Below are positions 1 to 64,000 of a DNA stretch of 64,000 bases, piece after piece. The translations under genes were made by a program, and so were the position numbers. The notes beneath the pieces are model-generated. The model ran no database searches, had not been told where the DNA came from, and worked only from the letters and a program-made list of their open reading frames with translations. Numbering within the stretch: the stretch's first letter is position 1; every line of letters starts with the position of its first letter. Source of the stretch: Opitutaceae bacterium (GTDB lineage: Bacteria > Verrucomicrobiota > Verrucomicrobiia > Opitutales > Opitutaceae); NCBI GenBank assembly GCA_016795545.1, contig JAEUGX010000054.1:1-64000 (forward strand), read 5' to 3'.

Positions 1-141
1 CACTCATGGGGGGAAGGTCACCGCAGCCGCCGGCGTGCCGCAAGGGGATTGTGCACGGCGGCGCCCTTTTTGCGCCGGTTGGTGCACGTCCACCAAACGC
101 GGCCCTTGCCGAGCGGGCGGCCGGGGCCTACATGTCGGGGC

Positions 142-1089
142 ATGCCCAATGCTAACCCCGCGGCCGCCCCCGCGCAGCTCTTCGACCTGCAGGTCAACGG
201 ATTTGCGGGCGTGGATTTCCAGCAGCCGGACCTGACCGCGCCGCAGCTGGAGCGGGCCCTGGGGGCCCTGGCGGCGCGCCGCACGCGCATCCTGTTCACG
301 CTGGTGACGGACCGGATCGACGCGCTGTGCGCCAAGCTCGAGCGGACGGAGGCGATGCGGCGGGACTCCCGCTTCGCGGGCGTGATCGCCGGCTATCACC
401 TCGAGGGGCCGTACCTGTCGCCGGAGCGCGGCTACCACGGCGCGCACCCGCCCGAGCTGCTGAAGGCGCCCGACCCCGGCGAGTTCGAGCGGTTGTGGCG
501 CGCGTCCGGGGAGACGCTGCGCCTGATCACGCTGGCGCCGGAGTGGCCCGGTTCGGCGGACTTCATCCGGCATGTCCGGGCGCACGGCGTGCGCACGGCC
601 ATCGGGCACTCGGCCGCCGGCGACGGGGAGATCGACCGGGCGATCGCCGCCGGCCTCGGCATGTGCACGCACCTCGGCAACGGGGTGCCGGTCCAGCTGC
701 ACCGTCACGACAACATCATCCAGCGCCTGCTGGCGCGCGACGAGCTCGACGCGGTCTTCATCCCCGACGGCATCCACCTCCCGCCGGCGACGCTGCGGAA
801 TTTCGTGCGCGCCAAGCCGGCGGCCCGGGTGCTGTTCACCACCGACTGCATGGCGGCGGCGGGCGCTCCGCCCGGGCGGTTCCGCATCGGGCGGCTGGAG
901 GTGGAGGTCGGGGCCGACGGCGTCGTGCGCGAGCCGGGCCGGGAGAATTTCGCGGGTTCGTCGCTGACGATGGATGCCGCCCTCGCCAACGTGCAGCGTT
1001 TCCTGGACTGGCCGGCCGCCGAGGCGCTGGCGGCGTGCTCCGGCCGCGTGCTGGCGGCGCTGGGCCTGGTTGAAAAACCCCTTCCGTGA
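142..1089 (+). CDS. NagA-like amidohydrolase (N-acetylglucosamine-6-phosphate deacetylase family)
   Basis: Amidohydrolase-superfamily protein of 315 aa, probably a cytosolic deacetylase acting on an N-acetylated sugar phosphate. Visible NagA signatures are DLQVNGFAGVDF (residues 15-26), GYHLEGPYLS with the metal-ligand Glu88, IGHS with His156, CTHLGNG with His177, and TTDCMAAAG with the catalytic-type Asp235. NagA proteins usually have about 380 residues and a small beta domain built from both termini. Here the protein starts directly at the barrel motif, so the N-terminal half of that domain is missing. The ATG at 142 was chosen because upstream in-frame sequence shows no family resemblance. 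Its stop overlaps the start of the sulfatase (TGATG), which implies translational coupling. The fold family is secure; the exact substrate is inferred. Confidence 0.85.
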   Translation: MPNANPAAAPAQLFDLQVNGFAGVDFQQPDLTAPQLERALGALAARRTRILFTLVTDRIDALCAKLERTEAMRRDSRFAGVIAGYHLEGPYLSPERGYHGAHPPELLKAPDPGEFERLWRASGETLRLITLAPEWPGSADFIRHVRAHGVRTAIGHSAAGDGEIDRAIAAGLGMCTHLGNGVPVQLHRHDNIIQRLLARDELDAVFIPDGIHLPPATLRNFVRAKPAARVLFTTDCMAAAGAPPGRFRIGRLEVEVGADGVVREPGRENFAGSSLTMDAALANVQRFLDWPAAEALAACSGRVLAALGLVEKPLP

Positions 1090-2693
1090 TGAGGGGCGGA
1101 CCAGCTGGGCGGAGTTCGGGCCCCGCCTCCATGGCCGCCGGTTCGCGGGTCCGGCCTGGCGCGGGCCTGGCAGGAGTTCTGCTTTCGCTGGCGGCTTTCT
1201 TTTTCGCCGGCCCCGCGGCGGCCGCGCCGGCGGTGCGGCCGAACATTCTGCTGATCTACACGGACGACCAGTCGCACCGGACGGTGGGGTGTTATCCCGA
1301 GGCGCCGGACTGGGTGGAGACGCCGCACATCGATGCGCTCGCGCGGCGGGGGGTGAGGTTTTCGCATGCGTATACCGGCACCTGGTGCGCGCCGTCGCGG
1401 ATGACGCTGCTGACCGGGCGGCTGCAGTTCGGCAACGAGTCGATGGGCGGCGGCGTGCGGAGCTCCTACGATCCCGCGCGGTGTCCGTTCTGGCCGAAGG
1501 TGTTTCGGCAGGGCGGCTATTACACCGGGCAGATCGGCAAGTGGCACACCGGGCCCGACACGGGATACGGCCGGGACTGGGATTACCAGGCGGTGTGGAA
1601 CCGGCCGGGCCACCCGGAAAACCTGGCCAACTATTATTACGACCAGCTGATCGAGTTCAACGGCCGGCCCGCCGAGCTGGTGAAGGGCTATTCGACGGAC
1701 AACTACACGAACTGGGCGGTGGATTTCATCCGGGGCGGACCGCGCGACCCGGGGAAGCCGTGGTTTCTCTGGCTCTGTTACGGCGGGGTGCACCTGCCGG
1801 CCACGCCCGCCGAGCGGCATCTGGACGCGCATCCCGATCCCGAGGTGGCGGTGCCGGCGGACATCTATCCTCCCCGGGAGGGAAAACCGGCCTACGCCCG
1901 CGATCGTGCGGACTGGGTGCCGGGTCCGGATGGCCGGCCGGTCACGAAGGACGGGCGGCCCACCGTGACGGGGAGGAACCGCCTGCAGGACTGGGTGCGC
2001 CAGACCAGCCAGGCGACCCTCTCGATCGACGAGGGGGTGGGGAGGTTGATCGAGGCCCTGCGCGAGTCGGGACAGCTGGAGAACACGCTGGTCGTGTTCA
2101 CTTCCGACAACGGCTTCGCCTGGGGCCAGCACGGCTTCCGGCACAAGATGGCGCCCTACGACGACAACCTCCGGACTCCGTTCATCGTGAGCCGGCCCGG
2201 CACCGTGCCCGAGGGAAAGGTCTGCGCCGTGCCGGTGGGGGGACAGGATCTCGCGCCGACCTTCCTCGCCCTCGCCGGACTGGAGGTTCCGTGGCCGTTG
2301 CACGGGCGCGACCTGGCGCCGCTGCTCCGGGAGCCGGGCGCGCCGTGGCCGCATCCCCTGCTGATGGCGATGACCGGGGCGCGCTACGGTTCGGACACGA
2401 AAGTGATCCCGGCCGACTGGCGGCAGCAGCCGTACGGCGACATACCCTGGTGGCTGTCGCTGACGTCGGGCCGCTACAAGTACATCCGCACCCTGGTCGA
2501 GGGCGAGATCGAGGAGCTCTACGACCGGGAGACCGACCCGGACGAGCTCCGCAACCTCGCGCTCGAGCCGACGCAGCGTCCGCGGCTGCGGGCGCTGCGC
2601 CAGGCATTGGTGGAGGAATTGCGCCGGCAGGGGGCCGCGATGGTGGACAACCTGCCGGAGGTGAGGGAGGGCGCGGGCGAGGCCGGTCGTTGA
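1089..2693 (+). CDS. Secreted type I sulfatase (formylglycine-dependent)
   Basis: Sulfatase of 534 aa that hydrolyses sulfate esters, probably on a polysaccharide or glycosaminoglycan, outside the cytoplasm. A hydrophobic signal segment (about residues 28-46) precedes RPNILLIYTDDQ, whose Asp pair binds calcium. The CAPSR motif (Cys100) is the C-x-P-S-R site that a sulfatase-maturing enzyme converts to formylglycine, followed by TLLTGR. A later VFTSDNGF motif supplies further metal ligands. The ATG at 1089 overlaps the TGA of the upstream deacetylase-like gene; GTG at 1086 is in the same frame and also possible. Pairing a sulfatase with a NagA-like deacetylase suggests processing of a sulfated amino-sugar glycan (inference). 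No maturase gene is in the window. Confidence 0.93.
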   Translation: MRGGPAGRSSGPASMAAGSRVRPGAGLAGVLLSLAAFFFAGPAAAAPAVRPNILLIYTDDQSHRTVGCYPEAPDWVETPHIDALARRGVRFSHAYTGTWCAPSRMTLLTGRLQFGNESMGGGVRSSYDPARCPFWPKVFRQGGYYTGQIGKWHTGPDTGYGRDWDYQAVWNRPGHPENLANYYYDQLIEFNGRPAELVKGYSTDNYTNWAVDFIRGGPRDPGKPWFLWLCYGGVHLPATPAERHLDAHPDPEVAVPADIYPPREGKPAYARDRADWVPGPDGRPVTKDGRPTVTGRNRLQDWVRQTSQATLSIDEGVGRLIEALRESGQLENTLVVFTSDNGFAWGQHGFRHKMAPYDDNLRTPFIVSRPGTVPEGKVCAVPVGGQDLAPTFLALAGLEVPWPLHGRDLAPLLREPGAPWPHPLLMAMTGARYGSDTKVIPADWRQQPYGDIPWWLSLTSGRYKYIRTLVEGEIEELYDRETDPDELRNLALEPTQRPRLRALRQALVEELRRQGAAMVDNLPEVREGAGEAGR

Positions 2694-3001
2694 CCGGCCC
2701 GGTCCGGCCTGAGCCAGGATCAGGCAGTTGGCTGCATAAATTCCGGGGTGGGGCAGCCGAGCTGTGGTGACACGGCGGCCACGGCGAACTAAGAGTAGAG
2801 CCATTGCGCTAGTGCGTGAAGGGTTCTGCCCGGTCGGCATAAGGCTCACGCGAAGACGCCAAGCCGCAAAGAAAAGAGAGGCAGCGGGGGTGAGTCAGCG
2901 ATGGATTCCGGCATTGGCGCTAAAACGTTGTTGCATCAGGGGCGCGCCGGATTTTCTTGGTGGCCAGGCCGGGGTTGATGCGTTTCCCTTGGCCTGCTTC
3001 C
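2694..3001. other. Intergenic region with a degenerate CGCAAAG-type motif
   Basis: No convincing gene is seen here. The only structure noticed is a short A-rich, purine-biased run at about 2843-2876 (core CGAAGACGCC AAGCCGCAAAG) that resembles degenerate intergenic CGCAAAGACGCAAAG-type sequences found in many bacterial genomes. The gap separates the sulfatase from the PhyH gene and probably contains the promoter of the latter, but no clear -35/-10 pair was found. Confidence 0.35.
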
Positions 3002-3922
3002 ATGCCGGCCACCCTCCCAACCAGACTTTGTGCCCACGGGGTCGAGATCGACCAGTCGCCGGAGAAATTCGGCTTCCTCCATGAATCGTCGGTGACGGAC
3101 GACATGGCCGGGATGCACCGGCGCATGGAGGAGGACGGCTACGTTTACATGCGCGATTTCTGGCCGCGGGAGGAGGTGCAGGCGGTGCGCGACTCACTGA
3201 CGGACCAGCTGCGGCGCCTGAATTTCCTGCGGCCCGGGACGGATCCGGACGAGGCGCGGGCGATTCCCGGGCGCGAGGTGGGCCGGGCGATGGGCAATCC
3301 CCTCGACCAGAAGGACGCGCGGCTGCGGGAACTGGTGTTCGGGCCGAAGCTGCTCGGGTTCTTCGAAAAATTCCTGGGCGGCCCCGTGCGGCATTTCGAC
3401 TTCATCTGGTTCCGGACGAAGGGACCCGGCCTCGGCAGCCCGATCCACTGCGACCTGGTGTACATGGGACGTGGCACGCACAATCTCTACACGGCCTGGG
3501 TGCCGCTCGGCGACGTGTCGCTCGAGCTCGGCGGCCTGATGGTCCTGGAGGGCTCGCACCGGCAGGCGGAGCAGCTGAAGGCCTACCTTGCGCGCGACGT
3601 GGACGCCTACTGCACCAACCAGGACGACGCGGCGGAATATGCCTCGGGCAGGAAGTGGTGGGACGGCACGCTCTCGAAGAACGCCGTGGCCATCCAGCAG
3701 AGCCTGGGCGGACGCTGGCTGACGTCGCCGGAGTTCCGGCTGGGCGACCTGATGATCTTCAACATGACCCTCGTGCACGGCAGCCTCGACAACCAAACCG
3801 ACCGGATCCGGCTCTCGACGGACACCCGCTACCAGCTCGCCGTCGAGCCGGTCGACGAACGCTGGGTGGGCGAGAAGCCGCCGGGTCATGCGGCGGCGAT
3901 GCGGCGCGGTCGGGTGTGCTGA
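3002..3922 (+). CDS. Phytanoyl-CoA dioxygenase (PhyH) family protein
   Basis: Fe(II)/2-oxoglutarate-dependent dioxygenase-like protein of 306 aa, probably cytosolic. The facial triad is visible as His149-x-Asp151 in the HCDLVYM segment and a distal His259 in LVHGSLDN, with Arg270 downstream as the likely 2-oxoglutarate carboxylate anchor. The length is normal for bacterial PhyH members. The ATG at 3002 was chosen because homology-like sequence begins shortly after it; an in-frame start at 2957 would add an arginine- and proline-rich tail. Only 5 bp separate it from the next gene, a DapA-family lyase, so the two are probably co-transcribed. The substrate cannot be told from sequence. Confidence 0.88.
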   Translation: MPATLPTRLCAHGVEIDQSPEKFGFLHESSVTDDMAGMHRRMEEDGYVYMRDFWPREEVQAVRDSLTDQLRRLNFLRPGTDPDEARAIPGREVGRAMGNPLDQKDARLRELVFGPKLLGFFEKFLGGPVRHFDFIWFRTKGPGLGSPIHCDLVYMGRGTHNLYTAWVPLGDVSLELGGLMVLEGSHRQAEQLKAYLARDVDAYCTNQDDAAEYASGRKWWDGTLSKNAVAIQQSLGGRWLTSPEFRLGDLMIFNMTLVHGSLDNQTDRIRLSTDTRYQLAVEPVDERWVGEKPPGHAAAMRRGRVC

Positions 3923-3927
3923 CCGCC

Positions 3928-4866
3928 ATGAGCCGCCCCACCGCAAGGAAGATCCACGGATTCTGGCCGCCGCTGCTGCTCGAGACGCAGGCGGACGGTC
4001 GCCTCGACCTCGAGGCCGTCACGGCCGGGGTGCGGTATCTCGCGGCCGCGGGCGTGCCCGGCCTGTACACGGCCGACACCGCGAGCGAGTTCTACACGCT
4101 GGAGTTCGAGGAGTGGAACGACCTCGTCACCCATTTCCGCGCGGTCGTGCGGGCGACCGGGCTGCCGGCCGGCGCGGGCTGCACGTGGACCAACCAGGCC
4201 GGCGCGCTGCGGCGGATCGCGCGCGCGCGGGAGCTCGGCTTCGACAACATCCACCTGTCGCAGCCCTACTGGGTCCGGCTCAACGAACCGGCCCAGCGCA
4301 CCTTCTGGCGTGCCGTCGCCGAGGTCGCGGGCGACCTGCCCATCATCGTCTACTCCGGCAGCCAGGGCCAGCTGCCGCTGGACGGCCCGCTGCTGCGGCG
4401 CCTCCGCGAGTACTGTCCCGCCATCGCGGGCACCAAATCGCCGGGCTTCGACTCGGTCGCGACCAACAGCATGCTCCACCACTGTCCGGATCTCTGTCAC
4501 ATGGTCCACGAGACCGTGCTGGCCTCCTGGGTGGCGCTGGGCGCGACCGGCTGCTTCTCGAACCTGGTGGGGCTGTGCCCGCCGCTCGCGGCGCGCTGGT
4601 TCGGGCTGATGGACCGGGGCGAGTGGGGCGAGGCTTTCGCGATCCAGCGGCGGGTGAACAGCTTTTATGAGGAGGGCCTGATCCCGATCCGCCGGGCCGG
4701 CTTCGTGGCGGACAAGGCCATGCTCGAGCTCGGCCGGGTGCCGGGCACGTCCCGGCGCCTGCGGCCGCCGTACACGCCGGTGCCGGACGACCTCTACCGC
4801 GGACTCGAGGCCGCCGCCCACCGGCACCTGCCGGAGTTCACGGCCATGCTCGCGGCGCGCGGCTGA
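3928..4866 (+). CDS. Dihydrodipicolinate synthase/N-acetylneuraminate lyase family protein (copy 1)
   Basis: Class I aldolase-type protein of 312 aa with a TIM barrel. The Schiff-base lysine is Lys170 (AGTKSPG) and the supporting tyrosine is Tyr142 (IIVYSG). The usual GSTGE loop is altered to TADTASEFYTL, so the pyruvate-binding loop differs from true DapA and a biosynthetic role is unlikely. The gene begins 5 bp after the PhyH stop and is probably in the same operon, where it may cleave a 2-keto-3-deoxy acid or a related compound (inference). It is one of three distinct members of this family in the window; the others start at 6781 and 43731. Confidence 0.9.
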   Translation: MSRPTARKIHGFWPPLLLETQADGRLDLEAVTAGVRYLAAAGVPGLYTADTASEFYTLEFEEWNDLVTHFRAVVRATGLPAGAGCTWTNQAGALRRIARARELGFDNIHLSQPYWVRLNEPAQRTFWRAVAEVAGDLPIIVYSGSQGQLPLDGPLLRRLREYCPAIAGTKSPGFDSVATNSMLHHCPDLCHMVHETVLASWVALGATGCFSNLVGLCPPLAARWFGLMDRGEWGEAFAIQRRVNSFYEEGLIPIRRAGFVADKAMLELGRVPGTSRRLRPPYTPVPDDLYRGLEAAAHRHLPEFTAMLAARG

Positions 4867-4908
4867 GTCGCCGCGCGGGCCGCTCCGGCGCCGCTTTTCA
4901 CTTGTGCC

Positions 4909-4920
4909 TAAATCGATCTA
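4909..4920. promoter_or_regulatory. Putative LacI-type operator, site 1
   Basis: TAAATCGATCTA is a 12-bp palindrome with one mismatch and the central CG typical of LacI/GalR-family operators. It lies 62 bp upstream of the secreted propeller gene at 4983. A second site with the same consensus (TAAATCGATTTA) occurs at 6742-6753. No LacI-family gene is in the window, so the cognate regulator is unknown. Confidence 0.5.
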
Positions 4921-4982
4921 ACCTTTCCGGCGCGCGGCGGGCTTTTCCCCGCCGGCCCGCGCCGTCAACCCCGCCGTCCCGC

Positions 4983-6692
4983 ATGGCCCTGTGCCGCATT
5001 CCCCCCGGTCGCGCCGCCCGCGCGTGCGGCCTCGCCCTGGTCCTCGGGGTGGCGGCGGGCGCCCGCGCCGCCGAGACCCTGTACAACGGCATCGTGCTGC
5101 CCGCCGAGTGGCCGCCGGCGTTGCGCGAGCTCGACCGGGAGGCGCCGGATCCGCCTCCCTACCTGGCGCGGCCGCCGGCGGTCATCCCGATCGACGTCGG
5201 CCGGCAGCTGTTCGTGGATGATTTCCTGGTGGAGTCGACGACCTTGGCGCGCCGCTTCCACCGGCCGACGCCGCACGCCGGCAATCCGGTGCTGCGTCCG
5301 GACCGGGCTTGGGAGAAGGCCGGCGCGCCGGACGCCAACGCCATGCCGTTCAGCGACGGCGTCTGGTACGACCCGCGCGAGCGGCGCTTCAAGATGTGGT
5401 ACCTGGCCACGGCCCCCGCCGGCACCGTGGCCGCCCAGCCGGAGGGCGGGCTGGTCACCGGCTACGCGACCTCGCGGGACGGCATCCGCTGGGAGAAACC
5501 GGCCCTCGACGTGGTGCCGGGCACCAACATCGTGCAGCCGCAGCCGCGGGATTCCGGGCTGGTGTGGCTGGACCGGGAGGCGGCGGATCCCGCGCGGCGC
5601 CACGTGATGCTGCGCGTCGCGCGCGCCCCGGAAAACAACTACTGGTCGGCGCAGGTGCATTTCTCCGCGGACGGCATCCACTGGTCGGACGCGGCCGCGT
5701 CGAGCGGCGGGTTGCCGTGGCTCGGCGACCGCTCGAGCCTGTTCTACAACCCGTTCCGCCGCGTCTGGGTCTACAGCCTGCGCAACTCGATCCGCCACGA
5801 CCCCGCGCTGGTGGGGGTGCGGGCCCGGCATTACCTCGAGCAGCGCGACGTGGCTGCGGGCCTCGCGGAGTGGGCGCGGCGGCCGTGGGTCGGCGCCGAC
5901 CGGCTCGACCCGCGCCACCCCCGGTTCCCCGGCTTCACGCCGCAGCTCTACAACCTCGACGCGGTGGCCTACGAGAGCCTGCTGCTCGGCCTGTTCTCCG
6001 TGCTCGAGGGCCCGGAGAACGAGGACAGCGCGCGGCTGAAAATCCACAAGCGCAACGAAATCCTCGTGGGCTACAGCCGGGACGGCTATCACTGGTCGCG
6101 GCCGGACCGGCGTCCGTTCATCGGCGTGGACGAGCGCGACGGGGCGTGGAACTGGGGCAACGTCCAGTCCGCCGGCGGCGGCTGCCTCGTCGTCGGCGAC
6201 CGGCTCTACTTCTACTACAGCGGCCGGCGTTGGGATTCCGGGCCGGGTCGCGGCGAAGGCAGCACCGGACTGGCCTTCCTGCGCCGCGACGGCTTCGCGT
6301 CGATGGATGCCGTGGCCGCCGACGGCGCGCTGACGACCCGCCCGGTCATGTTCGGCGGCGCCCACCTGTTCGTCAACGTCGCGCCGGCGGGCGGCGAGCT
6401 CCGCGTGGAGGTTCTCGGCCCCGACGGCCGGCCCCTGCCCGGATTCGCCGCCGCGGACTGCCGCCCGGTCCGGCGCGACGGCACCCGGGAGCCCGTCCGC
6501 TGGCGCGGCGCCCGCGACCTGTCCTCGCTGCGCGGCCAGCCGGTGCGCTTCCGCTTCCACCTGAGCGGGGGCGGGCTCTACGCGTTCTGGGTCAGTGCCG
6601 ACCGCGGCGGCGCGAGCGGCGGGTATGTCGCCGCCGGCGGCCCGGACCTGCCCGGCGCCCGCGACCTGCCCCCCGCGCGGCGCCGGCCCTGA
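4983..6692 (+). CDS. Secreted five-bladed beta-propeller protein, VDD type (putative glycoside hydrolase), copy 1
   Basis: Protein of 569 aa with a signal peptide ending near residue 30 (ALVLGVAAGARA). After it comes QLFVDDFLVE (Asp79, Asp80), then propeller-like strands with repeated motifs such as RFKMWYLAT and GYATSRDGIRWEKP that recall GH32/GH43-type five-bladed propellers. The final ~90 residues form a separate beta domain (GELRVEVLGPDGRPLPGF). The same architecture occurs in the genes at 33051 and 56126. A glycoside-hydrolase role is inferred from the fold-like repeats and from the catabolic neighbourhood; no family assignment is certain. ATG 4983 puts the signal peptide at the N-terminus. 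A LacI-type operator precedes it. Confidence 0.8.
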   Translation: MALCRIPPGRAARACGLALVLGVAAGARAAETLYNGIVLPAEWPPALRELDREAPDPPPYLARPPAVIPIDVGRQLFVDDFLVESTTLARRFHRPTPHAGNPVLRPDRAWEKAGAPDANAMPFSDGVWYDPRERRFKMWYLATAPAGTVAAQPEGGLVTGYATSRDGIRWEKPALDVVPGTNIVQPQPRDSGLVWLDREAADPARRHVMLRVARAPENNYWSAQVHFSADGIHWSDAAASSGGLPWLGDRSSLFYNPFRRVWVYSLRNSIRHDPALVGVRARHYLEQRDVAAGLAEWARRPWVGADRLDPRHPRFPGFTPQLYNLDAVAYESLLLGLFSVLEGPENEDSARLKIHKRNEILVGYSRDGYHWSRPDRRPFIGVDERDGAWNWGNVQSAGGGCLVVGDRLYFYYSGRRWDSGPGRGEGSTGLAFLRRDGFASMDAVAADGALTTRPVMFGGAHLFVNVAPAGGELRVEVLGPDGRPLPGFAAADCRPVRRDGTREPVRWRGARDLSSLRGQPVRFRFHLSGGGLYAFWVSADRGGASGGYVAAGGPDLPGARDLPPARRRP

Positions 6693-6741
6693 ACGTCCGG
6701 CCGGCGATGCAAAATCAGGGTTGACGCACCGGGGCGGTGGT

Positions 6742-6753
6742 TAAATCGTTTTA
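6742..6753. promoter_or_regulatory. Putative LacI-type operator, site 2
   Basis: TAAATCGTTTTA matches TAAATCGATTTA with one mismatch and has the central CG expected of LacI-family operators. It lies 28 bp upstream of the DapA-family gene at 6781, where a bound repressor would block RNA polymerase. It shares its consensus with the site at 4909-4920, so the two genes may be co-regulated. Confidence 0.5.
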
Positions 6754-6780
6754 GCAAATTTGCCCTTCACCGGCCCACGC

Positions 6781-7725
6781 ATGTCCAGCAACCCGACCTC
6801 CCTGGCTTCCCGTTCCATCCTTCGCGGCATTTTCTCCGCCCAGTGGCTGCCGATCGATTCGGCCGGGCGGCTGGACCGCGCCTGCCTCGCCGCGCACCTC
6901 GCCTTTGAGAAGCGGAAGGGGATCACCGGGGTGCTGGCGCTGGGCAGCACGGGTGAGTTTCCGTTCTTTTCTCCCGCGGAGCGCCAGGAGGCGCTGGCGG
7001 TGGTGGCGGAGCTGGCGGCGCCGCTGCCGGTGTTCGCCAACATCACCGACATCCGGCCGAAGGTGGCGATCGAGCTGGGCCGGACCGCGAAAGCGCTGGG
7101 GTACCGGGCGGTCGCCCTGATGCCGCCGATCTTTTATCCGGTGTCGCAGGCCGACATGCTGGCTTACTTCCTGCGGGTCGCGGAGGCGGTCGACCTGCCG
7201 GTGATCCTCTACAATTTCCCGGAGCTGACCGGAAAGAAGATCCAGCTGGAGACGGTGGCGGCGTTTGCCGAGCGGGCGCCGATGGCCGGCATCAAGCAGA
7301 GCGGCGGCGAGTTCGCCTACCACCAGCCGCTGATCGCGCTGGCGAAGGAGAGAGGTTTTGCCGTGTATTCGGGGGCGGACACGCGCCTGCCCGAGGTGTT
7401 CGGGCTGGGCGCCGACGGCTGCATCGGCGGCCTGGTGAACATGGCGCCCGAGCTGATGGTGCACCTGTTCCGGGTCTGCCGGGAGGGGCAGCCGGGCAAC
7501 CCGAGCCCGGCGTTCGAGCAGCTGAAGCACATCGGGGCCACGGTGGACCGGTTGACCTTCCCGCTGAACGTCGCCGCCGGCATCGAGGCGCGGGGCTTCG
7601 CCACGGGCGAGCCCAAGGCGGTCGTGTCGGCGGAATCGGCCGCGATCTACCGCGGCATCGTCCGGGATCTCCGGGCCAGCTTCCAGGAGTGGAACCTCGA
7701 ACTCGCGCCGGGTCGCGCCGCCTAG
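6781..7725 (+). CDS. Dihydrodipicolinate synthase/N-acetylneuraminate lyase family protein (copy 2)
   Basis: Class I aldolase-type TIM-barrel protein of 314 aa. It keeps the canonical GSTGEF loop (residues 55-60), Tyr144 (VILYNFP) and the Schiff-base Lys172 (MAGIKQSGG), so it should bind a 2-keto acid such as pyruvate. It is the most canonical of the three family members here. ATG 6781 is preferred over an in-frame TTG at 6760 because it follows the operator-like site and begins the family-typical N-terminus. A role in sugar-acid or sialic-acid-type catabolism fits the neighbouring secreted propeller and GH20-like proteins, but the substrate is unknown. Confidence 0.92.
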   Translation: MSSNPTSLASRSILRGIFSAQWLPIDSAGRLDRACLAAHLAFEKRKGITGVLALGSTGEFPFFSPAERQEALAVVAELAAPLPVFANITDIRPKVAIELGRTAKALGYRAVALMPPIFYPVSQADMLAYFLRVAEAVDLPVILYNFPELTGKKIQLETVAAFAERAPMAGIKQSGGEFAYHQPLIALAKERGFAVYSGADTRLPEVFGLGADGCIGGLVNMAPELMVHLFRVCREGQPGNPSPAFEQLKHIGATVDRLTFPLNVAAGIEARGFATGEPKAVVSAESAAIYRGIVRDLRASFQEWNLELAPGRAA

Positions 7726-7966
7726 CGCCCACTCCCTCCCGTTCCGCGTCCGGTGCCCGGCTCGGCCTGCCGGCGTCCGGGGGCTCGGTTGGCGGTGCCG
7801 GGGGCGGAACCGCTCCCGCCGCCCCCGCGGCCGAGCAGAAATCCCCGCCCGATCCGGTCTTTCCACTTTTCACCCCCCGCCCCCCGCGTCAACAATCCGC
7901 CGTCCGCTTTCCCCGCCGCCGGCCCGCCGGCCTCCCCCCGTGCGGCGGCCAACCCCGATCCACGCC

Positions 7967-10465
7967 ATGCCTACCGCCCATTCCCTGTTGTCGGCCGCCT
8001 GCCTGCTCCTGGCCTTCGCCTCCGCGGCGATCCCCGGCGCCGCGGCCCTTTCGCCCACGCTGCAGCGCCACGCCGCCGCGCGCAACGAGGGGCTGCCGTC
8101 CCTCGCCGTCGACCTCACCGAGGCGACCATCGTCGCGGTGCCGGGACTCACGGGTCCGCGGCTCAAGGCGGTCCGGATGCTCGGGGAGGAGATCGAGCGC
8201 CGGACGCTCGTGACGTGGCCGGTCCGTCCGCGGCCGGACGACGCGGCCGGCGCCGCCGTGGTGGTCGGCACCTTCGACGAGGTCCGCGCGCTGCTCGGGC
8301 CCGCCGCGGCCGGCCTCGGGCTGCGCGAGGCCGACGTCCGCAGCGAGGGCTACCAGATCGTCACGCGGCCGGGCCGCGCGCCGCAGGTGGTCATCGCCGG
8401 ACGCGACGCGCGCGGCGTGCTCTTCGGCATCGGGCACCTGCTGCGGCAGCTGCACTGCGGGCCGGCGCGCGCCGGCCTGACGGCGCCGCTCGACGTGGTC
8501 ACCAGCCCCCATTACCCGTTGCGCGGCCACCAGCTGGGTTACCGGCCGAAGCCCAACGCGTATTCCGGCTGGGACGTGCCCCAGTGGGAGCGCTACATCC
8601 GCGACCTGGTGCTCTTCGGCTGCAACGCCATCGAGGTGCTGCCGCCGCGGACGGACGACCTGCCCGACAGCCCGCATTTCCCGCGGCCGCAGCTGGAGAT
8701 GATGGCCGCCATGTCGCAGCTGGCCGCGGACTACGGGCTCGACGTGTGGATCTGGTACCCGGCGCTCGACGACGACTACGGCAACCCCGCCACGGTGGCC
8801 GCGGCGGTGGCGGAGTGGGGCGAGGTCTTCCGGGCCCTGCCGCGCGTCGACGCCGTGCTGGTGCCCGGCGGCGATCCCGGCCACACCCCGGCCCCGCTGC
8901 TCTTCCCCCTGCTCGAGCGGCAGGCGGCCAACCTGCGCCGCTACCACCCGCAGGCGACGCTGTGGCTCGCGCCCCAGGGCTTCAAGGGGCCCGACATGGA
9001 CTATTTCTTCCGCTACCTTTCCGAGCAGAAGCCCGCCTGGCTCAAGGGCGCCGTCTTCGCCCCCTGGATCCACATGGAACTGGCGGAATTCCGCCGCCGC
9101 GTGCCGGAGTCTTACCCGATCCGTTACTACCCCGACATCACCCACACCAAGGAGTGCCAGTATCCCGTGCCGGACTGGGATCCCGCCTTCGCCCTGACGA
9201 TGGGGCGGGAGCCGATCTGCCCGCGGCCCGACGACATGGCGCTGATCCTGCGGCTCCTGCAGCCGCACACGATCGGGGCGGTGACTTACTCGGAGGGCGT
9301 GAACGACGACGTCAACAAGGCCCTGTGGTCGGCGCTCAGCTGGAATCCGGACGCGGACGTTGACGGCATCCTGCGCGACTACGCGCGGACCTTCATCAGC
9401 GAACGCCTGGCCGAGGACTTCGCCCGCGGGCTCCGCGGGCTGGAGCGCAACTGGCGCGGCCGGCTGGCCGAGAACGCCGGGGTCGACGACACGCTGCGCG
9501 CCTTCCAGGACATGGAGCGGCGCGCCCTGCCGGCGGACCTGCGCAACTGGCGTTTCCAGTCGGCGCTGTACCGGGCGTACTCGGACGCCTATGTCCGGGC
9601 GCGGCTGCGGAACGAGCGCCGGCTCGAGGCCGAGGCCCTGGCCGCGCTCGCCGCCGCCCCGACCGTCGGCGCCGCGGCGGCCATGGAGCGGGCGGCCGCG
9701 ATCCTGCAGGAGGTCGAGACGAAGCCCGTGGCCACCGGACTGCGCACGCGGATCTACCAGCTCGCGGAGGCGCTCTTCCAGAGCATCAACTACAAGTCCA
9801 GCGTCCCGCTCTACCGCGCCACCAACCAGCGGCGCGGCGCGACCCTCGACACGATCGACTACCCGCTCAACAACCGCCTCTGGCTCGACGCCCAGTTCAC
9901 GCGCCTCCGCGCCCTGGACACCGAGGCGGCGCGGCTGGCCGGGATCGCGGCCGTGGTCAACTGGACCGACCCGGGCCCCGGGGGCTTCTACGACGACCTG
10001 GGCAACGTCGGCGCGCAGCCCCGCCTGCAGCCCGGCGTCGGCCACGCCGCCGACCCGGCCTTCATCCGGACCCCGCTCAACGCCCACTTTCCCGCGGACG
10101 GGCCGCCGCTGCCGCTGCGGACCTCCTGGGTGGACTACATCTGGGGCCTCAACGACCTGCCGATCACGCTGCACTACCCGGACCTGGATCCGGCCGCGGA
10201 ATACCAGGTGCGTGTCGTCTACCCGAAATTCCGCGCGGCCGCCGCGCAGGCCAAGGTGCGGCTGCGCGCGAACGGCGACATCCTGATCCACGACTACCTC
10301 GTCCAGCCGTCGCCGGTGGAGCCGCTCACGTTCGACCTCCCGCGGGCCGCCACGCAGGGCGGGCAGCTGACGCTGACCTGGAACCGCGAGATCGGCGCCG
10401 GCGGCAGCGGCAAGGGCTGCGACATCAGCGAGGTATGGCTGATCAAGAAGCCGGCCCGGCGCTAG
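7967..10465 (+). CDS. Secreted protein with GH20-type domain 2 and putative glycosidase barrel
   Basis: Large exported protein of 832 aa. An N-terminal signal (residues 1-26, LLSAACLLLAFASAAIPGAAA) is followed by a domain like the non-catalytic domain 2 of beta-N-acetylhexosaminidases, with GTFDEVRALL, EGYQIVTR and IAGRDARGVLFGIGHLLRQL. A barrel-like region then contains DVWIWYPALDDD and TYSEGVNDDVNKALW. The C-terminal third is helical and ends in a beta domain. It is probably a secreted glycoside hydrolase acting on glycans, but the classic GH20 Asp-Glu catalytic pair is not obvious and the barrel may belong to a different or unassigned family. ATG 7967 gives the signal peptide. Confidence 0.75.
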   Translation: MPTAHSLLSAACLLLAFASAAIPGAAALSPTLQRHAAARNEGLPSLAVDLTEATIVAVPGLTGPRLKAVRMLGEEIERRTLVTWPVRPRPDDAAGAAVVVGTFDEVRALLGPAAAGLGLREADVRSEGYQIVTRPGRAPQVVIAGRDARGVLFGIGHLLRQLHCGPARAGLTAPLDVVTSPHYPLRGHQLGYRPKPNAYSGWDVPQWERYIRDLVLFGCNAIEVLPPRTDDLPDSPHFPRPQLEMMAAMSQLAADYGLDVWIWYPALDDDYGNPATVAAAVAEWGEVFRALPRVDAVLVPGGDPGHTPAPLLFPLLERQAANLRRYHPQATLWLAPQGFKGPDMDYFFRYLSEQKPAWLKGAVFAPWIHMELAEFRRRVPESYPIRYYPDITHTKECQYPVPDWDPAFALTMGREPICPRPDDMALILRLLQPHTIGAVTYSEGVNDDVNKALWSALSWNPDADVDGILRDYARTFISERLAEDFARGLRGLERNWRGRLAENAGVDDTLRAFQDMERRALPADLRNWRFQSALYRAYSDAYVRARLRNERRLEAEALAALAAAPTVGAAAAMERAAAILQEVETKPVATGLRTRIYQLAEALFQSINYKSSVPLYRATNQRRGATLDTIDYPLNNRLWLDAQFTRLRALDTEAARLAGIAAVVNWTDPGPGGFYDDLGNVGAQPRLQPGVGHAADPAFIRTPLNAHFPADGPPLPLRTSWVDYIWGLNDLPITLHYPDLDPAAEYQVRVVYPKFRAAAAQAKVRLRANGDILIHDYLVQPSPVEPLTFDLPRAATQGGQLTLTWNREIGAGGSGKGCDISEVWLIKKPARR

Positions 10466-10481
10466 GCCGGGCCGGGGCCGC

Positions 10482-11609
10482 CTAGCGGAAGCGGCTGACC
10501 TGGAAGAGCGGGTCGGGCGTGGCGCGGTCGAGCGCGAGGGCCGCGGCGAGCTCGCCGACGGCGGGAGCGAGCTTGAAGCCGTGGCCCGAGCCGCCGCCGA
10601 CGGCCAGCACGCGCTCGTCGTCGGGATGGCGGTCGATGATGAGGTCGCGGTCCGGCGTGTTCTCGTACTGGCAGGTGCGGGACTCGAGCAGCGGCGCGCC
10701 GGCCATGCCGGGGAAGCGGTAGGCGAGCCGGTCGCGCGCCCGGGCGAGCCGGCCCGGGTCGGGAGCGCGGTCGACCTTGGTCGGGTCGATCACCTCGCCC
10801 AGGTCGTTGCACGAGATCTTGAAGCCGCGGTGCTCGTTGCCGGGGATGCCGTACCAGCTGCCGTCGGCGTTGTCCAGCCACGCGGGCAGGGCGGTGTCGG
10901 TGTACGCGGGCTCGCCCGGGGGCGGGCCGAAGTAGAACACCTCCTGGCGGGTGGGCCGCATCCACGGGCCGATCCAGTCCGGCAGCACGGCGCCGAGCCA
11001 CGGCCCGCAGGCGAACACGTAGCGGTCGGCCCGCAGGCTCGAGCCGTCCGACAGGCGCAGCTCGTCGAGCCGTCCGCCGGCGCCGCGGCGCGCCTCGACG
11101 CGGGCGATCCGCAGTTCTCCGCCCGCGGCGGTGAAGCGGGCGACGACCTCCTGGACCGCGCGGCGCGCCAGCAGCCAGCCCGCGCGCTCCTCGAGGTAGA
11201 CGGTGCGCACGCCCTGCCAGTTGACCTGGGGGAAGCGGGCCGCCGCCTCGGCGGGGGTCAGCCGGGCCAGCGGGAAGTTCCACTGCCGGAGGAAGCCGAG
11301 CGAGTCGCGCACGAAGGCGTCGTCGTCGCCGAACAGCCAGAGCGCGCCGATCCGCCGGATGAGGCGGAGCGAGGCGGCGGCTTCGAGCTCCTCCCAGAGC
11401 CCGAAGCTGCGGTCCGTCATGCGCACGTAGTGCCCCTTGGGGCCGTACGCGCCGCGGATGATCCGCGACTCGTCGCCCGAGGAGGAGCGGGAGTTAGACG
11501 GACCCCAGGCGTCCACGAGCGTCACCTTGGCGCCCGCGCGGGCGAGCAGCCAGGCGGTCCAGGCGCCGAACACGCCGGCGCCGATCACAGCGATTTCCTT
11601 GCGTTGCAT
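10482..11609 (-). CDS. Sarcosine oxidase/N-methyltryptophan oxidase-like flavoprotein
   Basis: FAD-dependent amine oxidase of the DAO/MSOX family, 375 aa, cytosolic. The Rossmann motif IGAGVFGAW (residues 9-17) is followed by VDAW (Asp33) at the ribose-binding position. Cys313 in SRTCQYENTPD corresponds to the cysteine that carries covalent flavin in monomeric sarcosine oxidase, and GGGSGHGFKLAPAVGE is the C-terminal FAD motif. It should oxidatively demethylate a secondary N-methyl amine such as sarcosine or an N-methylated amino acid. It lies 9 bp downstream of an AstE/DoeB-like deacylase on the same strand, so the two probably act in one catabolic route. Confidence 0.9.
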   Translation of the reverse strand: MQRKEIAVIGAGVFGAWTAWLLARAGAKVTLVDAWGPSNSRSSSGDESRIIRGAYGPKGHYVRMTDRSFGLWEELEAAASLRLIRRIGALWLFGDDDAFVRDSLGFLRQWNFPLARLTPAEAAARFPQVNWQGVRTVYLEERAGWLLARRAVQEVVARFTAAGGELRIARVEARRGAGGRLDELRLSDGSSLRADRYVFACGPWLGAVLPDWIGPWMRPTRQEVFYFGPPPGEPAYTDTALPAWLDNADGSWYGIPGNEHRGFKISCNDLGEVIDPTKVDRAPDPGRLARARDRLAYRFPGMAGAPLLESRTCQYENTPDRDLIIDRHPDDERVLAVGGGSGHGFKLAPAVGELAAALALDRATPDPLFQVSRFR

Positions 11610-11618
11610 AGAGAGGGT

Positions 11619-12587
11619 TCAGCGGCCCAGCGGCACGACGGTGGCGATCGCGTCGCCGACCTGGACGGACCGCTTCCGGAGCACGCACACGACGGTGCCC
11701 GCGTGGTGGGCCCGCACCGTGATGCCGGGCGACCCGTCGAGCGGCAGGATGCGGCCGAGCGTCTGGCCGCGGCGGACGACGGTGCCCGCCGTGACCGCGC
11801 GCAGGAACTGCCCGGCTGCGGCCGCGGGATGGTTCACCTGCAGGTGGGCCTCGTCCTTGCTGGTCGCGATCCGGACGACGGTCGGCCGCAGGCGCGGGTT
11901 CGGGCCCTGGAGGAAGCGGAAGCGGAGCAGGAAATGGCGGAGCCCGCGGTGCAGGGCGGCGCGGTCGTCGGGGTGGACGTCGCCGCCGCCGCGGCACTCG
12001 ACGTAGATGGCCGGCACGCACTCGTCCGCGGCCGAGCTCAGGGTGCGGCCCGGGGCGGGGTGGCTCGCCCAGGTCCAGAAGTCGTCGAAGCAGGTGCACA
12101 TCTCCGCCTGCACGCGGTCGATCTCGGGCCGGCCCGTGACCACGTAGCCGCACCACGGCAGCAGGTCGCTGATCACGCCGCCGCTGTGCAGGTCGAGGTA
12201 ATAGTCGGCGTGCCGGAGCACGTGGCGGAGGAAGAGGTCGGCCACCCGCTCCGCGTGGTTGCCGCGGGGGTTGCCGGGGAACACGCGGGCGAGGTTGCTG
12301 TGGTCGACCGGGTGCCCCCGCGTCCCGGCGAGGAAGGCCTCCTCGTGCAGCACGGGGATCAGCACCAGCGTGCCGCAGATCCGGCGGGGGTCGAGCTGGT
12401 CGACCAGCTCGCGGAGGACGGTCGGGCCTTCGTATTCGTCGCCATGCGTGGCGCCGTTGATCACCGCGACGGGGCCGGGACGGCCGCGCAGGACATACGC
12501 GGTGAAGCCGGGCCGGGAGCCGAGGCGCTTGATGTGCTTGCCGGGCGCGAGCCGCGCCCAGAATGGTTTACCGGGGGAGGTTTTCAT
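11619..12587 (-). CDS. Succinylglutamate desuccinylase/aspartoacylase (AstE/DoeB-like) family protein, copy 1
   Basis: Zinc carboxypeptidase-fold deacylase of 322 aa. The metal site is visible as His48-x-x-Glu51 in GATHGDEYEGP and His134 in LDLHSGG. The ARVFPGNPRG segment resembles substrate-binding sequence in DoeB-type N-acetyl-diaminobutyrate deacetylases. The C-terminal part (AGTVVRRGQTLGRILPLDGSP) looks like a barrel-sandwich domain. ATG 12587 (MKTSPGKPFW) was chosen because it aligns with the start of the paralogue at 35863; an upstream ATG at 12608 is also in frame. It sits 9 bp from the sarcosine-oxidase-like gene. It probably removes an acyl group from an amino acid; the substrate is inferred only at class level. 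Confidence 0.88.
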   Translation of the reverse strand: MKTSPGKPFWARLAPGKHIKRLGSRPGFTAYVLRGRPGPVAVINGATHGDEYEGPTVLRELVDQLDPRRICGTLVLIPVLHEEAFLAGTRGHPVDHSNLARVFPGNPRGNHAERVADLFLRHVLRHADYYLDLHSGGVISDLLPWCGYVVTGRPEIDRVQAEMCTCFDDFWTWASHPAPGRTLSSAADECVPAIYVECRGGGDVHPDDRAALHRGLRHFLLRFRFLQGPNPRLRPTVVRIATSKDEAHLQVNHPAAAAGQFLRAVTAGTVVRRGQTLGRILPLDGSPGITVRAHHAGTVVCVLRKRSVQVGDAIATVVPLGR

Positions 12588-12681
12588 GGAGGGAGGGACA
12601 GACTGCATGATGCACCCGGAACCCGGTGGCAATCGCCGTTCTGCGTGCTCCCGGCCCGCGCGCGGCGGGCCGGGGGCGTCC

Positions 12682-15528
12682 TCACTCGACGCGGACCTCG
12701 ACCCGGCGCACGAGCGGGTAGGCGTCGCCGTTGGCGCTGAGCAGGTCCAGGCGGTACTGGAGCGCGCGATGGCCGGGCGCGAGCGCGAAGCGCCCGCCGG
12801 CGGCCTCGGTCCACGCCGCCGCGGCCAGCTCCGCCGCCGTCGCCGCGCTCCGCACCTGGATGCGCACGCGCGCCTGGAAAGGCGTGGCGGCGTCGACCCG
12901 GATCGTGCCGCCCTGGCGGGCCTGGTCCCAGGTGAAGGTGCGCGAGGTGAAGTTCTCCTCGTACCGCCGGTGGTAGATGTTGCCGACATCCTGCTCCCAC
13001 ATGTAGTGCGGCCCGATCACGGGCAGGTACTGCACGCGCGGATTCCGGAAGCGGTTGCCGTCGTTGAAGTAGATCGGCGAGTCGAGCTCGTGGCCGGGAT
13101 CGGTGGAGTGCGCGGTGAACGCGATGTCGAGGCGGCCGTCGTGGTCGAAGTCGGCCAGCACCGCGTCGTGGCCCGAGTCCAGCACCAGCGCGGTCCGGCG
13201 CCGCGAGTTGTAGCCCTCGGCGGAACCCCAGTAGATGTAGGCGGGCAGCTGCTCGCGGGTCAGCTCCCCGTGGTAGTGGGGGGAAACGATGTCGAGGTAG
13301 CCGTCCCCGTCGAGGTCGGCCACCGCCATGCCGACCGGCGTCATGCCGGGCAGCCACAGCGAGTCGGACTGGCTCCAGCCCTCGGGCCGGCCCCAGAAGA
13401 TGGAGAAGCCGGTGTCGCTGCGGTCGCTGCCGGTGTCGATGTAGCTGCCCGTGACCAGGTCGAGCCAGCCGTCGCCGTTGAGGTCGGCGGTCTCGGCGTC
13501 GATCGGCGTCGGGTAGAGCAGCCGGTGCGCGCGCGACTCGCTGAAGCCCTCGGCCGAGCCCCAGTAGGTGATGACCTGGTTCGTCATGAAGCAGGTGGTC
13601 ACGATGTCGAGCCACCCGTCGCGGTTGTAGTCCGCGATGAGGCCCACGCCCTGCCGGTCGGACCGGGTCACCAGCTGCTGGCGGTCCTCCATCCGGTAGC
13701 CGGCGGCCGAGCCGTAGTAGATGGACAGGGCGGCGGCGGGGTGGAGCGTGTGGTGGGAGGTGCCGACGACGACGTCCAGGTACCCGTCGCGGTTGAGGTC
13801 GGCGACGTCGATGCCCATGGGGCGCGGTTCCGGCAGGATCTGCCGGCGCGAGGCGTCGAAGCGGGTCTTGCCCGGGCCGTGGATCGCGCCCTCGGCGCCG
13901 CCCCAGTAGATGTTGACGCCGGCGCTGTCCGCGCGCGACAGGTTCTCGTCGCTGGCGTCGCCGCCGTTGACGACGATGAGGTCGACGTAGCCGTCGTGGT
14001 TGAGGTCGGAAGCGCTCGACTTGTAGCCGCCGAGGTTGGGGATGTCGGTCATGGCCGCGGTGGAGAAGCCGCCGGCCGAGCCCCAGTACATGCGGATGGG
14101 CACCGCGCTGTCCAGGGTGGCCTGGACGCTGTTGCTGAAGACCGCCACCGCCGGTGCACCCGGCCGGACGCGGGCGATCCGCACCCCCTGGCCGCCGGTC
14201 GTGGGCACGGGCTGGATCCGCGACGGGGCCCGGCGGCGGCCGTCGCCGAAGTAAACGTAGGACGAGGCGCGGGTCGTCCCCTGGCCCTGGTGCACGGCGA
14301 TGGCGAGGTCGCCGTGGCCGTCGCCGTCGAGGTCGCCGACGTCCGCCGTGATGGCGTTGGGGAGGGCCAGCGTGAGGGGCGCGGCGGTGTCGACGCCGTC
14401 GGCCGTGCCCCAGTACACCGCCACGGTGGTGCGGGGGGTGGGCGGCACCGGGTCGGCCGGGTACACCAGGCGCAGCTCGGTCAGGACCAGGTCGGGAAAT
14501 TCGTCGTCGTCGAGGCGGCCGACGGCCACGTGCGAGGCCGGGCGCGTCGCGTGGGTGCGGACCTGGCCGGCCGGCTCGATCTGGTAGAGGACTTCGGCCC
14601 GGGTGGTGACCCACAGGCGGTCGCCGCCCTTGACGGGCTGGGCGCGCATGCACTCGAACCGCGGCAGGCTGCCGTCCGCGGGCGCGGGCAGCGCGAGGGT
14701 CTCGGCGAGCCGCAGCCGGCCGGTCGCCGGATCGATGGCGAGGTACTGGATGGCCCCCAGGGAGGTGAGCACGGCGGCGGTGTACTGGCGCTCGGCGCCG
14801 AATTCGCCGACGACGACCTCGATGGCGTTCGGGACGCCGAGGTCCTGGAGGCGGTCGAGGATGTAGCCGTCGCGGCCGCCCCAGAACACGCGCAGGATGC
14901 GGCCCGCCGGCTGGCCGACGATCCAGGCGGCGGTGTTGATGGTGATCAGGTCGGGCCAGCCGTCGCGGTTCAGGTCGCCGACGGCGAGGTCGTCGTCGCC
15001 GAACAGCGCGGGCTGCAGGCCGGCCACGGCCCCGAAGCCCCCGTTGACGGGCAGCTGGCGGGTGAGGCGCGACGAGCTCCAGCCGTCGGCGGCGCCCCAG
15101 GCGATGGTGAGGGAGCTGCGGTTGCGCTGGATGTTCTGCCGGTTGGGCATGAACACCAGCTCGTTGAAGCCGTCGCGGTTGAGGTCGCACTCGATCGCGC
15201 GGCTGCTGCCGTCGACCCCGAGGTTCGCCAGCTGCAGGCCCCCGTCGGCCCGGGCCGTCGCCAGCGTGGCCGGCAGGTAGTGGTACGAGTCGTGCGAGCT
15301 GTTGAACAGCAGGTCGAGGAAGCCGTTGCCGTCGGCGTCGAACCGCTTGATCGTTTCGAGCTCGCCGCGGGGGTTGACGTGGAGGTTCTGGCCGGCGTTG
15401 CCGAGGGTGCCGGCGGCGAAGCCGGGACCCTGGTCGGTCCACTCGTTCGCGCCCCGGGCGGGGCCGGCGCAGGCGAGCAGGAGCAGCAGGCTGGAAACGG
15501 CGAGCGGGTGGCGGAGCGGCGGAGGCAT
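12682..15528 (-). CDS. Secreted FG-GAP/VCBS repeat protein
   Basis: Exported protein of 948 aa with a signal peptide (SSLLLLLACAGPARG). About eleven repeats of roughly 60-80 residues carry calcium-loop motifs of the DxNxDGxxD type, such as CDLNRDGFNEL, GDLNRDGWPDL, GDLDGDGHGDL, ADLNRDGYLDV and ADLNGDGWLDL, each followed by strands containing YWGSAEGF-like sequence. This pattern predicts an integrin-alpha-like seven-bladed or longer propeller that binds calcium. The final ~100 residues form a separate beta domain. A role in adhesion or polymer binding is possible, but no catalytic site is seen. The start at 15528 places the signal peptide at the N-terminus. Neighbours are on the same strand. 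Confidence 0.88.
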   Translation of the reverse strand: MPPPLRHPLAVSSLLLLLACAGPARGANEWTDQGPGFAAGTLGNAGQNLHVNPRGELETIKRFDADGNGFLDLLFNSSHDSYHYLPATLATARADGGLQLANLGVDGSSRAIECDLNRDGFNELVFMPNRQNIQRNRSSLTIAWGAADGWSSSRLTRQLPVNGGFGAVAGLQPALFGDDDLAVGDLNRDGWPDLITINTAAWIVGQPAGRILRVFWGGRDGYILDRLQDLGVPNAIEVVVGEFGAERQYTAAVLTSLGAIQYLAIDPATGRLRLAETLALPAPADGSLPRFECMRAQPVKGGDRLWVTTRAEVLYQIEPAGQVRTHATRPASHVAVGRLDDDEFPDLVLTELRLVYPADPVPPTPRTTVAVYWGTADGVDTAAPLTLALPNAITADVGDLDGDGHGDLAIAVHQGQGTTRASSYVYFGDGRRRAPSRIQPVPTTGGQGVRIARVRPGAPAVAVFSNSVQATLDSAVPIRMYWGSAGGFSTAAMTDIPNLGGYKSSASDLNHDGYVDLIVVNGGDASDENLSRADSAGVNIYWGGAEGAIHGPGKTRFDASRRQILPEPRPMGIDVADLNRDGYLDVVVGTSHHTLHPAAALSIYYGSAAGYRMEDRQQLVTRSDRQGVGLIADYNRDGWLDIVTTCFMTNQVITYWGSAEGFSESRAHRLLYPTPIDAETADLNGDGWLDLVTGSYIDTGSDRSDTGFSIFWGRPEGWSQSDSLWLPGMTPVGMAVADLDGDGYLDIVSPHYHGELTREQLPAYIYWGSAEGYNSRRRTALVLDSGHDAVLADFDHDGRLDIAFTAHSTDPGHELDSPIYFNDGNRFRNPRVQYLPVIGPHYMWEQDVGNIYHRRYEENFTSRTFTWDQARQGGTIRVDAATPFQARVRIQVRSAATAAELAAAAWTEAAGGRFALAPGHRALQYRLDLLSANGDAYPLVRRVEVRVE

Positions 15529-15605
15529 CGGGGATCGGGTTGGAGGTGGATCCGCCGCGCGGCCGCCCGGCGGGCGGCGCGCGGCGGGGGACAGGGGGCG
15601 GGGGA

Positions 15606-16397
15606 TCAGAGCAGCGCGTACATCTCGTTGACGCACGTGACGCGCACGGACTGCGAGTAGTGGTGCACCGAGATGTCGGGCGTGAGCGGGGTCGGGACCG
15701 AGAGCAGGAACTCCGCCCAGTCGGGCTTGATGTGGGCGACGTACGCCAGGCGGAAGGTGCCGAGCACCGCGTCGGGGGCGGCGTCGAGGTCGGGCAGGAG
15801 CACCGGGCCGGTGTCGAGCTGGTAGTAGCGCTCGCGCGGGCTGAAGTTGGCGGTCACCGCCGGGTACTCGAGCGTCAGGGTGTAGTGCTTCGCTTCGATG
15901 CGGGTGCGCGACACCACGGTCTGCTCCGAGGCCAGCACGGCGTTCAGGTCGTCGATGTCGTCGACCTTCCGCGCGTCGACCCGGCGGATGTCGGCCGCGA
16001 ACACCGTGAAGGCCTCGGCCGGGTTCACCAGGTGGCGCTCGGGCTGCGGCCCGAGGCTCGGCGGGTAGAGCATCACGCCCTTGTTGGTCTTGTCCCAGCG
16101 TTTGAGGGCCAGGAACTGGTCGGGGCCGGCGATCATGCAGAAGTCGGCGTTGGGCTGGGTCCAGATGTCGCGGTCGACGTTGACATGCTCCGTCTTGCAT
16201 GACGCTCCGAGCAGGTAGGGCGTGGTGCGGCCGGTGCGGCGGTCGGTCACCTCGGCGAGGCACTCGGAGCGCACGCGCACGTGGTTCAGCGTGAACGGCG
16301 GCTTGTGCGAGACGGTCCGCGGGGGCTTGGCGACGGTGTCGACGCACCACCGGACATAGGAGCGGTTGGAGTCGTAGATCTTGACGGGATTGGGCAT
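15606..16397 (-). CDS. Conserved-looking protein of unknown function
   Basis: Protein of 263 aa that I do not recognise. It has no signal peptide or membrane segment. Visible features are a beta-rich composition, a FAADIRRVDARKVDDIDDLNAVL segment of charged helix, and a tryptophan/tyrosine-rich core (YVRWCVDTV, RDIWTQPNADFCMIAG, ERYYQLDTGPVLLPDL). ATG 16397 gives MPNPVKIYD; an earlier in-frame start at 16478 would add a proline-rich extension. It lies 77 bp upstream of the VCBS-repeat gene on the same strand, so it may be the first gene of that group. It is probably cytosolic and real, because codon use and length are regular. Confidence 0.65.
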   Translation of the reverse strand: MPNPVKIYDSNRSYVRWCVDTVAKPPRTVSHKPPFTLNHVRVRSECLAEVTDRRTGRTTPYLLGASCKTEHVNVDRDIWTQPNADFCMIAGPDQFLALKRWDKTNKGVMLYPPSLGPQPERHLVNPAEAFTVFAADIRRVDARKVDDIDDLNAVLASEQTVVSRTRIEAKHYTLTLEYPAVTANFSPRERYYQLDTGPVLLPDLDAAPDAVLGTFRLAYVAHIKPDWAEFLLSVPTPLTPDISVHHYSQSVRVTCVNEMYALL

Positions 16398-16587
16398 GGG
16401 AGAAGGCCGGCGCCCCGGCAGGGGGCGGGCGGCAGGACACGGAGCCAAATCGGCGATCCGGAGACAATCGGTGAACACTGGTTTGTTGTCATGACCAAAG
16501 CGCGCTTCCCGGGCCGCGGCGCTTCTCCCGGCCGGCGATGCCCGCTGGCGCCCAGGCGATCGCTTCGGGATTCACTTTCCGGCCGCC

Positions 16588-17544
16588 GTGGTCATATCCT
16601 GGCCGTCGTTGTCCGTACCCCACCCATCCTCGCCGTTCCGCCGGGTTCCGCGGCCGGCCGCCGCCTGGCTGCTGGCCGGGCTGGCGGCGGGTTGCCTGGT
16701 CGCGGCGGAGCCGGGGCCGATGCGCTACCTCTATCATCCGCCGGAATCGGCGCTCGACCGGCGCTACGAATACCAGTGGCGGATGCTGGAGCTGGCGCTC
16801 GAGCGCACGGTGCCGGAGTTCGGGCCCTACGAGATGAAGCCGTCGGCGATGATGACGGAGCGGCGCCAGCGCCACGAGCTGATGCACGCCACCGGCGCGC
16901 TGACGCTGATGTACCTCAGCCCCACGCCCGAGCTGGAGGCGCGGCTGTGGCCGGTGCGCATCCCGATCGACAAGAACCTGGGCGGCTACGGCGTGTTCCT
17001 GGTGCGGCGCGAGGATCTGCCGAAGCTGGCGGCGGTGCGCGAGGCGGACCAGCTGCGGGCGTTCACTTTCGGCCTCGGCCAGGACTGGGTGGACGTCGGC
17101 ATCCTCCGCGCCAGCGGCCTGCGGGTGGTTACGGGTTCCAGCTACGACGGGCTGTTCGAGATGCTGGCGAACGGCCGGTTCGACCTGTTCCCGCGCGGGG
17201 CGGTGGAGATCCTGGACGAGTTTGAGCAGCGCCGGGCGCGGCTGCCCAACCTGGCGATCGAGCCCGGGCTGGTCTTCTATTACCCGCTGCCGATGTATTT
17301 CTGGTTCTCCCGGACGCCCGAGGGCCGGCGGCTGGCGGCGCGGGTGGACGCCGGCTTGCGCGCGCTGCTGGCCGACGGCACCTTCGATCGCGTGTTCGAC
17401 GAGTTCCAGCGGGAGAAGATCCGGCGGCTGGCGCTGGGCGCGCGGCGGATCATCCGCATCGAGAACCCCAACCTCGGCCCCGAGACGCCGTTCGCCGACC
17501 GCCGGCTCTGGTTCGACCCGGCGACGTACCGGCTGGATCCATGA
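16588..17544 (+). CDS. Periplasmic solute-binding-like protein coupled to a sensor kinase
   Basis: Protein of 318 aa resembling the amino-acid-binding (SBP_bac_3-like) superfamily, with a hydrophobic N-terminal segment (AAAWLLAGLAAGCLVAA, residues 24-40) for export; a Cys in it could be a lipoprotein site. The body contains GLGQDWVDVGILRASGLRVV and YDGLFEMLANGRFDLFPRG, the typical second lobe with 'what is its lifetime' segments of such proteins. Its last codons overlap the start of the hybrid histidine kinase (ATGA at 17541-17544), so both are translated together. It probably serves as a ligand-sensing partner rather than a transporter component, since no permease or ATPase gene is nearby. 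GTG 16588 is needed to include the export signal. Confidence 0.78.
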   Translation: MVISWPSLSVPHPSSPFRRVPRPAAAWLLAGLAAGCLVAAEPGPMRYLYHPPESALDRRYEYQWRMLELALERTVPEFGPYEMKPSAMMTERRQRHELMHATGALTLMYLSPTPELEARLWPVRIPIDKNLGGYGVFLVRREDLPKLAAVREADQLRAFTFGLGQDWVDVGILRASGLRVVTGSSYDGLFEMLANGRFDLFPRGAVEILDEFEQRRARLPNLAIEPGLVFYYPLPMYFWFSRTPEGRRLAARVDAGLRALLADGTFDRVFDEFQREKIRRLALGARRIIRIENPNLGPETPFADRRLWFDPATYRLDP

Positions 17545-20500
17545 CCCCCCTCCGCTCCCAGGCGTTCCGGAGCCAGTCCCTGGCCCTCACGGTGGCGATC
17601 GGCCTCGCGGTCGTGACCGCCGCGGTTCTGGGCGGCTTCACCTGGCTGTCCCACCGGAGCGAGCGCACGCGGCAGCTGGCCCAGCTGCAGCAGGAGCAGC
17701 GCGTCCTCGCGGAGCAGCTGGCGGTCAGCCTGTCGCTCGCCGTCTGGAATTTCGACCGGCCGCAGATCGCCCGCGTGGTGAAGGCCGGCATGGCCAATCC
17801 GGACGTGGTGGCGATCGCGGTGCGGCTGAGCGACGCGGAGCGGTCGGTCATCGGCCGCCGCCGGAACGGCCCGGGCGCGAGCGAGCCGGTGGATGACCTG
17901 CGCTTGCTGCCCGCGGACCGCCCGGCCTTCACCCGGCCGGTCCTGGTCGAGCGCGAACCGGTCGGCGAGCTCACGCTCTCCTACACGCCCGAGCACGTCG
18001 AGGCCCGCCTCCGGCGCGAGCTGGGGTGGCGGCTGGGGCGGATCCTGGTCCTCGACCTCGTGCTCATCGCCAGCGCCTATGCCCTGCTCTGGTGGCTGCT
18101 GCTGCGGCCGCTGCGCCTGCTGGAGGACGACGCGGCGCGGATCCGGCGGGGGGAGGCGGTGGTGCTGGCCGACTCCGGCGGGCAGTTCCGGGGGGAGATG
18201 GGGAGCCTGCGGGCCTCGCTGGGGGCGATGCTCGAGCAGCTGCAGGGGCGCTACGACCAGGTGGTGCGCAGCGAGACCCGGTTCCGGCAGCTGGTGCTGA
18301 ACGCCGAGATCGGCATGGCGCTGTTCGACCGCGACCTGGTGCCGCTCGAGATCAGCCCCTCGCTCTGCGCCATCCTCGGCGCCAGCCGCGAGGAGCTGCT
18401 GTCCTCCGATCCGCTCAGCTTCCTGTATCCGGCGGACCGGCCGGCGGCCCAGCGCGACCTCGAGCGCCTGGTGCACGGCGGCGTGTCCGCCTACCGGCGC
18501 GAACGGCGCCTCCGGCGGCGCGACGGCGAAGTGGTCTGGGCCGAGCTCTGCATGAACGTCCTGGGCGACTCGTCGGGCCGGATCACGCACTATTTCCTCC
18601 AGGTGCAGAACACGACGGAACGCAAGCGCCGGGAGCAGGAGAACGAGCGCCTCAGCAACCTCTTCCAGGTGCTGAGCCGGATCAACCTGGCGCTGGTCCG
18701 GGCCAACACGCAGGCCGAGGTTTTCGACGCGATCGCCCGCACGCTCGTGGAGACCGGGCGCTTCCAGACGGCCTGGATCGGCTGGGGCAACGAGGCCACC
18801 CGCATGATCGAGCCGGTGGCGGTCGTGGGCGACGAGCTCGGCTATGTCGCCGGGCTCGACATCTCCACGGATCCGGACCACCCGGCCAGCCGCGGCCCGA
18901 GCGGCACGGCCTTCCGCGAGGCGCGGACCTATGTCTGCAACGACTTCTTCGCCGACGCGGCGACGCTGCCCTGGCGCGAACGGGCGGAGCGCAGCGGCAT
19001 CCGGGCGTCGGTCGCGCTGCCGCTGCGCCGGGCGGGCCAGGTGCGGGGCCTGCTGACCGTGTATGCGGCGGAGCAGCATTTCTTCACCCCGCAGAAGATC
19101 GAGCTGCTGGAGGAGGCGGCGGACAACATCTCGTTCGCGCTCGACGTGCTGGCGGAGCGCGACCGGCGCCGGGAGGCCGAGGCGGCCCTGCGCCGGAGCG
19201 AGGGGCGCCTGCAGTTCCTGCTCACCGCGACGCCGGCGATCATCTACTCGCTCCGGCCCGGCGGCGACTTCGGCGTGACGTTCCTCAGCCGCAACGTGCG
19301 CGAGGTCCTCGGGCACGAGGCGGAGGAGTTCGCCGCCGATCCCGGCTTCTGGCAGGCGCATCTCCATCCCGACGACGCCCGGGTCATCGACCGGTCCTTC
19401 GCCGGCCTGGCGCGGCAGGACACGCTGGTCCGCGAGTACCGCTTCCGGCGCCGCGACGGGGTGTACCGCTGGATGCTCGACGAGACGCGGGTCGTGCGCG
19501 ACCCGCAGGGCCGGCCGCTGGAGCTGGTCGGCTACTGGCTCGACGTCACCGCGCGCAAGGCGGCCGAGCAGCAGCTGGCCGACCTGGCCGAGCGCCTGCA
19601 GCTCGCGCTGGAGATCGGCCGCGTCGGCGTCTGGCAGCACTGGCCGGGACGGCAGCAGACCCTGTGGGACGCCAACACGCACGCGCTGTTCGGCGTGGCC
19701 GCCGGCGCGACGCCGCATTCCCTCGATCAGTTCTTCGCGCTGCTGCACCCCGAGGACCGCGCGGCGTATGCGGCGGCGTGGGACGACCTGGTCCGCACCG
19801 GCCGCGAGCTGCGGCTGCGTTTCCGGCTGGTCCGGGCCGGCGGCGAGGTCCGGCACGTGGAGGCCCACGCGGTGCTCCGGCGCGACGAGGCCGGCGGGCC
19901 GGGTTGGGTGCTGGGGGTGAACATCGACCTCACGGACGTCGTGACCGCCTCGACCAACGCGGAGCGCTACCGGGCGCAGCTGATCCAGGCGCAGAAGATG
20001 GAGACGCTCGGGCAGATGGCGGGCAGCATCACGCACGACTTCAACAACCTGCTCACCGGCATCAACGGGTTCGTCGAGCTCGCGGCCCTGGCGCTGCCGC
20101 CCCAGCACAAGAGCCTGAAGATGCTGGAGCACGCCATGCGGGCGGCGGACAGCGCGCGCGAGCTGGTGCGCCGCATCCTGGTGTTCTCCCGCCAGACCTC
20201 GGCCAAGCAGCAGCTGCCGGTCCGCCTCAGCGACGTCGTGCGCGACACCGCGCCGCTGGTCTCGACGCTGTTCCCGGCGTCGATCGCGCTGGAGCTCGAC
20301 CTGCCCGCGCAGGAGCCGCCGGTGATGGCCGACGCGGGGCAGATCCAGCAGGTGCTGATGAACCTGTGCAGCAATTCGGCGCATGCCATCGGCGTGGTCC
20401 GCGGCAGCGTGCGCATCAGCGTCGACACCGTCGCGGGCGAGGCGGCGCGGGTGCGGCTGCGGGTGGCGGACACCGGCTGCGGCATGGACGAGGCGACGCT

Positions 20501-21116
20501 GCGCCGGGTGTTCGAGCCGTTCTTCACCACGAAGAAGGCCGGCGAGGGCACGGGGCTGGGCGTGCCCATCGTGCTCAACATCGTGCAGGACCACGGGGGC
20601 ACGGTGGACATCGCGTCGGAGGTGGGCCGCGGCACGACCTTCACGCTCCAGTTTCCCGCGTGCGCGCCGGCGCCGACGCTCGTGCCGGCCCGGGTGGAGG
20701 CCGGCGCGGGCGATCGCGGCGGAGGGCGCGTCCTGGTCGTGGACGACGAGCCGACGGTCACGACGCTGGTCACGGCCCTGCTCCAGCGCGCCGGCTATTC
20801 CGTGGTGGCCTGCGCCTCGCCGCAGGAAGCCTGGCGGGCGCTGGCCGCCGACGCGAACCGGTTCGACCTGGTCCTCACCGACTACCTCATGGCGGAGATG
20901 AACGGCAGCGAGTTCATCCGGCGCGCGCGCGAGCTGGCGCCGGAGCTGGGCGGAATCATCATGACCGGCAACCTCGGCGAGATCGACGCGCTCGTGCGGG
21001 GCGGCCACCAGGTCGTGGCCAAGCCGTTCGACAACGCGGCCCTGGTCGAGGCGATCCGCCGCGAGCTCGAGCGCCGCGCGGCGCGGCGGCCTACAGCTGC
21101 ACCAGGCCCTCCTTGA
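17541..21116 (+). CDS. Large hybrid sensor histidine kinase (PAS-GAF-PAS-PAS-HisKA-HATPase-REC)
   Basis: Membrane-anchored hybrid kinase of 1191 aa. Two transmembrane helices (about 14-36 and 164-188) flank a periplasmic segment. A PAS domain (about 245-360), a GAF domain (about 380-540) and two further PAS domains (about 555-675 and 685-800) follow. The phosphoacceptor is His832 in SITHDFNNLL. The ATPase region shows the N box (LMNLCSNSAHAI), [14 protein letters not shown] and GTGLG. The C-terminal receiver has DDE (about 1068-1070) and phospho-Asp1114 in LTDYLMAEMNG. It overlaps the upstream solute-binding-like gene by 4 bp. Its 3' end overlaps the convergent NarL-type gene by 26 bp. Confidence 0.95.
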   Translation: MTPLRSQAFRSQSLALTVAIGLAVVTAAVLGGFTWLSHRSERTRQLAQLQQEQRVLAEQLAVSLSLAVWNFDRPQIARVVKAGMANPDVVAIAVRLSDAERSVIGRRRNGPGASEPVDDLRLLPADRPAFTRPVLVEREPVGELTLSYTPEHVEARLRRELGWRLGRILVLDLVLIASAYALLWWLLLRPLRLLEDDAARIRRGEAVVLADSGGQFRGEMGSLRASLGAMLEQLQGRYDQVVRSETRFRQLVLNAEIGMALFDRDLVPLEISPSLCAILGASREELLSSDPLSFLYPADRPAAQRDLERLVHGGVSAYRRERRLRRRDGEVVWAELCMNVLGDSSGRITHYFLQVQNTTERKRREQENERLSNLFQVLSRINLALVRANTQAEVFDAIARTLVETGRFQTAWIGWGNEATRMIEPVAVVGDELGYVAGLDISTDPDHPASRGPSGTAFREARTYVCNDFFADAATLPWRERAERSGIRASVALPLRRAGQVRGLLTVYAAEQHFFTPQKIELLEEAADNISFALDVLAERDRRREAEAALRRSEGRLQFLLTATPAIIYSLRPGGDFGVTFLSRNVREVLGHEAEEFAADPGFWQAHLHPDDARVIDRSFAGLARQDTLVREYRFRRRDGVYRWMLDETRVVRDPQGRPLELVGYWLDVTARKAAEQQLADLAERLQLALEIGRVGVWQHWPGRQQTLWDANTHALFGVAAGATPHSLDQFFALLHPEDRAAYAAAWDDLVRTGRELRLRFRLVRAGGEVRHVEAHAVLRRDEAGGPGWVLGVNIDLTDVVTASTNAERYRAQLIQAQKMETLGQMAGSITHDFNNLLTGINGFVELAALALPPQHKSLKMLEHAMRAADSARELVRRILVFSRQTSAKQQLPVRLSDVVRDTAPLVSTLFPASIALELDLPAQEPPVMADAGQIQQVLMNLCSNSAHAIGVVRGSVRISVDTVAGEAARVRLRVADTGCGMDEATLRRVFEPFFTTKKAGEGTGLGVPIVLNIVQDHGGTVDIASEVGRGTTFTLQFPACAPAPTLVPARVEAGAGDRGGGRVLVVDDEPTVTTLVTALLQRAGYSVVACASPQEAWRALAADANRFDLVLTDYLMAEMNGSEFIRRARELAPELGGIIMTGNLGEIDALVRGGHQVVAKPFDNAALVEAIRRELERRAARRPTAAPGPP

Positions 21117-21750
21117 TGGCGATGCGGACCAGGTCGGCCAGGCCGTTCACCTTGAGCTTGGCGAACAGGTTGAGCCGGTGAAATTCGACGGTCTTGGCGC
21201 TGAGCCCGAGCTGGTGGGCGACCTCCTTGGTGTTGCGGCCCTCGGCGAGCAGCTGCAGCACCTCCCGTTCGCGCGGGCTCAGGAGCTCGGCGAGCGTGCG
21301 GGCGCGGTCGCCCTCGAGCACGCCGGCCAGCCGGGGGCTCAGCCAGCGCTCGCCGCGGTGGGCGGCGCGGATGGCCGCGAGCAGGCAGTCGAAGGTCTCG
21401 TCCTTGTGCACGTAGGCCAGGACCCCGGCGGCGAGGGCGTCGGCCACGAACCGGCGCTCGTCGTGCGACGTCAGCAGCACCACGCGGCCGCCGTATCCGC
21501 GGGCCCGGAGCTGCCGGACGGCTTCGAGGCCGTTGAGCTCGGGCATGGAGATGTCGGCGACGACGACGTCGGGCCGGTGGGCGAGCACACCCTCCACCAG
21601 GGCCCGGCCGTCGGCGGCCTCGCCGACGAGGCGCAGGTCGGGCGTCCGCTCGACCAGGAGCCGGATGCCGTTCCGCATCACCCCGTGGTCGTCGCCGACG
21701 AAGAGCGAGATGATCGGGCCGGCGGCCGGGTTTTGCACGGGAGGGATCAT
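21091..21750 (-). CDS. NarL/FixJ-type response regulator
   Basis: DNA-binding response regulator of 219 aa. The receiver has the acidic pair at GDDHGVM (Asp20-Asp21), phospho-Asp66 in VVVADISMPELNG, and a lysine at VHKDE. The C-terminal LuxR-type helix-turn-helix spans about 155-215 (LSPREREVLQLLAEGRNTKEVAHQLGLSAKTVEFHR). It is convergent with the large hybrid kinase and overlaps its 3' end by 26 bp, an unusual arrangement that may couple their expression. The partner kinase may be that protein, but this is an inference from position. Length is normal for the family. Confidence 0.94.
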   Translation of the reverse strand: MIPPVQNPAAGPIISLFVGDDHGVMRNGIRLLVERTPDLRLVGEAADGRALVEGVLAHRPDVVVADISMPELNGLEAVRQLRARGYGGRVVLLTSHDERRFVADALAAGVLAYVHKDETFDCLLAAIRAAHRGERWLSPRLAGVLEGDRARTLAELLSPREREVLQLLAEGRNTKEVAHQLGLSAKTVEFHRLNLFAKLKVNGLADLVRIAIKEGLVQL

Positions 21751-21811
21751 GCCAGCGCACCGAATCGCCCAGCAAGCGCGATCTCCCGCGCGGGCGGGGC
21801 GCGGCGGGTCC

Positions 21812-22309
21812 TCAGCCGGCGTTCGCGGCCTGCTGGAGGCGGCGGAGCGCGTCCGCGTTGATGACGCGGTCGAGGTCGAGGAGGGTCTTCACCTGGCCGT
21901 TGACCTTGGCCATGCCGGAGATGTAGGCGGTGTCGATCTGGGTGCCGAAGGCCGGCGTCGGCTCGATCTGGTCAGCGCCGAGGTTGACGACCTCCTCGAC
22001 GCTGTCGACGATGAGGCCCATCGGGACCTCGCCGCTGCCTTCGAGGAAGACCTGGACGACGACGATGCAGGTGCGTTCGGTGAACTCGCCGCGCAGCCCG
22101 AATTTGACCCGGAGGTCGACGACGGGGATGACGCGGCCGCGGAGGTTGATCACGCCCTTGATGTGTTCGGGGACCTGCGGCACGGGGGTGATCTTCTGGA
22201 GGCGGATGATCTCGCGCACCTTGAGCACGGGGACGCCGTAGGCCTCATCGGCGGCCAGGACGGTGAGGTAGCGGCCGGCGGCGGCGGTGGTTTCGGCAGG
22301 CAGGCTCAT
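21812..22309 (-). CDS. cheW: Chemotaxis adaptor protein CheW
   Basis: CheW-domain protein of 165 aa that links chemoreceptors to CheA. Family motifs are visible: YGVPVLKVREIIRLQKITPVPQVPEHIKGVINLRGRVIPVVDLRVKFG and the central GLIVDSVEEVVNL. It lies 9 bp downstream of the chemoreceptor gene on the same strand, so both are probably on one transcript. No CheA, CheR, CheB or CheY gene is in the window, so the array must use a kinase encoded elsewhere. Cytosolic. Confidence 0.95.
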   Translation of the reverse strand: MSLPAETTAAAGRYLTVLAADEAYGVPVLKVREIIRLQKITPVPQVPEHIKGVINLRGRVIPVVDLRVKFGLRGEFTERTCIVVVQVFLEGSGEVPMGLIVDSVEEVVNLGADQIEPTPAFGTQIDTAYISGMAKVNGQVKTLLDLDRVINADALRRLQQAANAG

Positions 22310-22318
22310 GGCGCGGGC

Positions 22319-23896
22319 TCAGTTGAAGAACTTGTCCTGGTCGCCCGCCGCCACCCCGGCGAGGGCCGGCGTGGTCCCGAGGGCGGGGGCGGGGGGCGCC
22401 GCGCGGCGCTTCGAGGGGGCCGCCGCGGGCTTGGCCGCGGGCTGCGGCGCGGGGGACGCGGCGCCGTGGTCGCGGGCGGAGCCGACGAGCTGCCGGAGCG
22501 TGCGGACGGACTCGCGCATCATCTCGGCCTGGGCGCTCAGCTCCTCCGACGCGCCGGCCGATTCCTCGGCGCTGGCGGCGTTGGACTGGGTGACCTTGTC
22601 CATCTGCGCGACTGCGGTGGTGACCTGGCCGACGCCCTGGCTCTGTTCGGTGGAGGCGGTGGCGATCTCGCCGACCAGCTCGTCGACCTTGCGGGCCTTG
22701 GCCACGATCTCCGCGAAGCTCTGGGCGACCTTGACGCTGATCTGGGCGCCGTGCGTGCTGCGGGCGACGGACTCCTCGATCTTGGCCGCGGTCTCCTTCG
22801 CCGACTGCGCGGAGCGCTGGGCGAGGGAGCGGACCTCCTCGGCGACCACGGCGAAGCCGGCGCCGGCCTCGCCGGCGCGGGCCGCCTCCACGGCGGCGTT
22901 CAGGGCGAGGATGTTGGTCTGGAAGGCGATCTCGTCGATGGTCTTGACGATTTTGGCGATGTTGGCGGACGAGTCCTTGATCGCGTCCATGGCCTGCTGC
23001 ATCTCGGCCATGCTGCTGGCGCCGGTCTCGGCGGCCGCGCGGGTCTGGTTGGAGAGGGTCTTGGCCGCCCCGGCCGACTCGGCGTTGCGCTTCGTCATGC
23101 TGGCGATCTCCTCGAGGGAGGCGCTGGTCTCCTCGAGTGAGGCGGCCTGTTCGCTGGCGCCCTCCGCGAGCGTCTGGCTGGAGGCCGACACCTGGCCGGC
23201 CGCGGCGGCGGTCTGGTCCGCCCCCGAGCTCAGCTGTTCGGTGATGGTCGTCAGCACGCGGTTGGTGCCGCGGATGATGAAGTAGCCGACCGCGATGCCC
23301 AGCAGGAGGCCCAGCGCCGTCGCGACGATGACCACCTGGGTGGTGCGGGTGGCGCTGGCGTCGATGCCCGTGCCGAGCGCGTCGCCGTTGGCGGAATTGT
23401 ACTGCAGCAGGGTCTCGGCTGTCGCCGCGTACGTGCGGTAGCTGGGGAAGAGCGACTCGTGCAGGAAGACGACGGCCTCCGGGGAGGCGGCGTCGACGAG
23501 CTCGTGGTACTTCTGCCGCAGCGGCCGGTAATGCTCGCGGGCGTCGATCAGCTTCTGGAAGTTGGCCCGGTCGTCGGCCTCGGTGATGGTCGCCTCGTAG
23601 GACTTGGCCGCCTGATCGGCCTGCTCGGTGAGCTCCTTCATCTCCTGGCGCAGCTCGACGCGCTCGGCCGCGTTCCGTGCGTGGCCGTAAAGCTGGGTGC
23701 GGATCAGGCCCTTGGCCAGGGTGCTGTACAGCTGGCTGCTGTAGATGAGGCCGGGCATGACGTCGTTTTTGAGCGTGATGCCGTCTGCCCGGATGGCGCG
23801 CAGGCTGCCCCACACGACGGCGCCGATGAGCGCCAGCAGAGTACAGAGCAGGCCCATGCCGAGGGTGATGCGTTTGCCGATGGTCCAGTTTTTCAT
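22319..23896 (-). CDS. Methyl-accepting chemotaxis protein
   Basis: Chemoreceptor of 525 aa. The first transmembrane helix is at about 10-31 and the second at about 188-210, enclosing a ~155-residue helical periplasmic sensor that resembles four-helix-bundle types. The cytosolic part is a long coiled coil with the conserved hairpin tip ([21 protein letters not shown]) and [14 protein letters not shown] that contact CheW and CheA. The C-terminal ~60 residues are Ala/Pro-rich. It is followed by cheW at 9 bp. A palindrome at 23979-23994, 83 bp upstream of the start codon, is a candidate regulatory site. The ligand is unknown. Confidence 0.95.
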
Positions 23897-23978
23897 GATA
23901 TAAATGTGAATTTGCAGGATTGTGCCGGCTGAATCGACGCCGCCGGGCGTGGCTTGAGGTAAAAGGGCGCCACGGGTC

Positions 23979-23994
23979 CCCAGGAAATTCCTGG
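23979..23994. repeat. 16-bp palindromic element, copy 1
   Basis: CCCAGGAAATTCCTGG contains 7-bp arms (CCAGGAA/TTCCTGG) around one central base. Its exact reverse complement occurs at 25665-25680. It lies 5 bp beyond the stop codon of the hybrid kinase and 83 bp upstream of the chemoreceptor start. It could be a protein-binding site for the chemoreceptor promoter or a hairpin after the kinase gene; no T-run follows, which argues against a terminator. Confidence 0.7.
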
Positions 23995-23999
23995 CCGGC

Positions 24000-25607
24000 T
24001 CAGGCGGGCTCGAGGAGCCGGTCGACGACCAGGCGGAATTCGTCGAGGTCGAACGGCTTGCGCAGGAAGTGCCGGATCCCGGCCTCGCGCCACGCGGGCG
24101 CGTCGTCGTCGAGCAGGTTGCCGGAGACCAGCATCACGGGCAGCCCGGGTCGCAGGCGCAGGACCTGTTGGGCGAGGTCGTAGCCCGTCATCTCGGGCAT
24201 GGTCAGGTCGGTGACCAGGGCCCCGTAAAACCCGGGTTCCTGCCGGAAGTCCTCCAGGGCGCGCTTGGGGTCGCCGAACGGGAAGGCCTCGTGACCCAGC
24301 CGGGTCAGCACCCGGCAGAGGTTCTGGAGCACCTGCGGCTCGTCGTCCACGACCATGATCCGCCGGCTCCGGGACGCCGCCTGCAGCAGCGGGAACGGGG
24401 CGGCGGACTCCGCCGTCGGCGCCGCGGGTTCGCCCGCCGCCGCCGGGAAATAGAAGTCGAAGGTGGATCCGCGGTCCGGGGCGCTTTCGACGGTGATGAC
24501 GGCGCCGTGGGACTTGGCGATGCCGTGGACCACGGACAGCCCCAGGCCCGAACCTTCGCCCGGCGCCTTGGTGGTGAAGAACGGCTCGAAGATGCGCTCC
24601 TGCACGGCGGGCGTCATGCCGCAGCCGGTATCGGCGACGGTCAGCCGCACCACCGGCCGGTCCGGGAGCTGCGGGTGGCGCAAGCGGACCGCGGCCGCGG
24701 CCCGCTCGTGGCGCAGGCTCACGGTGAGCGTGCCGCCCCGCTCGCGCATGGCGTGGCCGGCGTTGGTGCCGAGGTTGAGCAGCACCTGGTGGATCTGCGA
24801 GACGTCGCCGGGGACCGGCGGGCAGCCGGCGGCGAGGTGCGAGCGGATCGCGATGGTCGATGGCAGCGTGGCCCGGAGCAGCCGCAGGGCCTCCTTGACC
24901 ACGGGGCCCAGCGGCATGTTGCGGTGGCGCTGCTCGCGCTGGCAGCTGAACGTCATGATGCACGCGACGAGGTCGCGGGCCCGCCAGCTGGCGTGCACGG
25001 CGTCGCGGAGGTAGGCGTCCACCGGCCGGTTCGACGCCAGGTCGTTCTGCGCGAGCTGCAGGTTGCCGAGGATGCCGGTGAGGATGTTGTTGAAGTCGTG
25101 CGCGATGCCGCCGGCCAGCGTCCCGATCGCCTCCAGCTTCTGCGAGTGGCGCAGCTGCGCCTCGAGCTGCTTGCGCTGCGTGATGTCGGCCCGGATGGCG
25201 ATGTACCGGCGGATCCGGCCGGCGGGGTCGGCGATCGGCACGATGGTCGTGTCGACCCAGTAGATCGTGCCGTCCTTCGCGCGGTTGCAGATCTCGCCCT
25301 TCCACACCTCGCCGCGCGCGAGGGTGCGCCAGAGGTCCCGGAAGAACTCGGGGGGATGGTGTCCGGAGTTGATGAGCCGGTGGTCCTGGCCGAGGAGTTC
25401 CGCGCGGGAATACTTCGAGAGGGCGCAGAACTTGTCGTTGACGCTCACGATCCGGCCGGCGGCGTCGGTGACCGCGACGATGGCGTGCTCGTCGAGGGCC
25501 ATCTTGAGTTCCTCGATCTCGCGGCGCGACTCGCCGAGCGCGGCGTCGGCCGGAGCGAGGCGGTCGGGATGGCGGCAGGGGGGTATGACGTGGGCGGCGG
25601 CGGACAC
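24000..25607 (-). CDS. PAS-containing hybrid histidine kinase with receiver domain
   Basis: Soluble hybrid kinase of 535 aa with no membrane segment. A PAS domain spans about 38-147 ([24 protein letters not shown], then PAC-like [14 protein letters not shown]). His170 in [13 protein letters not shown] is the phosphoacceptor. HATPase motifs are [28 protein letters not shown] and GSGLGLSVV. The receiver has VDDE (about 420-423) and phospho-Asp467 in [12 protein letters not shown]. The start codon is GTG (25607) and no strong ribosome-binding site is visible. It is divergent from the single-domain receiver at 25736 and flanked on both sides by inverted copies of a 16-bp palindrome, so these genes may share a regulator. 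Confidence 0.93.
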
Positions 25608-25663
25608 GGGCGGGGGAGGCGTCCAGCAAGCTAGCGCCGGGCGGGGATGTCCAGTGGAGCGGA

Positions 25664-25680
25664 CCCAGGAATTTCCTGGG
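25664..25680. repeat. 16-bp palindromic element, copy 2 (inverted)
   Basis: CCCAGGAATTTCCTGGG is an 8-bp-arm palindrome around one central base and includes the exact reverse complement of the element at 23979-23994. It sits in the 128-bp divergent region between the hybrid kinase (start 25607) and the receiver (start 25736), about 56 bp from each, a good place for an operator controlling both. Confidence 0.7.
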
Positions 25681-25735
25681 TACAGGAGCGGTCAATTCCC
25701 TCGTTCCCGGGCCGTAATTGGGGGAGAGTATCTCC

Positions 25736-26182
25736 ATGACTCATACGCTCCTCCCTTCCAGCGCCGCCTTCGCGGCCGGGCCCGCGGCCGGCGCCTCGAT
25801 CCTCGTGATCGACGACGACGACTCGGTGCGCGACGTGATCGACCTGGCGCTGACCCATGCGGGCCACCGGGTGACGACGATGAGCAGCGGCGCGGCCGCG
25901 ATCGCCGCGTTCCGCGACGTGGCGCCGGACCTGGTCATCACGGACATGCTCATGCCCGACAAGGACGGGCTCGAGATGATCACCGCGCTGCGCCGGCTCG
26001 ATGCCGGGGTGCGGATCATGGCCATCTCCGGCGGCGGCCGCTACCTGGGCGCCGTCGACGTCCTGCGCGCCGCGCAGCTGATGGGCGTCCGGCAGGTGCT
26101 GCTCAAGCCGTTCGGCATGCGCGAGCTCAGCGCGATGGTCGAGGCGGAGCTGGGCCGGCCCGCGGCCGCGGCGGTCTCGTAG
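25736..26182 (+). CDS. Single-domain response regulator (CheY-like receiver)
   Basis: Stand-alone receiver protein of 148 aa. The acidic cluster is IDDDDSV (about 25-29), the phosphoacceptor is Asp70 in LVITDMLMPDKDG, and the conserved lysine is in LLKPFG. There is no output domain, so it acts by protein-protein contact, like CheY or Spo0F-type proteins. The start at 25736 is supported by a strong ribosome-binding site, GGGGGAG at 25720-25726, nine bases upstream. It is divergent from the hybrid kinase at 24000-25607 and probably takes part in the same phosphorelay. Confidence 0.93.
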   Translation: MTHTLLPSSAAFAAGPAAGASILVIDDDDSVRDVIDLALTHAGHRVTTMSSGAAAIAAFRDVAPDLVITDMLMPDKDGLEMITALRRLDAGVRIMAISGGGRYLGAVDVLRAAQLMGVRQVLLKPFGMRELSAMVEAELGRPAAAAVS

Positions 26183-26313
26183 CCGTCGGCCGCCCGGCGG
26201 GGCAGGCGGATCGCAGGGTGGGGGGGGGAAGTCCGGCTCCGGCCGGTTTCAGAGGCGCTTTTCAGCGTGACCCGTGCGCCCGGTTGGGCGAGCCTCCGGC
26301 CTCCCCACACCCC

Positions 26314-27492
26314 ATGCAACGCATCACCGCCCTGCGGGCCCTGGTCCAGGAAGGCGTCGACCAGGGCGCGGATTATCACGCCAAGCCCGACGGGCATTGG
26401 ATCAACAGCACCGTCATCGCCACGCCGATGAGCCGGTATCCCGAGTACCAGGCCACGCGCCGCTCGTTCGGCATCGACGTGCTCGGCACGGTGCTGGTGG
26501 AGGTGGAGGCGGAGGACGGCACGATCGGCTTTGCCATGACGACCGGCGGCGTGCCGGCCGCCTATCTGATCGAGAAGCATTTTCGCCGCTTTGTGGTCGG
26601 GCAGCCGGCGCACAACGTCGAGCGCATGTTTGACCAGATGTATCATGCGTCGCTCTATTATGGCCGGAAGGGCCTCGCGCTGAACGCGATTTCGGCGGTC
26701 GACTGCGCGGTCTGGGACCTGCTGGGCAAGCTGCGGCAGGAGCCGGTCTGGGCGATGATCGGCGGCAAGCTGCGGGAGCGCCAGCCGATGTACGCCACCG
26801 GCCCGCGGCCCGACCTGGCCCGGAAGATGGGCTTCCTCGGCGGCAAGCTGCCGCTGCCCTACGGCCCCGCGCACGGGGAGGAAGGGTTGCGGCGCAATAT
26901 CGAGCTTGCGGCCCGGATGCGCGAGGCGTGCGGGCCGGATTTTTTCCTGGCGTTCGACTGCTGGATGGCGCTGACGCCGGCCTACGCGCTGCAGCTGATC
27001 GAGGCCATCCGGCCGTTCAACTTCCGCTGGATCGAGGAATGCCTGCCGCCCGACAATTACGCGGGCTACCGGCAGCTCGTGCGCCAGCGCAGTCATCCGA
27101 TCATGATCGCGACGGGCGAGCACGAGTACAGCCGTTGGGGTTTCGAGAACCTGCTGGAGACCGGCGTGGATCTGGTCCAGCCCGACATCCACTGGTGCGG
27201 CGGCCTGACCGAGCTGCTCAAGATCAAGGCGCTGGCCTCCGCCCGCAGCCGGCTGTGCGTGCCGCACGCCTCGTCGGTGTACAGCTACCATTTCGCGGTG
27301 GCCAGCGACGCCACGCCCTTCTCCGAGTTCCTCATGATGGCGCCGCAGGCGGACCACGTCGCCCCGATGTTCGCGCCGCTCTTCACCAACGAGACGGTGC
27401 CCGTCGACGGCCATGTCATGGTCGGGGACGCGCCCGGCTTCGGCGTCGACCTGAATCCCGCCCTCCGCTGGCAGCGGCCCTTTCCGGCGTGA
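26314..27492 (+). CDS. rhmD: L-rhamnonate dehydratase (enolase superfamily)
   Basis: Enolase-superfamily dehydratase of 392 aa that converts L-rhamnonate to 2-keto-3-deoxy-L-rhamnonate with Mg2+. Sequence features match the L-rhamnonate dehydratase family closely: PMSRYPEYQATRRSF, VEAEDGTIGFAMTTGG, YYGRKGLALNAISAVDCAVWDLLGK and WIEECLPPDNYAGY. Metal ligands are Asp215 (AFDCW), Glu241 (WIEE) and Glu269 (TGEHEYSRWG); the catalytic pair is Asp291 (PDIHWCGG) and His318 (VPHASSVYSYHF), with Glu338 (PFSEFL) downstream. Length is normal. The MFS gene that starts 33 bp downstream is probably its co-transcribed rhamnonate importer. No rhmA-type aldolase gene is adjacent. Confidence 0.94.
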   Translation: MQRITALRALVQEGVDQGADYHAKPDGHWINSTVIATPMSRYPEYQATRRSFGIDVLGTVLVEVEAEDGTIGFAMTTGGVPAAYLIEKHFRRFVVGQPAHNVERMFDQMYHASLYYGRKGLALNAISAVDCAVWDLLGKLRQEPVWAMIGGKLRERQPMYATGPRPDLARKMGFLGGKLPLPYGPAHGEEGLRRNIELAARMREACGPDFFLAFDCWMALTPAYALQLIEAIRPFNFRWIEECLPPDNYAGYRQLVRQRSHPIMIATGEHEYSRWGFENLLETGVDLVQPDIHWCGGLTELLKIKALASARSRLCVPHASSVYSYHFAVASDATPFSEFLMMAPQADHVAPMFAPLFTNETVPVDGHVMVGDAPGFGVDLNPALRWQRPFPA

Positions 27493-27525
27493 GCGGCGCG
27501 CGCCGCGCCGCCGTTTCCCTCCGCC

Positions 27526-28833
27526 GTGCCGCCCCGGCCCCCCGCGTTACCGCCGTCCGTCCCGTGCGCTGAGGCGCTGCGGCGCGCGACCGCGCGGCTG
27601 GTGCCCTTCCTGCTGCTGCTGTACATCCTCGCGTTCCTCGACCGGGTGAACGTGGGGTATGCGAAGCAGGCGTTTCTGCGCGACACCGGCCTGAGCGAGG
27701 CGACGTACGCGTTCGGGGCGGGCATCTTCTTCCTGGGTTACGCGCTGTTTGAGGTGCCCAGCAACCTGGCCATGCACCGGGTCGGGGCGCGCGTCTGGAT
27801 GTGCCGGATCATGGTGACGTGGGGCCTGATCTCGGCGGCGATGGCGTTCGCCTGGAGCGAGGCCAGCTTCCATGGGCTCCGCTTCCTGCTCGGCGTCGCG
27901 GAGGCCGGCTTCTTTCCCGGCGTCATCCTCTACCTCACCTACTGGTTCCCGGCGAGCCGCCGCGGGACGGTCATGGGGCTGTTCTACCTCGGCGCGCCGC
28001 TGGCCCAGATCTTCGGCGGGCCGGTGTCCGGCCTGCTGCTGGAGTTGGACGGCTTCGGCGGGCTGCACGGCTGGCAGTGGATGTTCCTGGTCGAGGGCCT
28101 GGCGGCGTCGGCGGTCGGCGTCTGGACCTTCTGGTATCTGCCCGACCGGCCCGCGGATGCGGCCTGGCTGGACGCGGCCCAGCGGAGCGCCCTGGCCTCG
28201 GCGGTGGCCGCCGAGGAGCCGGCGCACGGCGACGGGCACCCGGGAGTCTGGGCGATGCTGTGCCGGCCGCGCGTCCTTTATTTCGGCCTGATCTACGGCC
28301 TGATTCAAATCAGTGTCTACGGGGTCATCTTCTACCTGCCCGCGCAGGTCTCGCGCCTGCTGGGACGCGAGGCCGGCCTGGCGGTCGGGCTCGTGAGCGC
28401 CATCCCGTGGACCTGCGCGCTGGCGGCGGCCTTCGCCCTGCCGCGGCTGGCCGGGCGGATCGGCCGGCGCCGGGCCGTGGTGGTGGCCGCCTTGCTGGCC
28501 GCCGGCGCGGGCATCGCCGGATCCGCGTCCGGCTCGCCCGGGTGGGCCCTGGCGGCGCTCTGCGTCGCCACGGCAGGCTTCATCGGCGCGCAACCGCTGT
28601 TTTGGACCTTTCCGACCGGCGAGCTCACCGGAGTCCAGGCCGCCGGCGGCATCGCGCTGATCAACTCGCTGGGCGCGCTCGGCGGCTTCATCGCCCCGAA
28701 CCTGCGGGTGTTCGTCGAGCGCAGCGCGGGTGCGTCCACCGCCGGGTTGTACGCGCTGGCGGGCGCCAGCCTGCTGGCGGCCGTGTTGGTCGCCGTGCTC
28801 CGGGAAGCTCGGCCTCGGCCCGAGCAGGCGTAG
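27526..28833 (+). CDS. MFS transporter of the anion:cation symporter (ACS) family, probable sugar-acid importer
   Basis: Inner-membrane carrier of 435 aa with about 12 predicted helices. ACS signatures are FLDRVNVGYAKQAF in helix 1, GYALFEVPSNLAMHRVGARVW in helix 2, and GVAEAGFFPGVILYLTYWFPASRRG after helix 4. It begins with GTG (27526), 33 bp after L-rhamnonate dehydratase, the arrangement seen in enterobacterial rhmD-rhmT, so uptake of L-rhamnonate or a related hexonate is likely. The substrate is inferred from context only. It has the proton-coupled transporter fold and no ATPase partner. Confidence 0.88.
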   Translation: MPPRPPALPPSVPCAEALRRATARLVPFLLLLYILAFLDRVNVGYAKQAFLRDTGLSEATYAFGAGIFFLGYALFEVPSNLAMHRVGARVWMCRIMVTWGLISAAMAFAWSEASFHGLRFLLGVAEAGFFPGVILYLTYWFPASRRGTVMGLFYLGAPLAQIFGGPVSGLLLELDGFGGLHGWQWMFLVEGLAASAVGVWTFWYLPDRPADAAWLDAAQRSALASAVAAEEPAHGDGHPGVWAMLCRPRVLYFGLIYGLIQISVYGVIFYLPAQVSRLLGREAGLAVGLVSAIPWTCALAAAFALPRLAGRIGRRRAVVVAALLAAGAGIAGSASGSPGWALAALCVATAGFIGAQPLFWTFPTGELTGVQAAGGIALINSLGALGGFIAPNLRVFVERSAGASTAGLYALAGASLLAAVLVAVLREARPRPEQA

Positions 28834-28893
28834 CTCGCCAGACGCCCGAGCGTGGTTTCGCAGGGGTACGGCAGGGCCGTGAGGGGGAAATCA

Positions 28894-28930
28894 TACGCTA
28901 TTTGGCGTAACCAGTGCGGGTTTTTGGCGT
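28894..28930 (+). promoter_or_regulatory. Putative operator region of the small LuxR-type gene
   Basis: The stretch holds an inverted repeat TACGC/GCGTA (28894-28909, 6-bp loop) and two direct copies of TTTGGCGT (28901-28908 and 28923-28930) whose starts lie 22 bp apart, about two helical turns. It lies 48-84 bp upstream of the LuxR-type gene, compatible with autoregulation. No obvious -10/-35 pair was identified. Confidence 0.4.
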
Positions 28931-28977
28931 TTCATGCGTCTTAGTATGCAAACACCCACATACCTTCACCCATCCCC

Positions 28978-29328
28978 ATGAACGTTTGCGTTACTCCGCC
29001 CGCGTTGGCTCCCGCCCTGTCCGCCAAGGATCTGCATCGCCTGACCCCGGCCGAGCAGGTCGTGGCCCGGCACATCCTGCACGGTTTTACGAACAAGCAG
29101 ATAGCCGTTCAGCTTTCGAAGGCGCCTTCGACCGTGAAGGCGCAGGTGTCGTCGATTTTGCACCGTCTGGGCGTGCGGACGCGGGCGGAGCTGATCGCGG
29201 CCTTTATCGATCCTGCCTTGACGCTGTCCGGCCATGGCCGCGGCGAGTCGGGCGCCGCCGCCGGGGTCGATCCCCAGGAAGCCGGCGGTGTCATCTCGGC
29301 CGTGTCAGTCAGTCGAATGCAGCGGTGA
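28978..29328 (+). CDS. Small LuxR-type helix-turn-helix regulator
   Basis: Stand-alone DNA-binding protein of 116 aa. It consists of a short N-terminal tail, a LuxR/GerE-type helix-turn-helix (about 23-82: LTPAEQVVARHILHGFTNKQIAVQLSKAPSTVKAQVSSIL) and a ~30-residue C-terminal tail. There is no receiver or ligand-binding domain, so activity is probably set by expression level. Repeats upstream (28894-28930) may be its own binding sites. It lies 106 bp upstream of the PanD-like gene on the same strand and may regulate it (inference from position). Confidence 0.85.
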   Translation: MNVCVTPPALAPALSAKDLHRLTPAEQVVARHILHGFTNKQIAVQLSKAPSTVKAQVSSILHRLGVRTRAELIAAFIDPALTLSGHGRGESGAAAGVDPQEAGGVISAVSVSRMQR

Positions 29329-29434
29329 CGCGCTTGTTTGGTCACTTGGTGCACGATCGTAGTGAAAGTGTGTTGTGTTCGCCAGCCGCTGCCGGGTCGC
29401 ACCACCCGGCAGCGGCCACTTTCCTCGATTGCGG

Positions 29435-29893
29435 ATGGCCATGAATGAGCGCAACGTGCTCCGGGCCAAGCTGCACCCGGTGCGGCTGACTTCCACGGAA
29501 TCGGGGGAGATGGATTTTCCCGCGTCGATCCGGCTTTGTCCCCGCCTGTGCTGGGCGGCCGGGCTGGCCGAGCTCGAGCAGGTGGAGGTGTGCAATCTCA
29601 CCGGGCCGGCGCGCGTGTCCGCGACGGTCCTGCTGGGCGAGGAGGGCGAGGCCAGGCTGCCGGCTGGCATGAGCTTCGGTTTCGAGGCCGGCGACCAGGT
29701 CGCGATCATGGGGGTGACGCGGGTCCCGGTCCGGAGGCTGCCGCACCACGCGGCGCTGCTGGTCCTGGTGGATCCGGAGCGGAACGCGGCGACCGAGATC
29801 CGCCGCCAGGAGGCGCGCGAGCTGGCGCGCGAGCCGTCATTCGTGCCGACGCCGGCCCCGCGCCGGTTTCGGGAAGTCCGGCTGGTGCCTTGA
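29435..29893 (+). CDS. Divergent aspartate-decarboxylase (PanD)-like protein
   Basis: Protein of 152 aa that resembles aspartate 1-decarboxylase (about 126 aa) over its first ~100 residues: VLRAKLHPVRLTSTESGEMDFPASIRL aligns with the PanD start, and VEVCNLTGPARVSATV with the PanD core carrying the conserved Arg. The Lys and His near the N-terminus are kept. The self-cleavage site Y-E-G-S of PanD reads F-P-A-S here, so Ser is kept while Gly and Tyr are replaced, and the Thr and Asn used by PanD are not evident. Pyruvoyl formation is therefore doubtful and the function unknown. The C-terminal ~40 residues are extra. Its stop overlaps the start of the next small gene. ATG 29441 is an alternative start. 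Confidence 0.65.
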   Translation: MAMNERNVLRAKLHPVRLTSTESGEMDFPASIRLCPRLCWAAGLAELEQVEVCNLTGPARVSATVLLGEEGEARLPAGMSFGFEAGDQVAIMGVTRVPVRRLPHHAALLVLVDPERNAATEIRRQEARELAREPSFVPTPAPRRFREVRLVP

Positions 29894-30165
29894 AGTTCTC
29901 GCTGACCCTCACGTTGCTCGTGACGCCGCACCCGTCGGCGTTGCTCGACCTCGCGGTGGTGCTGCGGCGGTTCGCGCCGGCGCCGGAGTCGCTGCTCTGG
30001 TCGACGATCCCCGGCAGCGGCGAGGCCCGCGCCTGGCTCCTGGTGGAATTGTCCGCGGAAACGGCGGAACTGCTGTGCGTCCACCTGGGCCGCATCGCGG
30101 CGGTGCGCCGCGTCCGCTTGAGCCGGTCCGTCCCGCCGTCCGCCCCGGCGGCGGCGCGCGGCTAG
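29890..30165 (+). CDS. Small ACT-domain-like protein coupled to the PanD-like gene
   Basis: Protein of 91 aa reading LKFSLTLTLLVTPHPSALLD at the start (TTG, 29890), which overlaps the TGA of the PanD-like gene. The pattern of beta strand (FSLTLTLLV), helix (ALLDLAVVLRRF), strand, strand (ARAWLLVELSA), helix (ETAELLCVHLGRI) and strand (AVRRVRL) fits an ACT domain like that of small acetolactate-synthase subunits. It carries no catalytic motif. A regulatory subunit role for the PanD-like protein is plausible but inferred. The start codon is non-standard and rests on the overlap and the fold pattern. Confidence 0.5.
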   Translation: MKFSLTLTLLVTPHPSALLDLAVVLRRFAPAPESLLWSTIPGSGEARAWLLVELSAETAELLCVHLGRIAAVRRVRLSRSVPPSAPAAARG

Positions 30166-30242
30166 GATGGCCGCGGCCGGAGGGCGGGTGCGATTCAAGG
30201 ATGGCCTGCGGGCCGGTTCTTATCCTAGCGTCTGCAGCTACT

Positions 30243-32192
30243 ATGCAAAAGCGATGGATGCGGGGTGGGGTGGTGGCGGCGGCGGGCTTGCTGGCGGCCG
30301 CGGGTGCGGCGGCGGAGACCGCCGTCCGGGAAACCAAGGTGCGGTTCATCCGCCAGGACACGCCGGCATTTTCGGTGCCCGCGTACCGGGGCGAACGCTA
30401 TTCGGAGCTCGTGCCGGACACGCTGGACATCCAGGAGCGGATCAACCTGGCCGTCAACGGGCTCACGGGCCCGACCGACGCGGAGAAGGACTACCTGATC
30501 TATTTCCGCACGGTGCTGATGGCGAAGCCGCCGAAGCTGCAGCACGACGACTCGGACATCTGCCAGATGAAGTTCATGGAAGCCCTGCCGCTGATGCGGG
30601 TGGCGAGCGGCAGCGACTGGAACGCGCAGGTCGACCCGGTCTGGATGCGCACGGCGCTGCGGATGATCGGGCCCGACGGGTTGGCGTACTGGCCCTCGCT
30701 GCCCTGGGCGCCGAACGCCGATGTCTGGAATCCGCATGCGATCGGAGCCGACCACTACGCGATGCCGCTGTTCTGCGGCCGGCTGCTGGGGGCGATGTCC
30801 GTCTACCTGCTCCGCGACCCGTCCGGACCGTGGAAGGACGAGGCGCGCAAGGTGGTCGACGGCCTGCGCGGCGTCGCGATCGAGCAGGGGGACTACGCCT
30901 ATTTCCCCTACGGCGGCTTCGCGCCGGGCCGGCCGCGGGTGCGCACGGCGGAGATGCCGCTGGGCATCGCGTCAAGCCTGGCGGGCTGGACCACGCAGGG
31001 GCTGTCCCAGTACTACCGCGCCAGCGGCTACGAGCCGGCGCGCGAGCTCGCGGGGCGGCTGGCGCGCTACATCGCCTACCACGGCAAGTATTACGGGCCT
31101 GACGGCGAGTTCCTGCCGAACAACTCGGGCTACGAGGACCGGCTCGAGGAGATGCGGGCGCAGGGCATCCCGGTGACGTCTTCCCTCGTGCACTTCCAAC
31201 ACCACACGGTGCCGCTGCTGGGCATCCTGGACTACGCCCTCGTGGCGAACGACCGCGAGCTGGCCGAGTTCGTCCGGCGCTCCTTCGATTGGGCGCGCCG
31301 GCAGGGCAACGACCTGGTCGGCTATTTCCCGGAGAACCTGAACAACCCGAACGAACTCGAGACGGCCGAGACCTGCCAGCTCGCCGGCATGATCGGGCTC
31401 GCGCTCAAGCTGAGCCAGGCGGGCCTGGGCGACTACTGGGACAACGCCGACCGCTGGATCCGCAACCAGTTCGCCGAAAACCAGCTGCAGCAGGCGGATT
31501 GGATGTACCACATGATCGAGGGCACGCTGACGACGAACAAGATCCGGATCGCGCCCTCCGCCGTCGACCCGGTGGTGGAATCCGCGGACCGCGTGCCCGA
31601 GCGGGTGGTGGGCGGCTTCGCCGGCTGGCCCACCGCCAACGACTGGTTCGTCGGCCACGGCACCGGCATGCAGCAGTGCTGCACGGGCAACGGAACGCGC
31701 GCGCTTTACTACATCTGGGAGCACATCCTGACCCGCACCGACGCCGGTCTCCGCGTCAACCTGCTGCTGAACCGGCCGTCGCCCTGGGCGGACGTGCTCA
31801 GCCATGTCCCGTACAACGGCCGCGTCGAGGTGAAGCTGAAGCAGGACTGTCCCCGGCTCGAGGTGAGGATCCCGTCGTGGACCCGGCCCGCCGAGGTCGC
31901 CTGCACGGTCAATGGCCAGCCGCGGACCCTGGCCTGGAACGGCCGCTACGCGGTGGTCGGCGCCGTCGCGGCCCGCGACCAGGTGGCCGTGACCTTCCCG
32001 ATCGTCGAGCGCAAGGTCGGCGTCGATATCCAGCGCCAGCACTATTACCTCACGATCAAGGGCCACGACGTGGTCGACATCTACCCGCGCGGGCGCTTCG
32101 CGCCGTACTACCAGCGCAACCACTACCGGCGCGACGACACCCGCTGGCGGATGATGCCGCGCTTCGTGTCGGCGGAATCGATCGTCTGGTGA
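30243..32192 (+). CDS. Secreted GH127/DUF1680-like protein (putative beta-L-arabinofuranosidase type)
   Basis: Exported protein of 649 aa with a signal peptide (GVVAAAGLLAAAGAAAE, residues 9-25), an (alpha/alpha)6-barrel-like body rich in Trp/Tyr, and a C-terminal beta domain (VEVKLKQDCPRLEVRIPSWTRPA). The zinc-cysteine site of GH127 enzymes is visible: Glu376-x-Cys378 (ETAETCQ) and Cys479-Cys480 in MQQCCTGNGTRALYY. In characterised GH127 beta-L-arabinofuranosidases, one Glu and three Cys bind zinc and one Cys is the nucleophile. Activity on plant-type glycans is likely; the specific sugar is unknown. The start at 30243 places the signal peptide first. No partner gene is coupled. Confidence 0.82.
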   Translation: MQKRWMRGGVVAAAGLLAAAGAAAETAVRETKVRFIRQDTPAFSVPAYRGERYSELVPDTLDIQERINLAVNGLTGPTDAEKDYLIYFRTVLMAKPPKLQHDDSDICQMKFMEALPLMRVASGSDWNAQVDPVWMRTALRMIGPDGLAYWPSLPWAPNADVWNPHAIGADHYAMPLFCGRLLGAMSVYLLRDPSGPWKDEARKVVDGLRGVAIEQGDYAYFPYGGFAPGRPRVRTAEMPLGIASSLAGWTTQGLSQYYRASGYEPARELAGRLARYIAYHGKYYGPDGEFLPNNSGYEDRLEEMRAQGIPVTSSLVHFQHHTVPLLGILDYALVANDRELAEFVRRSFDWARRQGNDLVGYFPENLNNPNELETAETCQLAGMIGLALKLSQAGLGDYWDNADRWIRNQFAENQLQQADWMYHMIEGTLTTNKIRIAPSAVDPVVESADRVPERVVGGFAGWPTANDWFVGHGTGMQQCCTGNGTRALYYIWEHILTRTDAGLRVNLLLNRPSPWADVLSHVPYNGRVEVKLKQDCPRLEVRIPSWTRPAEVACTVNGQPRTLAWNGRYAVVGAVAARDQVAVTFPIVERKVGVDIQRQHYYLTIKGHDVVDIYPRGRFAPYYQRNHYRRDDTRWRMMPRFVSAESIVW

Positions 32193-32208
32193 CCCGGCGC
32201 GGGTCCGC

Positions 32209-32892
32209 TCAGGCGGCGGGGCGGGTGAAGTGCTTGAACAGCGCGTAGCCCGTGCCCGTCGCGCCGCAGACGGCCGCGGGCACCAGCAGCGTGTCGTAGC
32301 CGATCGCGCCGTAGCCGTAGCAGCCGAGCACGCCGCCGAGGAAGAAGCCCGACAGCAGGACGAGGTAGAGCCGGGTCCGGCGCCAGTCGATCCGCTCGCC
32401 GCGGGCCACGAGGCCGAGCATGATGCCCAGGTCGGTGATGATGCCGGTCATGTGCGTCGTGCGGATGACGGCGCCGCTGTAGCTGGTGGCCATCGCGTTC
32501 TGGAGGCCGCAGGCCATGGCGGCGAGGTAGTCGCCGGCGACGGCGCCGTGGCGCAGGAAATAGGCGGCGGCCGCCAGCAGCGCGGCCTCGCCGGCGAGTG
32601 CCACGCCGTAGCGCCGGCCGGCCTTCAGCGTGCTCTGCCGGATGATGAGTCCGCTCAGGACGCAGCCGCCGAAGAAGCAGCCGAGAGTGGCGGCGGCGTG
32701 CAGCGCCAGCGCGCCGTCGCCCCGGGCGAGCTCGATGCCCAGCAGGGTCACCGTACCCGACAGGTGGGAGATCGCCTGATGATGGGCGCCCAGGAAGCCG
32801 ACCGCGTTGACGCACCCGGCCGCGCCCGCGAGCAGCAGGCCCCCGGCCATGATCCAGAGCGGAACCGGCTTGGTCAGCATGATGGGCCGCAT
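32209..32892 (-). CDS. DUF1275 (YoaK-type) membrane protein
   Basis: Small integral membrane protein of 227 aa with about six predicted helices. DUF1275 signatures are GCVNAVGFLGAHHQAISHLSGTVT near the N-terminus and ACGLQNAMATSYSGAVIRTTHMTGIITDLGI in the middle. The function of this widespread family is not established. It is convergent with the GH127-like gene (16 bp apart) and divergent from the propeller gene at 33051, with no obvious functional tie. Confidence 0.92.
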   Translation of the reverse strand: MRPIMLTKPVPLWIMAGGLLLAGAAGCVNAVGFLGAHHQAISHLSGTVTLLGIELARGDGALALHAAATLGCFFGGCVLSGLIIRQSTLKAGRRYGVALAGEAALLAAAAYFLRHGAVAGDYLAAMACGLQNAMATSYSGAVIRTTHMTGIITDLGIMLGLVARGERIDWRRTRLYLVLLSGFFLGGVLGCYGYGAIGYDTLLVPAAVCGATGTGYALFKHFTRPAA

Positions 32893-33050
32893 TCAGGCAA
32901 GTCCGCGGCCGGCGGTGAACCGCAAAACCCGGCCGTCCGGAGACAGAAGCCGCGCGCGCGCCGCCGATAAGCGCCGCCGATCCGCCCGCGCGTGCCGCTT
33001 TGCCGTTGGCAAGCGGCCGGCCGGGTGAAAGCTTCGGGGGCCGTCCCGCC

Positions 33051-34598
33051 ATGATGCCTTCCTGGTCCCGTTTTTTCCGCCTCCGCGCCGCGCTCCTCGC
33101 CGGGGCCGCCCTGGCCGCATGGTCCGCGGCCGCCGGAGGCGCCGCGCCCCCGCGCACGCTGCTGCTGGTCGACGACCACGATGTGCTCTACCGCTCCGGC
33201 ACGCGGCGCGTCCTGCATCCCGTCCAGCGACGCCCCGAGCCGGTGCTCACGCAGGAGCGTCCTTGGGAGATCACGCTCGCCTACAACTCCGTGCTGCGCG
33301 ACCCGGCGACCGGGCGCTACCGGATGTGGTACCAGGCGCTGGGGTCGGTCTCCCCCGAGTCGGCGGGCATCGCCTACGCGGAGTCCGACGACGGCGTCCG
33401 GTGGCGGAAGCCCGACCTCGGGCTCGTGCCCTACCAGGGCGGGGACTCGAACCTGGTGCTGGCGCTGGCCGAGGGCCACTACGGCGCCTCCGTCGTGTTC
33501 GACCCGCGGGATCCCGACCCGGACCGCCGTTACAAGCTGGCGTGCTTCCGCGCGGGCGAAGTGGCCGGACGCCGGGTGATGGGGCTCGCGGCGGGTTTCT
33601 CCCCCGACGGGCTGCGGTGGCGGCTGGACCCGGAGTTTCCGCTCCTGCCCGGCAACTACGGCCGGCGTTCCGCCCCGCCGCTGGCCGGCGACGCCGCCTA
33701 TGAAGGCGGCGTGCCGCATTCGGTGAGCGACGTGATCGACGTGATGTACGACGCCCCGCGCGGCGTGTTCGCGATCTACGCCAAGACCTGGCTCGACATG
33801 CCCGAGGGGCTGACGTTCTGGAAGCGCGCCATCGCGCGCACCGAGAGCCGGGATTTCCGGCAGTGGTCGCGGCCGGTGCTGGTGATGCAGCCCGACGAGT
33901 TTGACGGCGACGGGGTCGAGTACCGCCCGCCCGTGCGGCCGGTCCATCCCAACCGGCGCGGCGTCCAGCTCCACGGCGGGCCGGTCTTCCTGCACGAGGG
34001 CGTCTACTTCGCGCTGCTGCAGAAGATGGACGGCGAGACCACCGGCCGGATGCCGATCGAGCTGGCGGTGAGCCGGGACGGGCTCGACTGGCAGCGGCCG
34101 TTCCGGGCGGTCGACTTCATCGGGCTCAGCCCGGAGCCGGACCGCTTCGATTCCGGCTGCCTGTGGACCAACGCGACGCCCGTCGTGCTGGAGGACGAGA
34201 TCCGGTTCTACTACGGGGGTTATTCCGGCCGGTGGAACGGCGACCTGTTGCGCCGGCCCTCCGGCATCGGGCTCGGCACGATCCCGCGCGACCGGTTCGC
34301 CGGGGTGCGCCCGATCGGGGAGGTCGGCCAGGTGACCTTCCGTCCGCTCGACCTCGGGGGCCGGGAGACGCTGACGGTCAACGCCGCGGTCGCCGGCCGC
34401 CTGCGCGTGGAGGTGCTCGACGAGCGCGGCTACGGGCTGCCCGGCTTCACGCGGGACGACGCCGTGCCGGTCACGGGCGACGCGCTGCGGCATGCGGTGC
34501 GCTGGAAGGAAAAGACCCTGCGCGACCTGCCGGCCGGCCGGAAAATGCTCCGGGTCCATCTGGAGGACGCGGAGCTCTTCGCGGTGAGCCTCCGCTGA
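33051..34598 (+). CDS. Secreted five-bladed beta-propeller protein, VDD type (putative glycoside hydrolase), copy 2
   Basis: Protein of 515 aa with a signal peptide (LLAGAALAAWSAAAGGA). The marker LLLVDDHDVL (Asp41, Asp42) opens the propeller, followed by RYRMWYQAL, GIAYAESDDGVRWRKPDL and IELAVSRDGLDWQRP, i.e. repeated Asp-box-like strands as in GH32/GH43-type propellers. The C-terminal ~90 residues (GRLRVEVLDERGYGLPGFTRDDAVPV) match the end domain of the copies at 4983 and 56126. It is exported and probably acts on a glycan; the catalytic residues are not certain. The next gene (34662), a shorter propeller protein without signal, starts 63 bp downstream, so the pair may work together. Confidence 0.8.
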   Translation: MMPSWSRFFRLRAALLAGAALAAWSAAAGGAAPPRTLLLVDDHDVLYRSGTRRVLHPVQRRPEPVLTQERPWEITLAYNSVLRDPATGRYRMWYQALGSVSPESAGIAYAESDDGVRWRKPDLGLVPYQGGDSNLVLALAEGHYGASVVFDPRDPDPDRRYKLACFRAGEVAGRRVMGLAAGFSPDGLRWRLDPEFPLLPGNYGRRSAPPLAGDAAYEGGVPHSVSDVIDVMYDAPRGVFAIYAKTWLDMPEGLTFWKRAIARTESRDFRQWSRPVLVMQPDEFDGDGVEYRPPVRPVHPNRRGVQLHGGPVFLHEGVYFALLQKMDGETTGRMPIELAVSRDGLDWQRPFRAVDFIGLSPEPDRFDSGCLWTNATPVVLEDEIRFYYGGYSGRWNGDLLRRPSGIGLGTIPRDRFAGVRPIGEVGQVTFRPLDLGGRETLTVNAAVAGRLRVEVLDERGYGLPGFTRDDAVPVTGDALRHAVRWKEKTLRDLPAGRKMLRVHLEDAELFAVSLR

Positions 34599-34661
34599 CC
34601 GCGCCCGCGCGGCCTTGCGCCGGGGCCCTGACTCGGCTGCACTGGAGCGACACGTTTCCCC

Positions 34662-35705
34662 ATGATCAAACTTGCCGTTTCGTTCCGGGCCGGCCCGGAG
34701 GTTCACGACGTCAGCGCCGATCCCGGGTTCCGCTGGACCCGCGACGAGGCCTGGGCCATCGACGCGCCGCCGGACGGCGAGCCTGAGCCGCGGCCCGAGG
34801 CGCGGTGGCCGGAGTCCGCGCCCCGCACGGGCGCCGGCGGCGCGGTCAGCCCGCGGATCGTCGCGCTGCCCGGCGGCTACCGCCTCTTCTACACGCAGCT
34901 GCTGCCGCGGCCGGGGTTTCCGGCGGGGGCGGCGGACTACGACAACGCCACTGCCCGCATCCTCAGCGCCTGGTCGATCGACGGCGCGGCCTGGGTGCCC
35001 GAGCCCGGGGTGCGGCTGGCGCCGGCGGAGGGCGGGGCGGGGGAGTTCCGCGTGGTGTCCTCGGAGGTGGTGCCGGTCATGGACGGCGGCCGCCGGCTGC
35101 GCATGTACTACGAGTGCTGCCCGGGCCCGCAGTCCGGGGCCAGCACGATCCGGTCGGCGGTTTCGGACGACGACGGGCGGCAGTGGCGGCCGGAGCCCGG
35201 CGTCCGTTTCGGCGACGGCCGGCACAACTACTCGGCGCCCCGGGTCGTGTTCCTGCCCGACGGCCGCTGCCGCCTCTTCTGCGGCCAGCGCGGCCGCGGC
35301 ATCGTGAGCGCGGTGTCCGCGGACGGGCTCGATTTTGTCCCGGAGCCCGGCGTCCGGCTCGGGCGCGCGCCGGAGCCCGGCCGCGGCAACGTCTTCGCGC
35401 CCGAGATCGTGCGGCTGCCGGACGGCTCGTGGGTGATGTACTACGCCGACTACGTCGCCGCCAACCGCGCCCACATCCTGCGGGCCACGTCGGACAACGC
35501 CCTGGACTGGCGTCCGGCGCCGACGCCGGTGCTGGTGCCGGGCGGGCGCTGGGACGCCGCCAAGTGCTCGGAGATGGGCCTGCTCGAGCGGCCGGCCGCG
35601 GCCGGAGGTGGGGGGCGCTTCCGGATGCTCTACGAAGGCTGCGACGGCACCGCTCGAGGCGAGCGGGGTGTCTGGCGCCTCCTCGGCGCCACGGCAGAGG
35701 CCTAG
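34662..35705 (+). CDS. Cytosolic beta-propeller protein (putative glycoside hydrolase or lectin-like)
   Basis: Protein of 347 aa without a signal peptide. Repeated strands such as RILSAWSIDGAAWVPEPGVRL, TIRSAVSDDDGRQWRPEPGVRF and VSAVSADGLDFVPEPGVRL repeat at intervals of about 60-70 residues and predict a five-bladed propeller related to exo-glycosidase families GH32/GH43 or sialidases. The SDDDG and SADG motifs look like Asp boxes. It follows the secreted propeller gene by 63 bp on the same strand. The reaction is unknown; the propeller fold is the secure part. Confidence 0.75.
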   Translation: MIKLAVSFRAGPEVHDVSADPGFRWTRDEAWAIDAPPDGEPEPRPEARWPESAPRTGAGGAVSPRIVALPGGYRLFYTQLLPRPGFPAGAADYDNATARILSAWSIDGAAWVPEPGVRLAPAEGGAGEFRVVSSEVVPVMDGGRRLRMYYECCPGPQSGASTIRSAVSDDDGRQWRPEPGVRFGDGRHNYSAPRVVFLPDGRCRLFCGQRGRGIVSAVSADGLDFVPEPGVRLGRAPEPGRGNVFAPEIVRLPDGSWVMYYADYVAANRAHILRATSDNALDWRPAPTPVLVPGGRWDAAKCSEMGLLERPAAAGGGGRFRMLYEGCDGTARGERGVWRLLGATAEA

Positions 35706-35862
35706 GCCCGGCTGGGACCCGGTTCATGGACAAGTCGCCTTACCACGATATGGCCTTTGACTTGCCGGTGGGGGGAATTTCCCTCGGATCCACTTTCGCC
35801 ATGTCCGCCATCCACTCCGAGATTCGATCGCGCGAGGCAATCCGGCCGTCGCGCTCCCGCCC

Positions 35863-36822
35863 ATGAAACCATTCTGGAGCCGGCTCCCTCCCGGCTTTCA
35901 TCACCGGCGGATCGAGGAGCGGGGCCTCGGCTTCCACTGCTTCGTCTGGCGCGGGCGGCAGCCCGGCCCGACGCTGCTGATGAACGGGTGCACCCACGGC
36001 GACGAGTACGAGGGGCCGATTTTCCTGCATGAGCTGGTGCGGACCTGGCGTCCGCGCCAGCTGCGCGGCACGGTCGTGGTGGTGCCGGTGCTCTACGAGG
36101 CCTCCTACCTGGCCGGCCGCTACGTCAGCCCGCTCGACGGGAAGAACCTCGCGCGGGTGTTTCCGGGCCGGCGAAACGGCTCGCCCACCGAGCGCCTCGC
36201 GCACCTGTTCCGCGAGCAGCTGATCCGGCACTCCGACTACTACGTCGATTTCCACAGCGCGGGCGCCGCCTACGAGATCCTGCCCTGGGTGGGCTACCTG
36301 ACCCGCGAACGCGAGGACGAGGTGCTCCGGCGGCAGCGGGTGATGGCGCAGTGCTTCGACCGGTACTGGTGCTGGGGCGCGCCGTACCTGGCCGGTCGCA
36401 CGATCAGCGCCGCGTACGAGCTGGACATCCCGGCCATCTACCTCGAGGGCAAGGGCAAGGGCGACGTGGCGGCATCGGACCTCGCGGCCATGCGCCGCGG
36501 GTGCGCGCGCCTGTTCGTCGCGCTCGGCCTGCTGCCCGGCCGGGTGCAGCTCCGGCCGCAGCGCGTGACCCGCGAGGGCGCGGTGGCGGAGGAGGCCTAC
36601 CTCGACTTTCAGCATGCCTCGCCCTGCGACGGCGCCCTCATGGCGATCGTCAAGGCCGGGGCGCGCCTGCGCAAGGGCCAGCAGGTCGGCATCGTGCAGC
36701 CGCTCGACGGCTCGCCGGCCCGCGTCGTCCGCGCCGAGCGAACCGGCCGGGTGATCTTTGCGCGCCGCCACCGCTTCCTGCGCAAGGGCGACGGCCTGGT
36801 CACCATCCTGCCCTGGCCCTGA
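35863..36822 (+). CDS. Succinylglutamate desuccinylase/aspartoacylase (AstE/DoeB-like) family protein, copy 2
   Basis: Zinc-dependent deacylase of 319 aa, a paralogue of the protein at 11619-12587 with matching starts (MKPFWSRLPPGF here, MKTSPGKPFWARLAPGK there). The metal site is His45-x-x-Glu48 (CTHGDEYEG) and His131 (VDFHSAG). The C-terminal barrel-sandwich segment (ARLRKGQQVGIVQPLDGSPARVV) is shared. It lies 31 bp upstream of a Rieske oxygenase on the same strand. The other copy sits beside a sarcosine-oxidase-like gene, so both copies are next to N-demethylation-type enzymes. It probably removes an acyl group from an amino acid. Confidence 0.88.
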   Translation: MKPFWSRLPPGFHHRRIEERGLGFHCFVWRGRQPGPTLLMNGCTHGDEYEGPIFLHELVRTWRPRQLRGTVVVVPVLYEASYLAGRYVSPLDGKNLARVFPGRRNGSPTERLAHLFREQLIRHSDYYVDFHSAGAAYEILPWVGYLTREREDEVLRRQRVMAQCFDRYWCWGAPYLAGRTISAAYELDIPAIYLEGKGKGDVAASDLAAMRRGCARLFVALGLLPGRVQLRPQRVTREGAVAEEAYLDFQHASPCDGALMAIVKAGARLRKGQQVGIVQPLDGSPARVVRAERTGRVIFARRHRFLRKGDGLVTILPWP

Positions 36823-36853
36823 GCGGGGCGACGGCCGGACTCTTTTCCCGACC

Positions 36854-38095
36854 ATGAATCTTCACCCTTCGGTTGCAGACACCGTTGCCGGCCTCCTCGA
36901 GGCGCACCGGCCCGGCTACTCGCTGGCGCGGGCGTTTTACGAGGATCCGGCCGTCTACGCGGCGGACCTCGACCGCGTCTTCCTGCGGACCTGGCATTAC
37001 GCCGGCCATGCGAGCCAGTGCGCGACGCCGGGCAGCTTCTTCCTCGACGAGTTCGCGGGTGATTCGATCATCGTCGTTCGCGGCCGCGACGAGCGGATCC
37101 GCGCGTTTCACAACGTCTGCCGGCACCGCGGCTCGCGGCTCGCCACCGAGGCTTCCGGCTGCGTGCGGGCGCTCACGTGCCCGTACCATGCGTGGACCTT
37201 CGGGCTCGACGGCCGCCTGCTGTCGGCCCCGGCGATGGGCGACGATTTCGATCCCGCCGGCTTTGGGCTCAAGGAGTGCGCGGTCCGGGTGATCGACGGC
37301 CTGATCCTCGTCTGCCCGGGCACGCCGCTGGATCCGCTCGATGACTTCGCCCGGGACCTCGAGCCGTTCATCCGCCCGTCCCGGCTCGAGCAGACCAAGG
37401 TGGCCGCGACCCTGCGCTGGCCGACCAAGGCCAACTGGAAGCTGGTCATGGAGAACTTCGCGGAGTGCTACCACTGCGGCCCGGCCCATCCCGAGTACTG
37501 CTCGGTCATGGCCCACGCGCGGAAGGACACGACCGGCAACCCGACGCTCACGGAGCAGTACAACCGCTTCGAGGACGAGTGGACGGCGCGCATGCGGGCG
37601 CAGGGAAAGATCACGGGCGGGGTCAACCGCCTCGAGGACCTGGGCTACCAGATCGTCCGCTTCCCGGTCGGCGAGGGCCGCTTGTCCCAGACGCGCGAGG
37701 GGCGCGCCGTGGCGCCGCTGCTCGGCGACTACCGCGAGTACGACGGCGGAGTCACCGGGGTGGGCCTGCGCCCCTCCTTCAATCTCTACGTCGACAACGA
37801 CCACGCCGTGATTCTCAGCTTCGTGCCGCACGGCCCGCTGCTCACCGACACGGTCATCACCTGGCTCGTGCGCGCGGACGCCCAGGAGGGCCGCGACTAC
37901 CAGGTGGACGACGTGACTTGGCTCTGGCGGGTGACCACCGACCAGGACAAGCGCATCGTCGAGGACAACCAGGCCGGCGTTTCCTCGCGCGCCTACGAGC
38001 CCGGACCCTATTCCCCCAAGGTGGAGGTGGGCCCGCCGCGGTTTCACCGCTGGTATTTCCGGCAGCTGGCCGAGGGCGTGCCGGCCGGGGCGTAA
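36854..38095 (+). CDS. Rieske non-heme iron oxygenase, alpha subunit (betaine/stachydrine demethylase-like)
   Basis: Ring-hydroxylase-type oxygenase of 413 aa. The Rieske [2Fe-2S] site is Cys89-x-His91 (NVCRHRGSR) and Cys109-x-x-His112 (TCPYHAWTF). The mononuclear iron site is in NFAECYHCGPAHPEY, with His207 and His212, and the Glu204 preceding them is the usual electron-transfer bridge residue. This ECYHCxxxHPE form is typical of oxygenases that demethylate quaternary amines such as glycine betaine, stachydrine and carnitine, rather than aromatic rings. No reductase gene is adjacent, so electrons must come from a partner elsewhere. It follows an AstE/DoeB-like deacylase by 31 bp. Confidence 0.92.
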   Translation: MNLHPSVADTVAGLLEAHRPGYSLARAFYEDPAVYAADLDRVFLRTWHYAGHASQCATPGSFFLDEFAGDSIIVVRGRDERIRAFHNVCRHRGSRLATEASGCVRALTCPYHAWTFGLDGRLLSAPAMGDDFDPAGFGLKECAVRVIDGLILVCPGTPLDPLDDFARDLEPFIRPSRLEQTKVAATLRWPTKANWKLVMENFAECYHCGPAHPEYCSVMAHARKDTTGNPTLTEQYNRFEDEWTARMRAQGKITGGVNRLEDLGYQIVRFPVGEGRLSQTREGRAVAPLLGDYREYDGGVTGVGLRPSFNLYVDNDHAVILSFVPHGPLLTDTVITWLVRADAQEGRDYQVDDVTWLWRVTTDQDKRIVEDNQAGVSSRAYEPGPYSPKVEVGPPRFHRWYFRQLAEGVPAGA

Positions 38096-38116
38096 GGCGG
38101 TCCGGCCCCCCGTCGG

Positions 38117-39283
38117 TCACACCGCGGACCAGCCGGGCTGCGGGGTGCGCAGCACCTCGGGCACACGCCCGGCGGCAAGCTGCGCGACCGCGCGGCCGGC
38201 GGCGGAAACCTCGTCGGCGGTGACGTGGGCCGTGAGTTCGAGGTCGAACACCGCCCGGCCGCCGCCGGGCAGCATGACGACCCGGCCCTCGCCGCGCTCG
38301 AAGCTGCGGGCGTTGGGGAAGTTCGTGCCCGGCTCGAGGCCGGTGACGTAGCCGTCGGCCAGCGGCGCCGGGTTTTTCCACAGGGTGAACCAGGGCAGCT
38401 GGCGCACGTCGTAGCCGAGGCTCACGCCGCGCCGGCCCGCGGCGTCGCACAACAGCGCCCGGGTGCGGTGCCCGGCGTCGGCTGCCAGCGTCAGGAAAAA
38501 GACCTCCTCGGGCAGCCCGGCCGTCGGCGCGGGGTAGCGGTCCCAGCCGTCGATCCGCCGCGCCGAGGCGGCGTCGCGCGGCGCCACCCGGAGCGCCGGC
38601 ACGTGGAGCCGGGCGCCCTCGCCGAGCAAGGGGGCGCCGAAGTTGATGTGGTAGAGCAGCTGCATGGGCGCCGGGGCCGTCGCGAGGTTCTCGATCTCGT
38701 CGTGGACGGTGAAGCCCGGCTGGCCGACCCGGGTCCGGATCGTCGAGGTCAGCCGCAGGTTGACGAAGAAGAACCGGACCTCGGCCACGACGCCGGTCAC
38801 CGCGATCTCGCCGGTGGCGCCGTCGACCGTCACCGTCACGTGCGACGCGGGCAGGTTGGCGATGCGGCCGTGCATCGGCAGCCACTGGCGGCTGACGGGG
38901 TCGATCTCGGACGCGCCGTTGCTCTGGAGGCCGCAGCGCACGAGCAGCTCGTCGAAGCCGTCGAGCCACCCGAGGCCGCCGGGCTCGCCGAGCGGCACGT
39001 GGCGCGGGTGGACCGGGCCGCGCACGGGCGACTCCCAGCCGATCGCCAGGTCGCCGCGCCGCGCCTTCCACACGCCCATGCCCCGGGTCGGGATGACGGT
39101 GAAGGCCAGCGTGCCGTTGTCGACGTGGATCAGGTCGACGCCGTCGCTCACGCCCCCGCGCAGGCTCTGGAGCCGGACGCGGTAGCCGCGGGCGGGACCA
39201 CCGACCGTGTCGGGGGTGATTTCAAGCGGCTCGGCCTGGAGGCCGGCCGGCACGTCGAGGAGGACTTGGGAGTAGAGGGCCAT
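38117..39283 (-). CDS. DUF4432 (aldose-epimerase-like) protein
   Basis: Protein of 388 aa of the galactose-mutarotase-like superfamily, DUF4432 branch. Family-like motifs are IPTRGMGVWKARRGDLAIGWESPV, MHGRIANLPA with a conserved His, MQLLYHINFGAPLL and KNPAPLADGYVTGLEPGTNFPNARSFE. Members are thought to bind carbohydrates in catabolic clusters; a mutarotase or isomerase activity is plausible but unproven. ATG 39283 (MALYSQVLLDV) is preferred over 39319, which would add an Ala-rich tail. It is convergent with the Rieske gene and divergent from the GH43/GH32-like gene at 39649. Confidence 0.88.
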   Translation of the reverse strand: MALYSQVLLDVPAGLQAEPLEITPDTVGGPARGYRVRLQSLRGGVSDGVDLIHVDNGTLAFTVIPTRGMGVWKARRGDLAIGWESPVRGPVHPRHVPLGEPGGLGWLDGFDELLVRCGLQSNGASEIDPVSRQWLPMHGRIANLPASHVTVTVDGATGEIAVTGVVAEVRFFFVNLRLTSTIRTRVGQPGFTVHDEIENLATAPAPMQLLYHINFGAPLLGEGARLHVPALRVAPRDAASARRIDGWDRYPAPTAGLPEEVFFLTLAADAGHRTRALLCDAAGRRGVSLGYDVRQLPWFTLWKNPAPLADGYVTGLEPGTNFPNARSFERGEGRVVMLPGGGRAVFDLELTAHVTADEVSAAGRAVAQLAAGRVPEVLRTPQPGWSAV

Positions 39284-39648
39284 GGCGGGAGCGGCGCCGC
39301 CACGGGCGGACGCGGGCATCCAGCAGACGGCGCTTTCGCCGGGCCGTAAAGACCGAATCGCCGGCGTCCCGGCGTTGACTTCGCTCCGCGTCCGCGGGAA
39401 CGTGACCCGGCCTCCCCGGGCCGTGCCGGCCCCATCCGCAGCCTCAACCGGAGTTCCCTATGCGCCTGGCCCGGCCTGACGCGCGCGTGCCGTCCGGCGG
39501 GCATTTCCCGTATGGCATTGATCAATCTGTCGATTCAAGGAGCGGCCGCGATCGGGTAGCCTGCTGCGGTCGGTCGCACGGCCTGACCTGCGCCGTGCTC
39601 CGTTCCCGTCTCCGCGGGCCGGCCCGGAGAACCTCCGACTTCCGCCAC
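39284..39648. other. Divergent intergenic region
   Basis: No gene is seen. The stretch carries promoters for the DUF4432 gene (minus) and the GH43/GH32-like gene (plus). One perfect 10-bp palindrome, ATTGATCAAT at 39517-39526, lies 123 bp upstream of the latter and could be a regulator site, though so short a palindrome may be chance. Confidence 0.35.
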
Positions 39649-41187
39649 ATGAAACCATCGCGAACGCTCCTTGCCCGGATGCTCGGGCTGCCCCTCCTCT
39701 GCCTGGTCCTGGGCGCTCCACTCGGCGCCATGATATTCCGGCCGGACAAGGGTTCGATGTGGGATCCGTCGGTGATCTGGCATGAGGGCAGGTATTATGC
39801 CTTCATGATGTACGACACCGAGGGGGACGACGCCTACTGCCTGCTCGCCACCTCCCGGGACGGCGTTCACTGGGAGAACGAGGGCACCATCGTCGACGAG
39901 CACGCGCGCGAGAACGGCGCGTCGTTTTTCAAATGTTTCGTGGCGAAGATCGGCGACAAGTTCATCATGAACCACGGCGTGGGCCGTTTCCAGGGCGGGC
40001 GGCAGCTGCCGCAGGACACGATGCGTTTCCACCAGTCGAAGGACCTGCGGCACTGGGAATACATCACGAGCACGCATCCCGATCCCCGCTGGTACCGCCG
40101 CGACCGCTGGGACCACATGTACATGCTGCCGAAGGAAGAGGGGCGGCCGGAGGCGGGTTTCTGGGGTTACGTGGTGGCGGTGCCCAAGGAGGGTTTCGAC
40201 CTGCCGGCCATGAAGCAGTCGGTCGACGGCCTGAGCTGGGAAGTGTTGCCGCCGGCGAAGACCGAGTGGGGCGACACGCCGCCGATCAACCACCTCGAGT
40301 ACGGCGGCTGCGAGCGGATCGGGGGCAAGTACTACCTGATCGGGGGGACCTTCCGGTACATGGGATCGCAGGGCTACAGCGTCTTCACCCTGGTCAGCGA
40401 CGGCCCGCGCGGCCCTTTCCGGCCCGATGCGGAGGCCTACCGGCTGTGCGGCACCACCGGCAAGCCCCTGACCTGGGCCGCGGCCTGGGTGCGCGGCAAC
40501 GGCGAGCTGCTCGTGAGCAATTACACCTCGATGGAACACGGCAAGCCGGCGCCCTGGTTGCTGCCGCTGCGCAAGCCGATCGTGGACGCGGCCGGCCACC
40601 TGCGCCTCGGCTGGTGGCCGGGCAACGAGGCGCTCAAGGGTGAGCGTCTCGCGCTCGGCCGCGGGGAAGTGGCGCTCGACGGCCGCGGCCGGTCCGGCCG
40701 CCCCGGGGTGGTGTATCTCGACCGGAACTTCGACCTCGGGCAGGGCGTGGTCATCGAGGGCACGATCCGGGCCCGGGCGGCCCCCGGCGGACCGGCGTCC
40801 GCGCGGCCGGCGGCGGGCTTCGTCATCGAGGAGCAGCCACGGCAGGCGATGGCCCTGCAGCTGGGGATTGGCTCGGCCGGGGACCGGGAGACGCACATCG
40901 GACGCCTGACGGACGACGCGGCCGGCGGGGCGGTCTTCGTCTCCGAGGACGTGACGGGCCAGGGCTGCGCCACGGTCAACGGGATCGACGACGGCCGGAC
41001 GCACACGTTCCGGCTGCTGTGCCGGCAGCGTATGTTCGAATTGTACGTCGACGACCTGCTGGTGCAGACCTACGTGTACCAGGCCGGCAGCGGAAGGTTG
41101 GGCTTCCTGGCGGACGGCAGTCAGGCCGAGTTCGCCGAACTGCGGGCTTGGGCGATGTCGTTCCCGGCGTCGGCGCCCGGCTCCTGA
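39649..41187 (+). CDS. Secreted GH43/GH32-like five-bladed propeller protein with C-terminal beta domain
   Basis: Exported protein of 512 aa with a signal peptide (MLGLPLLCLVLGAPLGA). The mature part begins with a blade containing WDPSVIWHEGRYYAFMMYDTEG (Asp39), where GH43/GH32 enzymes carry their nucleophile or base, then YCLLATSRDGVHWENEGTI and YRLCGTTGKPLTWAAAWV. The last ~140 residues form a GH32-C-like sandwich (VVIEGTIRARAAPG to FELYVDDLLVQTYVYQAGSGRLGFLADG). A glycoside-hydrolase activity on fructan- or arabinan-type chains is possible but not certain, since the second catalytic residue is not evident. It lacks the VDD marker of the other propeller proteins here. Confidence 0.8.
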   Translation: MKPSRTLLARMLGLPLLCLVLGAPLGAMIFRPDKGSMWDPSVIWHEGRYYAFMMYDTEGDDAYCLLATSRDGVHWENEGTIVDEHARENGASFFKCFVAKIGDKFIMNHGVGRFQGGRQLPQDTMRFHQSKDLRHWEYITSTHPDPRWYRRDRWDHMYMLPKEEGRPEAGFWGYVVAVPKEGFDLPAMKQSVDGLSWEVLPPAKTEWGDTPPINHLEYGGCERIGGKYYLIGGTFRYMGSQGYSVFTLVSDGPRGPFRPDAEAYRLCGTTGKPLTWAAAWVRGNGELLVSNYTSMEHGKPAPWLLPLRKPIVDAAGHLRLGWWPGNEALKGERLALGRGEVALDGRGRSGRPGVVYLDRNFDLGQGVVIEGTIRARAAPGGPASARPAAGFVIEEQPRQAMALQLGIGSAGDRETHIGRLTDDAAGGAVFVSEDVTGQGCATVNGIDDGRTHTFRLLCRQRMFELYVDDLLVQTYVYQAGSGRLGFLADGSQAEFAELRAWAMSFPASAPGS

Positions 41188-41560
41188 ACCGGTGGCGGGC
41201 GCCCGCTCGGCCATCAGCGCATGCAGTGGCGGGGATGATCGACGCGAACGTCCGATCCCTGCCCTCCCGGGCAGGGCTACGGGAAAGGGGGGCCGCGAGG
41301 CGAAAGGACGCTCGGGGCGGAAAGAGACGGAATCGGGAGAGACCAGCCGTTCCTTTTTGCGTCGCTTCCCGAACTTGGCGGTTCAGCCCTTCGTGCCCGG
41401 CCTGCCCGATTGCCTCGGGCACGCTCGTGCCGCAGAGGGCTGGGGTTGAGGGTGAAATCACCCGAGTCTGGCGGATTTTCCCGGCCCCTTTCGGGGCAGT
41501 TGTCCGGAAGTCCGGCTCGCGCTCAACTCTCCTCCTGCAACTCGCTACGGACTGAGCGGC
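41188..41560. other. Convergent intergenic region with strong hairpins
   Basis: No gene is seen between the convergent GH43/GH32-like and ABC-binding-protein genes. It holds two perfect inverted repeats: CCCTGCCC/GGGCAGGG (41257-41276, 4-nt loop) and CGTGCCCG/CGGGCACG (41392-41423, 16-nt loop). The first is part of a dispersed element also found at 63382-63415 and may serve as a bidirectional transcription barrier. No T-run follows. Confidence 0.5.
41257..41285 (+). repeat. REP-like hairpin element, copy 1
   Basis: A hairpin with 8-bp arms CCCTGCCC/GGGCAGGG followed by GCTACGG and a G/A-rich tail. The same sequence in reverse orientation, with a few changes, occurs at 63382-63415. The two lie in non-coding DNA downstream or between genes, a pattern typical of REP-type dispersed palindromes. 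Confidence 0.6.
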
Positions 41561-42535
41561 TCAGAAATCGAACTGGTCGATGTTGTCCCGGGTGAAGACG
41601 AAGGGCTGGCCGAGGAGGATGTTGTCGCCGCGGATCTCGAACGTCCCGAGCTTGCCGGCCCGGATGCTGGTCGAGCCGGGCTTCAGCTCGCCCTTGACCA
41701 GCGCCACGGCGCTGTAGACAGCGAGGTAGCCCAGGTCCTCGGTCTTCCACAGGACGACGCTGTCGGTCACGCCCTCGTGCACGTAGCGGCGGTTCTCGCT
41801 CGGCAGGCCGAGGCCGACGACCTTCACTCGGCCGACCTTGCCTGCCTGCTTGACGGCCTCGGCCGCGCCGGGCACGGCGGGTGAGCAGATGGCCAGGATG
41901 AGGTCGAGTCGGGGATGGGCGCTCATGAGCGCGGTGGCCTCGGCCTGGGCCCGGTCCTTGAGGTCGTCGCAGGGGCGGACCGCGACGAGGCGGATGCCGG
42001 GGTACTTGGCCGCGAGGCGCTCCTCGATGTGCTTCTGCCACTCGCGCTGGTTGCCCGCGGTCAGGGAGGCCACGATCAGGGCGAACTCCCCCTTGCCGCC
42101 CAGCAGGCGGCCGGCCTCGTCCATCAGCGTGTAGCCGATGCCCTGCGGGGTGGCCTGGTTGACGAAGAACGAACGAGCGTCCGGCATCGCGTCCGCGTCG
42201 TAGGTGATCACCTTGATCCCCTGCTTCTGCGCCTTGCGCAGCGCGGTGGAGATGGCCTCCTTGTTTTCCGCGGCGACGGCGATCACGTCGACGCCGAGCG
42301 TGATCCAGTTCTCGATGATCTCGTTCTGCCGGGCGGCGTTGGGGTCGGTCGGACCGTCGAAAAGAAACTCGATGCCCAGCTCGCGCGCCGCCTGCTCGGC
42401 CCCGGCCTTGCACGAGACGAAGTAGGCGTTGCCCTTGGATTTGGGCATCATGGCGACGAGGTAGGAGGCCGGAGCCGCCACGGCGGAGCCGAGGACGGCC
42501 GCCAGCGCGATTAGGGGAAGCAGGCGGGATTTCAT
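41561..42535 (-). CDS. Rhamnose-type sugar ABC transporter substrate-binding protein
   Basis: Periplasmic sugar-binding protein of 324 aa (Peripla_BP_4/RbsB superfamily) with a signal peptide (LLPLIALAAVLGSAVAA). Motifs are YLVAMMPKSKGNAYFVSCKAGAEQAARELG, LFDGPTDPNAARQNEIIENWITLGVDVIAVAA, KVITYDADAM and the C-terminal DNIDQFDF, resembling RhaS-type rhamnose-binding proteins. No ABC ATPase or permease gene is adjacent, so it must work with components encoded elsewhere. ATG 42535 gives the signal peptide. An AraC-type gene lies just upstream on the same strand, and a direct-repeat operator (42666-42693) lies between them. Confidence 0.88.
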   Translation of the reverse strand: MKSRLLPLIALAAVLGSAVAAPASYLVAMMPKSKGNAYFVSCKAGAEQAARELGIEFLFDGPTDPNAARQNEIIENWITLGVDVIAVAAENKEAISTALRKAQKQGIKVITYDADAMPDARSFFVNQATPQGIGYTLMDEAGRLLGGKGEFALIVASLTAGNQREWQKHIEERLAAKYPGIRLVAVRPCDDLKDRAQAEATALMSAHPRLDLILAICSPAVPGAAEAVKQAGKVGRVKVVGLGLPSENRRYVHEGVTDSVVLWKTEDLGYLAVYSAVALVKGELKPGSTSIRAGKLGTFEIRGDNILLGQPFVFTRDNIDQFDF

Positions 42536-42665
42536 CACGGAATGGAGTTGGGGGGAGGGGCGGAAGCAGCCGGGGCGCACGCCAGTGCGGCCGGTTGAGA
42601 ATACATGATTGGACAATCACACGCGCGGGCGCAACAGGAAGTTCTCAGAATGAGGAGGGCTCCAG

Positions 42666-42693
42666 AAAATGACAAAGGTATACAAAAAATGAC
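42666..42693. promoter_or_regulatory. Putative AraC-type operator (direct repeat)
   Basis: AAAATGAC occurs twice, at 42666-42673 and 42686-42693, exactly 20 bp apart, or two helical turns. Tandem direct repeats with this spacing are typical of AraC-family binding sites. The pair lies 131-158 bp upstream of the sugar-binding-protein gene and just beyond the end of the AraC gene, so the regulator probably acts here. Confidence 0.55.
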
Positions 42694-42733
42694 CTACCTT
42701 GTGGCCGATCCGCGGCTGGCCGGCGGAGGCCGG

Positions 42734-43540
42734 TCAGGCGGCGCGGGGCGCGGAGTTGACCTTGTGCCGCCAGGAGCCGGGCGTGACCCGGAAGTGGCGC
42801 TTGAAGGCGCGGGAGAAATCGGGGGCGGACTTGAACCCGCATTGTTCGGCGATCTGGTCGAGGGTGAGGCGGGAGCTCATGAGCAGCTTGGCGGCCTTCT
42901 GCATGCGCAGCTTGGTGAAGACGGCCTTCGGGCTGCGCCCGAGGCGCGCGTGGAAGTGGCGGCGCAGGTGGGTGGGGGAGACGTGGACGTTCTGCGCCAC
43001 CGCGCGGAGCGACGGAGCCTCCGCGAGGTGCGCGCTGTACCAGGTGAGGGCCTGCTCGACCCGGTCGCGGGCGACGTGAGAGTGCGGGTGCAGGGGTTTG
43101 GCCGCCAGGTGGTCGAGCGCGATCAGGGTCAGACGGAGCAGGACCTCCTCGTAGCGCAGCTCGCTCAGCAGTGTCGGGTGGCGGAACTCGCGGTCGATGG
43201 CGCGGGCGAGGGCGCGGATCTCCGCGAGCTGCGCGGGCGCCAGGTTCTTCGCCAGGCAGCCGCGGGCCTGGGCGGCGTGGCGCAGGATCTCCGGCACGTC
43301 GGCGAAATGAAACACGGCGCGGTCGCAGCGGCGGGTGCGCGCGTCGAGCACGTAGCGGGTCTGCGGGGGAATCACCCAGAAATTGGCCCGGCCCGCCTCG
43401 GCGGAGGAGGGCAGCGGCGGGTCGAAACGCGGCTGCAGCGAGCCGTCGAACAGGCAGAGCACGATCCAGTTGTAGCGCACGCACAGGGTGTCGGGGGCCG
43501 CCTTGAAGTCGCGGACGCCGTAGGCGAGGGATCGAAGCAT
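42734..43540 (-). CDS. AraC-family transcriptional regulator
   Basis: Regulator of 268 aa. The N-terminal ~150 residues are a cupin-like sensor (FWVIPPQTRYVLDARTRRCDRAVFHF) and the C-terminal ~100 residues hold the double helix-turn-helix: APSLRAVAQNVHVSPTHLRRHFHARLG and LTLDQIAEQCGFKSAPDFSRAFKRHFRVTPG. It probably senses a sugar and controls the binding-protein gene downstream and perhaps the divergent DapA-family gene at 43731. ATG 43540 is chosen over an in-frame TTG at 43576. An inverted repeat ATCCTA/TAGGAT (43625-43659) in the divergent region is a further candidate site. Confidence 0.92.
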   Translation of the reverse strand: MLRSLAYGVRDFKAAPDTLCVRYNWIVLCLFDGSLQPRFDPPLPSSAEAGRANFWVIPPQTRYVLDARTRRCDRAVFHFADVPEILRHAAQARGCLAKNLAPAQLAEIRALARAIDREFRHPTLLSELRYEEVLLRLTLIALDHLAAKPLHPHSHVARDRVEQALTWYSAHLAEAPSLRAVAQNVHVSPTHLRRHFHARLGRSPKAVFTKLRMQKAAKLLMSSRLTLDQIAEQCGFKSAPDFSRAFKRHFRVTPGSWRHKVNSAPRAA

Positions 43541-43624
43541 GGACGCGAGGGTGGCCGCCGATCCGGGGAAAGGCAAATCCGGCGGTGACGGGGATGGTTG
43601 AAAATGCCAAGAACGAGGGCGGTT

Positions 43625-43659
43625 ATCCTATTCCCAGGCCGCGGGACTTGGGGTAGGAT
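43625..43659. promoter_or_regulatory. Inverted repeat between the AraC gene and the DapA-family gene
   Basis: Arms ATCCTATTCCC and GGGGTAGGAT are inverted copies with mismatches, 72-106 bp upstream of the lyase start. The divergent region is only 190 bp long, so this could be a shared control site. The inner bases pair poorly, so confidence is low. Confidence 0.3.
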
Positions 43660-43730
43660 GCCTTCCTTGCCATCCCGCCCCTCGCGGCGAAACGTCGAGC
43701 CCCACCCAACCCCCAATCCCGGAAATTACC

Positions 43731-44693
43731 ATGAACCGCAACTGGCGCAACCTGGCCTGGTCGGGCGTCTATCCCGCCACCCTCTGTCCCTTCAATGCCG
43801 ACGAGTCGATCGATGAGCCCGGCCTGGCAGCCTACATCCGCGACCTCGCGGCGGTGCCCGGCATCCAGGGCCTCACCTGCAACGGCCACACCGGCGAGAT
43901 CATGTCGCTCCGGCCGCACGAGCGCGACCGTGTCACCAAGGTCGTGGCCGACACCGTCCGGACCCTGCCGCGCAAGGTCAGGGTGATCTCCGGGGTCAGC
44001 GCCGAGGGCAGCCTCGAGGCCATCGACCACGCGCTGGCGGCCAAGGCGGCCGGGGCCGACGCGGTGCTGCTGATGCCGCCGCACCACTGGCTGCGGTTCG
44101 GCCGCTCGCACGCCACCGCGGTGGGCTTCGTGCAGGACGTCGCCGAGGGCGCCAAGATCGACATCGTGCTGCACCAGTATCCCGCGTGGACGAAGGCCGG
44201 CTACAGCCTGCCCGAGATGCTCGACATCATCCGGATCCCGCAGGTCGCCTGCATCAAGATGGGCACGCGCGACATGGCCCGGTGGCGCTACGACTACGAG
44301 AAGCTCAAGGAGGTCGAGCCGGGCAAGGCGATCATCACCTGCCACGACGAGTACCTGCTCGCCTCGCTGCTCGAGGCCGCGGACGGCGCCCTCGTGGGCT
44401 TCGCCGGCTTTGTGCCCGATCTCATAGTCAGCCTCGTGGAGGCTGCCCTCGACGGCGACCTGGCCAAGGCGCGCGAGGCGCAGAAGCTAGTCGATCCCCT
44501 GGCGCGCATCGTCTACAGCTTCGGCGAGCCGTCGAGCGAAGCGCACCAGCGCATGAAGTGCGCGCGCTGGCTCATGGGCAAGCTGTCGAGTCCCGTCGTC
44601 CGGCGTCCGCTGCGGCAGCTCGATGCGCGGAAGGTCGAGACCATCCGGCAGCAGCTGGAGAAGATCGGCTTCAAGTGCCGCCAGGCGGCCTGA
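43731..44693 (+). CDS. Dihydrodipicolinate synthase/N-acetylneuraminate lyase family protein (copy 3)
   Basis: Class I aldolase-type TIM-barrel protein of 320 aa. The Schiff-base lysine is Lys176 (VACIKMGTRD), the tyrosine is Tyr150 (IVLHQYPAW), and the family loop reads CNGHTGEI (residues 50-57). It is divergent from the AraC regulator and lies next to the rhamnose-type binding protein, so it may cleave a 2-keto-3-deoxy sugar acid derived from the transported sugar (inference). It differs from the other two copies in its loop residues, so the three are probably not redundant. Confidence 0.92.
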   Translation: MNRNWRNLAWSGVYPATLCPFNADESIDEPGLAAYIRDLAAVPGIQGLTCNGHTGEIMSLRPHERDRVTKVVADTVRTLPRKVRVISGVSAEGSLEAIDHALAAKAAGADAVLLMPPHHWLRFGRSHATAVGFVQDVAEGAKIDIVLHQYPAWTKAGYSLPEMLDIIRIPQVACIKMGTRDMARWRYDYEKLKEVEPGKAIITCHDEYLLASLLEAADGALVGFAGFVPDLIVSLVEAALDGDLAKAREAQKLVDPLARIVYSFGEPSSEAHQRMKCARWLMGKLSSPVVRRPLRQLDARKVETIRQQLEKIGFKCRQAA

Positions 44694-45307
44694 GCTCAGG
44701 CCGTTGAAATTCGGAAGGCCGTATGCTGGGAGCCTGATCGCGCGCCCGGGTCCCCCGATCGACCGCGACCCCCGAGCTCGGTTGGGTGCGGGCAGGACGC
44801 CCGCGCCGGGAGCTGGCCCTTGGAAAAAGTGCGCACCGTTCATAGCGCTACGCTTTCAATGGTACGAAGAAAGGCCGGGGAGCGCTTGCGCATCGGCGTG
44901 AATAAACACGAGCCGCCAATGGCGCAGGGTCGGGCAGACAAGAGGTTCGCCTGAGCGGCGAAAGCTGCGGTCGGCCGAAAATCCCGTTTTTCCCTTAGCC
45001 GGAGTCATGCCGTTGGACATGACGCATTCTGGACGAATTTCCGTGCGGTTATTCAGGGTGGAAAACCGCGTTCGGCTGAGAATCGATGTCCGTACGGAAA
45101 GCGGGGGAATGCAGGTGACCGGGAAGCCCCGGCCAAGCATAGTGGACCGAGAAATTCGCGCAGTGCCGCGAAAAGGAACGGCTGGTCTCTGGGGCAACGG
45201 CGCTTTCGTTTTTAGCGAAAAACGCCCCGACCAGGTGCGGGATCGGATGGCGCGGTTGGCGGCGGGGCGCGTCCGGGGCTCCCGTCCCGAGTCGCAGTTC
45301 CCCATCG
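44694..45307. other. Intergenic region without a convincing gene
   Basis: About 610 bp lie between the DapA-family gene and the convergent MFS gene. An open frame of 115 codons from 45007 has no recognisable motif, an Arg-rich end and overlaps the MFS 3' end, so I do not call it. The one structure seen is an inverted repeat GTCATG/CATGAC at 45004-45023. The composition is slightly less GC-rich than the flanks. Confidence 0.4.
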
Positions 45308-46675
45308 CTAGGGGGCGATTTCCTCGAGCTTGCGGCCCCGCGTCTCGATCATGAAAAACGACACGCCGAGCGCGACTCCGCAGATCAGGCCGAAGGCGAT
45401 GAAGACGCTTGGCAGGCCGCCGAATCCCACCAGGTTGGCCACGAGCACGGGGCCGGCCGACGAGCCGAGCCGCAGCCAGGCGGTGGCGAGGCCCGTGGCG
45501 GAGGCGCGCATGCGGGTGGGGTAGATCTCGGGCGTGTAGAGGTAGAGCAGGGCGTTGGTGGAGCCGACCAGCGCGTAGGCGAGGGTGGCGAAGCAGGCCA
45601 CGCGCACGACCGAATCGGTGCCGAGCAGGGCGACGGCGATGAAGCACGCCGCGCCGCCGGCGTAGGTGAAGCCGGCCCATTTGCGCCGGCCCAGGTGATC
45701 GACCAGCAGGGCGCAGGCGAGCGTGGCCACCACCTGCATGACGTTCGTCAGCGAGGCGGTGCGGAGGGCGACGGTGAGGTCCAGGTTGTAGACGGTGCGG
45801 TAGAGGGTGGGCAGCCAGTTGTTGAGCCCGTTGGCCACGAGGTAGGAGCAGAACCACAGGGTCCACACGATGAAGGTGCGATGCCGGTAGACGCGGGAAA
45901 ACAGCTCCCGCCAGTCCGCCCGCGGCGCCGGTGCGGCCAGGGCGTCGACGGGTTCAGGCTCGGGATTGACGCGCTTCGGCGTGCTGGCCTCGAGCTGCTC
46001 GATCAGGCGTTCGGCCTCGTCGTGCCGTCCGCGGCTGATGAGCCAGCGCGGCGACTCCGGCAGGAACAGCACGAGGATCGCGATGACGATGCCCGGGACG
46101 CCGCCGACGAGGAACATGCTTTTCCAGCCGTAGCTCGGCACCAGCCAGGCGCCGAGCTGGCCCGTGACCATGAGCCCGATCGGGAAGATCATCTCGTAGA
46201 GCATGAAGAACCGGCCGCGGGCCTTGGTGGGGGAGAGTTCGCTGATGTACACGGCGGCCACCGGCACCTCGCCGCCGACGCCGATGCCCTGGATGAAGCG
46301 GCAAACGAGCAGCCACTCGTAGTTGCCGGACAGCATGCAGCCTATGGCCATGACTGACATCAGGCCGATCGAGAACATGGCGCTCTTCACCCGCCCGATC
46401 TTTTCCGCGAGGCTGCCGAAGAACAGCGCGCCGATGAACTGGCCGATGTAGCCGATGGAGATGAGCAGGCCGACCTGCCCGACGGAGAGGTCCCAGAGCC
46501 CCTTCAGCACGGGCAGGACGAAGGCGAGCGACAGGGCGTCGAACGCGTCGAAGAACGTCGCGCTGCCCATGATCACGCGCGGCTTCATATGCCACCGCGA
46601 GAAAGGCACATTGTTCATCCGCGCGATGAGGGTCCGTCCGCGGAGATCCAGGGCGGAGGCGGTGGATGAGCTCAT
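45308..46675 (-). CDS. MFS sugar/aromatic-acid-type transporter
   Basis: Inner-membrane carrier of 455 aa with 12 predicted helices. Sugar-porter/AAHS-like motifs are FFDAFDALSLAFVLPVL in helix 1, GSLAEKIGRVKSAM between helices 2 and 3, RFIQGIGVGGEVPVAAVYISELSP in helices 4-5, FLPESPRWLISRGR after helix 6 and YTPEIYPTRMRASATG near the end. The substrate is unknown; a sugar or organic acid fits the neighbourhood. ATG 46675 is chosen because it follows a purine-rich AAGG, and residues before it lack family resemblance. It is convergent with the lyase gene. Confidence 0.9.
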   Translation of the reverse strand: MSSSTASALDLRGRTLIARMNNVPFSRWHMKPRVIMGSATFFDAFDALSLAFVLPVLKGLWDLSVGQVGLLISIGYIGQFIGALFFGSLAEKIGRVKSAMFSIGLMSVMAIGCMLSGNYEWLLVCRFIQGIGVGGEVPVAAVYISELSPTKARGRFFMLYEMIFPIGLMVTGQLGAWLVPSYGWKSMFLVGGVPGIVIAILVLFLPESPRWLISRGRHDEAERLIEQLEASTPKRVNPEPEPVDALAAPAPRADWRELFSRVYRHRTFIVWTLWFCSYLVANGLNNWLPTLYRTVYNLDLTVALRTASLTNVMQVVATLACALLVDHLGRRKWAGFTYAGGAACFIAVALLGTDSVVRVACFATLAYALVGSTNALLYLYTPEIYPTRMRASATGLATAWLRLGSSAGPVLVANLVGFGGLPSVFIAFGLICGVALGVSFFMIETRGRKLEEIAP

Positions 46676-47196
46676 GCGGAGGCCTTGGGACGGAGGATGG
46701 GTTTCTGGCAATCGATCATTCCGAGAAGAAAGCAAAGTCGCTGATGCCAACGCGCGGTTGTCAGCGTGCCAGCACCACGATTGCAGGAAAAAGCCGGGAG
46801 GGAGGCGAGTCTGGCGGAAACTTTTGTTGTGAAATAAGATGAAGAACGCGTGTCACTTGCCGGCAGGGTGATTGTCGGCCTGTCCTGCCGGCGCTGATCG
46901 TCTGCGGATGCATCGGGCCGCGAGGGGTTGGGCGTTGGACAAGCCGGGCGGCGGGTGCGAGGAAATCCGCGGGGCCGGAAGTCGGGTGGCGGAGCAAGGG
47001 GCGGGTGCGAGACGCGATCGGGCGGGCGAATGAAGCCGCGCGCGGATTGCTTGTGCGCGCGCGCGGCCTGTGCGGCATGAAGCCTTGTTCCCGAGCGAAT
47101 TCCGATTCCGGGCTCAAATTTCCCGGATTCCATCCGATAGTTGGTTGACAAGCCCAGGGGCCCCCCTCTTTTTTGCCCCTTCTTTTGGTAATTCGT
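46676..47196. other. Intergenic region between the MFS gene and tRNA-Asn
   Basis: No gene was found in these 520 bp. It contains the MFS promoter region and one inverted repeat, GCCGGCAGG/CCTGCCGGC (46859-46892, 16-nt loop). The GC content is mixed, with AT-rich patches near 46820-46850. The DNA at 47160-47196 contains a T/C-rich run just before the tRNA. Confidence 0.45.
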
Positions 47197-47271
<75 letters not shown>

Positions 47272-47314
47272 TTTTTAGCCACGTGTGTGGCAGCTAGTTA
47301 CGGGTGAAAGAAGG

Positions 47315-47329
47315 GCCACTGTCAGTGGC
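47315..47329. repeat. Perfect palindrome near the integrase
   Basis: GCCACTG-T-CAGTGGC has perfect 7-bp arms around one base, 121 bp upstream of the recombinase start. It may be a recombinase arm site or an operator. A second perfect repeat, ACTCGC-TAAC-GCGAGT at 47403-47418, lies 32 bp upstream of the recombinase and is a candidate for the same role. Confidence 0.45.
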
Positions 47330-47450
47330 GGTGTCAGCGAGGTCTAGCGGGGCAAAACTAGCCCTCCAGAATTCGCCAATACCCTGCTGAAACTCGCCCA
47401 CTACTCGCTAACGCGAGTTGTTCGGATGCCGCTACGATTCAGTGCATCCC

Positions 47451-48482
47451 ATGAAAGCACGATTCACCCTGTTCCGCCGCGGCGAGACGTTTTACAGCCA
47501 AGACAGCGAAAGCGGCCAACAAACCAGCCTGCGGACGAAGAACGAGGAAGAGGCGCGCGCGCTCCTTCACTCCAAGAACGAAGCATTCCGGCAGCCGACA
47601 TTGAACCTTCAAATCGCCCGGACCTACCTTTCCGCAGCCGACCCGCAGGTCGCCAAACGCACCTGGCAGGTGGTCATGGATGAGATGGGCAAAACCAAAC
47701 GCGGCCCAACCAAGACCCGCCACGACCGCGGCATGCGGGACACGGCTTTCGACATCATCCGCAATCTACCGCTGCTTGAGACGCGGGCCGATCAATTCCT
47801 CCAAGTGCTTTCCGCCGGCACTGTGTCGACGAACATGTTTCTGGTCCGCCTGCACAACTTCGCCCTGCAGATGAACTGGCTCCCGTGGCCGGTGCTCGCG
47901 AAGAAGCGCTGGCCCCAGGTCACGTTCAACGAAAAGCGAGCCGTGACGTGGGCAGAACACCAAGCAATCCTCGCGCACGAGAACAACCCGGAGCGGCGCG
48001 CTTTCTTCGAATGCTGTTGGCATCTCGGCGGCGCCCAAACCGACATCGCAAGCCTGACCGCCGAGAGCATCGACTGGGAGAATCGCATCGTGAGCTTCCA
48101 TCGCCGCAAGACCGGCACTCCTTCGATTGTTCGGTTCGGGGATACGCTGGAGCGCGTGCTGCGGGAACTCCCCCGGTTCGGCTCGTTGTTTCCAAACCTC
48201 TTCGACCGGCCGGAAACCGACCGCTCCCGCATTTTCCGGCTCGCCTGCAAGCGGGCGAAGATTTCGGGGGTAACGCTTCACTCCTATCGTTACGCGTGGG
48301 CGGAGCGGGCCAAGACCTGTGGATATCCGGAGCGCTTCGCCCAAGAAGCGCTGGGCCACCGCAGCAAGGCGGTGCATCGCGCGTATGCGCGAAACGCTCA
48401 GGTCACGCTGCCGGCGCTGGAGGATTTTGAGAAAAAGTCGAAAGCGGCAGTTGCACCAGCCGTTGCGAACCCGGCTGCTTAA
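47451..48482 (+). CDS. Tyrosine-type site-specific recombinase (integrase)
   Basis: DNA recombinase of 343 aa. The catalytic domain carries His277-x-x-Arg280 (LHSYRYAW), LGHRS with His303, and the nucleophile Tyr312 (VHRAYAR), plus a lysine-containing beta hairpin RRKTGT. The first active-site Arg, normally in a TGLR-like motif, is not seen; the region reads WHLGGAQTDIASL with Gln196. The N-terminal ~150 residues should bind core DNA. It lies 179 bp from tRNA-Asn and on the same strand, the classic layout of an element integrated into a tRNA 3' end. Flanking DNA downstream has lower GC than the chromosome, which supports transfer. Confidence 0.88.
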   Translation: MKARFTLFRRGETFYSQDSESGQQTSLRTKNEEEARALLHSKNEAFRQPTLNLQIARTYLSAADPQVAKRTWQVVMDEMGKTKRGPTKTRHDRGMRDTAFDIIRNLPLLETRADQFLQVLSAGTVSTNMFLVRLHNFALQMNWLPWPVLAKKRWPQVTFNEKRAVTWAEHQAILAHENNPERRAFFECCWHLGGAQTDIASLTAESIDWENRIVSFHRRKTGTPSIVRFGDTLERVLRELPRFGSLFPNLFDRPETDRSRIFRLACKRAKISGVTLHSYRYAWAERAKTCGYPERFAQEALGHRSKAVHRAYARNAQVTLPALEDFEKKSKAAVAPAVANPAA

Positions 48483-48538
48483 CCACCGCCCGACATGGCC
48501 CGCTCTCGTCCATTCTCGCGCTTCGTTCGATTTGACAC

Positions 48539-48559
48539 GGGTGTGACAGTGTCACACCC
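48539..48559. promoter_or_regulatory. Perfect palindrome at the toxin-antitoxin promoter
   Basis: Two perfect 10-bp arms, GGGTGTGACA and TGTCACACCC, surround a central G. A TTGACA-like -35 sits at 48532-48537. This is the expected place for autoregulation by a toxin-antitoxin complex. The palindrome overlaps possible GTG start codons of the toxin at 48543 and 48549. Confidence 0.7.
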
Positions 48560-48917
48560 TTTTGGGCTGCTGACCTTCATCGAAACCACCACGTTCACGC
48601 GGTTGGTGCACGAGGTCGTCAGCGACGATGACTACGCCGAATTCCAACGCGAACTCGCACGCCACCCCGATCAGGGCGACCTGCTCGAGGGGTGCGGCGG
48701 CGTTCGCAAAGTCCGGATGGCGGCGCGTGGCAAAGGCAAGAGCGGCGGGGCACGGGTCATCTACCTGTATCTCCGCCACCGACAGAGAATCTATCTCCTC
48801 TATCTTTTTACGAAAGGCGACGCCGCGAACCTTTCCGCTGCCGGTAAGAAAACGATGCGCGAGCTAGCTCAACAAATCCGTCACGAGGTGCAGAATGAAG
48901 AAGGAAATCCAGTTTAA
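48543..48917 (+). CDS. HigB/RelE-type toxin of a type II toxin-antitoxin system
   Basis: Toxin-like protein of about 124 aa, probably a ribosome-dependent mRNA interferase. HigB2/RelE features are FIETTTFTRLVHEVVSDDDYAEFQRELARHPDQGDLLEGCGGVRKVRM, GGARVIYLY and RIYLLYLFTKGDAANLSAAGKK. The start is uncertain: GTG 48543 is annotated, but ATG 48495 is in frame and family proteins usually begin near the FIET motif, where only CTG (48570) exists. The gene overlaps its antitoxin by 23 bp, with the toxin first, as in higBA operons. A perfect palindrome lies at its 5' end. Confidence 0.8.
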   Translation: MTVSHPFGLLTFIETTTFTRLVHEVVSDDDYAEFQRELARHPDQGDLLEGCGGVRKVRMAARGKGKSGGARVIYLYLRHRQRIYLLYLFTKGDAANLSAAGKKTMRELAQQIRHEVQNEEGNPV

Positions 48918-49203
48918 CGAAGCGGAGCTGATTGGCGGCATGCGCGAAGCGTTGGAGCACGCGCGGGGCAAGCTGACGCTCAAGACCACGAAAGTCCCCC
49001 GCCGGACTCGCACTATGTCCCCGGCCGCGATCGCGCGAATTCGCCGCAAGCTCAAGGCCAGCACGCCCGTCTTCGCCGCTTATTTGAACGTCACTCCCGA
49101 TACTGTCCGGAGTTGGGAAAAGAATCGGCGGCAACCTTCTGGTGCGGCCCTACGGCTTCTACAGATCGCCGAAAAACGCCCGGAAATCCTGCTGGCCTCT
49201 TAA
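48895..49203 (+). CDS. HigA-type antitoxin with XRE helix-turn-helix
   Basis: Antitoxin of 102 aa. The N-terminal part is charged (KKEIQFNEAELIGGMREALEHARGKL) and the C-terminal half is an XRE-like DNA-binding domain (about 44-92: AIARIRRKLKASTPVFAAYLNVTPDTVRSWEKNRRQPSG). The reading frame overlaps the toxin by 23 bp, so the two are translated together. It probably binds the upstream palindrome and neutralises the toxin. The ATG at 48895 precedes the toxin stop. Confidence 0.85.
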   Translation: MKKEIQFNEAELIGGMREALEHARGKLTLKTTKVPRRTRTMSPAAIARIRRKLKASTPVFAAYLNVTPDTVRSWEKNRRQPSGAALRLLQIAEKRPEILLAS

Positions 49204-49519
49204 CGAGCCGGGAGGCTCGGGATCTCATCGGCAACCGCCACCACTGGCGGCCGCCAGATCGAACGAGGCTGGTTGGGCGCCGGTAGGGCGACGGTGCGCG
49301 CGGCGAATGACGACGCGCTCGCTCAAACCAAAAAGGAACTGATGCAGGCGGAGGTCCGCTTGGCGAAGGCTCGGACCACGGTAGTCACGGCGGAGATCGA
49401 CGTGAAAACGCTCACCGCCAAATTACGCGCGCTGGCGAAGTAGTTTTGGCGGGAGGAGCCGCGCCGGCATCCAGCCGGCGAAAAAAAGGCGCGAGGTCGA
49501 AACCTCGCGCCTTTCGCTT
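49204..49519. other. Intergenic region with one possible small gene
   Basis: About 300 bp lie between the antitoxin and the convergent 245-aa gene. The only coding-like signal is the short frame annotated at 49294-49443. The inverted repeat GCGCGAGGT/CCTCGCGC near 49490-49515 lies just after the end of the convergent gene and could act as a terminator hairpin for it. Confidence 0.4.
49294..49443 (+). CDS. Possible small coiled-coil protein
   Basis: A 49-codon frame from GTG 49294 that encodes a heptad-like, charged helix (ALAQTKKELMQAEVRLAKARTTVVTAEIDVKTLTAKLRAL). It has no family motif that I recognise. The regular helix and clean stop suggest a real small gene within the island, but no ribosome-binding site is clear and it could be chance. 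Confidence 0.35.
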   Translation: MRAANDDALAQTKKELMQAEVRLAKARTTVVTAEIDVKTLTAKLRALAK

Positions 49520-50257
49520 TTACAGCAATGAGAGCTGCGCAGGGTCGTCTTCGACCGGACTCGTTTCCTCCTCCTCGATCTCCGGTTCCTCGTCATCGAC
49601 CACATACCCGGACGGCAAGTCGAGCGGCAGTTCCGCGGTCACGGCGGGCAGGTCGAACGCGGGCTCGCGGTCCGCTTTGGACGGCAACTCGAAGTAGGCG
49701 CGTTGCGCGAAGTGCGTGCCTTCGGGTGGCGGCGGCAACTCGCCGCGGGCGAGTTGGCGGAGGAAGGCCAGCGCGCTCCGCCGGGCCGCGAGTGCCGCGG
49801 TGCAACCGATGATGGTCCATGCCGGTGAAGTCGGCGCCGGTTGAAACCGCGCGTCGGTGTCGATGAGCTGCAGGAGCCGAAAGGCCCCGCGCCAGAGCGC
49901 GAAGCGCTCCGCGTCGGGCGCAAAGAAGCCTTCCGCCAGCGCCGCCTCCGCATCGATGGAGACGCCGATGAAATTCCCGAGACGGTCCGGCGTCGGCACC
50001 GGCGTGCGCCGAAGGCGGGCCAGCAAGGCCGCGCGGTCGCGGTCCTGCGCGACCGCGAGTGCCTCGAGGAATTCGGGGGAGACGGCATCGGCGTCGAGCG
50101 CGCCGGAAACCCCGCAATGGCCGGCGAGCGAGCGGTAGCCCGTGCTGCTCACGGGAAAATATCCGCGCTCCACCGCCACGAGCGCAGCGCCGAAACGGCC
50201 GGGCACAAACCCGACGGGACGACCGCGCACGCAAAAAACGTGAGTATGTTCGCTCAT
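49520..50257 (-). CDS. Hypothetical island protein beside DUF932
   Basis: Protein of 245 aa that I do not recognise. It has no signal or membrane segment. The first ~120 residues contain VFCVRGRPVGFVPGRFGAALVAVERGYFPVSSTGYRSLAGHCG, followed by a helical region with LLARLRRTPVPTPDRLGNFIG and a strongly acidic tail (VVDDEEPEIEEEETSPVEDD). It is 41 bp downstream of the DUF932 gene on the same strand and probably co-transcribed. Acidic tails of this type occur in plasmid and phage accessory proteins, but no function is assigned. Confidence 0.65.
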   Translation of the reverse strand: MSEHTHVFCVRGRPVGFVPGRFGAALVAVERGYFPVSSTGYRSLAGHCGVSGALDADAVSPEFLEALAVAQDRDRAALLARLRRTPVPTPDRLGNFIGVSIDAEAALAEGFFAPDAERFALWRGAFRLLQLIDTDARFQPAPTSPAWTIIGCTAALAARRSALAFLRQLARGELPPPPEGTHFAQRAYFELPSKADREPAFDLPAVTAELPLDLPSGYVVDDEEPEIEEEETSPVEDDPAQLSLL

Positions 50258-50298
50258 GGAAATAGAGGGAGCGGCGCCGCCGCCGCTCCCGTTGAGGT

Positions 50299-51168
50299 TC
50301 AGTTGCGCGAGAACTCCTCGGCGAGTTGCCAGAGCCCTTTGTTGAGCTTCTGGCCAAGGACGAGGCTGGCGACAGGCCGCGTGGTGTTGCGGCGGATGCC
50401 CATCCCGTCCGTATAGCCCATGTAGCGATCCCCGCCGCGCAGGAGGTGCTCCTGCACCACGTTGAACGTAGTCCACAGATCCCGCTTGTCGTCGCCATAG
50501 CGCAGCGGCGTCAGCAAGGCTCCCGGTCCCAGCAGCCGCGTCACCGGCTGTTCGGCATCCCAACGCAGCGCCGCCGCGCGCCGGGCGAATTCCTGCTGGC
50601 TGGCTTCGGTCAGCGTCACCGCCTGCCAACGGGCCACCGCGTCGAGAACCCGCGGCGTGCTCTCCGCCACCGCCCGCGCCGCCCCGATGAACTTGTCGGC
50701 CGCGACGTCGACATGCCGGATGGCGACATGCGCGAAATCGGAATCGGCGACGGTCAGGCCGTTGCGGCAGACGAGACGGTAAAGCCCCGCATCGATGCGA
50801 TAAGCGCGCGTGCCGTCGTGTGCGTTCTGCAGGATGAGTTCGGGCCGGGTGTCCCCGACCGCAAGGGCGCGCTCCAAGTCCGCGCAGCGCGCGAACCGGA
50901 CCTCGTGCATTTGGAAGCCTTCGCGCGGCGCGAGACGCACGCGCTGCTGGTGGGCATTGACCGGCTCCCAGCCTTCCTCGCGCAGGAGATGCACCACCTC
51001 GGCGGTGGAAACGAACGTGTAGCGGGAGGAAACCCCGGGCCGGGCGGACTCGGCAAACACCGAAGGCGTGCGGCGGCGGAGATCGTCGAGGGAAAGCGCC
51101 CGGAACGAGCGCGTGGGATCGGAAGCAACCGGAGCAATCGTAGCAGTCATGACTTTTGCGGATTTCAT
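50299..51168 (-). CDS. DUF932 domain protein (plasmid/phage-related)
   Basis: Protein of 289 aa of the DUF932 family, common on plasmids and integrative elements and of unproven function. Typical features are SSRYTFVSTAEVVHLLREEGWEPVNAHQQRVR, MHEVRFAR, LILQNAHDGTRAYRIDAGLYRLVCRNGLTV and TTFNVVQEHLLRGG. Its start is ambiguous: ATG 51168 gives MKSAKVM and ATG 51150 gives MTATIAP. A strong hairpin (51168-51189) touches the first start codon and may control translation. It is upstream of the 245-aa gene and marks the mobile character of this island. Confidence 0.85.
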   Translation of the reverse strand: MKSAKVMTATIAPVASDPTRSFRALSLDDLRRRTPSVFAESARPGVSSRYTFVSTAEVVHLLREEGWEPVNAHQQRVRLAPREGFQMHEVRFARCADLERALAVGDTRPELILQNAHDGTRAYRIDAGLYRLVCRNGLTVADSDFAHVAIRHVDVAADKFIGAARAVAESTPRVLDAVARWQAVTLTEASQQEFARRAAALRWDAEQPVTRLLGPGALLTPLRYGDDKRDLWTTFNVVQEHLLRGGDRYMGYTDGMGIRRNTTRPVASLVLGQKLNKGLWQLAEEFSRN

Positions 51169-51189
51169 GCGCCCCCAACGAGGGGCGCA
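51168..51189 (-). promoter_or_regulatory. Hairpin adjoining the DUF932 start codon
   Basis: Perfect 8-bp arms TGCGCCCC/GGGGCGCA with a 6-nt loop end at the first ATG of the DUF932 gene. In the mRNA it would place the ribosome-binding region in a stable stem, so it may be a translational control element or argue for the second ATG (51150) as the true start. Confidence 0.5.
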
Positions 51190-51370
51190 CGGGTTGCAGC
51201 GGGCCGCGCTGCGCGGACCCCACCCGAGCCGAACCGTTAAATCGGCCGCCCCGGAGGGATGCCTCCGGCCAGCACCGTCAGCGCAAGGTGGAGCGCAGGC
51301 TTGGCGAGCAATACCTTGAGGCGCGGACGGGACGAGGCGCTCGCGCCGCAGGCCCGCCAGCCGGCGTAGG

Positions 51371-51379
51371 TGCTATAAT
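51371..51379 (+). promoter_or_regulatory. Extended -10 promoter
   Basis: TGCTATAAT matches the TGNTATAAT extended -10 consensus exactly. No good -35 is seen 17 bp upstream, which such promoters do not always need. Transcription would enter the hairpin-rich non-coding region, not a protein gene. Confidence 0.55.
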
Positions 51380-51567
51380 GAGGCAGCCCACAGGGCGCGG
51401 CTTCGCTGACCAAGGATGTGCGAGCGGGGCAACGAGAGCGAGCGACCGAAAGCCCAGCGGCGTCTGAGCGCCGGCGGGCGTGTCGCGCCGGGCGCGACGG
51501 CGAAGAACGGGGCGTTGCGGGGTGTCCCCGCTAGAATGGGGAGCGCGAGACTCGGGCTCGCGCGCGG

Positions 51568-51648
51568 GGATTATGCCGGACGTCGGCGCATGCCGCATAA
51601 GGGATGCGCGTCACTGCCAGAACAGGTTCAGTTCATGCGGCATAATCC
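51568..51648. repeat. 11-bp inverted repeat with TTATGCCG/CGGCATAA core
   Basis: GGATTATGCCG (51568-51578) and CGGCATAATCC (51638-51648) are exact inverted copies, with a third, partial GCCGCATAA at 51592-51600. Such a layout is seen at ends or crossover sites of mobile elements, and a decayed tyrosine recombinase lies at 54854. The link between them is an inference. Confidence 0.5.
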
Positions 51649-51681
51649 TCCGCTCGCTTGAGCTGGAATGGCTTTCCCTTT

Positions 51682-51715
51682 GACACGCGAAGGGAGTGTG
51701 TATCCTTCGTGTGTC
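51682..51715. promoter_or_regulatory. PadR operator-like inverted repeat and promoter
   Basis: GACACGCGAAGG (51682-51693) and CCTTCGTGTGTC (51704-51715) are inverted copies with one mismatch in 12. The left arm overlaps a TTGACA -35 (51680-51685), with TATCCT at 51701 as a possible -10 (15-bp spacer). It lies 13 bp upstream of the PadR gene, which fits autorepression. Confidence 0.6.
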
Positions 51716-51727
51716 GAAGGAAGCTGC

Positions 51728-52054
51728 ATGACCAAAATCGATCTACTCCAGGGCACCCTAGACATGCTCATCTTGCGAGTGCTCGCCCGTGGCGAAATGC
51801 ACGGGTGGGGTATCGCTGATCGGCTAAGCCACCTTTCCAGAAATGCCCTGAAACTTGGTGAGGGTTCGGTTTATCCCTCGCTCTATCGCATGGAAGGAAA
51901 GGGCTGGATTAAAGCCGAATGGGCCCCGTCGGATAACAACCGCAAAGCGAAGTATTATTCGCTAACGAAGGCCGGTCGTAAGCAGCTCGAAACCGAGCAA
52001 CAAAACTGGGACCAGCTCTCCACGATCATCGCCGAGATTATGCAGAAGGCGTGA
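51728..52054 (+). CDS. PadR-family transcriptional regulator
   Basis: Winged-helix regulator of 108 aa. Typical PadR sequence is visible throughout: LLQGTLDMLILRVLARGEMHGWGIADRL, LKLGEGSVYPSLYRMEGKGWIKAEW and RKAKYYSLTKAGRKQLETE. It is followed 22 bp later by an ADOP-type permease, the usual pairing in Acidobacteria and Verrucomicrobiota, so it probably controls that gene. An inverted repeat at its promoter suggests autoregulation. Effector unknown. Confidence 0.94.
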   Translation: MTKIDLLQGTLDMLILRVLARGEMHGWGIADRLSHLSRNALKLGEGSVYPSLYRMEGKGWIKAEWAPSDNNRKAKYYSLTKAGRKQLETEQQNWDQLSTIIAEIMQKA

Positions 52055-52076
52055 ATTTGTAGTCGCGCATCCCGCC

Positions 52077-54737
52077 ATGAAGACGCTCCTCGCAAAACTC
52101 CGCGCACTAGTCCGCCGCAGGAATCTGGAAGCCGAAATGATGGAGGAAATGCGACAGCACCTCGAGCGCCGCACACAGGAAAAGATCGCCGATGGCCTTT
52201 CCTTCGACGAAGCACGTTACGCCGCGCAACGGGAGTTCGGCGGTGTGGCGCAACTGCAGGAGCAGTGTCGGGACGAGCGGAGCTTCATCTCGGTAGAACA
52301 ATTTGTTCGGGATGTTCGCTACGCCGCACGCTCGTTGCGCAAAAATCCGGGTTTCACAATCACCGCTGTGGCGACGGTGGCGCTCTGCCTTGGCACCAAC
52401 CTCACTCTCTTCGCCCTCATAGACTCGATACTTCTCCGGCCGCTGCCGTTCCCGCACGCGGAGCGGCTCGTCACGATTTTCAACACGTATCCGAAAGCGG
52501 GCGTCGAGCGAGACGGCGCGTCGCTGACGAATTATTATGAACGACGCGGGCAGATCGCGGCGTTCTCCGATCTCGCACTTTTCCGCGCCGAAAGTGCCAC
52601 GGTAGGCGAATCGGGTGTGACTGATCGGGTCGACGTCGCGCGTGTGTCGCCGGACTTTTTCTCCACCCTCGGTGTCGCGCTTCAACTCGGCCGACCGTTT
52701 CGGGAGGAAGAGGCTACCCAGCAAACCCAGCGCGTCGCGATCCTCACCGACAGGTGCTGGCGCGAGCGTTTCAATGCTGATCCGCAGGTGATCGGCCGCA
52801 CGCTTCGCGTGAACGAAGTTGCGAGGGAAATTGTCGGCGTTCTGCCGGCGGACTTTCGCTTTCTCTCCTCCACGGCGCAGCTCTATCTGCCGCTCGCGTC
52901 TGATCCACAAAGCCGCAGCCCCGCCGCGCGCCACTCCGGCAATTCGATCGAGATGATCGCGCGCCTGCGGCCCGGTGTCACGCTGGCGGACGCACAGGCC
53001 GAGGTCGATGCACACGATGCTTCAGTCGCGGAAACTTACCCCCAGCCAAAGCTCATCTCCGATGCCGGCTTTCGTTCCGTGGTGGTGCCGCTTCAGGGAG
53101 ATCATGTGCGAGCCATCCGCCCGATGCTCTTACTGCTGCAAGCCGGCGCCTTGCTCCTGCTACTTCTGAGCTCGATCAACCTGGTGGGTTTGCTCCTCGT
53201 TCGCGCGAGCGGCCGCGCCCATGAGGTCGCTGTTCGCCGCGCCCTCGGAGCTGCGTCCCGGCACATCGTCACCGCTTCGGTGGTCGAGACTGTTCTGTTA
53301 GCCGTAGTCGGCGCCGCGGGCGGCGTGATCCTGGCCGCTTTCGGGGTCGATGTGATACGCGTGCTCGGCGGCGACCGCCTGCCGCTCGGAGCGACGATCG
53401 CGTTTGGCGCGCGCAGCGCGATGGTCGGCTGCCTCAGTGGCACCGTGCTGGGGCTGGCGCTTGGCGTGCCAGTGGCATGGTTTCACGTCCGGCCCGGTCT
53501 CGGAGGAGTTCTTCATTCAACGGCCCGCGGTGGACATGAGAATCGAGCGACACGGAGGCTGCGCAACGGTTTGGTTGTCGCGCAAATCGCGCTAGCCTTC
53601 GGCCTGCTGGCTGGCGCCGGCTTGCTCGGCCTCAGCTTGCATCGCGTGATGGCTGTCTCTCCCGGATTCCGCCCAGATCACGTGCTGTCGGGAGCGCTTA
53701 CGCTACCGGCAAGAACCTATGACAGTCGGTCGCGACTCCTGACCTTCGCGGATCGATTAGCGGACAAAATATTACGACGGCCCGGTGTCACCGCGGTTGG
53801 GATCGGAACGAGGCTGCCGTTCGCGGGCAATAACGTCAAAAGCGCCATCACCGTCAAAGGCTACGTCGCGCCTCCTGGCGACTCGGTGCGGGGAGTTTAC
53901 ACCTATGGCGTCACTGGCGACTATTTCGGGGCGATGGGCATACCACTGCTGCGGGGCCGCGTGCTGACGGCGGACGATTCGCGCGGCAACGTCCGGGTGT
54001 GCGTGGTCGACGAAGACTTTGCCCGTCGTCATTGGGCGAAGGGCGATCCGCTTGGTCAACGGCTCTTTGACGGCTCTACCGAGCGGCCCGACGCCGAAGG
54101 CTTCACTATTGTTGGAGTCGTTGGCGCGGTGAAACAGGCCGGGCTCGCTGAAACGCCTACCGGTGCCGTCTATTTTCCCCTCCGCTATCGGTCCGATTTC
54201 AATATTTTTGTCGTTGTGCGTGCGACGACACTGCCGACCACGTTCGGCGCGACGTTGGCAAGCATCGTCCGCCAGCTCGATCCCGAGTTGCCGCTCAGCG
54301 ATCTGCGAACGATGGATGAGCGTATCACGAATAGCTTGGTTACGCGCCGCTCACCAGCGTTGCTGGCAAGCCTCTTCGCGGTGGGCGCGTTGCTTCTCAC
54401 CGCACTTGGGACCTACGGAGTCGTCGGCTATGCCGTAGCTCAACGCCGCCGCGAAATCGGCGTGCGCCTCGCGTTAGGGGCCGAGCCACGGCAGATTCGC
54501 GATCACTTTCTAGCATTCAGTCTACGCTTGCTCGCGGCGGGCGTGGGTCTCGGCTTAGTCGCCGCGTGGTGCATCGGTCGCGCATTACAAACGCTCCTTT
54601 TTAATGTGCCCACGATCCATCTCGGGACTATTACCGGAAGTGCCGCAGTGCTTGCCCTGGCATCGCTCCTGGCCTGCTGGCTGCCTGCCCGCCGTGCAGC
54701 GAAGGTTGATCCGATAGTCGCGCTGCGCTGTGAATGA
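52077..54737 (+). CDS. ADOP-type ABC permease (MacB/FtsX-like)
   Basis: Large membrane protein of 886 aa of the 'acidobacterial duplicated orphan permease' type. An N-terminal helical region (LRALVRRRNLEAEMMEEMRQHLERRTQEKIADGLSFDEARYAAQREFGG) precedes two FtsX/MacB-like modules, each with a periplasmic MacB-PCD-like part (first FFSTLGVALQLGRPF and VNEVAREIVGVLPADFRF; second YFGAMGIPLLRGRVL). The C-terminal permease segments contain VAVRRALGA and RREIGVRLALGAEPRQI. No ATPase is encoded next to it, as is usual for orphan permeases. It probably exports or remodels an unknown substrate and is paired with the PadR regulator 22 bp upstream. Confidence 0.93.
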   Translation: MKTLLAKLRALVRRRNLEAEMMEEMRQHLERRTQEKIADGLSFDEARYAAQREFGGVAQLQEQCRDERSFISVEQFVRDVRYAARSLRKNPGFTITAVATVALCLGTNLTLFALIDSILLRPLPFPHAERLVTIFNTYPKAGVERDGASLTNYYERRGQIAAFSDLALFRAESATVGESGVTDRVDVARVSPDFFSTLGVALQLGRPFREEEATQQTQRVAILTDRCWRERFNADPQVIGRTLRVNEVAREIVGVLPADFRFLSSTAQLYLPLASDPQSRSPAARHSGNSIEMIARLRPGVTLADAQAEVDAHDASVAETYPQPKLISDAGFRSVVVPLQGDHVRAIRPMLLLLQAGALLLLLLSSINLVGLLLVRASGRAHEVAVRRALGAASRHIVTASVVETVLLAVVGAAGGVILAAFGVDVIRVLGGDRLPLGATIAFGARSAMVGCLSGTVLGLALGVPVAWFHVRPGLGGVLHSTARGGHENRATRRLRNGLVVAQIALAFGLLAGAGLLGLSLHRVMAVSPGFRPDHVLSGALTLPARTYDSRSRLLTFADRLADKILRRPGVTAVGIGTRLPFAGNNVKSAITVKGYVAPPGDSVRGVYTYGVTGDYFGAMGIPLLRGRVLTADDSRGNVRVCVVDEDFARRHWAKGDPLGQRLFDGSTERPDAEGFTIVGVVGAVKQAGLAETPTGAVYFPLRYRSDFNIFVVVRATTLPTTFGATLASIVRQLDPELPLSDLRTMDERITNSLVTRRSPALLASLFAVGALLLTALGTYGVVGYAVAQRRREIGVRLALGAEPRQIRDHFLAFSLRLLAAGVGLGLVAAWCIGRALQTLLFNVPTIHLGTITGSAAVLALASLLACWLPARRAAKVDPIVALRCE

Positions 54738-54853
54738 CCGGCAGCCTGCTAGCAACGAGAAGCTTGGAGGATCCGACGTCCAGCGTGCCATTGAAGAGGA
54801 TGCGAAAGGTCGGGCGACCACTTTGCTAAACGGTAGGTCGCATCGATGCTGCG

Positions 54854-55010
54854 ATGGTGAATACATCGCTCATTTCATCCAACATCCTCGGGGCGCTGCG
54901 CAGCAGTCCCCTTTTCCCGCACGTGGAGCGCTACATCGCGGTTCTCTTTGGACAAGGCTACAAAGCCCGCACCGCAATCTCGCACTTATACCTATTCCAC
55001 GGCTTTAATG
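54854..55010 (+). pseudogene. Remnant of a tyrosine recombinase (N-terminal domain)
   Basis: About 52 codons from 54854 encode LGALRSSPLFPHVERYIAVLFGQGYKARTAISHLYLFHGFNEC, which resembles the N-terminal SAM-like domain of XerD-type recombinases (pattern: length of flexible linker, then a GQGYxxxTxxxHLxxxxxF segment). After about 55010 the similarity stops abruptly. No catalytic domain is found. It is probably a decayed fragment from an earlier mobile element; its end coincides with the 3' end of the DUF2971 remnant. Confidence 0.5.
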
Positions 55011-55636
55011 AATGCCCTGAACATTCTTTTCGCCTTCGGCCCAATAGTCGTTCTTCCGCAGGTGATGCGACAGGTAGCTGCCGCCTTCGCGAATGACTCC
55101 GACCGTGATCATGCGGCCAAGCAGATGCGCTGCGGTCGATCGTTCAATCGCCGGCGTGTCCCGAAAAGGTGGTAGCGAGTCTACCCCAATCGGGGGAGCG
55201 CGCGCCCATCCGTCCGAATCGCGATCGAGTCCGGCCCAGACGTGTATTCCTTCCACATTCTTGGATTTTCATCCGGGTTCTTGTGCCAGCAATTGAGGAA
55301 CACGTGGGCGCGATGCGTCTCCTGAATCGCGCGGATCCGGTCCATGGGCAACTGCCCGGCCGCCGCCGCGAAGATGGCGCTAGGGCGCTCCCGGTTGCCC
55401 GCTGTAAACCGGCCTTCCAACCCGTCCTTGAATTTATCCGCCCGGCGAAAATAGATCCGTTTCTCCGCGATCACCGAACGGCTGAAGCGATAATCGCCGT
55501 ACCGCCACACGACCGTGGAACCCGGCGGCCGAGTAAACAGTTTCTCGGGGCTGTGAACTTCCCCCAAAATCTGGACGGGGCGGCCGGTTCGCCGATCTAT
55601 GATCGCCTGAAATACCTTGGGTCTTGATTCGCCCAT
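55005..55636 (-). pseudogene. Frameshifted DUF2971-like remnant
   Basis: The 5' part (55181-55636) encodes about 150 residues with SVIAEKRIYFRRADKFKDGLEGRF and FLNCWHKNPDENPRMWKEYTSGPDSIAIRTDG, which resemble DUF2971 proteins. The frame then stops at 55181, and a second frame (55005 to about 55240) continues with a segment containing SHHLRKNDYWAEGEKNV, as expected for the C-terminal part. The gene is therefore probably broken by a frameshift and is shorter than the usual 250-300 residues. DUF2971 genes often occur in mobile or defence-type regions; the function is not known. Confidence 0.5.
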
Positions 55637-56125
55637 CGATTTCGAATTTTGACCTGCTCGCGTCCGAAAGCAACGATCCTCAATGCTTCGCGCGAAAGCC
55701 CGGCGGAGGAAACGGAATGAACCACTGGCGGTTGACTGCCTCGTCCATCAGGTACGAATTCAGGAAAAGCTCCGCATGGTCCGGTTTCGACCATGCATAA
55801 AAATTGAACCGCGGGATAGCGGACGTCAATTCGCCGCGCCGCCGCCTGATTGGATGCAACTGTCGCGGACGCGGAAATCGCCAGGTGCGGAGCCCTGGGC
55901 TTATCGCACCGGAAAATCGGCAACCACCCGTCAGCTTGCGGCCTGTTGGATACCGGCGCTGACGGGAATACGCACTTCGATCCGCTTTTTTGTCCACGTA
56001 GTGCGCTGAGGTCGTGCGGATAAGAGACAAGAAATCGCCTATACTTTCCCGCGTTCCTGAAAAAACGTCGGCCGCGCGCTCGGTAGTGCTTGGCCGAGCT
56101 GGTTCAAGGGAGCTGGGGCGGGCGT
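55637..56125. other. Gene-poor right end of the island
   Basis: About 490 bp with no convincing gene. A minus-strand open frame (55680-56030) contains FNFYAWSKPDHAELFLNSYLMDEAVNRQW but I cannot assign it, and it may be a degraded piece. The DNA remains less GC-rich than the genome, which rises again at about 56110 where the propeller gene begins. No copy of the tRNA-Asn 3' end is visible here. Confidence 0.4.
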
Positions 56126-57694
56126 CTAGTTCTCCAGGGAGAAGGCAAACAGCTCGGCGTTGTTCAGTTCAAATTCGAGGCTGAAGGTTTCGTTTGAAAA
56201 GGCGCGCAGATCCGCCTCGGTTCCGTCGGCGCGCCTGAGGCGCAGGGCCTGGCCATCGCCCGTGAGCGGCGAGAAGTCGGCAAAGCCGTATCCCGCGACG
56301 ACGCCGCCGGCGGCGTTCCGGAACTGCACCCGGAGGGTGCCGCCGGGAGCGCTCTGCATGTTCAGGGAAAGCCGCGCCGCCCCGCCTCGCGGCAACTGGA
56401 ATGCCACCGTCTGCAGGCGTCCCGGGGCCGGGCCGAAGGCGGCGCGGCCGACGAAGCGGTCCCGGGGCATCCGGACCAGGCCGATCTGGCGTTCGGTGGT
56501 CGGCTCGATCTTGTGGCCGCGCTTGTAGCCTCCGTAGTAAAGATAGAGTTCGTCGCCGACGGGCACGGCGGAGCCGATCCAGGACATCGCCCGGTCCCAG
56601 CTGCCGGGGACGGGATTGCGGTCGAAGAAAACCTCGGGGTGGCGCTGCCAAGAAACACCATCGCGGCTGGTGACGAGCGAAGTCCAGCCGATGCCGGCGA
56701 CCGGCCCGCCGGCCTCGGCGGACTGGTCGTCGCGCAGCACGCGCGCAAAGCCGACCAACAGCTGCCCGCGAGCAAACGTGCCGCCTATGGCATAGAACTC
56801 GACCGCGCCGTCGTCGAAGGCCTGGGGCACGCCGATGCGCCAGGGCTGACTCCAATGTACGAAATCGCGGCTGGTGCTTTGGCCGATGAGGCGCCGCAGG
56901 AGCGCGCCCGCGGTGGCGCCGTGCACGGCATAATTGTCCTCGGGTGCGGCGGGGAGCTTGTGCAGCAGCGAATAATGTCCGCGTAACGGATCCCGGAACA
57001 CCTCGACGATGTCCTGGACGCCAAAGCCCCAGCGTTCGTCGTTTGGCTCGTAATAGCGCAGCACGGTCTCGTTCGTGTAGGAGACCCAGTGGATGCCATC
57101 GGCAGAGTGAGCGACATGGACGCCGGGAAACGGCCGGTCCTCTCCCGACCACCAGGCGGTTTTGAATCGTTCGGCCGGTTTGGGAAAGTCTGGGCCCTCA
57201 TCGAGGACTGAGGCGCCGAAGGTGCCGTACTTGCCACGGAGCTGACGCAGCACGCGGTTGTCGGGGCCGAGGATGTTCAGGGCCGGGGTCTGCCAGTGGA
57301 CGCCATCGTCGGATTCCGCGTAGGCCAGTCCCGTGTCGGGCCGGCCGTCGAAATCAACGTCCGGTTGGGCGATGATGTAGTTGTACCACATCCGGAACCG
57401 CCGGGTGTGCGGGTCGCGCACGACCGTGACAAACGGCTGGTGCACGCGCGTCGGCGCCGCCAGGACCGGACCTGGCAGGTCGCGGACCGGGGAATGGGTC
57501 TTCCGCGCGAGACCTTCCGCATGGGCGATGAGGTAGTCGTCGATCAGCAGGTGCGGACCCTGAAGCGCGCCCACAGGCTGCGTGGCGGCCGCAGGCTGGG
57601 CGAGTTTGAGCGGAGGCATTTCTCTCGCTGCGAGCGAAACGCAGGCGACAACCGTGAGGATGCTGCTGCGCAGGAGGGTTGAGTATGCAGTCAT
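56126..57694 (-). CDS. Secreted five-bladed beta-propeller protein, VDD type (putative glycoside hydrolase), copy 3
   Basis: Protein of 522 aa with a signal-like N-terminus (LLRSSILTVVACVSLAA). HLLIDDYLIA (Asp52, Asp53) corresponds to the VDD marker, followed by FRMWYNYIIA, GLAYAESDDGVHWQTPAL, and VTSRDGVSWQRHPEVFF as in the copies at 4983 and 33051. The final ~90 residues (GGTLRVQFRNAAGGVVAGYGFADF) are the same C-terminal beta domain. It is the nearest chromosomal gene after the island. It probably acts on a glycan outside the cell; the reaction is unproven. Confidence 0.8.
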   Translation of the reverse strand: MTAYSTLLRSSILTVVACVSLAAREMPPLKLAQPAAATQPVGALQGPHLLIDDYLIAHAEGLARKTHSPVRDLPGPVLAAPTRVHQPFVTVVRDPHTRRFRMWYNYIIAQPDVDFDGRPDTGLAYAESDDGVHWQTPALNILGPDNRVLRQLRGKYGTFGASVLDEGPDFPKPAERFKTAWWSGEDRPFPGVHVAHSADGIHWVSYTNETVLRYYEPNDERWGFGVQDIVEVFRDPLRGHYSLLHKLPAAPEDNYAVHGATAGALLRRLIGQSTSRDFVHWSQPWRIGVPQAFDDGAVEFYAIGGTFARGQLLVGFARVLRDDQSAEAGGPVAGIGWTSLVTSRDGVSWQRHPEVFFDRNPVPGSWDRAMSWIGSAVPVGDELYLYYGGYKRGHKIEPTTERQIGLVRMPRDRFVGRAAFGPAPGRLQTVAFQLPRGGAARLSLNMQSAPGGTLRVQFRNAAGGVVAGYGFADFSPLTGDGQALRLRRADGTEADLRAFSNETFSLEFELNNAELFAFSLEN

Positions 57695-57969
57695 CGTCGG
57701 GCTCGAACAAACGCGGGGGCAGGCGTTGGCGGCAATTACCGCGCACTGGTAATATCCCTTTTCCTGACGGCCGGAAACGAGCGGGTACACGAACGTCAAC
57801 CGGCGCCGACGTCGGCGCTCATGGGCGTGGGTGCGCCAGGGTTGGGCCCGCCAACGGCGGAAGGTGGCACCGCGGTGCGGTTGGCGCCGGGCAACCTGCC
57901 GGCCGGCGGCCAAGGGGATTTTTCGGCGATCTGTCACAAAACGGCGGTCGATTCCGTCTGGACTGGTGT

Positions 57970-58770
57970 ATGAACACAAATCCCTCGGTTTCCTCAGGCC
58001 AAAAGATCGTCGTGGTGGGCGGTTCCGGCCTCATCGGCCGGCCGCTCGTCGGCCACCTCCGCCGCCTCGGCCACGAGGTCGTGGTCGCCGCCCCGTCGTC
58101 TGGCATCAACACCGTCACGGGCGCCGGCCTCGCGGCGGCGCTCGCCGGCGCGGACGTGATCGTCGATGTCTCGAATTCGCCGTCCTTCGAGCCCGGGCCG
58201 GTGCTCGAGTTCTTCGCGCGCTCCACGCGCAATCTCCTCGCCGCGGGGCGGGCCGCCGGCGTCCGCCACTTTGTGGCGCTCTCGGTGGTCGGCACGGACC
58301 GGCTGCCCGACAGCGGCTATTTCCGCGCCAAGCTCGCGCAGGAAAGGCTCATCCAGGCGTCCGGTATTCCCTACACGATCGTGCGGGCGACGCAGTTCTT
58401 CGAATTCGCTCCCGCGATCCTGCAGGGCTGCACCCAGGGGGAACTGGTCCGCGTCCCCCCGGTCCGGATGCAGCCGATCGCGGCGGCCGACGTGTCCGCG
58501 GCGCTCGCCGAACTGGCACTCCGCGCGCCGGCAGGCGCCGTCCTCGAACTGGCGGGCCCGGAGGCGTTCAGCCAGGAAGCCTTTCTGAGGCCGCTGCTGT
58601 CGCCGGCTGACGGCCGCCGGCTGGTCGTCGACCCGTCCGCCACCTACTTCGGCGCCCAGGTCGACGACCACAGCCTGACGCCCGGCGCGCATCCGCGGCT
58701 TGGAGCCACGCGGTATGCGGACTGGCTCGCCAAGGGCCGGCCGATCGCGTCTGCTGCCGTCGCGACATGA
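57970..58770 (+). CDS. NmrA/SDR-type NAD(P)-binding protein (partner of an ECF41 sigma factor)
   Basis: Rossmann-fold protein of 266 aa. The nucleotide-binding motif is VVVGGSGLIGRPLVGHL (about 14-30), followed by NTVTGAGLAAALAGADVIVDVSN and VRHFVALSVVGTDRLPDSGYFRAK, as in NmrA-like or atypical short-chain dehydrogenases. Its stop codon overlaps the ATG of the ECF41 sigma factor (58767-58770), the well-known arrangement in which such a sigma factor controls a neighbouring COE-type gene (carboxymuconolactone decarboxylase, oxidoreductase or epimerase). The substrate is unknown. Confidence 0.9.
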   Translation: MNTNPSVSSGQKIVVVGGSGLIGRPLVGHLRRLGHEVVVAAPSSGINTVTGAGLAAALAGADVIVDVSNSPSFEPGPVLEFFARSTRNLLAAGRAAGVRHFVALSVVGTDRLPDSGYFRAKLAQERLIQASGIPYTIVRATQFFEFAPAILQGCTQGELVRVPPVRMQPIAAADVSAALAELALRAPAGAVLELAGPEAFSQEAFLRPLLSPADGRRLVVDPSATYFGAQVDDHSLTPGAHPRLGATRYADWLAKGRPIASAAVAT

Positions 58771-59627
58771 TCGAGGTCTTCACCGCCCATCGTTCCCTGC
58801 TTTTCGGCATCGCCTACCGGATGCTGGGGCAGGTGGGGGAGGCGGAGGATGCCGTGCAGGATGTCTGGCTGCGCTGGCGGAAGCAGGACCCGGCGGCCGT
58901 CACCTCGGCCAAGGCGTGGCTCGTGGCCGCGACCACGCGCCTTTGCATCGACCGGCTCCGCTCCGCCCGGCGTCAGCGCGAGCAGTATTACGGCATCTGG
59001 CTGCCGGAGCCGCTGGTGCCGGCCGTCGAAGTCCATGGCGGCACGGCCGCCGAGCTGGCGGATTCGCTCAGCATGGCGTTCATGCTCATGCTCGAGGCCC
59101 TCGAGCCGACGGAGCGCGCGGTATTCCTGCTGCGCGAGGTTTTCGACTACGACTACGCCGAGATCGCCGAGATCGTCGGGAAATCCGAGGCCAACTGCCG
59201 GCAGATTGTCCGGCGGGCCAAGCAGAGCCTCCAGGACCAGCCGCCGTCCGCCGGTCCGCCGACCGAGCACGCGCGCCAGTTGGTCGAGCTCTTCCTGGCG
59301 GCCACCGCCTCGGGTGACGTCAACCAGGTGCTCTCGCTGCTCAGCGCCGACAGCACGGTGCTGAGCGACGGCGGCGGCCGGGTGAAGGCCGCGGGCCGTC
59401 CGATCCTCGGGGCCGACCACGTTTCGCGGTTCCTGCTCGGCATCTGGCCTCGCTTCATCGGGCGGATGCAGCGGCGCGCGGTCACGGTCAACGGCCGACC
59501 GGGGCTGCTCCTCAGCCTGGCCGGCGAGGTGCAGTACGCCTTTTCCTTCGACATCGCCGCCGACCGCGTCCGGGCGATCTACATCATCTGCAACCCCGAC
59601 AAGCTGCGCCACCTCGCGCACCAGTGA
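58767..59627 (+). CDS. ECF41-family RNA polymerase sigma factor (SigJ-like)
   Basis: Sigma factor of 286 aa. Region 2 shows FGIAYRMLGQVGEAEDAVQDVWLRW and region 4 YAEIAEIVGKSEANCRQIVRRAKQ. ECF41 hallmarks are present: the linker WLPEPLV (78-84), DGGGRV (201-206) and NPDKL (276-280) in the C-terminal SnoaL-like domain, which regulates the protein in place of an anti-sigma factor. It starts inside the stop codon of the NmrA-like gene, which is its predicted target. Cytosolic. Confidence 0.96.
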   Translation: MIEVFTAHRSLLFGIAYRMLGQVGEAEDAVQDVWLRWRKQDPAAVTSAKAWLVAATTRLCIDRLRSARRQREQYYGIWLPEPLVPAVEVHGGTAAELADSLSMAFMLMLEALEPTERAVFLLREVFDYDYAEIAEIVGKSEANCRQIVRRAKQSLQDQPPSAGPPTEHARQLVELFLAATASGDVNQVLSLLSADSTVLSDGGGRVKAAGRPILGADHVSRFLLGIWPRFIGRMQRRAVTVNGRPGLLLSLAGEVQYAFSFDIAADRVRAIYIICNPDKLRHLAHQ

Positions 59628-59705
59628 CGCGGGCTTGCGCGCTTGGGGTCCGGCGCGCCAACGCGGCGCTTGCCATGCCGCACGGAGCAAGGCTCGATCA
59701 AGCGG

Positions 59706-60860
59706 ATGACACCCGAGATGCCGTCCCGCCCCGCCCCTTTGGAGATTCCTCGCCGGCCCTTCCGCTCGGGATCCTGGCGGGGCCTGGCCTGCCTGGCTGC
59801 GGTGGCGGGCGGCCTGCTGGCCTGGACGCCGGCCTTTGCGGCGCCGGGGACGACGGGGATCGTGAGCGTGGACTTTGTCGGTCGCCGGGCGACCACGCCG
59901 CAGTGTCACGCCTCGACCATCGTGGAGACGGCTTCCGGCCGCCTCGTCGCGGCCTGGTTCGGCGGCACGCACGAGAAGCACCCGGACGTCGGCATCTGGG
60001 TGTCCCGGCAGGTGGACGGCGCCTGGGACGATCCGGTCGAGGTGGCGGACGGCGTGCAATACCGCCGGGCCGACGGCAGCCTGGTCCGGCATCCCACCTG
60101 GAACCCGGTGCTGTTCCAGCCGCGAGACGGGCCGCTCTTTCTCTTCTATAAGGTAGGCCCCTCGCCGCAGGAGTGGTGGGGCATGCTCATGACCTCGGAT
60201 GATGACGGCCGGACCTGGAGCCAGCCGCGCCGGCTGCCGGAGGGCATCCTGGGACCGATCAAGAACAAGCCCATCCAGCGGGCGGACGGCGCCTGGCTCT
60301 GTCCCAGCAGCACCGAAAGCGCGGCCGACGGCTGGCGCGTGCACTTCGAGCTGACCCGCGACCTGGGCCGGACCTGGCAGGTGTTCGGACCGGTCGACAG
60401 GCCGCCGGATTTCCACGCGATCCAACCCAGCATCCTGGAGCATCGCGATGGCCGGCTGCAGCTCCTGGCCCGGACGAAGAACGACGTGCTAGCCATGAGC
60501 TGGTCCTCCGACCAGGGGGCGACCTGGAGCCGCCTGGAGCCGTCGGGCCTGCCGAATCCGAGCTCGGGCACGGATGCGGTCACGCTGGCCGACGGCCGGC
60601 ACGTGCTGGTCTACAACCCGACCAGGCGGCAGCCCGACGGCCGCGGCGGTCCGCGCACGCCGCTGCAGGTGGCGGTTTCGGAGGACGGAGTGCGCTGGAC
60701 GGACGTCGCCGTGCTCGAGACCGACGACGCCCGGCACGGCTACTCCTATCCCGCCGTAATCCAGACCCGGGACGGACGCGTGCATGTCACCTACACCTGG
60801 CGCCGCCTGCGCGTCCGGCACGTCGTGCTGGATCCGGCGGCCTTTCCCCGCCGGTCCTAG
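59706..60860 (+). CDS. Secreted sialidase-like (BNR/Asp-box) protein
   Basis: Exported protein of 384 aa with a signal-like segment (LACLAAVAGGLLAWTPAFAAP). Repeated Asp-box-like motifs are TSDDDGRTWSQP, SSDQGATWSRLE and SEDGVRWTD, which predict a six-bladed sialidase fold. HASTIVETASGRLVAAWFGGTHE and the central HPTWNPVLFQPRDGPLFLFYKVG are typical of the 'sialidase family / exo-glycosidase' group common in this phylum; true sialidase activity is uncertain because the triarginine cluster is not obvious. ATG 59706 is one option; ATG 59718 is also in frame. Confidence 0.85.
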   Translation: MTPEMPSRPAPLEIPRRPFRSGSWRGLACLAAVAGGLLAWTPAFAAPGTTGIVSVDFVGRRATTPQCHASTIVETASGRLVAAWFGGTHEKHPDVGIWVSRQVDGAWDDPVEVADGVQYRRADGSLVRHPTWNPVLFQPRDGPLFLFYKVGPSPQEWWGMLMTSDDDGRTWSQPRRLPEGILGPIKNKPIQRADGAWLCPSSTESAADGWRVHFELTRDLGRTWQVFGPVDRPPDFHAIQPSILEHRDGRLQLLARTKNDVLAMSWSSDQGATWSRLEPSGLPNPSSGTDAVTLADGRHVLVYNPTRRQPDGRGGPRTPLQVAVSEDGVRWTDVAVLETDDARHGYSYPAVIQTRDGRVHVTYTWRRLRVRHVVLDPAAFPRRS

Positions 60861-60978
60861 CGGGGCCGGCGCTGGTCCGGTAGACGGAACGGTGGTGCGC
60901 GGTTGAGGGGAGGGGAGGAGCGGAGCCAAGCTGGCTCCGAAAGCGCCGGCGCACTCGCACCGCGCGGTTTTGTCCTCC

Positions 60979-62247
60979 ATGCCCACGGATACCCGCCTCC
61001 CGCCTCCGACCCTTCCCCAGAGCCGCCAGCGTGTCGACGCCGACGTGGTCATCCGACGCCTGCAGCGGTTCCAGGCGCTCGAAATCCTGACGGCCCGGCT
61101 GCTGGGCGGCTGGATCCCCGGGGTGGCGGTCTGGGAGGTCAAGCACCAGCTCGGCGCCCACCTGTGGCAGGACGCCTCGCACAGCCGGGAGTGGCGGACT
61201 CGGCTCTGGGAGCTGCGGGTGCCGAATCCCGACCGCGGCCTCGGCGAGCAGCCGCGGCAGATCATCCGCGCGCTCGGCGCGGCGCAGGCCGACTACGAGG
61301 TGCTCGCCGGCGTCTACTTTGCGCTGAAGACGGAACTGGCCGCCGCCTACGCGCGGCTGGCCGAGACGACGAACCCGGTGTTCGACGCCCCGACCCTCGC
61401 CGTCATCCGCCGCATCCTGCCGGAGAAGGAGGCCCAGCTGGCCTGGGCGAGGCAGGCCGTCCCCGCGCTCGCGACCGACGACGCGGCGCGGCACCGGCTG
61501 GAACGCTGGACGGCCTTCGCGCGCGAGGCCCTCGCCGCCGCGGGCGGGGTCGAGGGCGAGATCCCGGCCGCGGCCGAGCCGGTGACGCCGCCGCCGGGCT
61601 ACGGGGTCCCGCCGCTGCCGTTCCCCGCCGCCCGGCGCGACGCGCGCTTCACGGTCAACCTCACCGGCATGCCGCTGCCGCCCGAGGACGACGTGGCCGG
61701 ACGGGTGCGCTACCAGTTCTTCAATTACGCCATGGAGATGCAGGCCGTCGAGACGCTCGGCAGCGTGCTCTGGGAGACCGAGGGCATGGAGTGGGAATTC
61801 TACTACGACCTGGCCCGGCACTGCTATGACGAGGAGCGGCACTCGGCAATGGGCGAGATGCGGCTGCGCGAGCTCGGGCACGGCGTGGCGGACTTTCCCC
61901 ACTCGGTCGCGAACTACGCCTGGCGCCAGCTCTTCGACCCGCTGCGGCGCTACTGCGTGCTCACGTACGTGATCGAGGCCGACTCGTTCCGGTACAAGCA
62001 CCAGACCTACCAGCAGCACCTCGCCCGCGGCGACCTGGAATCGGCGCAGGCCGTGCTCTGGGACATCATGGACGAGACGCTCCACGTGCGCTTCGGCCAG
62101 AAATGGGTGCCCGAGCTGATGCAGCGCTACCGCTACGAAGGTTCGCTGGAGGCGCTGGAGGCCGAATGCCGCGAGATCCTCCGCACCCACACGGTAAATC
62201 CGCTGCAGCGGAAGTATGCCGAGCCCGAACGGAAGCCGGCCTCCTAG
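60979..62247 (+). CDS. Ferritin-like domain protein
   Basis: Protein of 422 aa, mostly alpha-helical. The segment ARHCYDEERHSAMGEMRLRELG holds an E-E-x-x-H-type iron ligand motif, and VLWDIMDETLHVRFG supplies a second D-E-x-x-H pair, so a di-iron centre in a four-helix bundle is likely. The enzyme or storage role is unknown; DUF455-like proteins have the same pattern. No signal peptide is seen. ATG 60979 is preferred over a TTG at 60970. It precedes an AraC-type gene by 66 bp on the same strand. Confidence 0.75.
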   Translation: MPTDTRLPPPTLPQSRQRVDADVVIRRLQRFQALEILTARLLGGWIPGVAVWEVKHQLGAHLWQDASHSREWRTRLWELRVPNPDRGLGEQPRQIIRALGAAQADYEVLAGVYFALKTELAAAYARLAETTNPVFDAPTLAVIRRILPEKEAQLAWARQAVPALATDDAARHRLERWTAFAREALAAAGGVEGEIPAAAEPVTPPPGYGVPPLPFPAARRDARFTVNLTGMPLPPEDDVAGRVRYQFFNYAMEMQAVETLGSVLWETEGMEWEFYYDLARHCYDEERHSAMGEMRLRELGHGVADFPHSVANYAWRQLFDPLRRYCVLTYVIEADSFRYKHQTYQQHLARGDLESAQAVLWDIMDETLHVRFGQKWVPELMQRYRYEGSLEALEAECREILRTHTVNPLQRKYAEPERKPAS

Positions 62248-62313
62248 GCCGGCCGGGCCGAGGGCGGGGCGTCCGGGCGGAGAAATGGACGTGTTTTCCC
62301 GCGGCGATCGCCC

Positions 62314-63222
62314 ATGCTGGGCGGACGAATCATGCAGACCTCCGAGCCGCTGCTCCGCAGCCCCCACGGCTTCAAACGTTTCTTCCCGGACGCCGTGCGG
62401 CCGCCCGGGACGGGGCTGCACGTGCGCGGTCTCGGCATCCGGGAGCTGATGCCGCCCGGGCTGGTCGACCGTCCCGAAGGCACGGACGATTACCTCTTCA
62501 TGCTGTTCCATGATCCGGCGCTGGTCGGCGCGCGGGCCGGCGCGGCCGCCCTGGCGGCGGCGGACACGATGATGATCTGGGCGCCGCGCCAGCCCCAGTG
62601 CTACGGACACCGGACCGAGCGGTACACGCACAGCTGGCTGCACGTCTCGGGGGCGCGGGTGGGGGAGATCCTCCGGACCTCGGGCCTGCGCGCCGGCCGT
62701 CCCTTCGGCCTCGCCGAGGTCGCCCGCTTCCTGCAGTGCCTGACCGGGATCCACGGCGAGCTGGCCTTCCACGTGCGGCCGGACCCGCGCATCGTGGGCA
62801 ACCTGCTCGAGAACTTCGCCCGGGAGGCCGCGCGCCAGCTCCGGGAACCGCCGGCCGAGCGCTGGGTCGCCGAGCCGCTGCTCGCGGTCATGCGCAAGAT
62901 CGACGCGTCGCTCGGCAGCAGGATCGATCTCTCCGAGCTGGCCGAGGCCGCGGGCATGTCCGTCTCCACGCTGTCGGCCCGTTTCCGCCGGGCTTTCGGG
63001 CTGTCGCCCATGGCCTACCTGATCCAGTACCGCATGCGCTACGCCGCGCACCTGCTCCGGGACCGGAACCTCCACGTCCGGGAGGTCGCCGCCCGCGTCG
63101 GCTACGACGACCCCTTCCATTTCTCCAAGCTCTTCAAGAAACACTGCGGCACCAGCCCCCAGGGACTGCGGCGGCGGCTGGATCCGCCGCGGCCGGCGCC
63201 ACGCCGCTCCCGGATTGCCTGA
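62314..63222 (+). CDS. AraC-family transcriptional regulator
   Basis: Regulator of 302 aa. The N-terminal sensor has ADTMMIWAPRQPQCYG and HSWLHVSGARVGEIL, a cupin-like AraC-type layout. The C-terminal double helix-turn-helix is IDLSELAEAAGMSVSTLSARFRRAFGLSPMAYLI and LHVREVAARVGYDDPFHFSKLFKKHCGTSPQGLR. It probably controls the GH116-like gene that follows at 63548 (both on the plus strand), though the intervening 325 bp could hold a separate promoter. ATG 62314 and ATG 62332 are both in frame. Confidence 0.92.
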   Translation: MLGGRIMQTSEPLLRSPHGFKRFFPDAVRPPGTGLHVRGLGIRELMPPGLVDRPEGTDDYLFMLFHDPALVGARAGAAALAAADTMMIWAPRQPQCYGHRTERYTHSWLHVSGARVGEILRTSGLRAGRPFGLAEVARFLQCLTGIHGELAFHVRPDPRIVGNLLENFAREAARQLREPPAERWVAEPLLAVMRKIDASLGSRIDLSELAEAAGMSVSTLSARFRRAFGLSPMAYLIQYRMRYAAHLLRDRNLHVREVAARVGYDDPFHFSKLFKKHCGTSPQGLRRRLDPPRPAPRRSRIA

Positions 63223-63547
63223 GCCAAATCTTGCCGCTGAGAGTTGGGTGATGAGGGTAAAAAGCTGATTTCCCGGCTTGCCCGCGACTTTCCAGGCGTC
63301 AAACCCGCCAGGATGGCCGTGCGGAAAGGAATGTGGAACTCAGGAGAACGGGACAGGAATCATCGGAACACGGTTGCGGTCCCCGTTCCGTAGCCCTGCC
63401 CCGGAGGGCGGGGCTCAGCCTTCCGACTGGATCAGCGCTTCAACGGCGTGAGTCCGCAGAGGTGTTCCGCGGCACCCGCAAGAAAATACATCCAATTTCC
63501 CGCCGAATCCATGGACCCGGGCCGGCGGAAATGGCATGCTCCCGCCT
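63223..63547. other. Intergenic region with a REP-like hairpin
   Basis: No gene is seen in these 325 bp. A strong hairpin (arms AGCCC.GCCC/GGGC.GGGCT around CGGA, 63391-63415) is the inverted counterpart of the element at 41257-41285. The promoter of the GH116-like gene must lie here, but no clear -35/-10 pair was recognised. Confidence 0.5.
63382..63415 (-). repeat. REP-like hairpin element, copy 2
   Basis: Read on the minus strand, this is GAGCCCCGCCCTCCGGGGCA followed by GGGCTACGGAACGGG, which matches the element at 41257-41285 (CCCTGCCCTCCCGGGCAGGG, then CTACGGGAA) apart from a few changes. The two copies lie in opposite orientation in non-coding DNA. Confidence 0.6.
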
Positions 63548-64000
63548 ATGACGCGTTCGTCGCCGCTCTTTCCCTTCGTGCATCCACGGATCCTGCAGAC
63601 CGCATTGCCGCTGGGGGGCCTGGGCGCGGGATGCGTCTGCCTCAACGGGCACGGCGGGCTGCAGGATTTCTCCCTGCGGCATAACCCGGACACCACCGCC
63701 TACCCGCTCAAGGGGGTGCGTTATCCCGACGCCGGCTTCGCCGTGCTGCGGGCCGGGGGCGCCCGCCCGGTCACGCTCCTGGTCGAGGGGCCCTTCCCGC
63801 GCGAGAAGATCTACGACCAGGGCATCTGGGCCGCCGCCTATCGCGGAGGCTACGAGGGTTTGCCCCGTTTTCGCCGGGCGCGTTTCACGAGCGGCTACCC
63901 GTTCGGCCGGGTGGAGCTCGAGGACCCGGAGATGCCGCTGGCGGCGGAGGTGCTCGGCTGGAGCCCGTTCGTGCCGCTGGACGACGTGGCCTCGGGCATC
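63548..64000 (+). CDS. GH116-like glucosidase (partial, runs off the window)
   Basis: The first 151 codons of a protein whose N-terminus resembles GH116 / non-lysosomal glucosylceramidase (GBA2) type enzymes: PLGGLGAGCVCLNGHGGLQDFSLRHNPD and, near the end, AAEVLGWSPFVPLDDVASGI. In GH116 proteins this N-terminal beta domain precedes an (alpha/alpha)6 catalytic domain that lies beyond the window. No signal peptide is visible at the start, so a cytosolic location is possible. The upstream AraC-type gene (62314) may regulate it. Substrate is not predictable from this fragment. Confidence 0.8.
   Translation, partial: MTRSSPLFPFVHPRILQTALPLGGLGAGCVCLNGHGGLQDFSLRHNPDTTAYPLKGVRYPDAGFAVLRAGGARPVTLLVEGPFPREKIYDQGIWAAAYRGGYEGLPRFRRARFTSGYPFGRVELEDPEMPLAAEVLGWSPFVPLDDVASGI

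Follow-up and report, generated by a model that had tools for sequence, protein, structure and literature searches.

Results

Organization of the Locus

The sequence analyzed is a stretch of 64,000 nucleotides (the window) from an Opitutaceae bacterium (Verrucomicrobiota), assembly GCA_016795545.1, contig JAEUGX010000054.1, positions 1-64,000 of the forward strand. The host genome (label G000) is 3.5 Mb and 90.7% complete, and the window lies within its contig C72. Positions 28894-30165 hold a cassette of three plus-strand genes encoding a LuxR-family HTH solo regulator (28978-29328), a PanD-like protein (29435-29893), and a stand-alone ACT-domain protein (29890-30165). Third-position GC of the three genes is 0.79, 0.90, and 0.97, and this codon-position composition supports coding. 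The PanD-like stop codon (29891-29893) overlaps a TTG start at 29890 by four bases (29890-29893), as a first-pass annotation of this DNA had it, and the ACT-like frame runs from there to 30165. The TTG start is supported by aligned homologues, which have ATG at the same point. Upstream of the cassette are genes for a sugar-acid-type MFS transporter and an enolase-superfamily enzyme, and downstream is a gene whose product has weak GH127-like similarity. Elsewhere in the window, genes for a phage-integrase-family recombinase, a RelE-type toxin, and an HTH antitoxin-like protein lie in succession at 47418-49203 and resemble a small mobile island.

LuxR Regulator and Cis Elements

The LuxR-family protein (116 aa) consists of a GerE HTH domain alone (PF00196, 42.9 bits), and no N-terminal autoinducer-binding domain was reported in it by the Pfam search. 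Its closest relative in the host genome belongs to a second cassette on contig C92 (47% identity). The direct repeats previously seen upstream of this gene are two plus-strand copies of TTTGGCGT at 28901-28930. They are unique in the window, none were expected from window shuffles, and they are followed by CGTCTTAGTA at about 28936. The repeat is a possible promoter or operator element.

A perfect 13-bp GC-rich hairpin (GCCGCTGCCGGGT-6-ACCCGGCAGCGGC) lies on the plus strand between the luxR and PanD-like genes (29385-29416); it is absent from the first-pass annotation. The intergenic RNA folds 3.6 standard deviations below shuffled sequences (z = -3.6). The C92 cassette has the same hairpin core at the same place after luxR, with a 14-bp stem and one paired change from T-A to C-G, and no fetched locus other than these two contains the core. 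An intrinsic terminator scan did not call the hairpin because its T tract is poor. It may be a terminator, an attenuator, or an operator.

Four cassettes from the genus labeled g16 (L052, L053, L057, and L058) carry TGTCATA-N26/27-CGTC upstream of LuxR at matching distances, and among the fetched loci the pattern otherwise recurs only in copies of these g16 places. The window has a degenerate match starting at 28903 that may have arisen by chance, so this motif was set aside as evidence for a cis element common to the cassettes.

Homology and Fold of the PanD-Like Protein

The open frame at 29435-29893 encodes a genuine, divergent relative of PanD (152 aa). It scores 44.1 bits against PF02261 (cut-off 25) and 25.3 bits against the PanD equivalog model TIGR00223 (cut-off 106), which places it in the homologous family and outside the equivalog. 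Its AlphaFold model (pLDDT 84.3) is the double-psi beta-barrel of PanD, the fold on which the first reading of this gene depended. The best Foldseek matches are PanD zymogen structures, including 1ppy, the S25A variant 1pqe, and the T57V variant 4azd, and target-normalized TM scores of the leading matches are 0.80-0.90. When the single protein was compared with solved sequences, TAL effectors scored best. They were rejected because their low E-values came only from summing over repeats, with single repeats contributing about 0-5 bits each.

This protein is the sole PF02261 match in the host genome. The genome has no canonical PanD match, and it contains two genes for pantoate ligase (PanC), at G000:C51:32394-33215 and G000:C107:19175-19918.

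Distribution of the PanD-Like Clade

A set of 252 genomes from the family yielded nine divergent PanD-like proteins, from five genera. With a profile built from those same nine proteins, they score 168-217 bits, and any canonical PanD in the 252 genomes scores at most 111. In a tree with 35 canonical PanD proteins, the nine are set apart by a branch supported at 100/98, and the tree contains long branches. All nine share a C-terminal extension that is absent from PanD, and there is also an insertion before the cleavage site. A pseudogene reading of the window copy was rejected on finding this nine-member clade.

No further members came from 373 sampled genomes of the order. A single-protein scan of 84,980 species genomes gave one relative, on a contig of G184, and a plasmid search with the PanD-like protein gave only weak matches, in Sinorhizobium. 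Neither the PanD-like nor the ACT protein had a match in PHROGs or PADLOC, and a phage or defense origin was rejected on this basis. Canonical PanD is also present in three of the nine clade genomes (G184, G260, and G103) and was not found in the other six, several of which are incomplete and which include the host genome of the window.

Loss of Self-Processing Residues

In the window copy, the region corresponding to the self-cleavage site is D27-F28-P29-A30-S31, and the F-P-A-S codons (29516-29527, plus strand) align where PanD has Y-E-G-S. S31 aligns with Ser25 of Escherichia coli PanD, K12 with Lys9, H14 with His11, and R60 with Arg54. The residues listed in the first-pass annotation (Ser, Lys, His, and Arg retained, F-P-A-S in place of Y-E-G-S) are therefore correct, but the list did not mention the losses: Thr57 is replaced by A63, Tyr58 by T64, Asn72 by P76, and Gly24 by A30, so that the Gly24-Ser25 cleavage site reads Ala-Ser. 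Thr57, Tyr58, and Asn72 are lost in all nine PanD-like proteins. Among the nine, the window protein is closest to PanD, and it is the exception to the loss of Ser25 in 8/9 of the clade; Lys9 is lost in 8/9 and His11 in 7/9. All residues compared are retained in 34/34 canonical PanD relatives. In PanD, Arg54 binds the substrate carboxylate. It is kept in just five of the nine, so a common aspartate-like ligand is doubtful and aspartate is no safe guess.

Thr57 of E. coli PanD is required for activation and pyruvoyl formation, and the T57V variant is not activated; Tyr22, Tyr58, and Asn72 are dispensable for activation (PMC3975893). Because Thr57 is lost throughout the clade, its members are most likely non-processed pseudoenzymes, predicted with high confidence from the alignment to be unprocessed barrels that lack a pyruvoyl group. 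A trace of self-cleavage is possible in the window copy, which keeps the equivalents of Ser25, Lys9, His11, and Arg54.

ACT-Domain Protein

The downstream protein (29890-30165, 91 aa) folds as an ACT domain according to its predicted structure, in keeping with its earlier description as ACT-like. The AlphaFold model (pLDDT 86.5) has the beta-alpha-beta-beta-alpha-beta order of a ferredoxin-like fold, and its top Foldseek match is IlvN (5ypp, E 1.2e-6). Other ferredoxin-like folds, such as S6 and NikR, also score, below IlvN. An ACT profile compared with solved proteins ranks the acetolactate synthase small subunits (IlvN) first, weakly (E 0.015). Among curated models the protein has no Pfam match and matches small-subunit models only weakly. 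The host genome encodes a paralogue of it elsewhere, and a second genome from the genus has a homologue. In known proteins, the ACT fold binds amino acids at a dimer interface.

Conservation of the Gene Association

Linkage was tested at nine PanD-like and 23 canonical panD loci, with models that left out the tested genome (the whole genus for g16). ACT-like genes are near 5/9 PanD-like genes and 0/23 canonical panD genes (Fisher 6e-4), and LuxR solos are near 6/9 and 0/23 (Fisher 9e-5); these values overstate independence because the four g16 loci amount for the most part to a single syntenic locus. At the genus level, ACT occurs in four of the five genera and LuxR in three. No ACT gene is near four of the nine PanD-like genes, and no LuxR gene is near three.

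The spacing of the pair varies. In G084, from a different genus, an ACT-like gene lies directly downstream of the PanD-like gene and was found by a profile built without it. In G103, the ACT-like gene is 1.3 kb downstream on the same strand, and at two g16 loci the distance exceeds 2 kb and the gene is on the opposite strand. The first-pass annotation had proposed looking for conserved pairs in related genomes and made its reading hinge on conservation of the downstream frame; the counts above and the G084 locus bear out both points. We are confident that the association of the PanD-like clade with ACT-like genes and LuxR solos is real and conserved across genera.

Related and Mosaic Cassettes

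The second cassette in the host genome (C92, L050, about 4971-6148) encodes, in the order of the window genes, a LuxR solo, a small protein termed X, and an ACT protein. A second PanD-like gene was suspected there and rejected; X comes from an unrelated family that has no Pfam match. The G260 locus has a canonical panD gene and a PanD-like gene about 1 kb apart, with X between them and LuxR after the PanD-like gene. The g16 loci encode LuxR, one or two small WWVY-motif proteins, LytTR, and then the PanD-like protein, and at two of them a relative of aspartate racemase precedes the PanD-like gene. In G106, from another genus (L162, G106:C111, 3009-9001), the order is LuxR, DUF1508, WWVY, ACT, racemase relative, and AraC. 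All three of the aspartate racemase-like proteins keep Cys82 and lose Cys197 of E. coli YgeA, which makes them a second enzyme family in these cassettes with a lost catalytic residue. Single-cysteine members of the aspartate racemase superfamily can still be active.

Several further observations on these loci were made, some of them by eye. After the G106 cassette come a small-protein gene and one resembling a serine recombinase gene; the cassette may be mobile. Contig G012:C1 (L163, 3216-5545) has a LuxR solo, then a HicA/HicB-like pair, an ACT-like protein, and X. The WWVY-motif proteins (NHHLW..NWWVYCAVN..CTKDKLRRSL) have no Pfam match and adjoin LuxR solos (L052 8668-9656, L053, L057, L058, and L162), and by eye they resemble an integrase arm-binding domain that has become detached. 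Many LuxR solos in this bacterial family (L166, L171, L172, L178, and others) adjoin genes that by eye encode TonB-receptor-like and thioredoxin-like proteins, some of these loci have M16-peptidase-like genes, and this setting differs from the cassette and is commoner. The recurrence of the genes in other combinations, including the second cassette in the host genome, had been missed in the first-pass annotation.

Discussion

The locus was first described as a regulated enzyme cassette, and the enzyme part of that description is not supported, given the loss of self-processing residues across the clade. The cassette is built from known parts; the linkage of PanD-like and ACT genes is real, whereas the enzyme claim is probably not. 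From sequence comparison, a regulatory or sensory role is plausible, with the chances about equal either way. The other recurring partners are either regulators (LytTR and AraC) or relatives of enzymes minus a catalytic residue, which we count in favor of a regulatory reading. Evenly balanced, too, is the broader proposal that the cassette is regulatory and mosaic, with an ACT domain and dismantled amino-acid enzymes as its ligand-binding or regulatory partners.

Under such a mechanism, the PanD-like protein would stay an unprocessed barrel without a pyruvoyl group and act as a ligand-binding or scaffold subunit. It would pair with the ACT protein, and the pair would inform the sensorless HTH-only LuxR protein of a small metabolite that is probably an amino acid or related carboxylate. 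LuxR could then control its own cassette and perhaps the neighboring sugar-acid and glycoside genes. That the PanD-like and ACT proteins bind each other directly has a little less than an even chance of being correct. More tentative, and rather doubtful as a whole, is the view that this is an undescribed Verrucomicrobiota cassette in which a PanD barrel, a racemase-like protein minus a catalytic Cys (in the relatives), and a stand-alone ACT protein would be separately encoded sensor subunits for a sensorless LuxR HTH.

Two other explanations give the PanD-like protein a part in pyruvoyl chemistry. As an active enzyme, it would self-cleave at Ala-Ser and decarboxylate an acid, be it aspartate or a different one, and the ACT protein would activate it or exert feedback control. 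The four retained equivalents (Ser25, Lys9, His11, and Arg54) in the window copy favor this, and so does its being the only PF02261 match in a genome with two PanC genes, where beta-alanine is presumably needed. Single mutations of Tyr22, Tyr58, or Asn72 also fail to abolish activation in E. coli (PMC3975893). However, the window copy has Ala for Thr57, and T57V is not activated in E. coli; it also has Ala for Gly24 and Pro for Asn72, the other eight clade members lack Ser25, and the TIGR00223 score is far under the cut-off. The lack of a canonical PanD is no argument either, as 118 of the 252 family genomes are without any PanD match and the host genome is just 90.7% complete. An active pyruvoyl enzyme is unlikely since the clade has lost its self-processing residues, the cleavage Ser included in 8/9, and we regard it as improbable. 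Equally hard to credit is a prozyme-like role, in which a dead PanD copy would form a complex with canonical PanD and thereby regulate it. This has a precedent in the dead AdoMetDC paralogue of trypanosomes, which activates its partner (PMC5201418), and three of the nine genomes do have canonical PanD, with the two genes about 1 kb apart in G260. Yet canonical PanD was not found in 6/9 genomes, though several are incomplete, and the cassette partners occur at 0/23 canonical panD loci.

It is also conceivable, though unlikely, that the cassette consists of a small regulator gene and relics that share no function and are carried along as a group by mobile or rearranging DNA. Mosaic gene order and content and the long tree branches would fit drifting cargo of this kind, as would the serine-recombinase-like gene just after the G106 cassette and the HicA/HicB-like pair in G012 (both by eye). 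Less easily accommodated are the open frames with strong codon-position bias, the clade-wide C-terminal extension, the ACT pairing in distant genera, and the hairpin common to the window and C92. A further idea is a decaying panD of one genome followed by a chance open frame, for which divergence from all canonical relatives and the lost catalytic residues could be cited. A nine-member clade in five genera largely refutes this idea, the ACT frame has a paralogue and homologues elsewhere, and both proteins give good models; we consider it most improbable.

The cassette resembles several known systems in part. The window protein shares with PanD (PF02261, TIGR00223) its fold, homology above the Pfam cut-off, and the Ser, Lys, His, and Arg positions, but it has lost the Thr57, Tyr58, Asn72, and Gly24 equivalents, belongs to a separate clade, falls far below the TIGR00223 cut-off, and has a different gene neighborhood. 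PanM/PanZ, an acetyl-CoA sensor with the GNAT fold, promotes cleavage of the PanD zymogen (PMC4537548). It offers a parallel for a PanD-family protein with a dedicated partner, although here an ACT domain is the neighbor and the barrel probably cannot be cleaved. IlvN/IlvM is the closest solved sequence and fold to the ACT protein and is likewise a small stand-alone ACT subunit adjoining another gene; the similarity is weak, however, no acetolactate synthase is alongside, and the partner gene is PanD-like. The nearest conceptual precedent is the trypanosome AdoMetDC prozyme, a dead, unprocessed pyruvoyl-enzyme paralogue kept by selection (PMC5201418), but its fold is unrelated and it regulates an active paralogue, whereas no such paralogue turned up in six of the nine genomes. 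Many solo regulators are HTH-only LuxR (GerE) proteins with PF00196 alone. The present ones have no receiver or ligand domain and differ in their gene neighbors, which encode PanD-like, ACT, or X proteins that could take on the sensing. The open-access literature yielded no non-catalytic PanD relatives and no link of the PanD fold or a PanD paralogue to ACT or LuxR genes.

If the sensory reading is true, the cassette would represent a simple sensor design, in which an amino-acid enzyme fold minus its chemistry is joined to an HTH-only regulator encoded next door. A PF02261 match alone is an unsafe sign of the beta-alanine route; this Opitutaceae genome would be annotated as having PanD, which it probably lacks.
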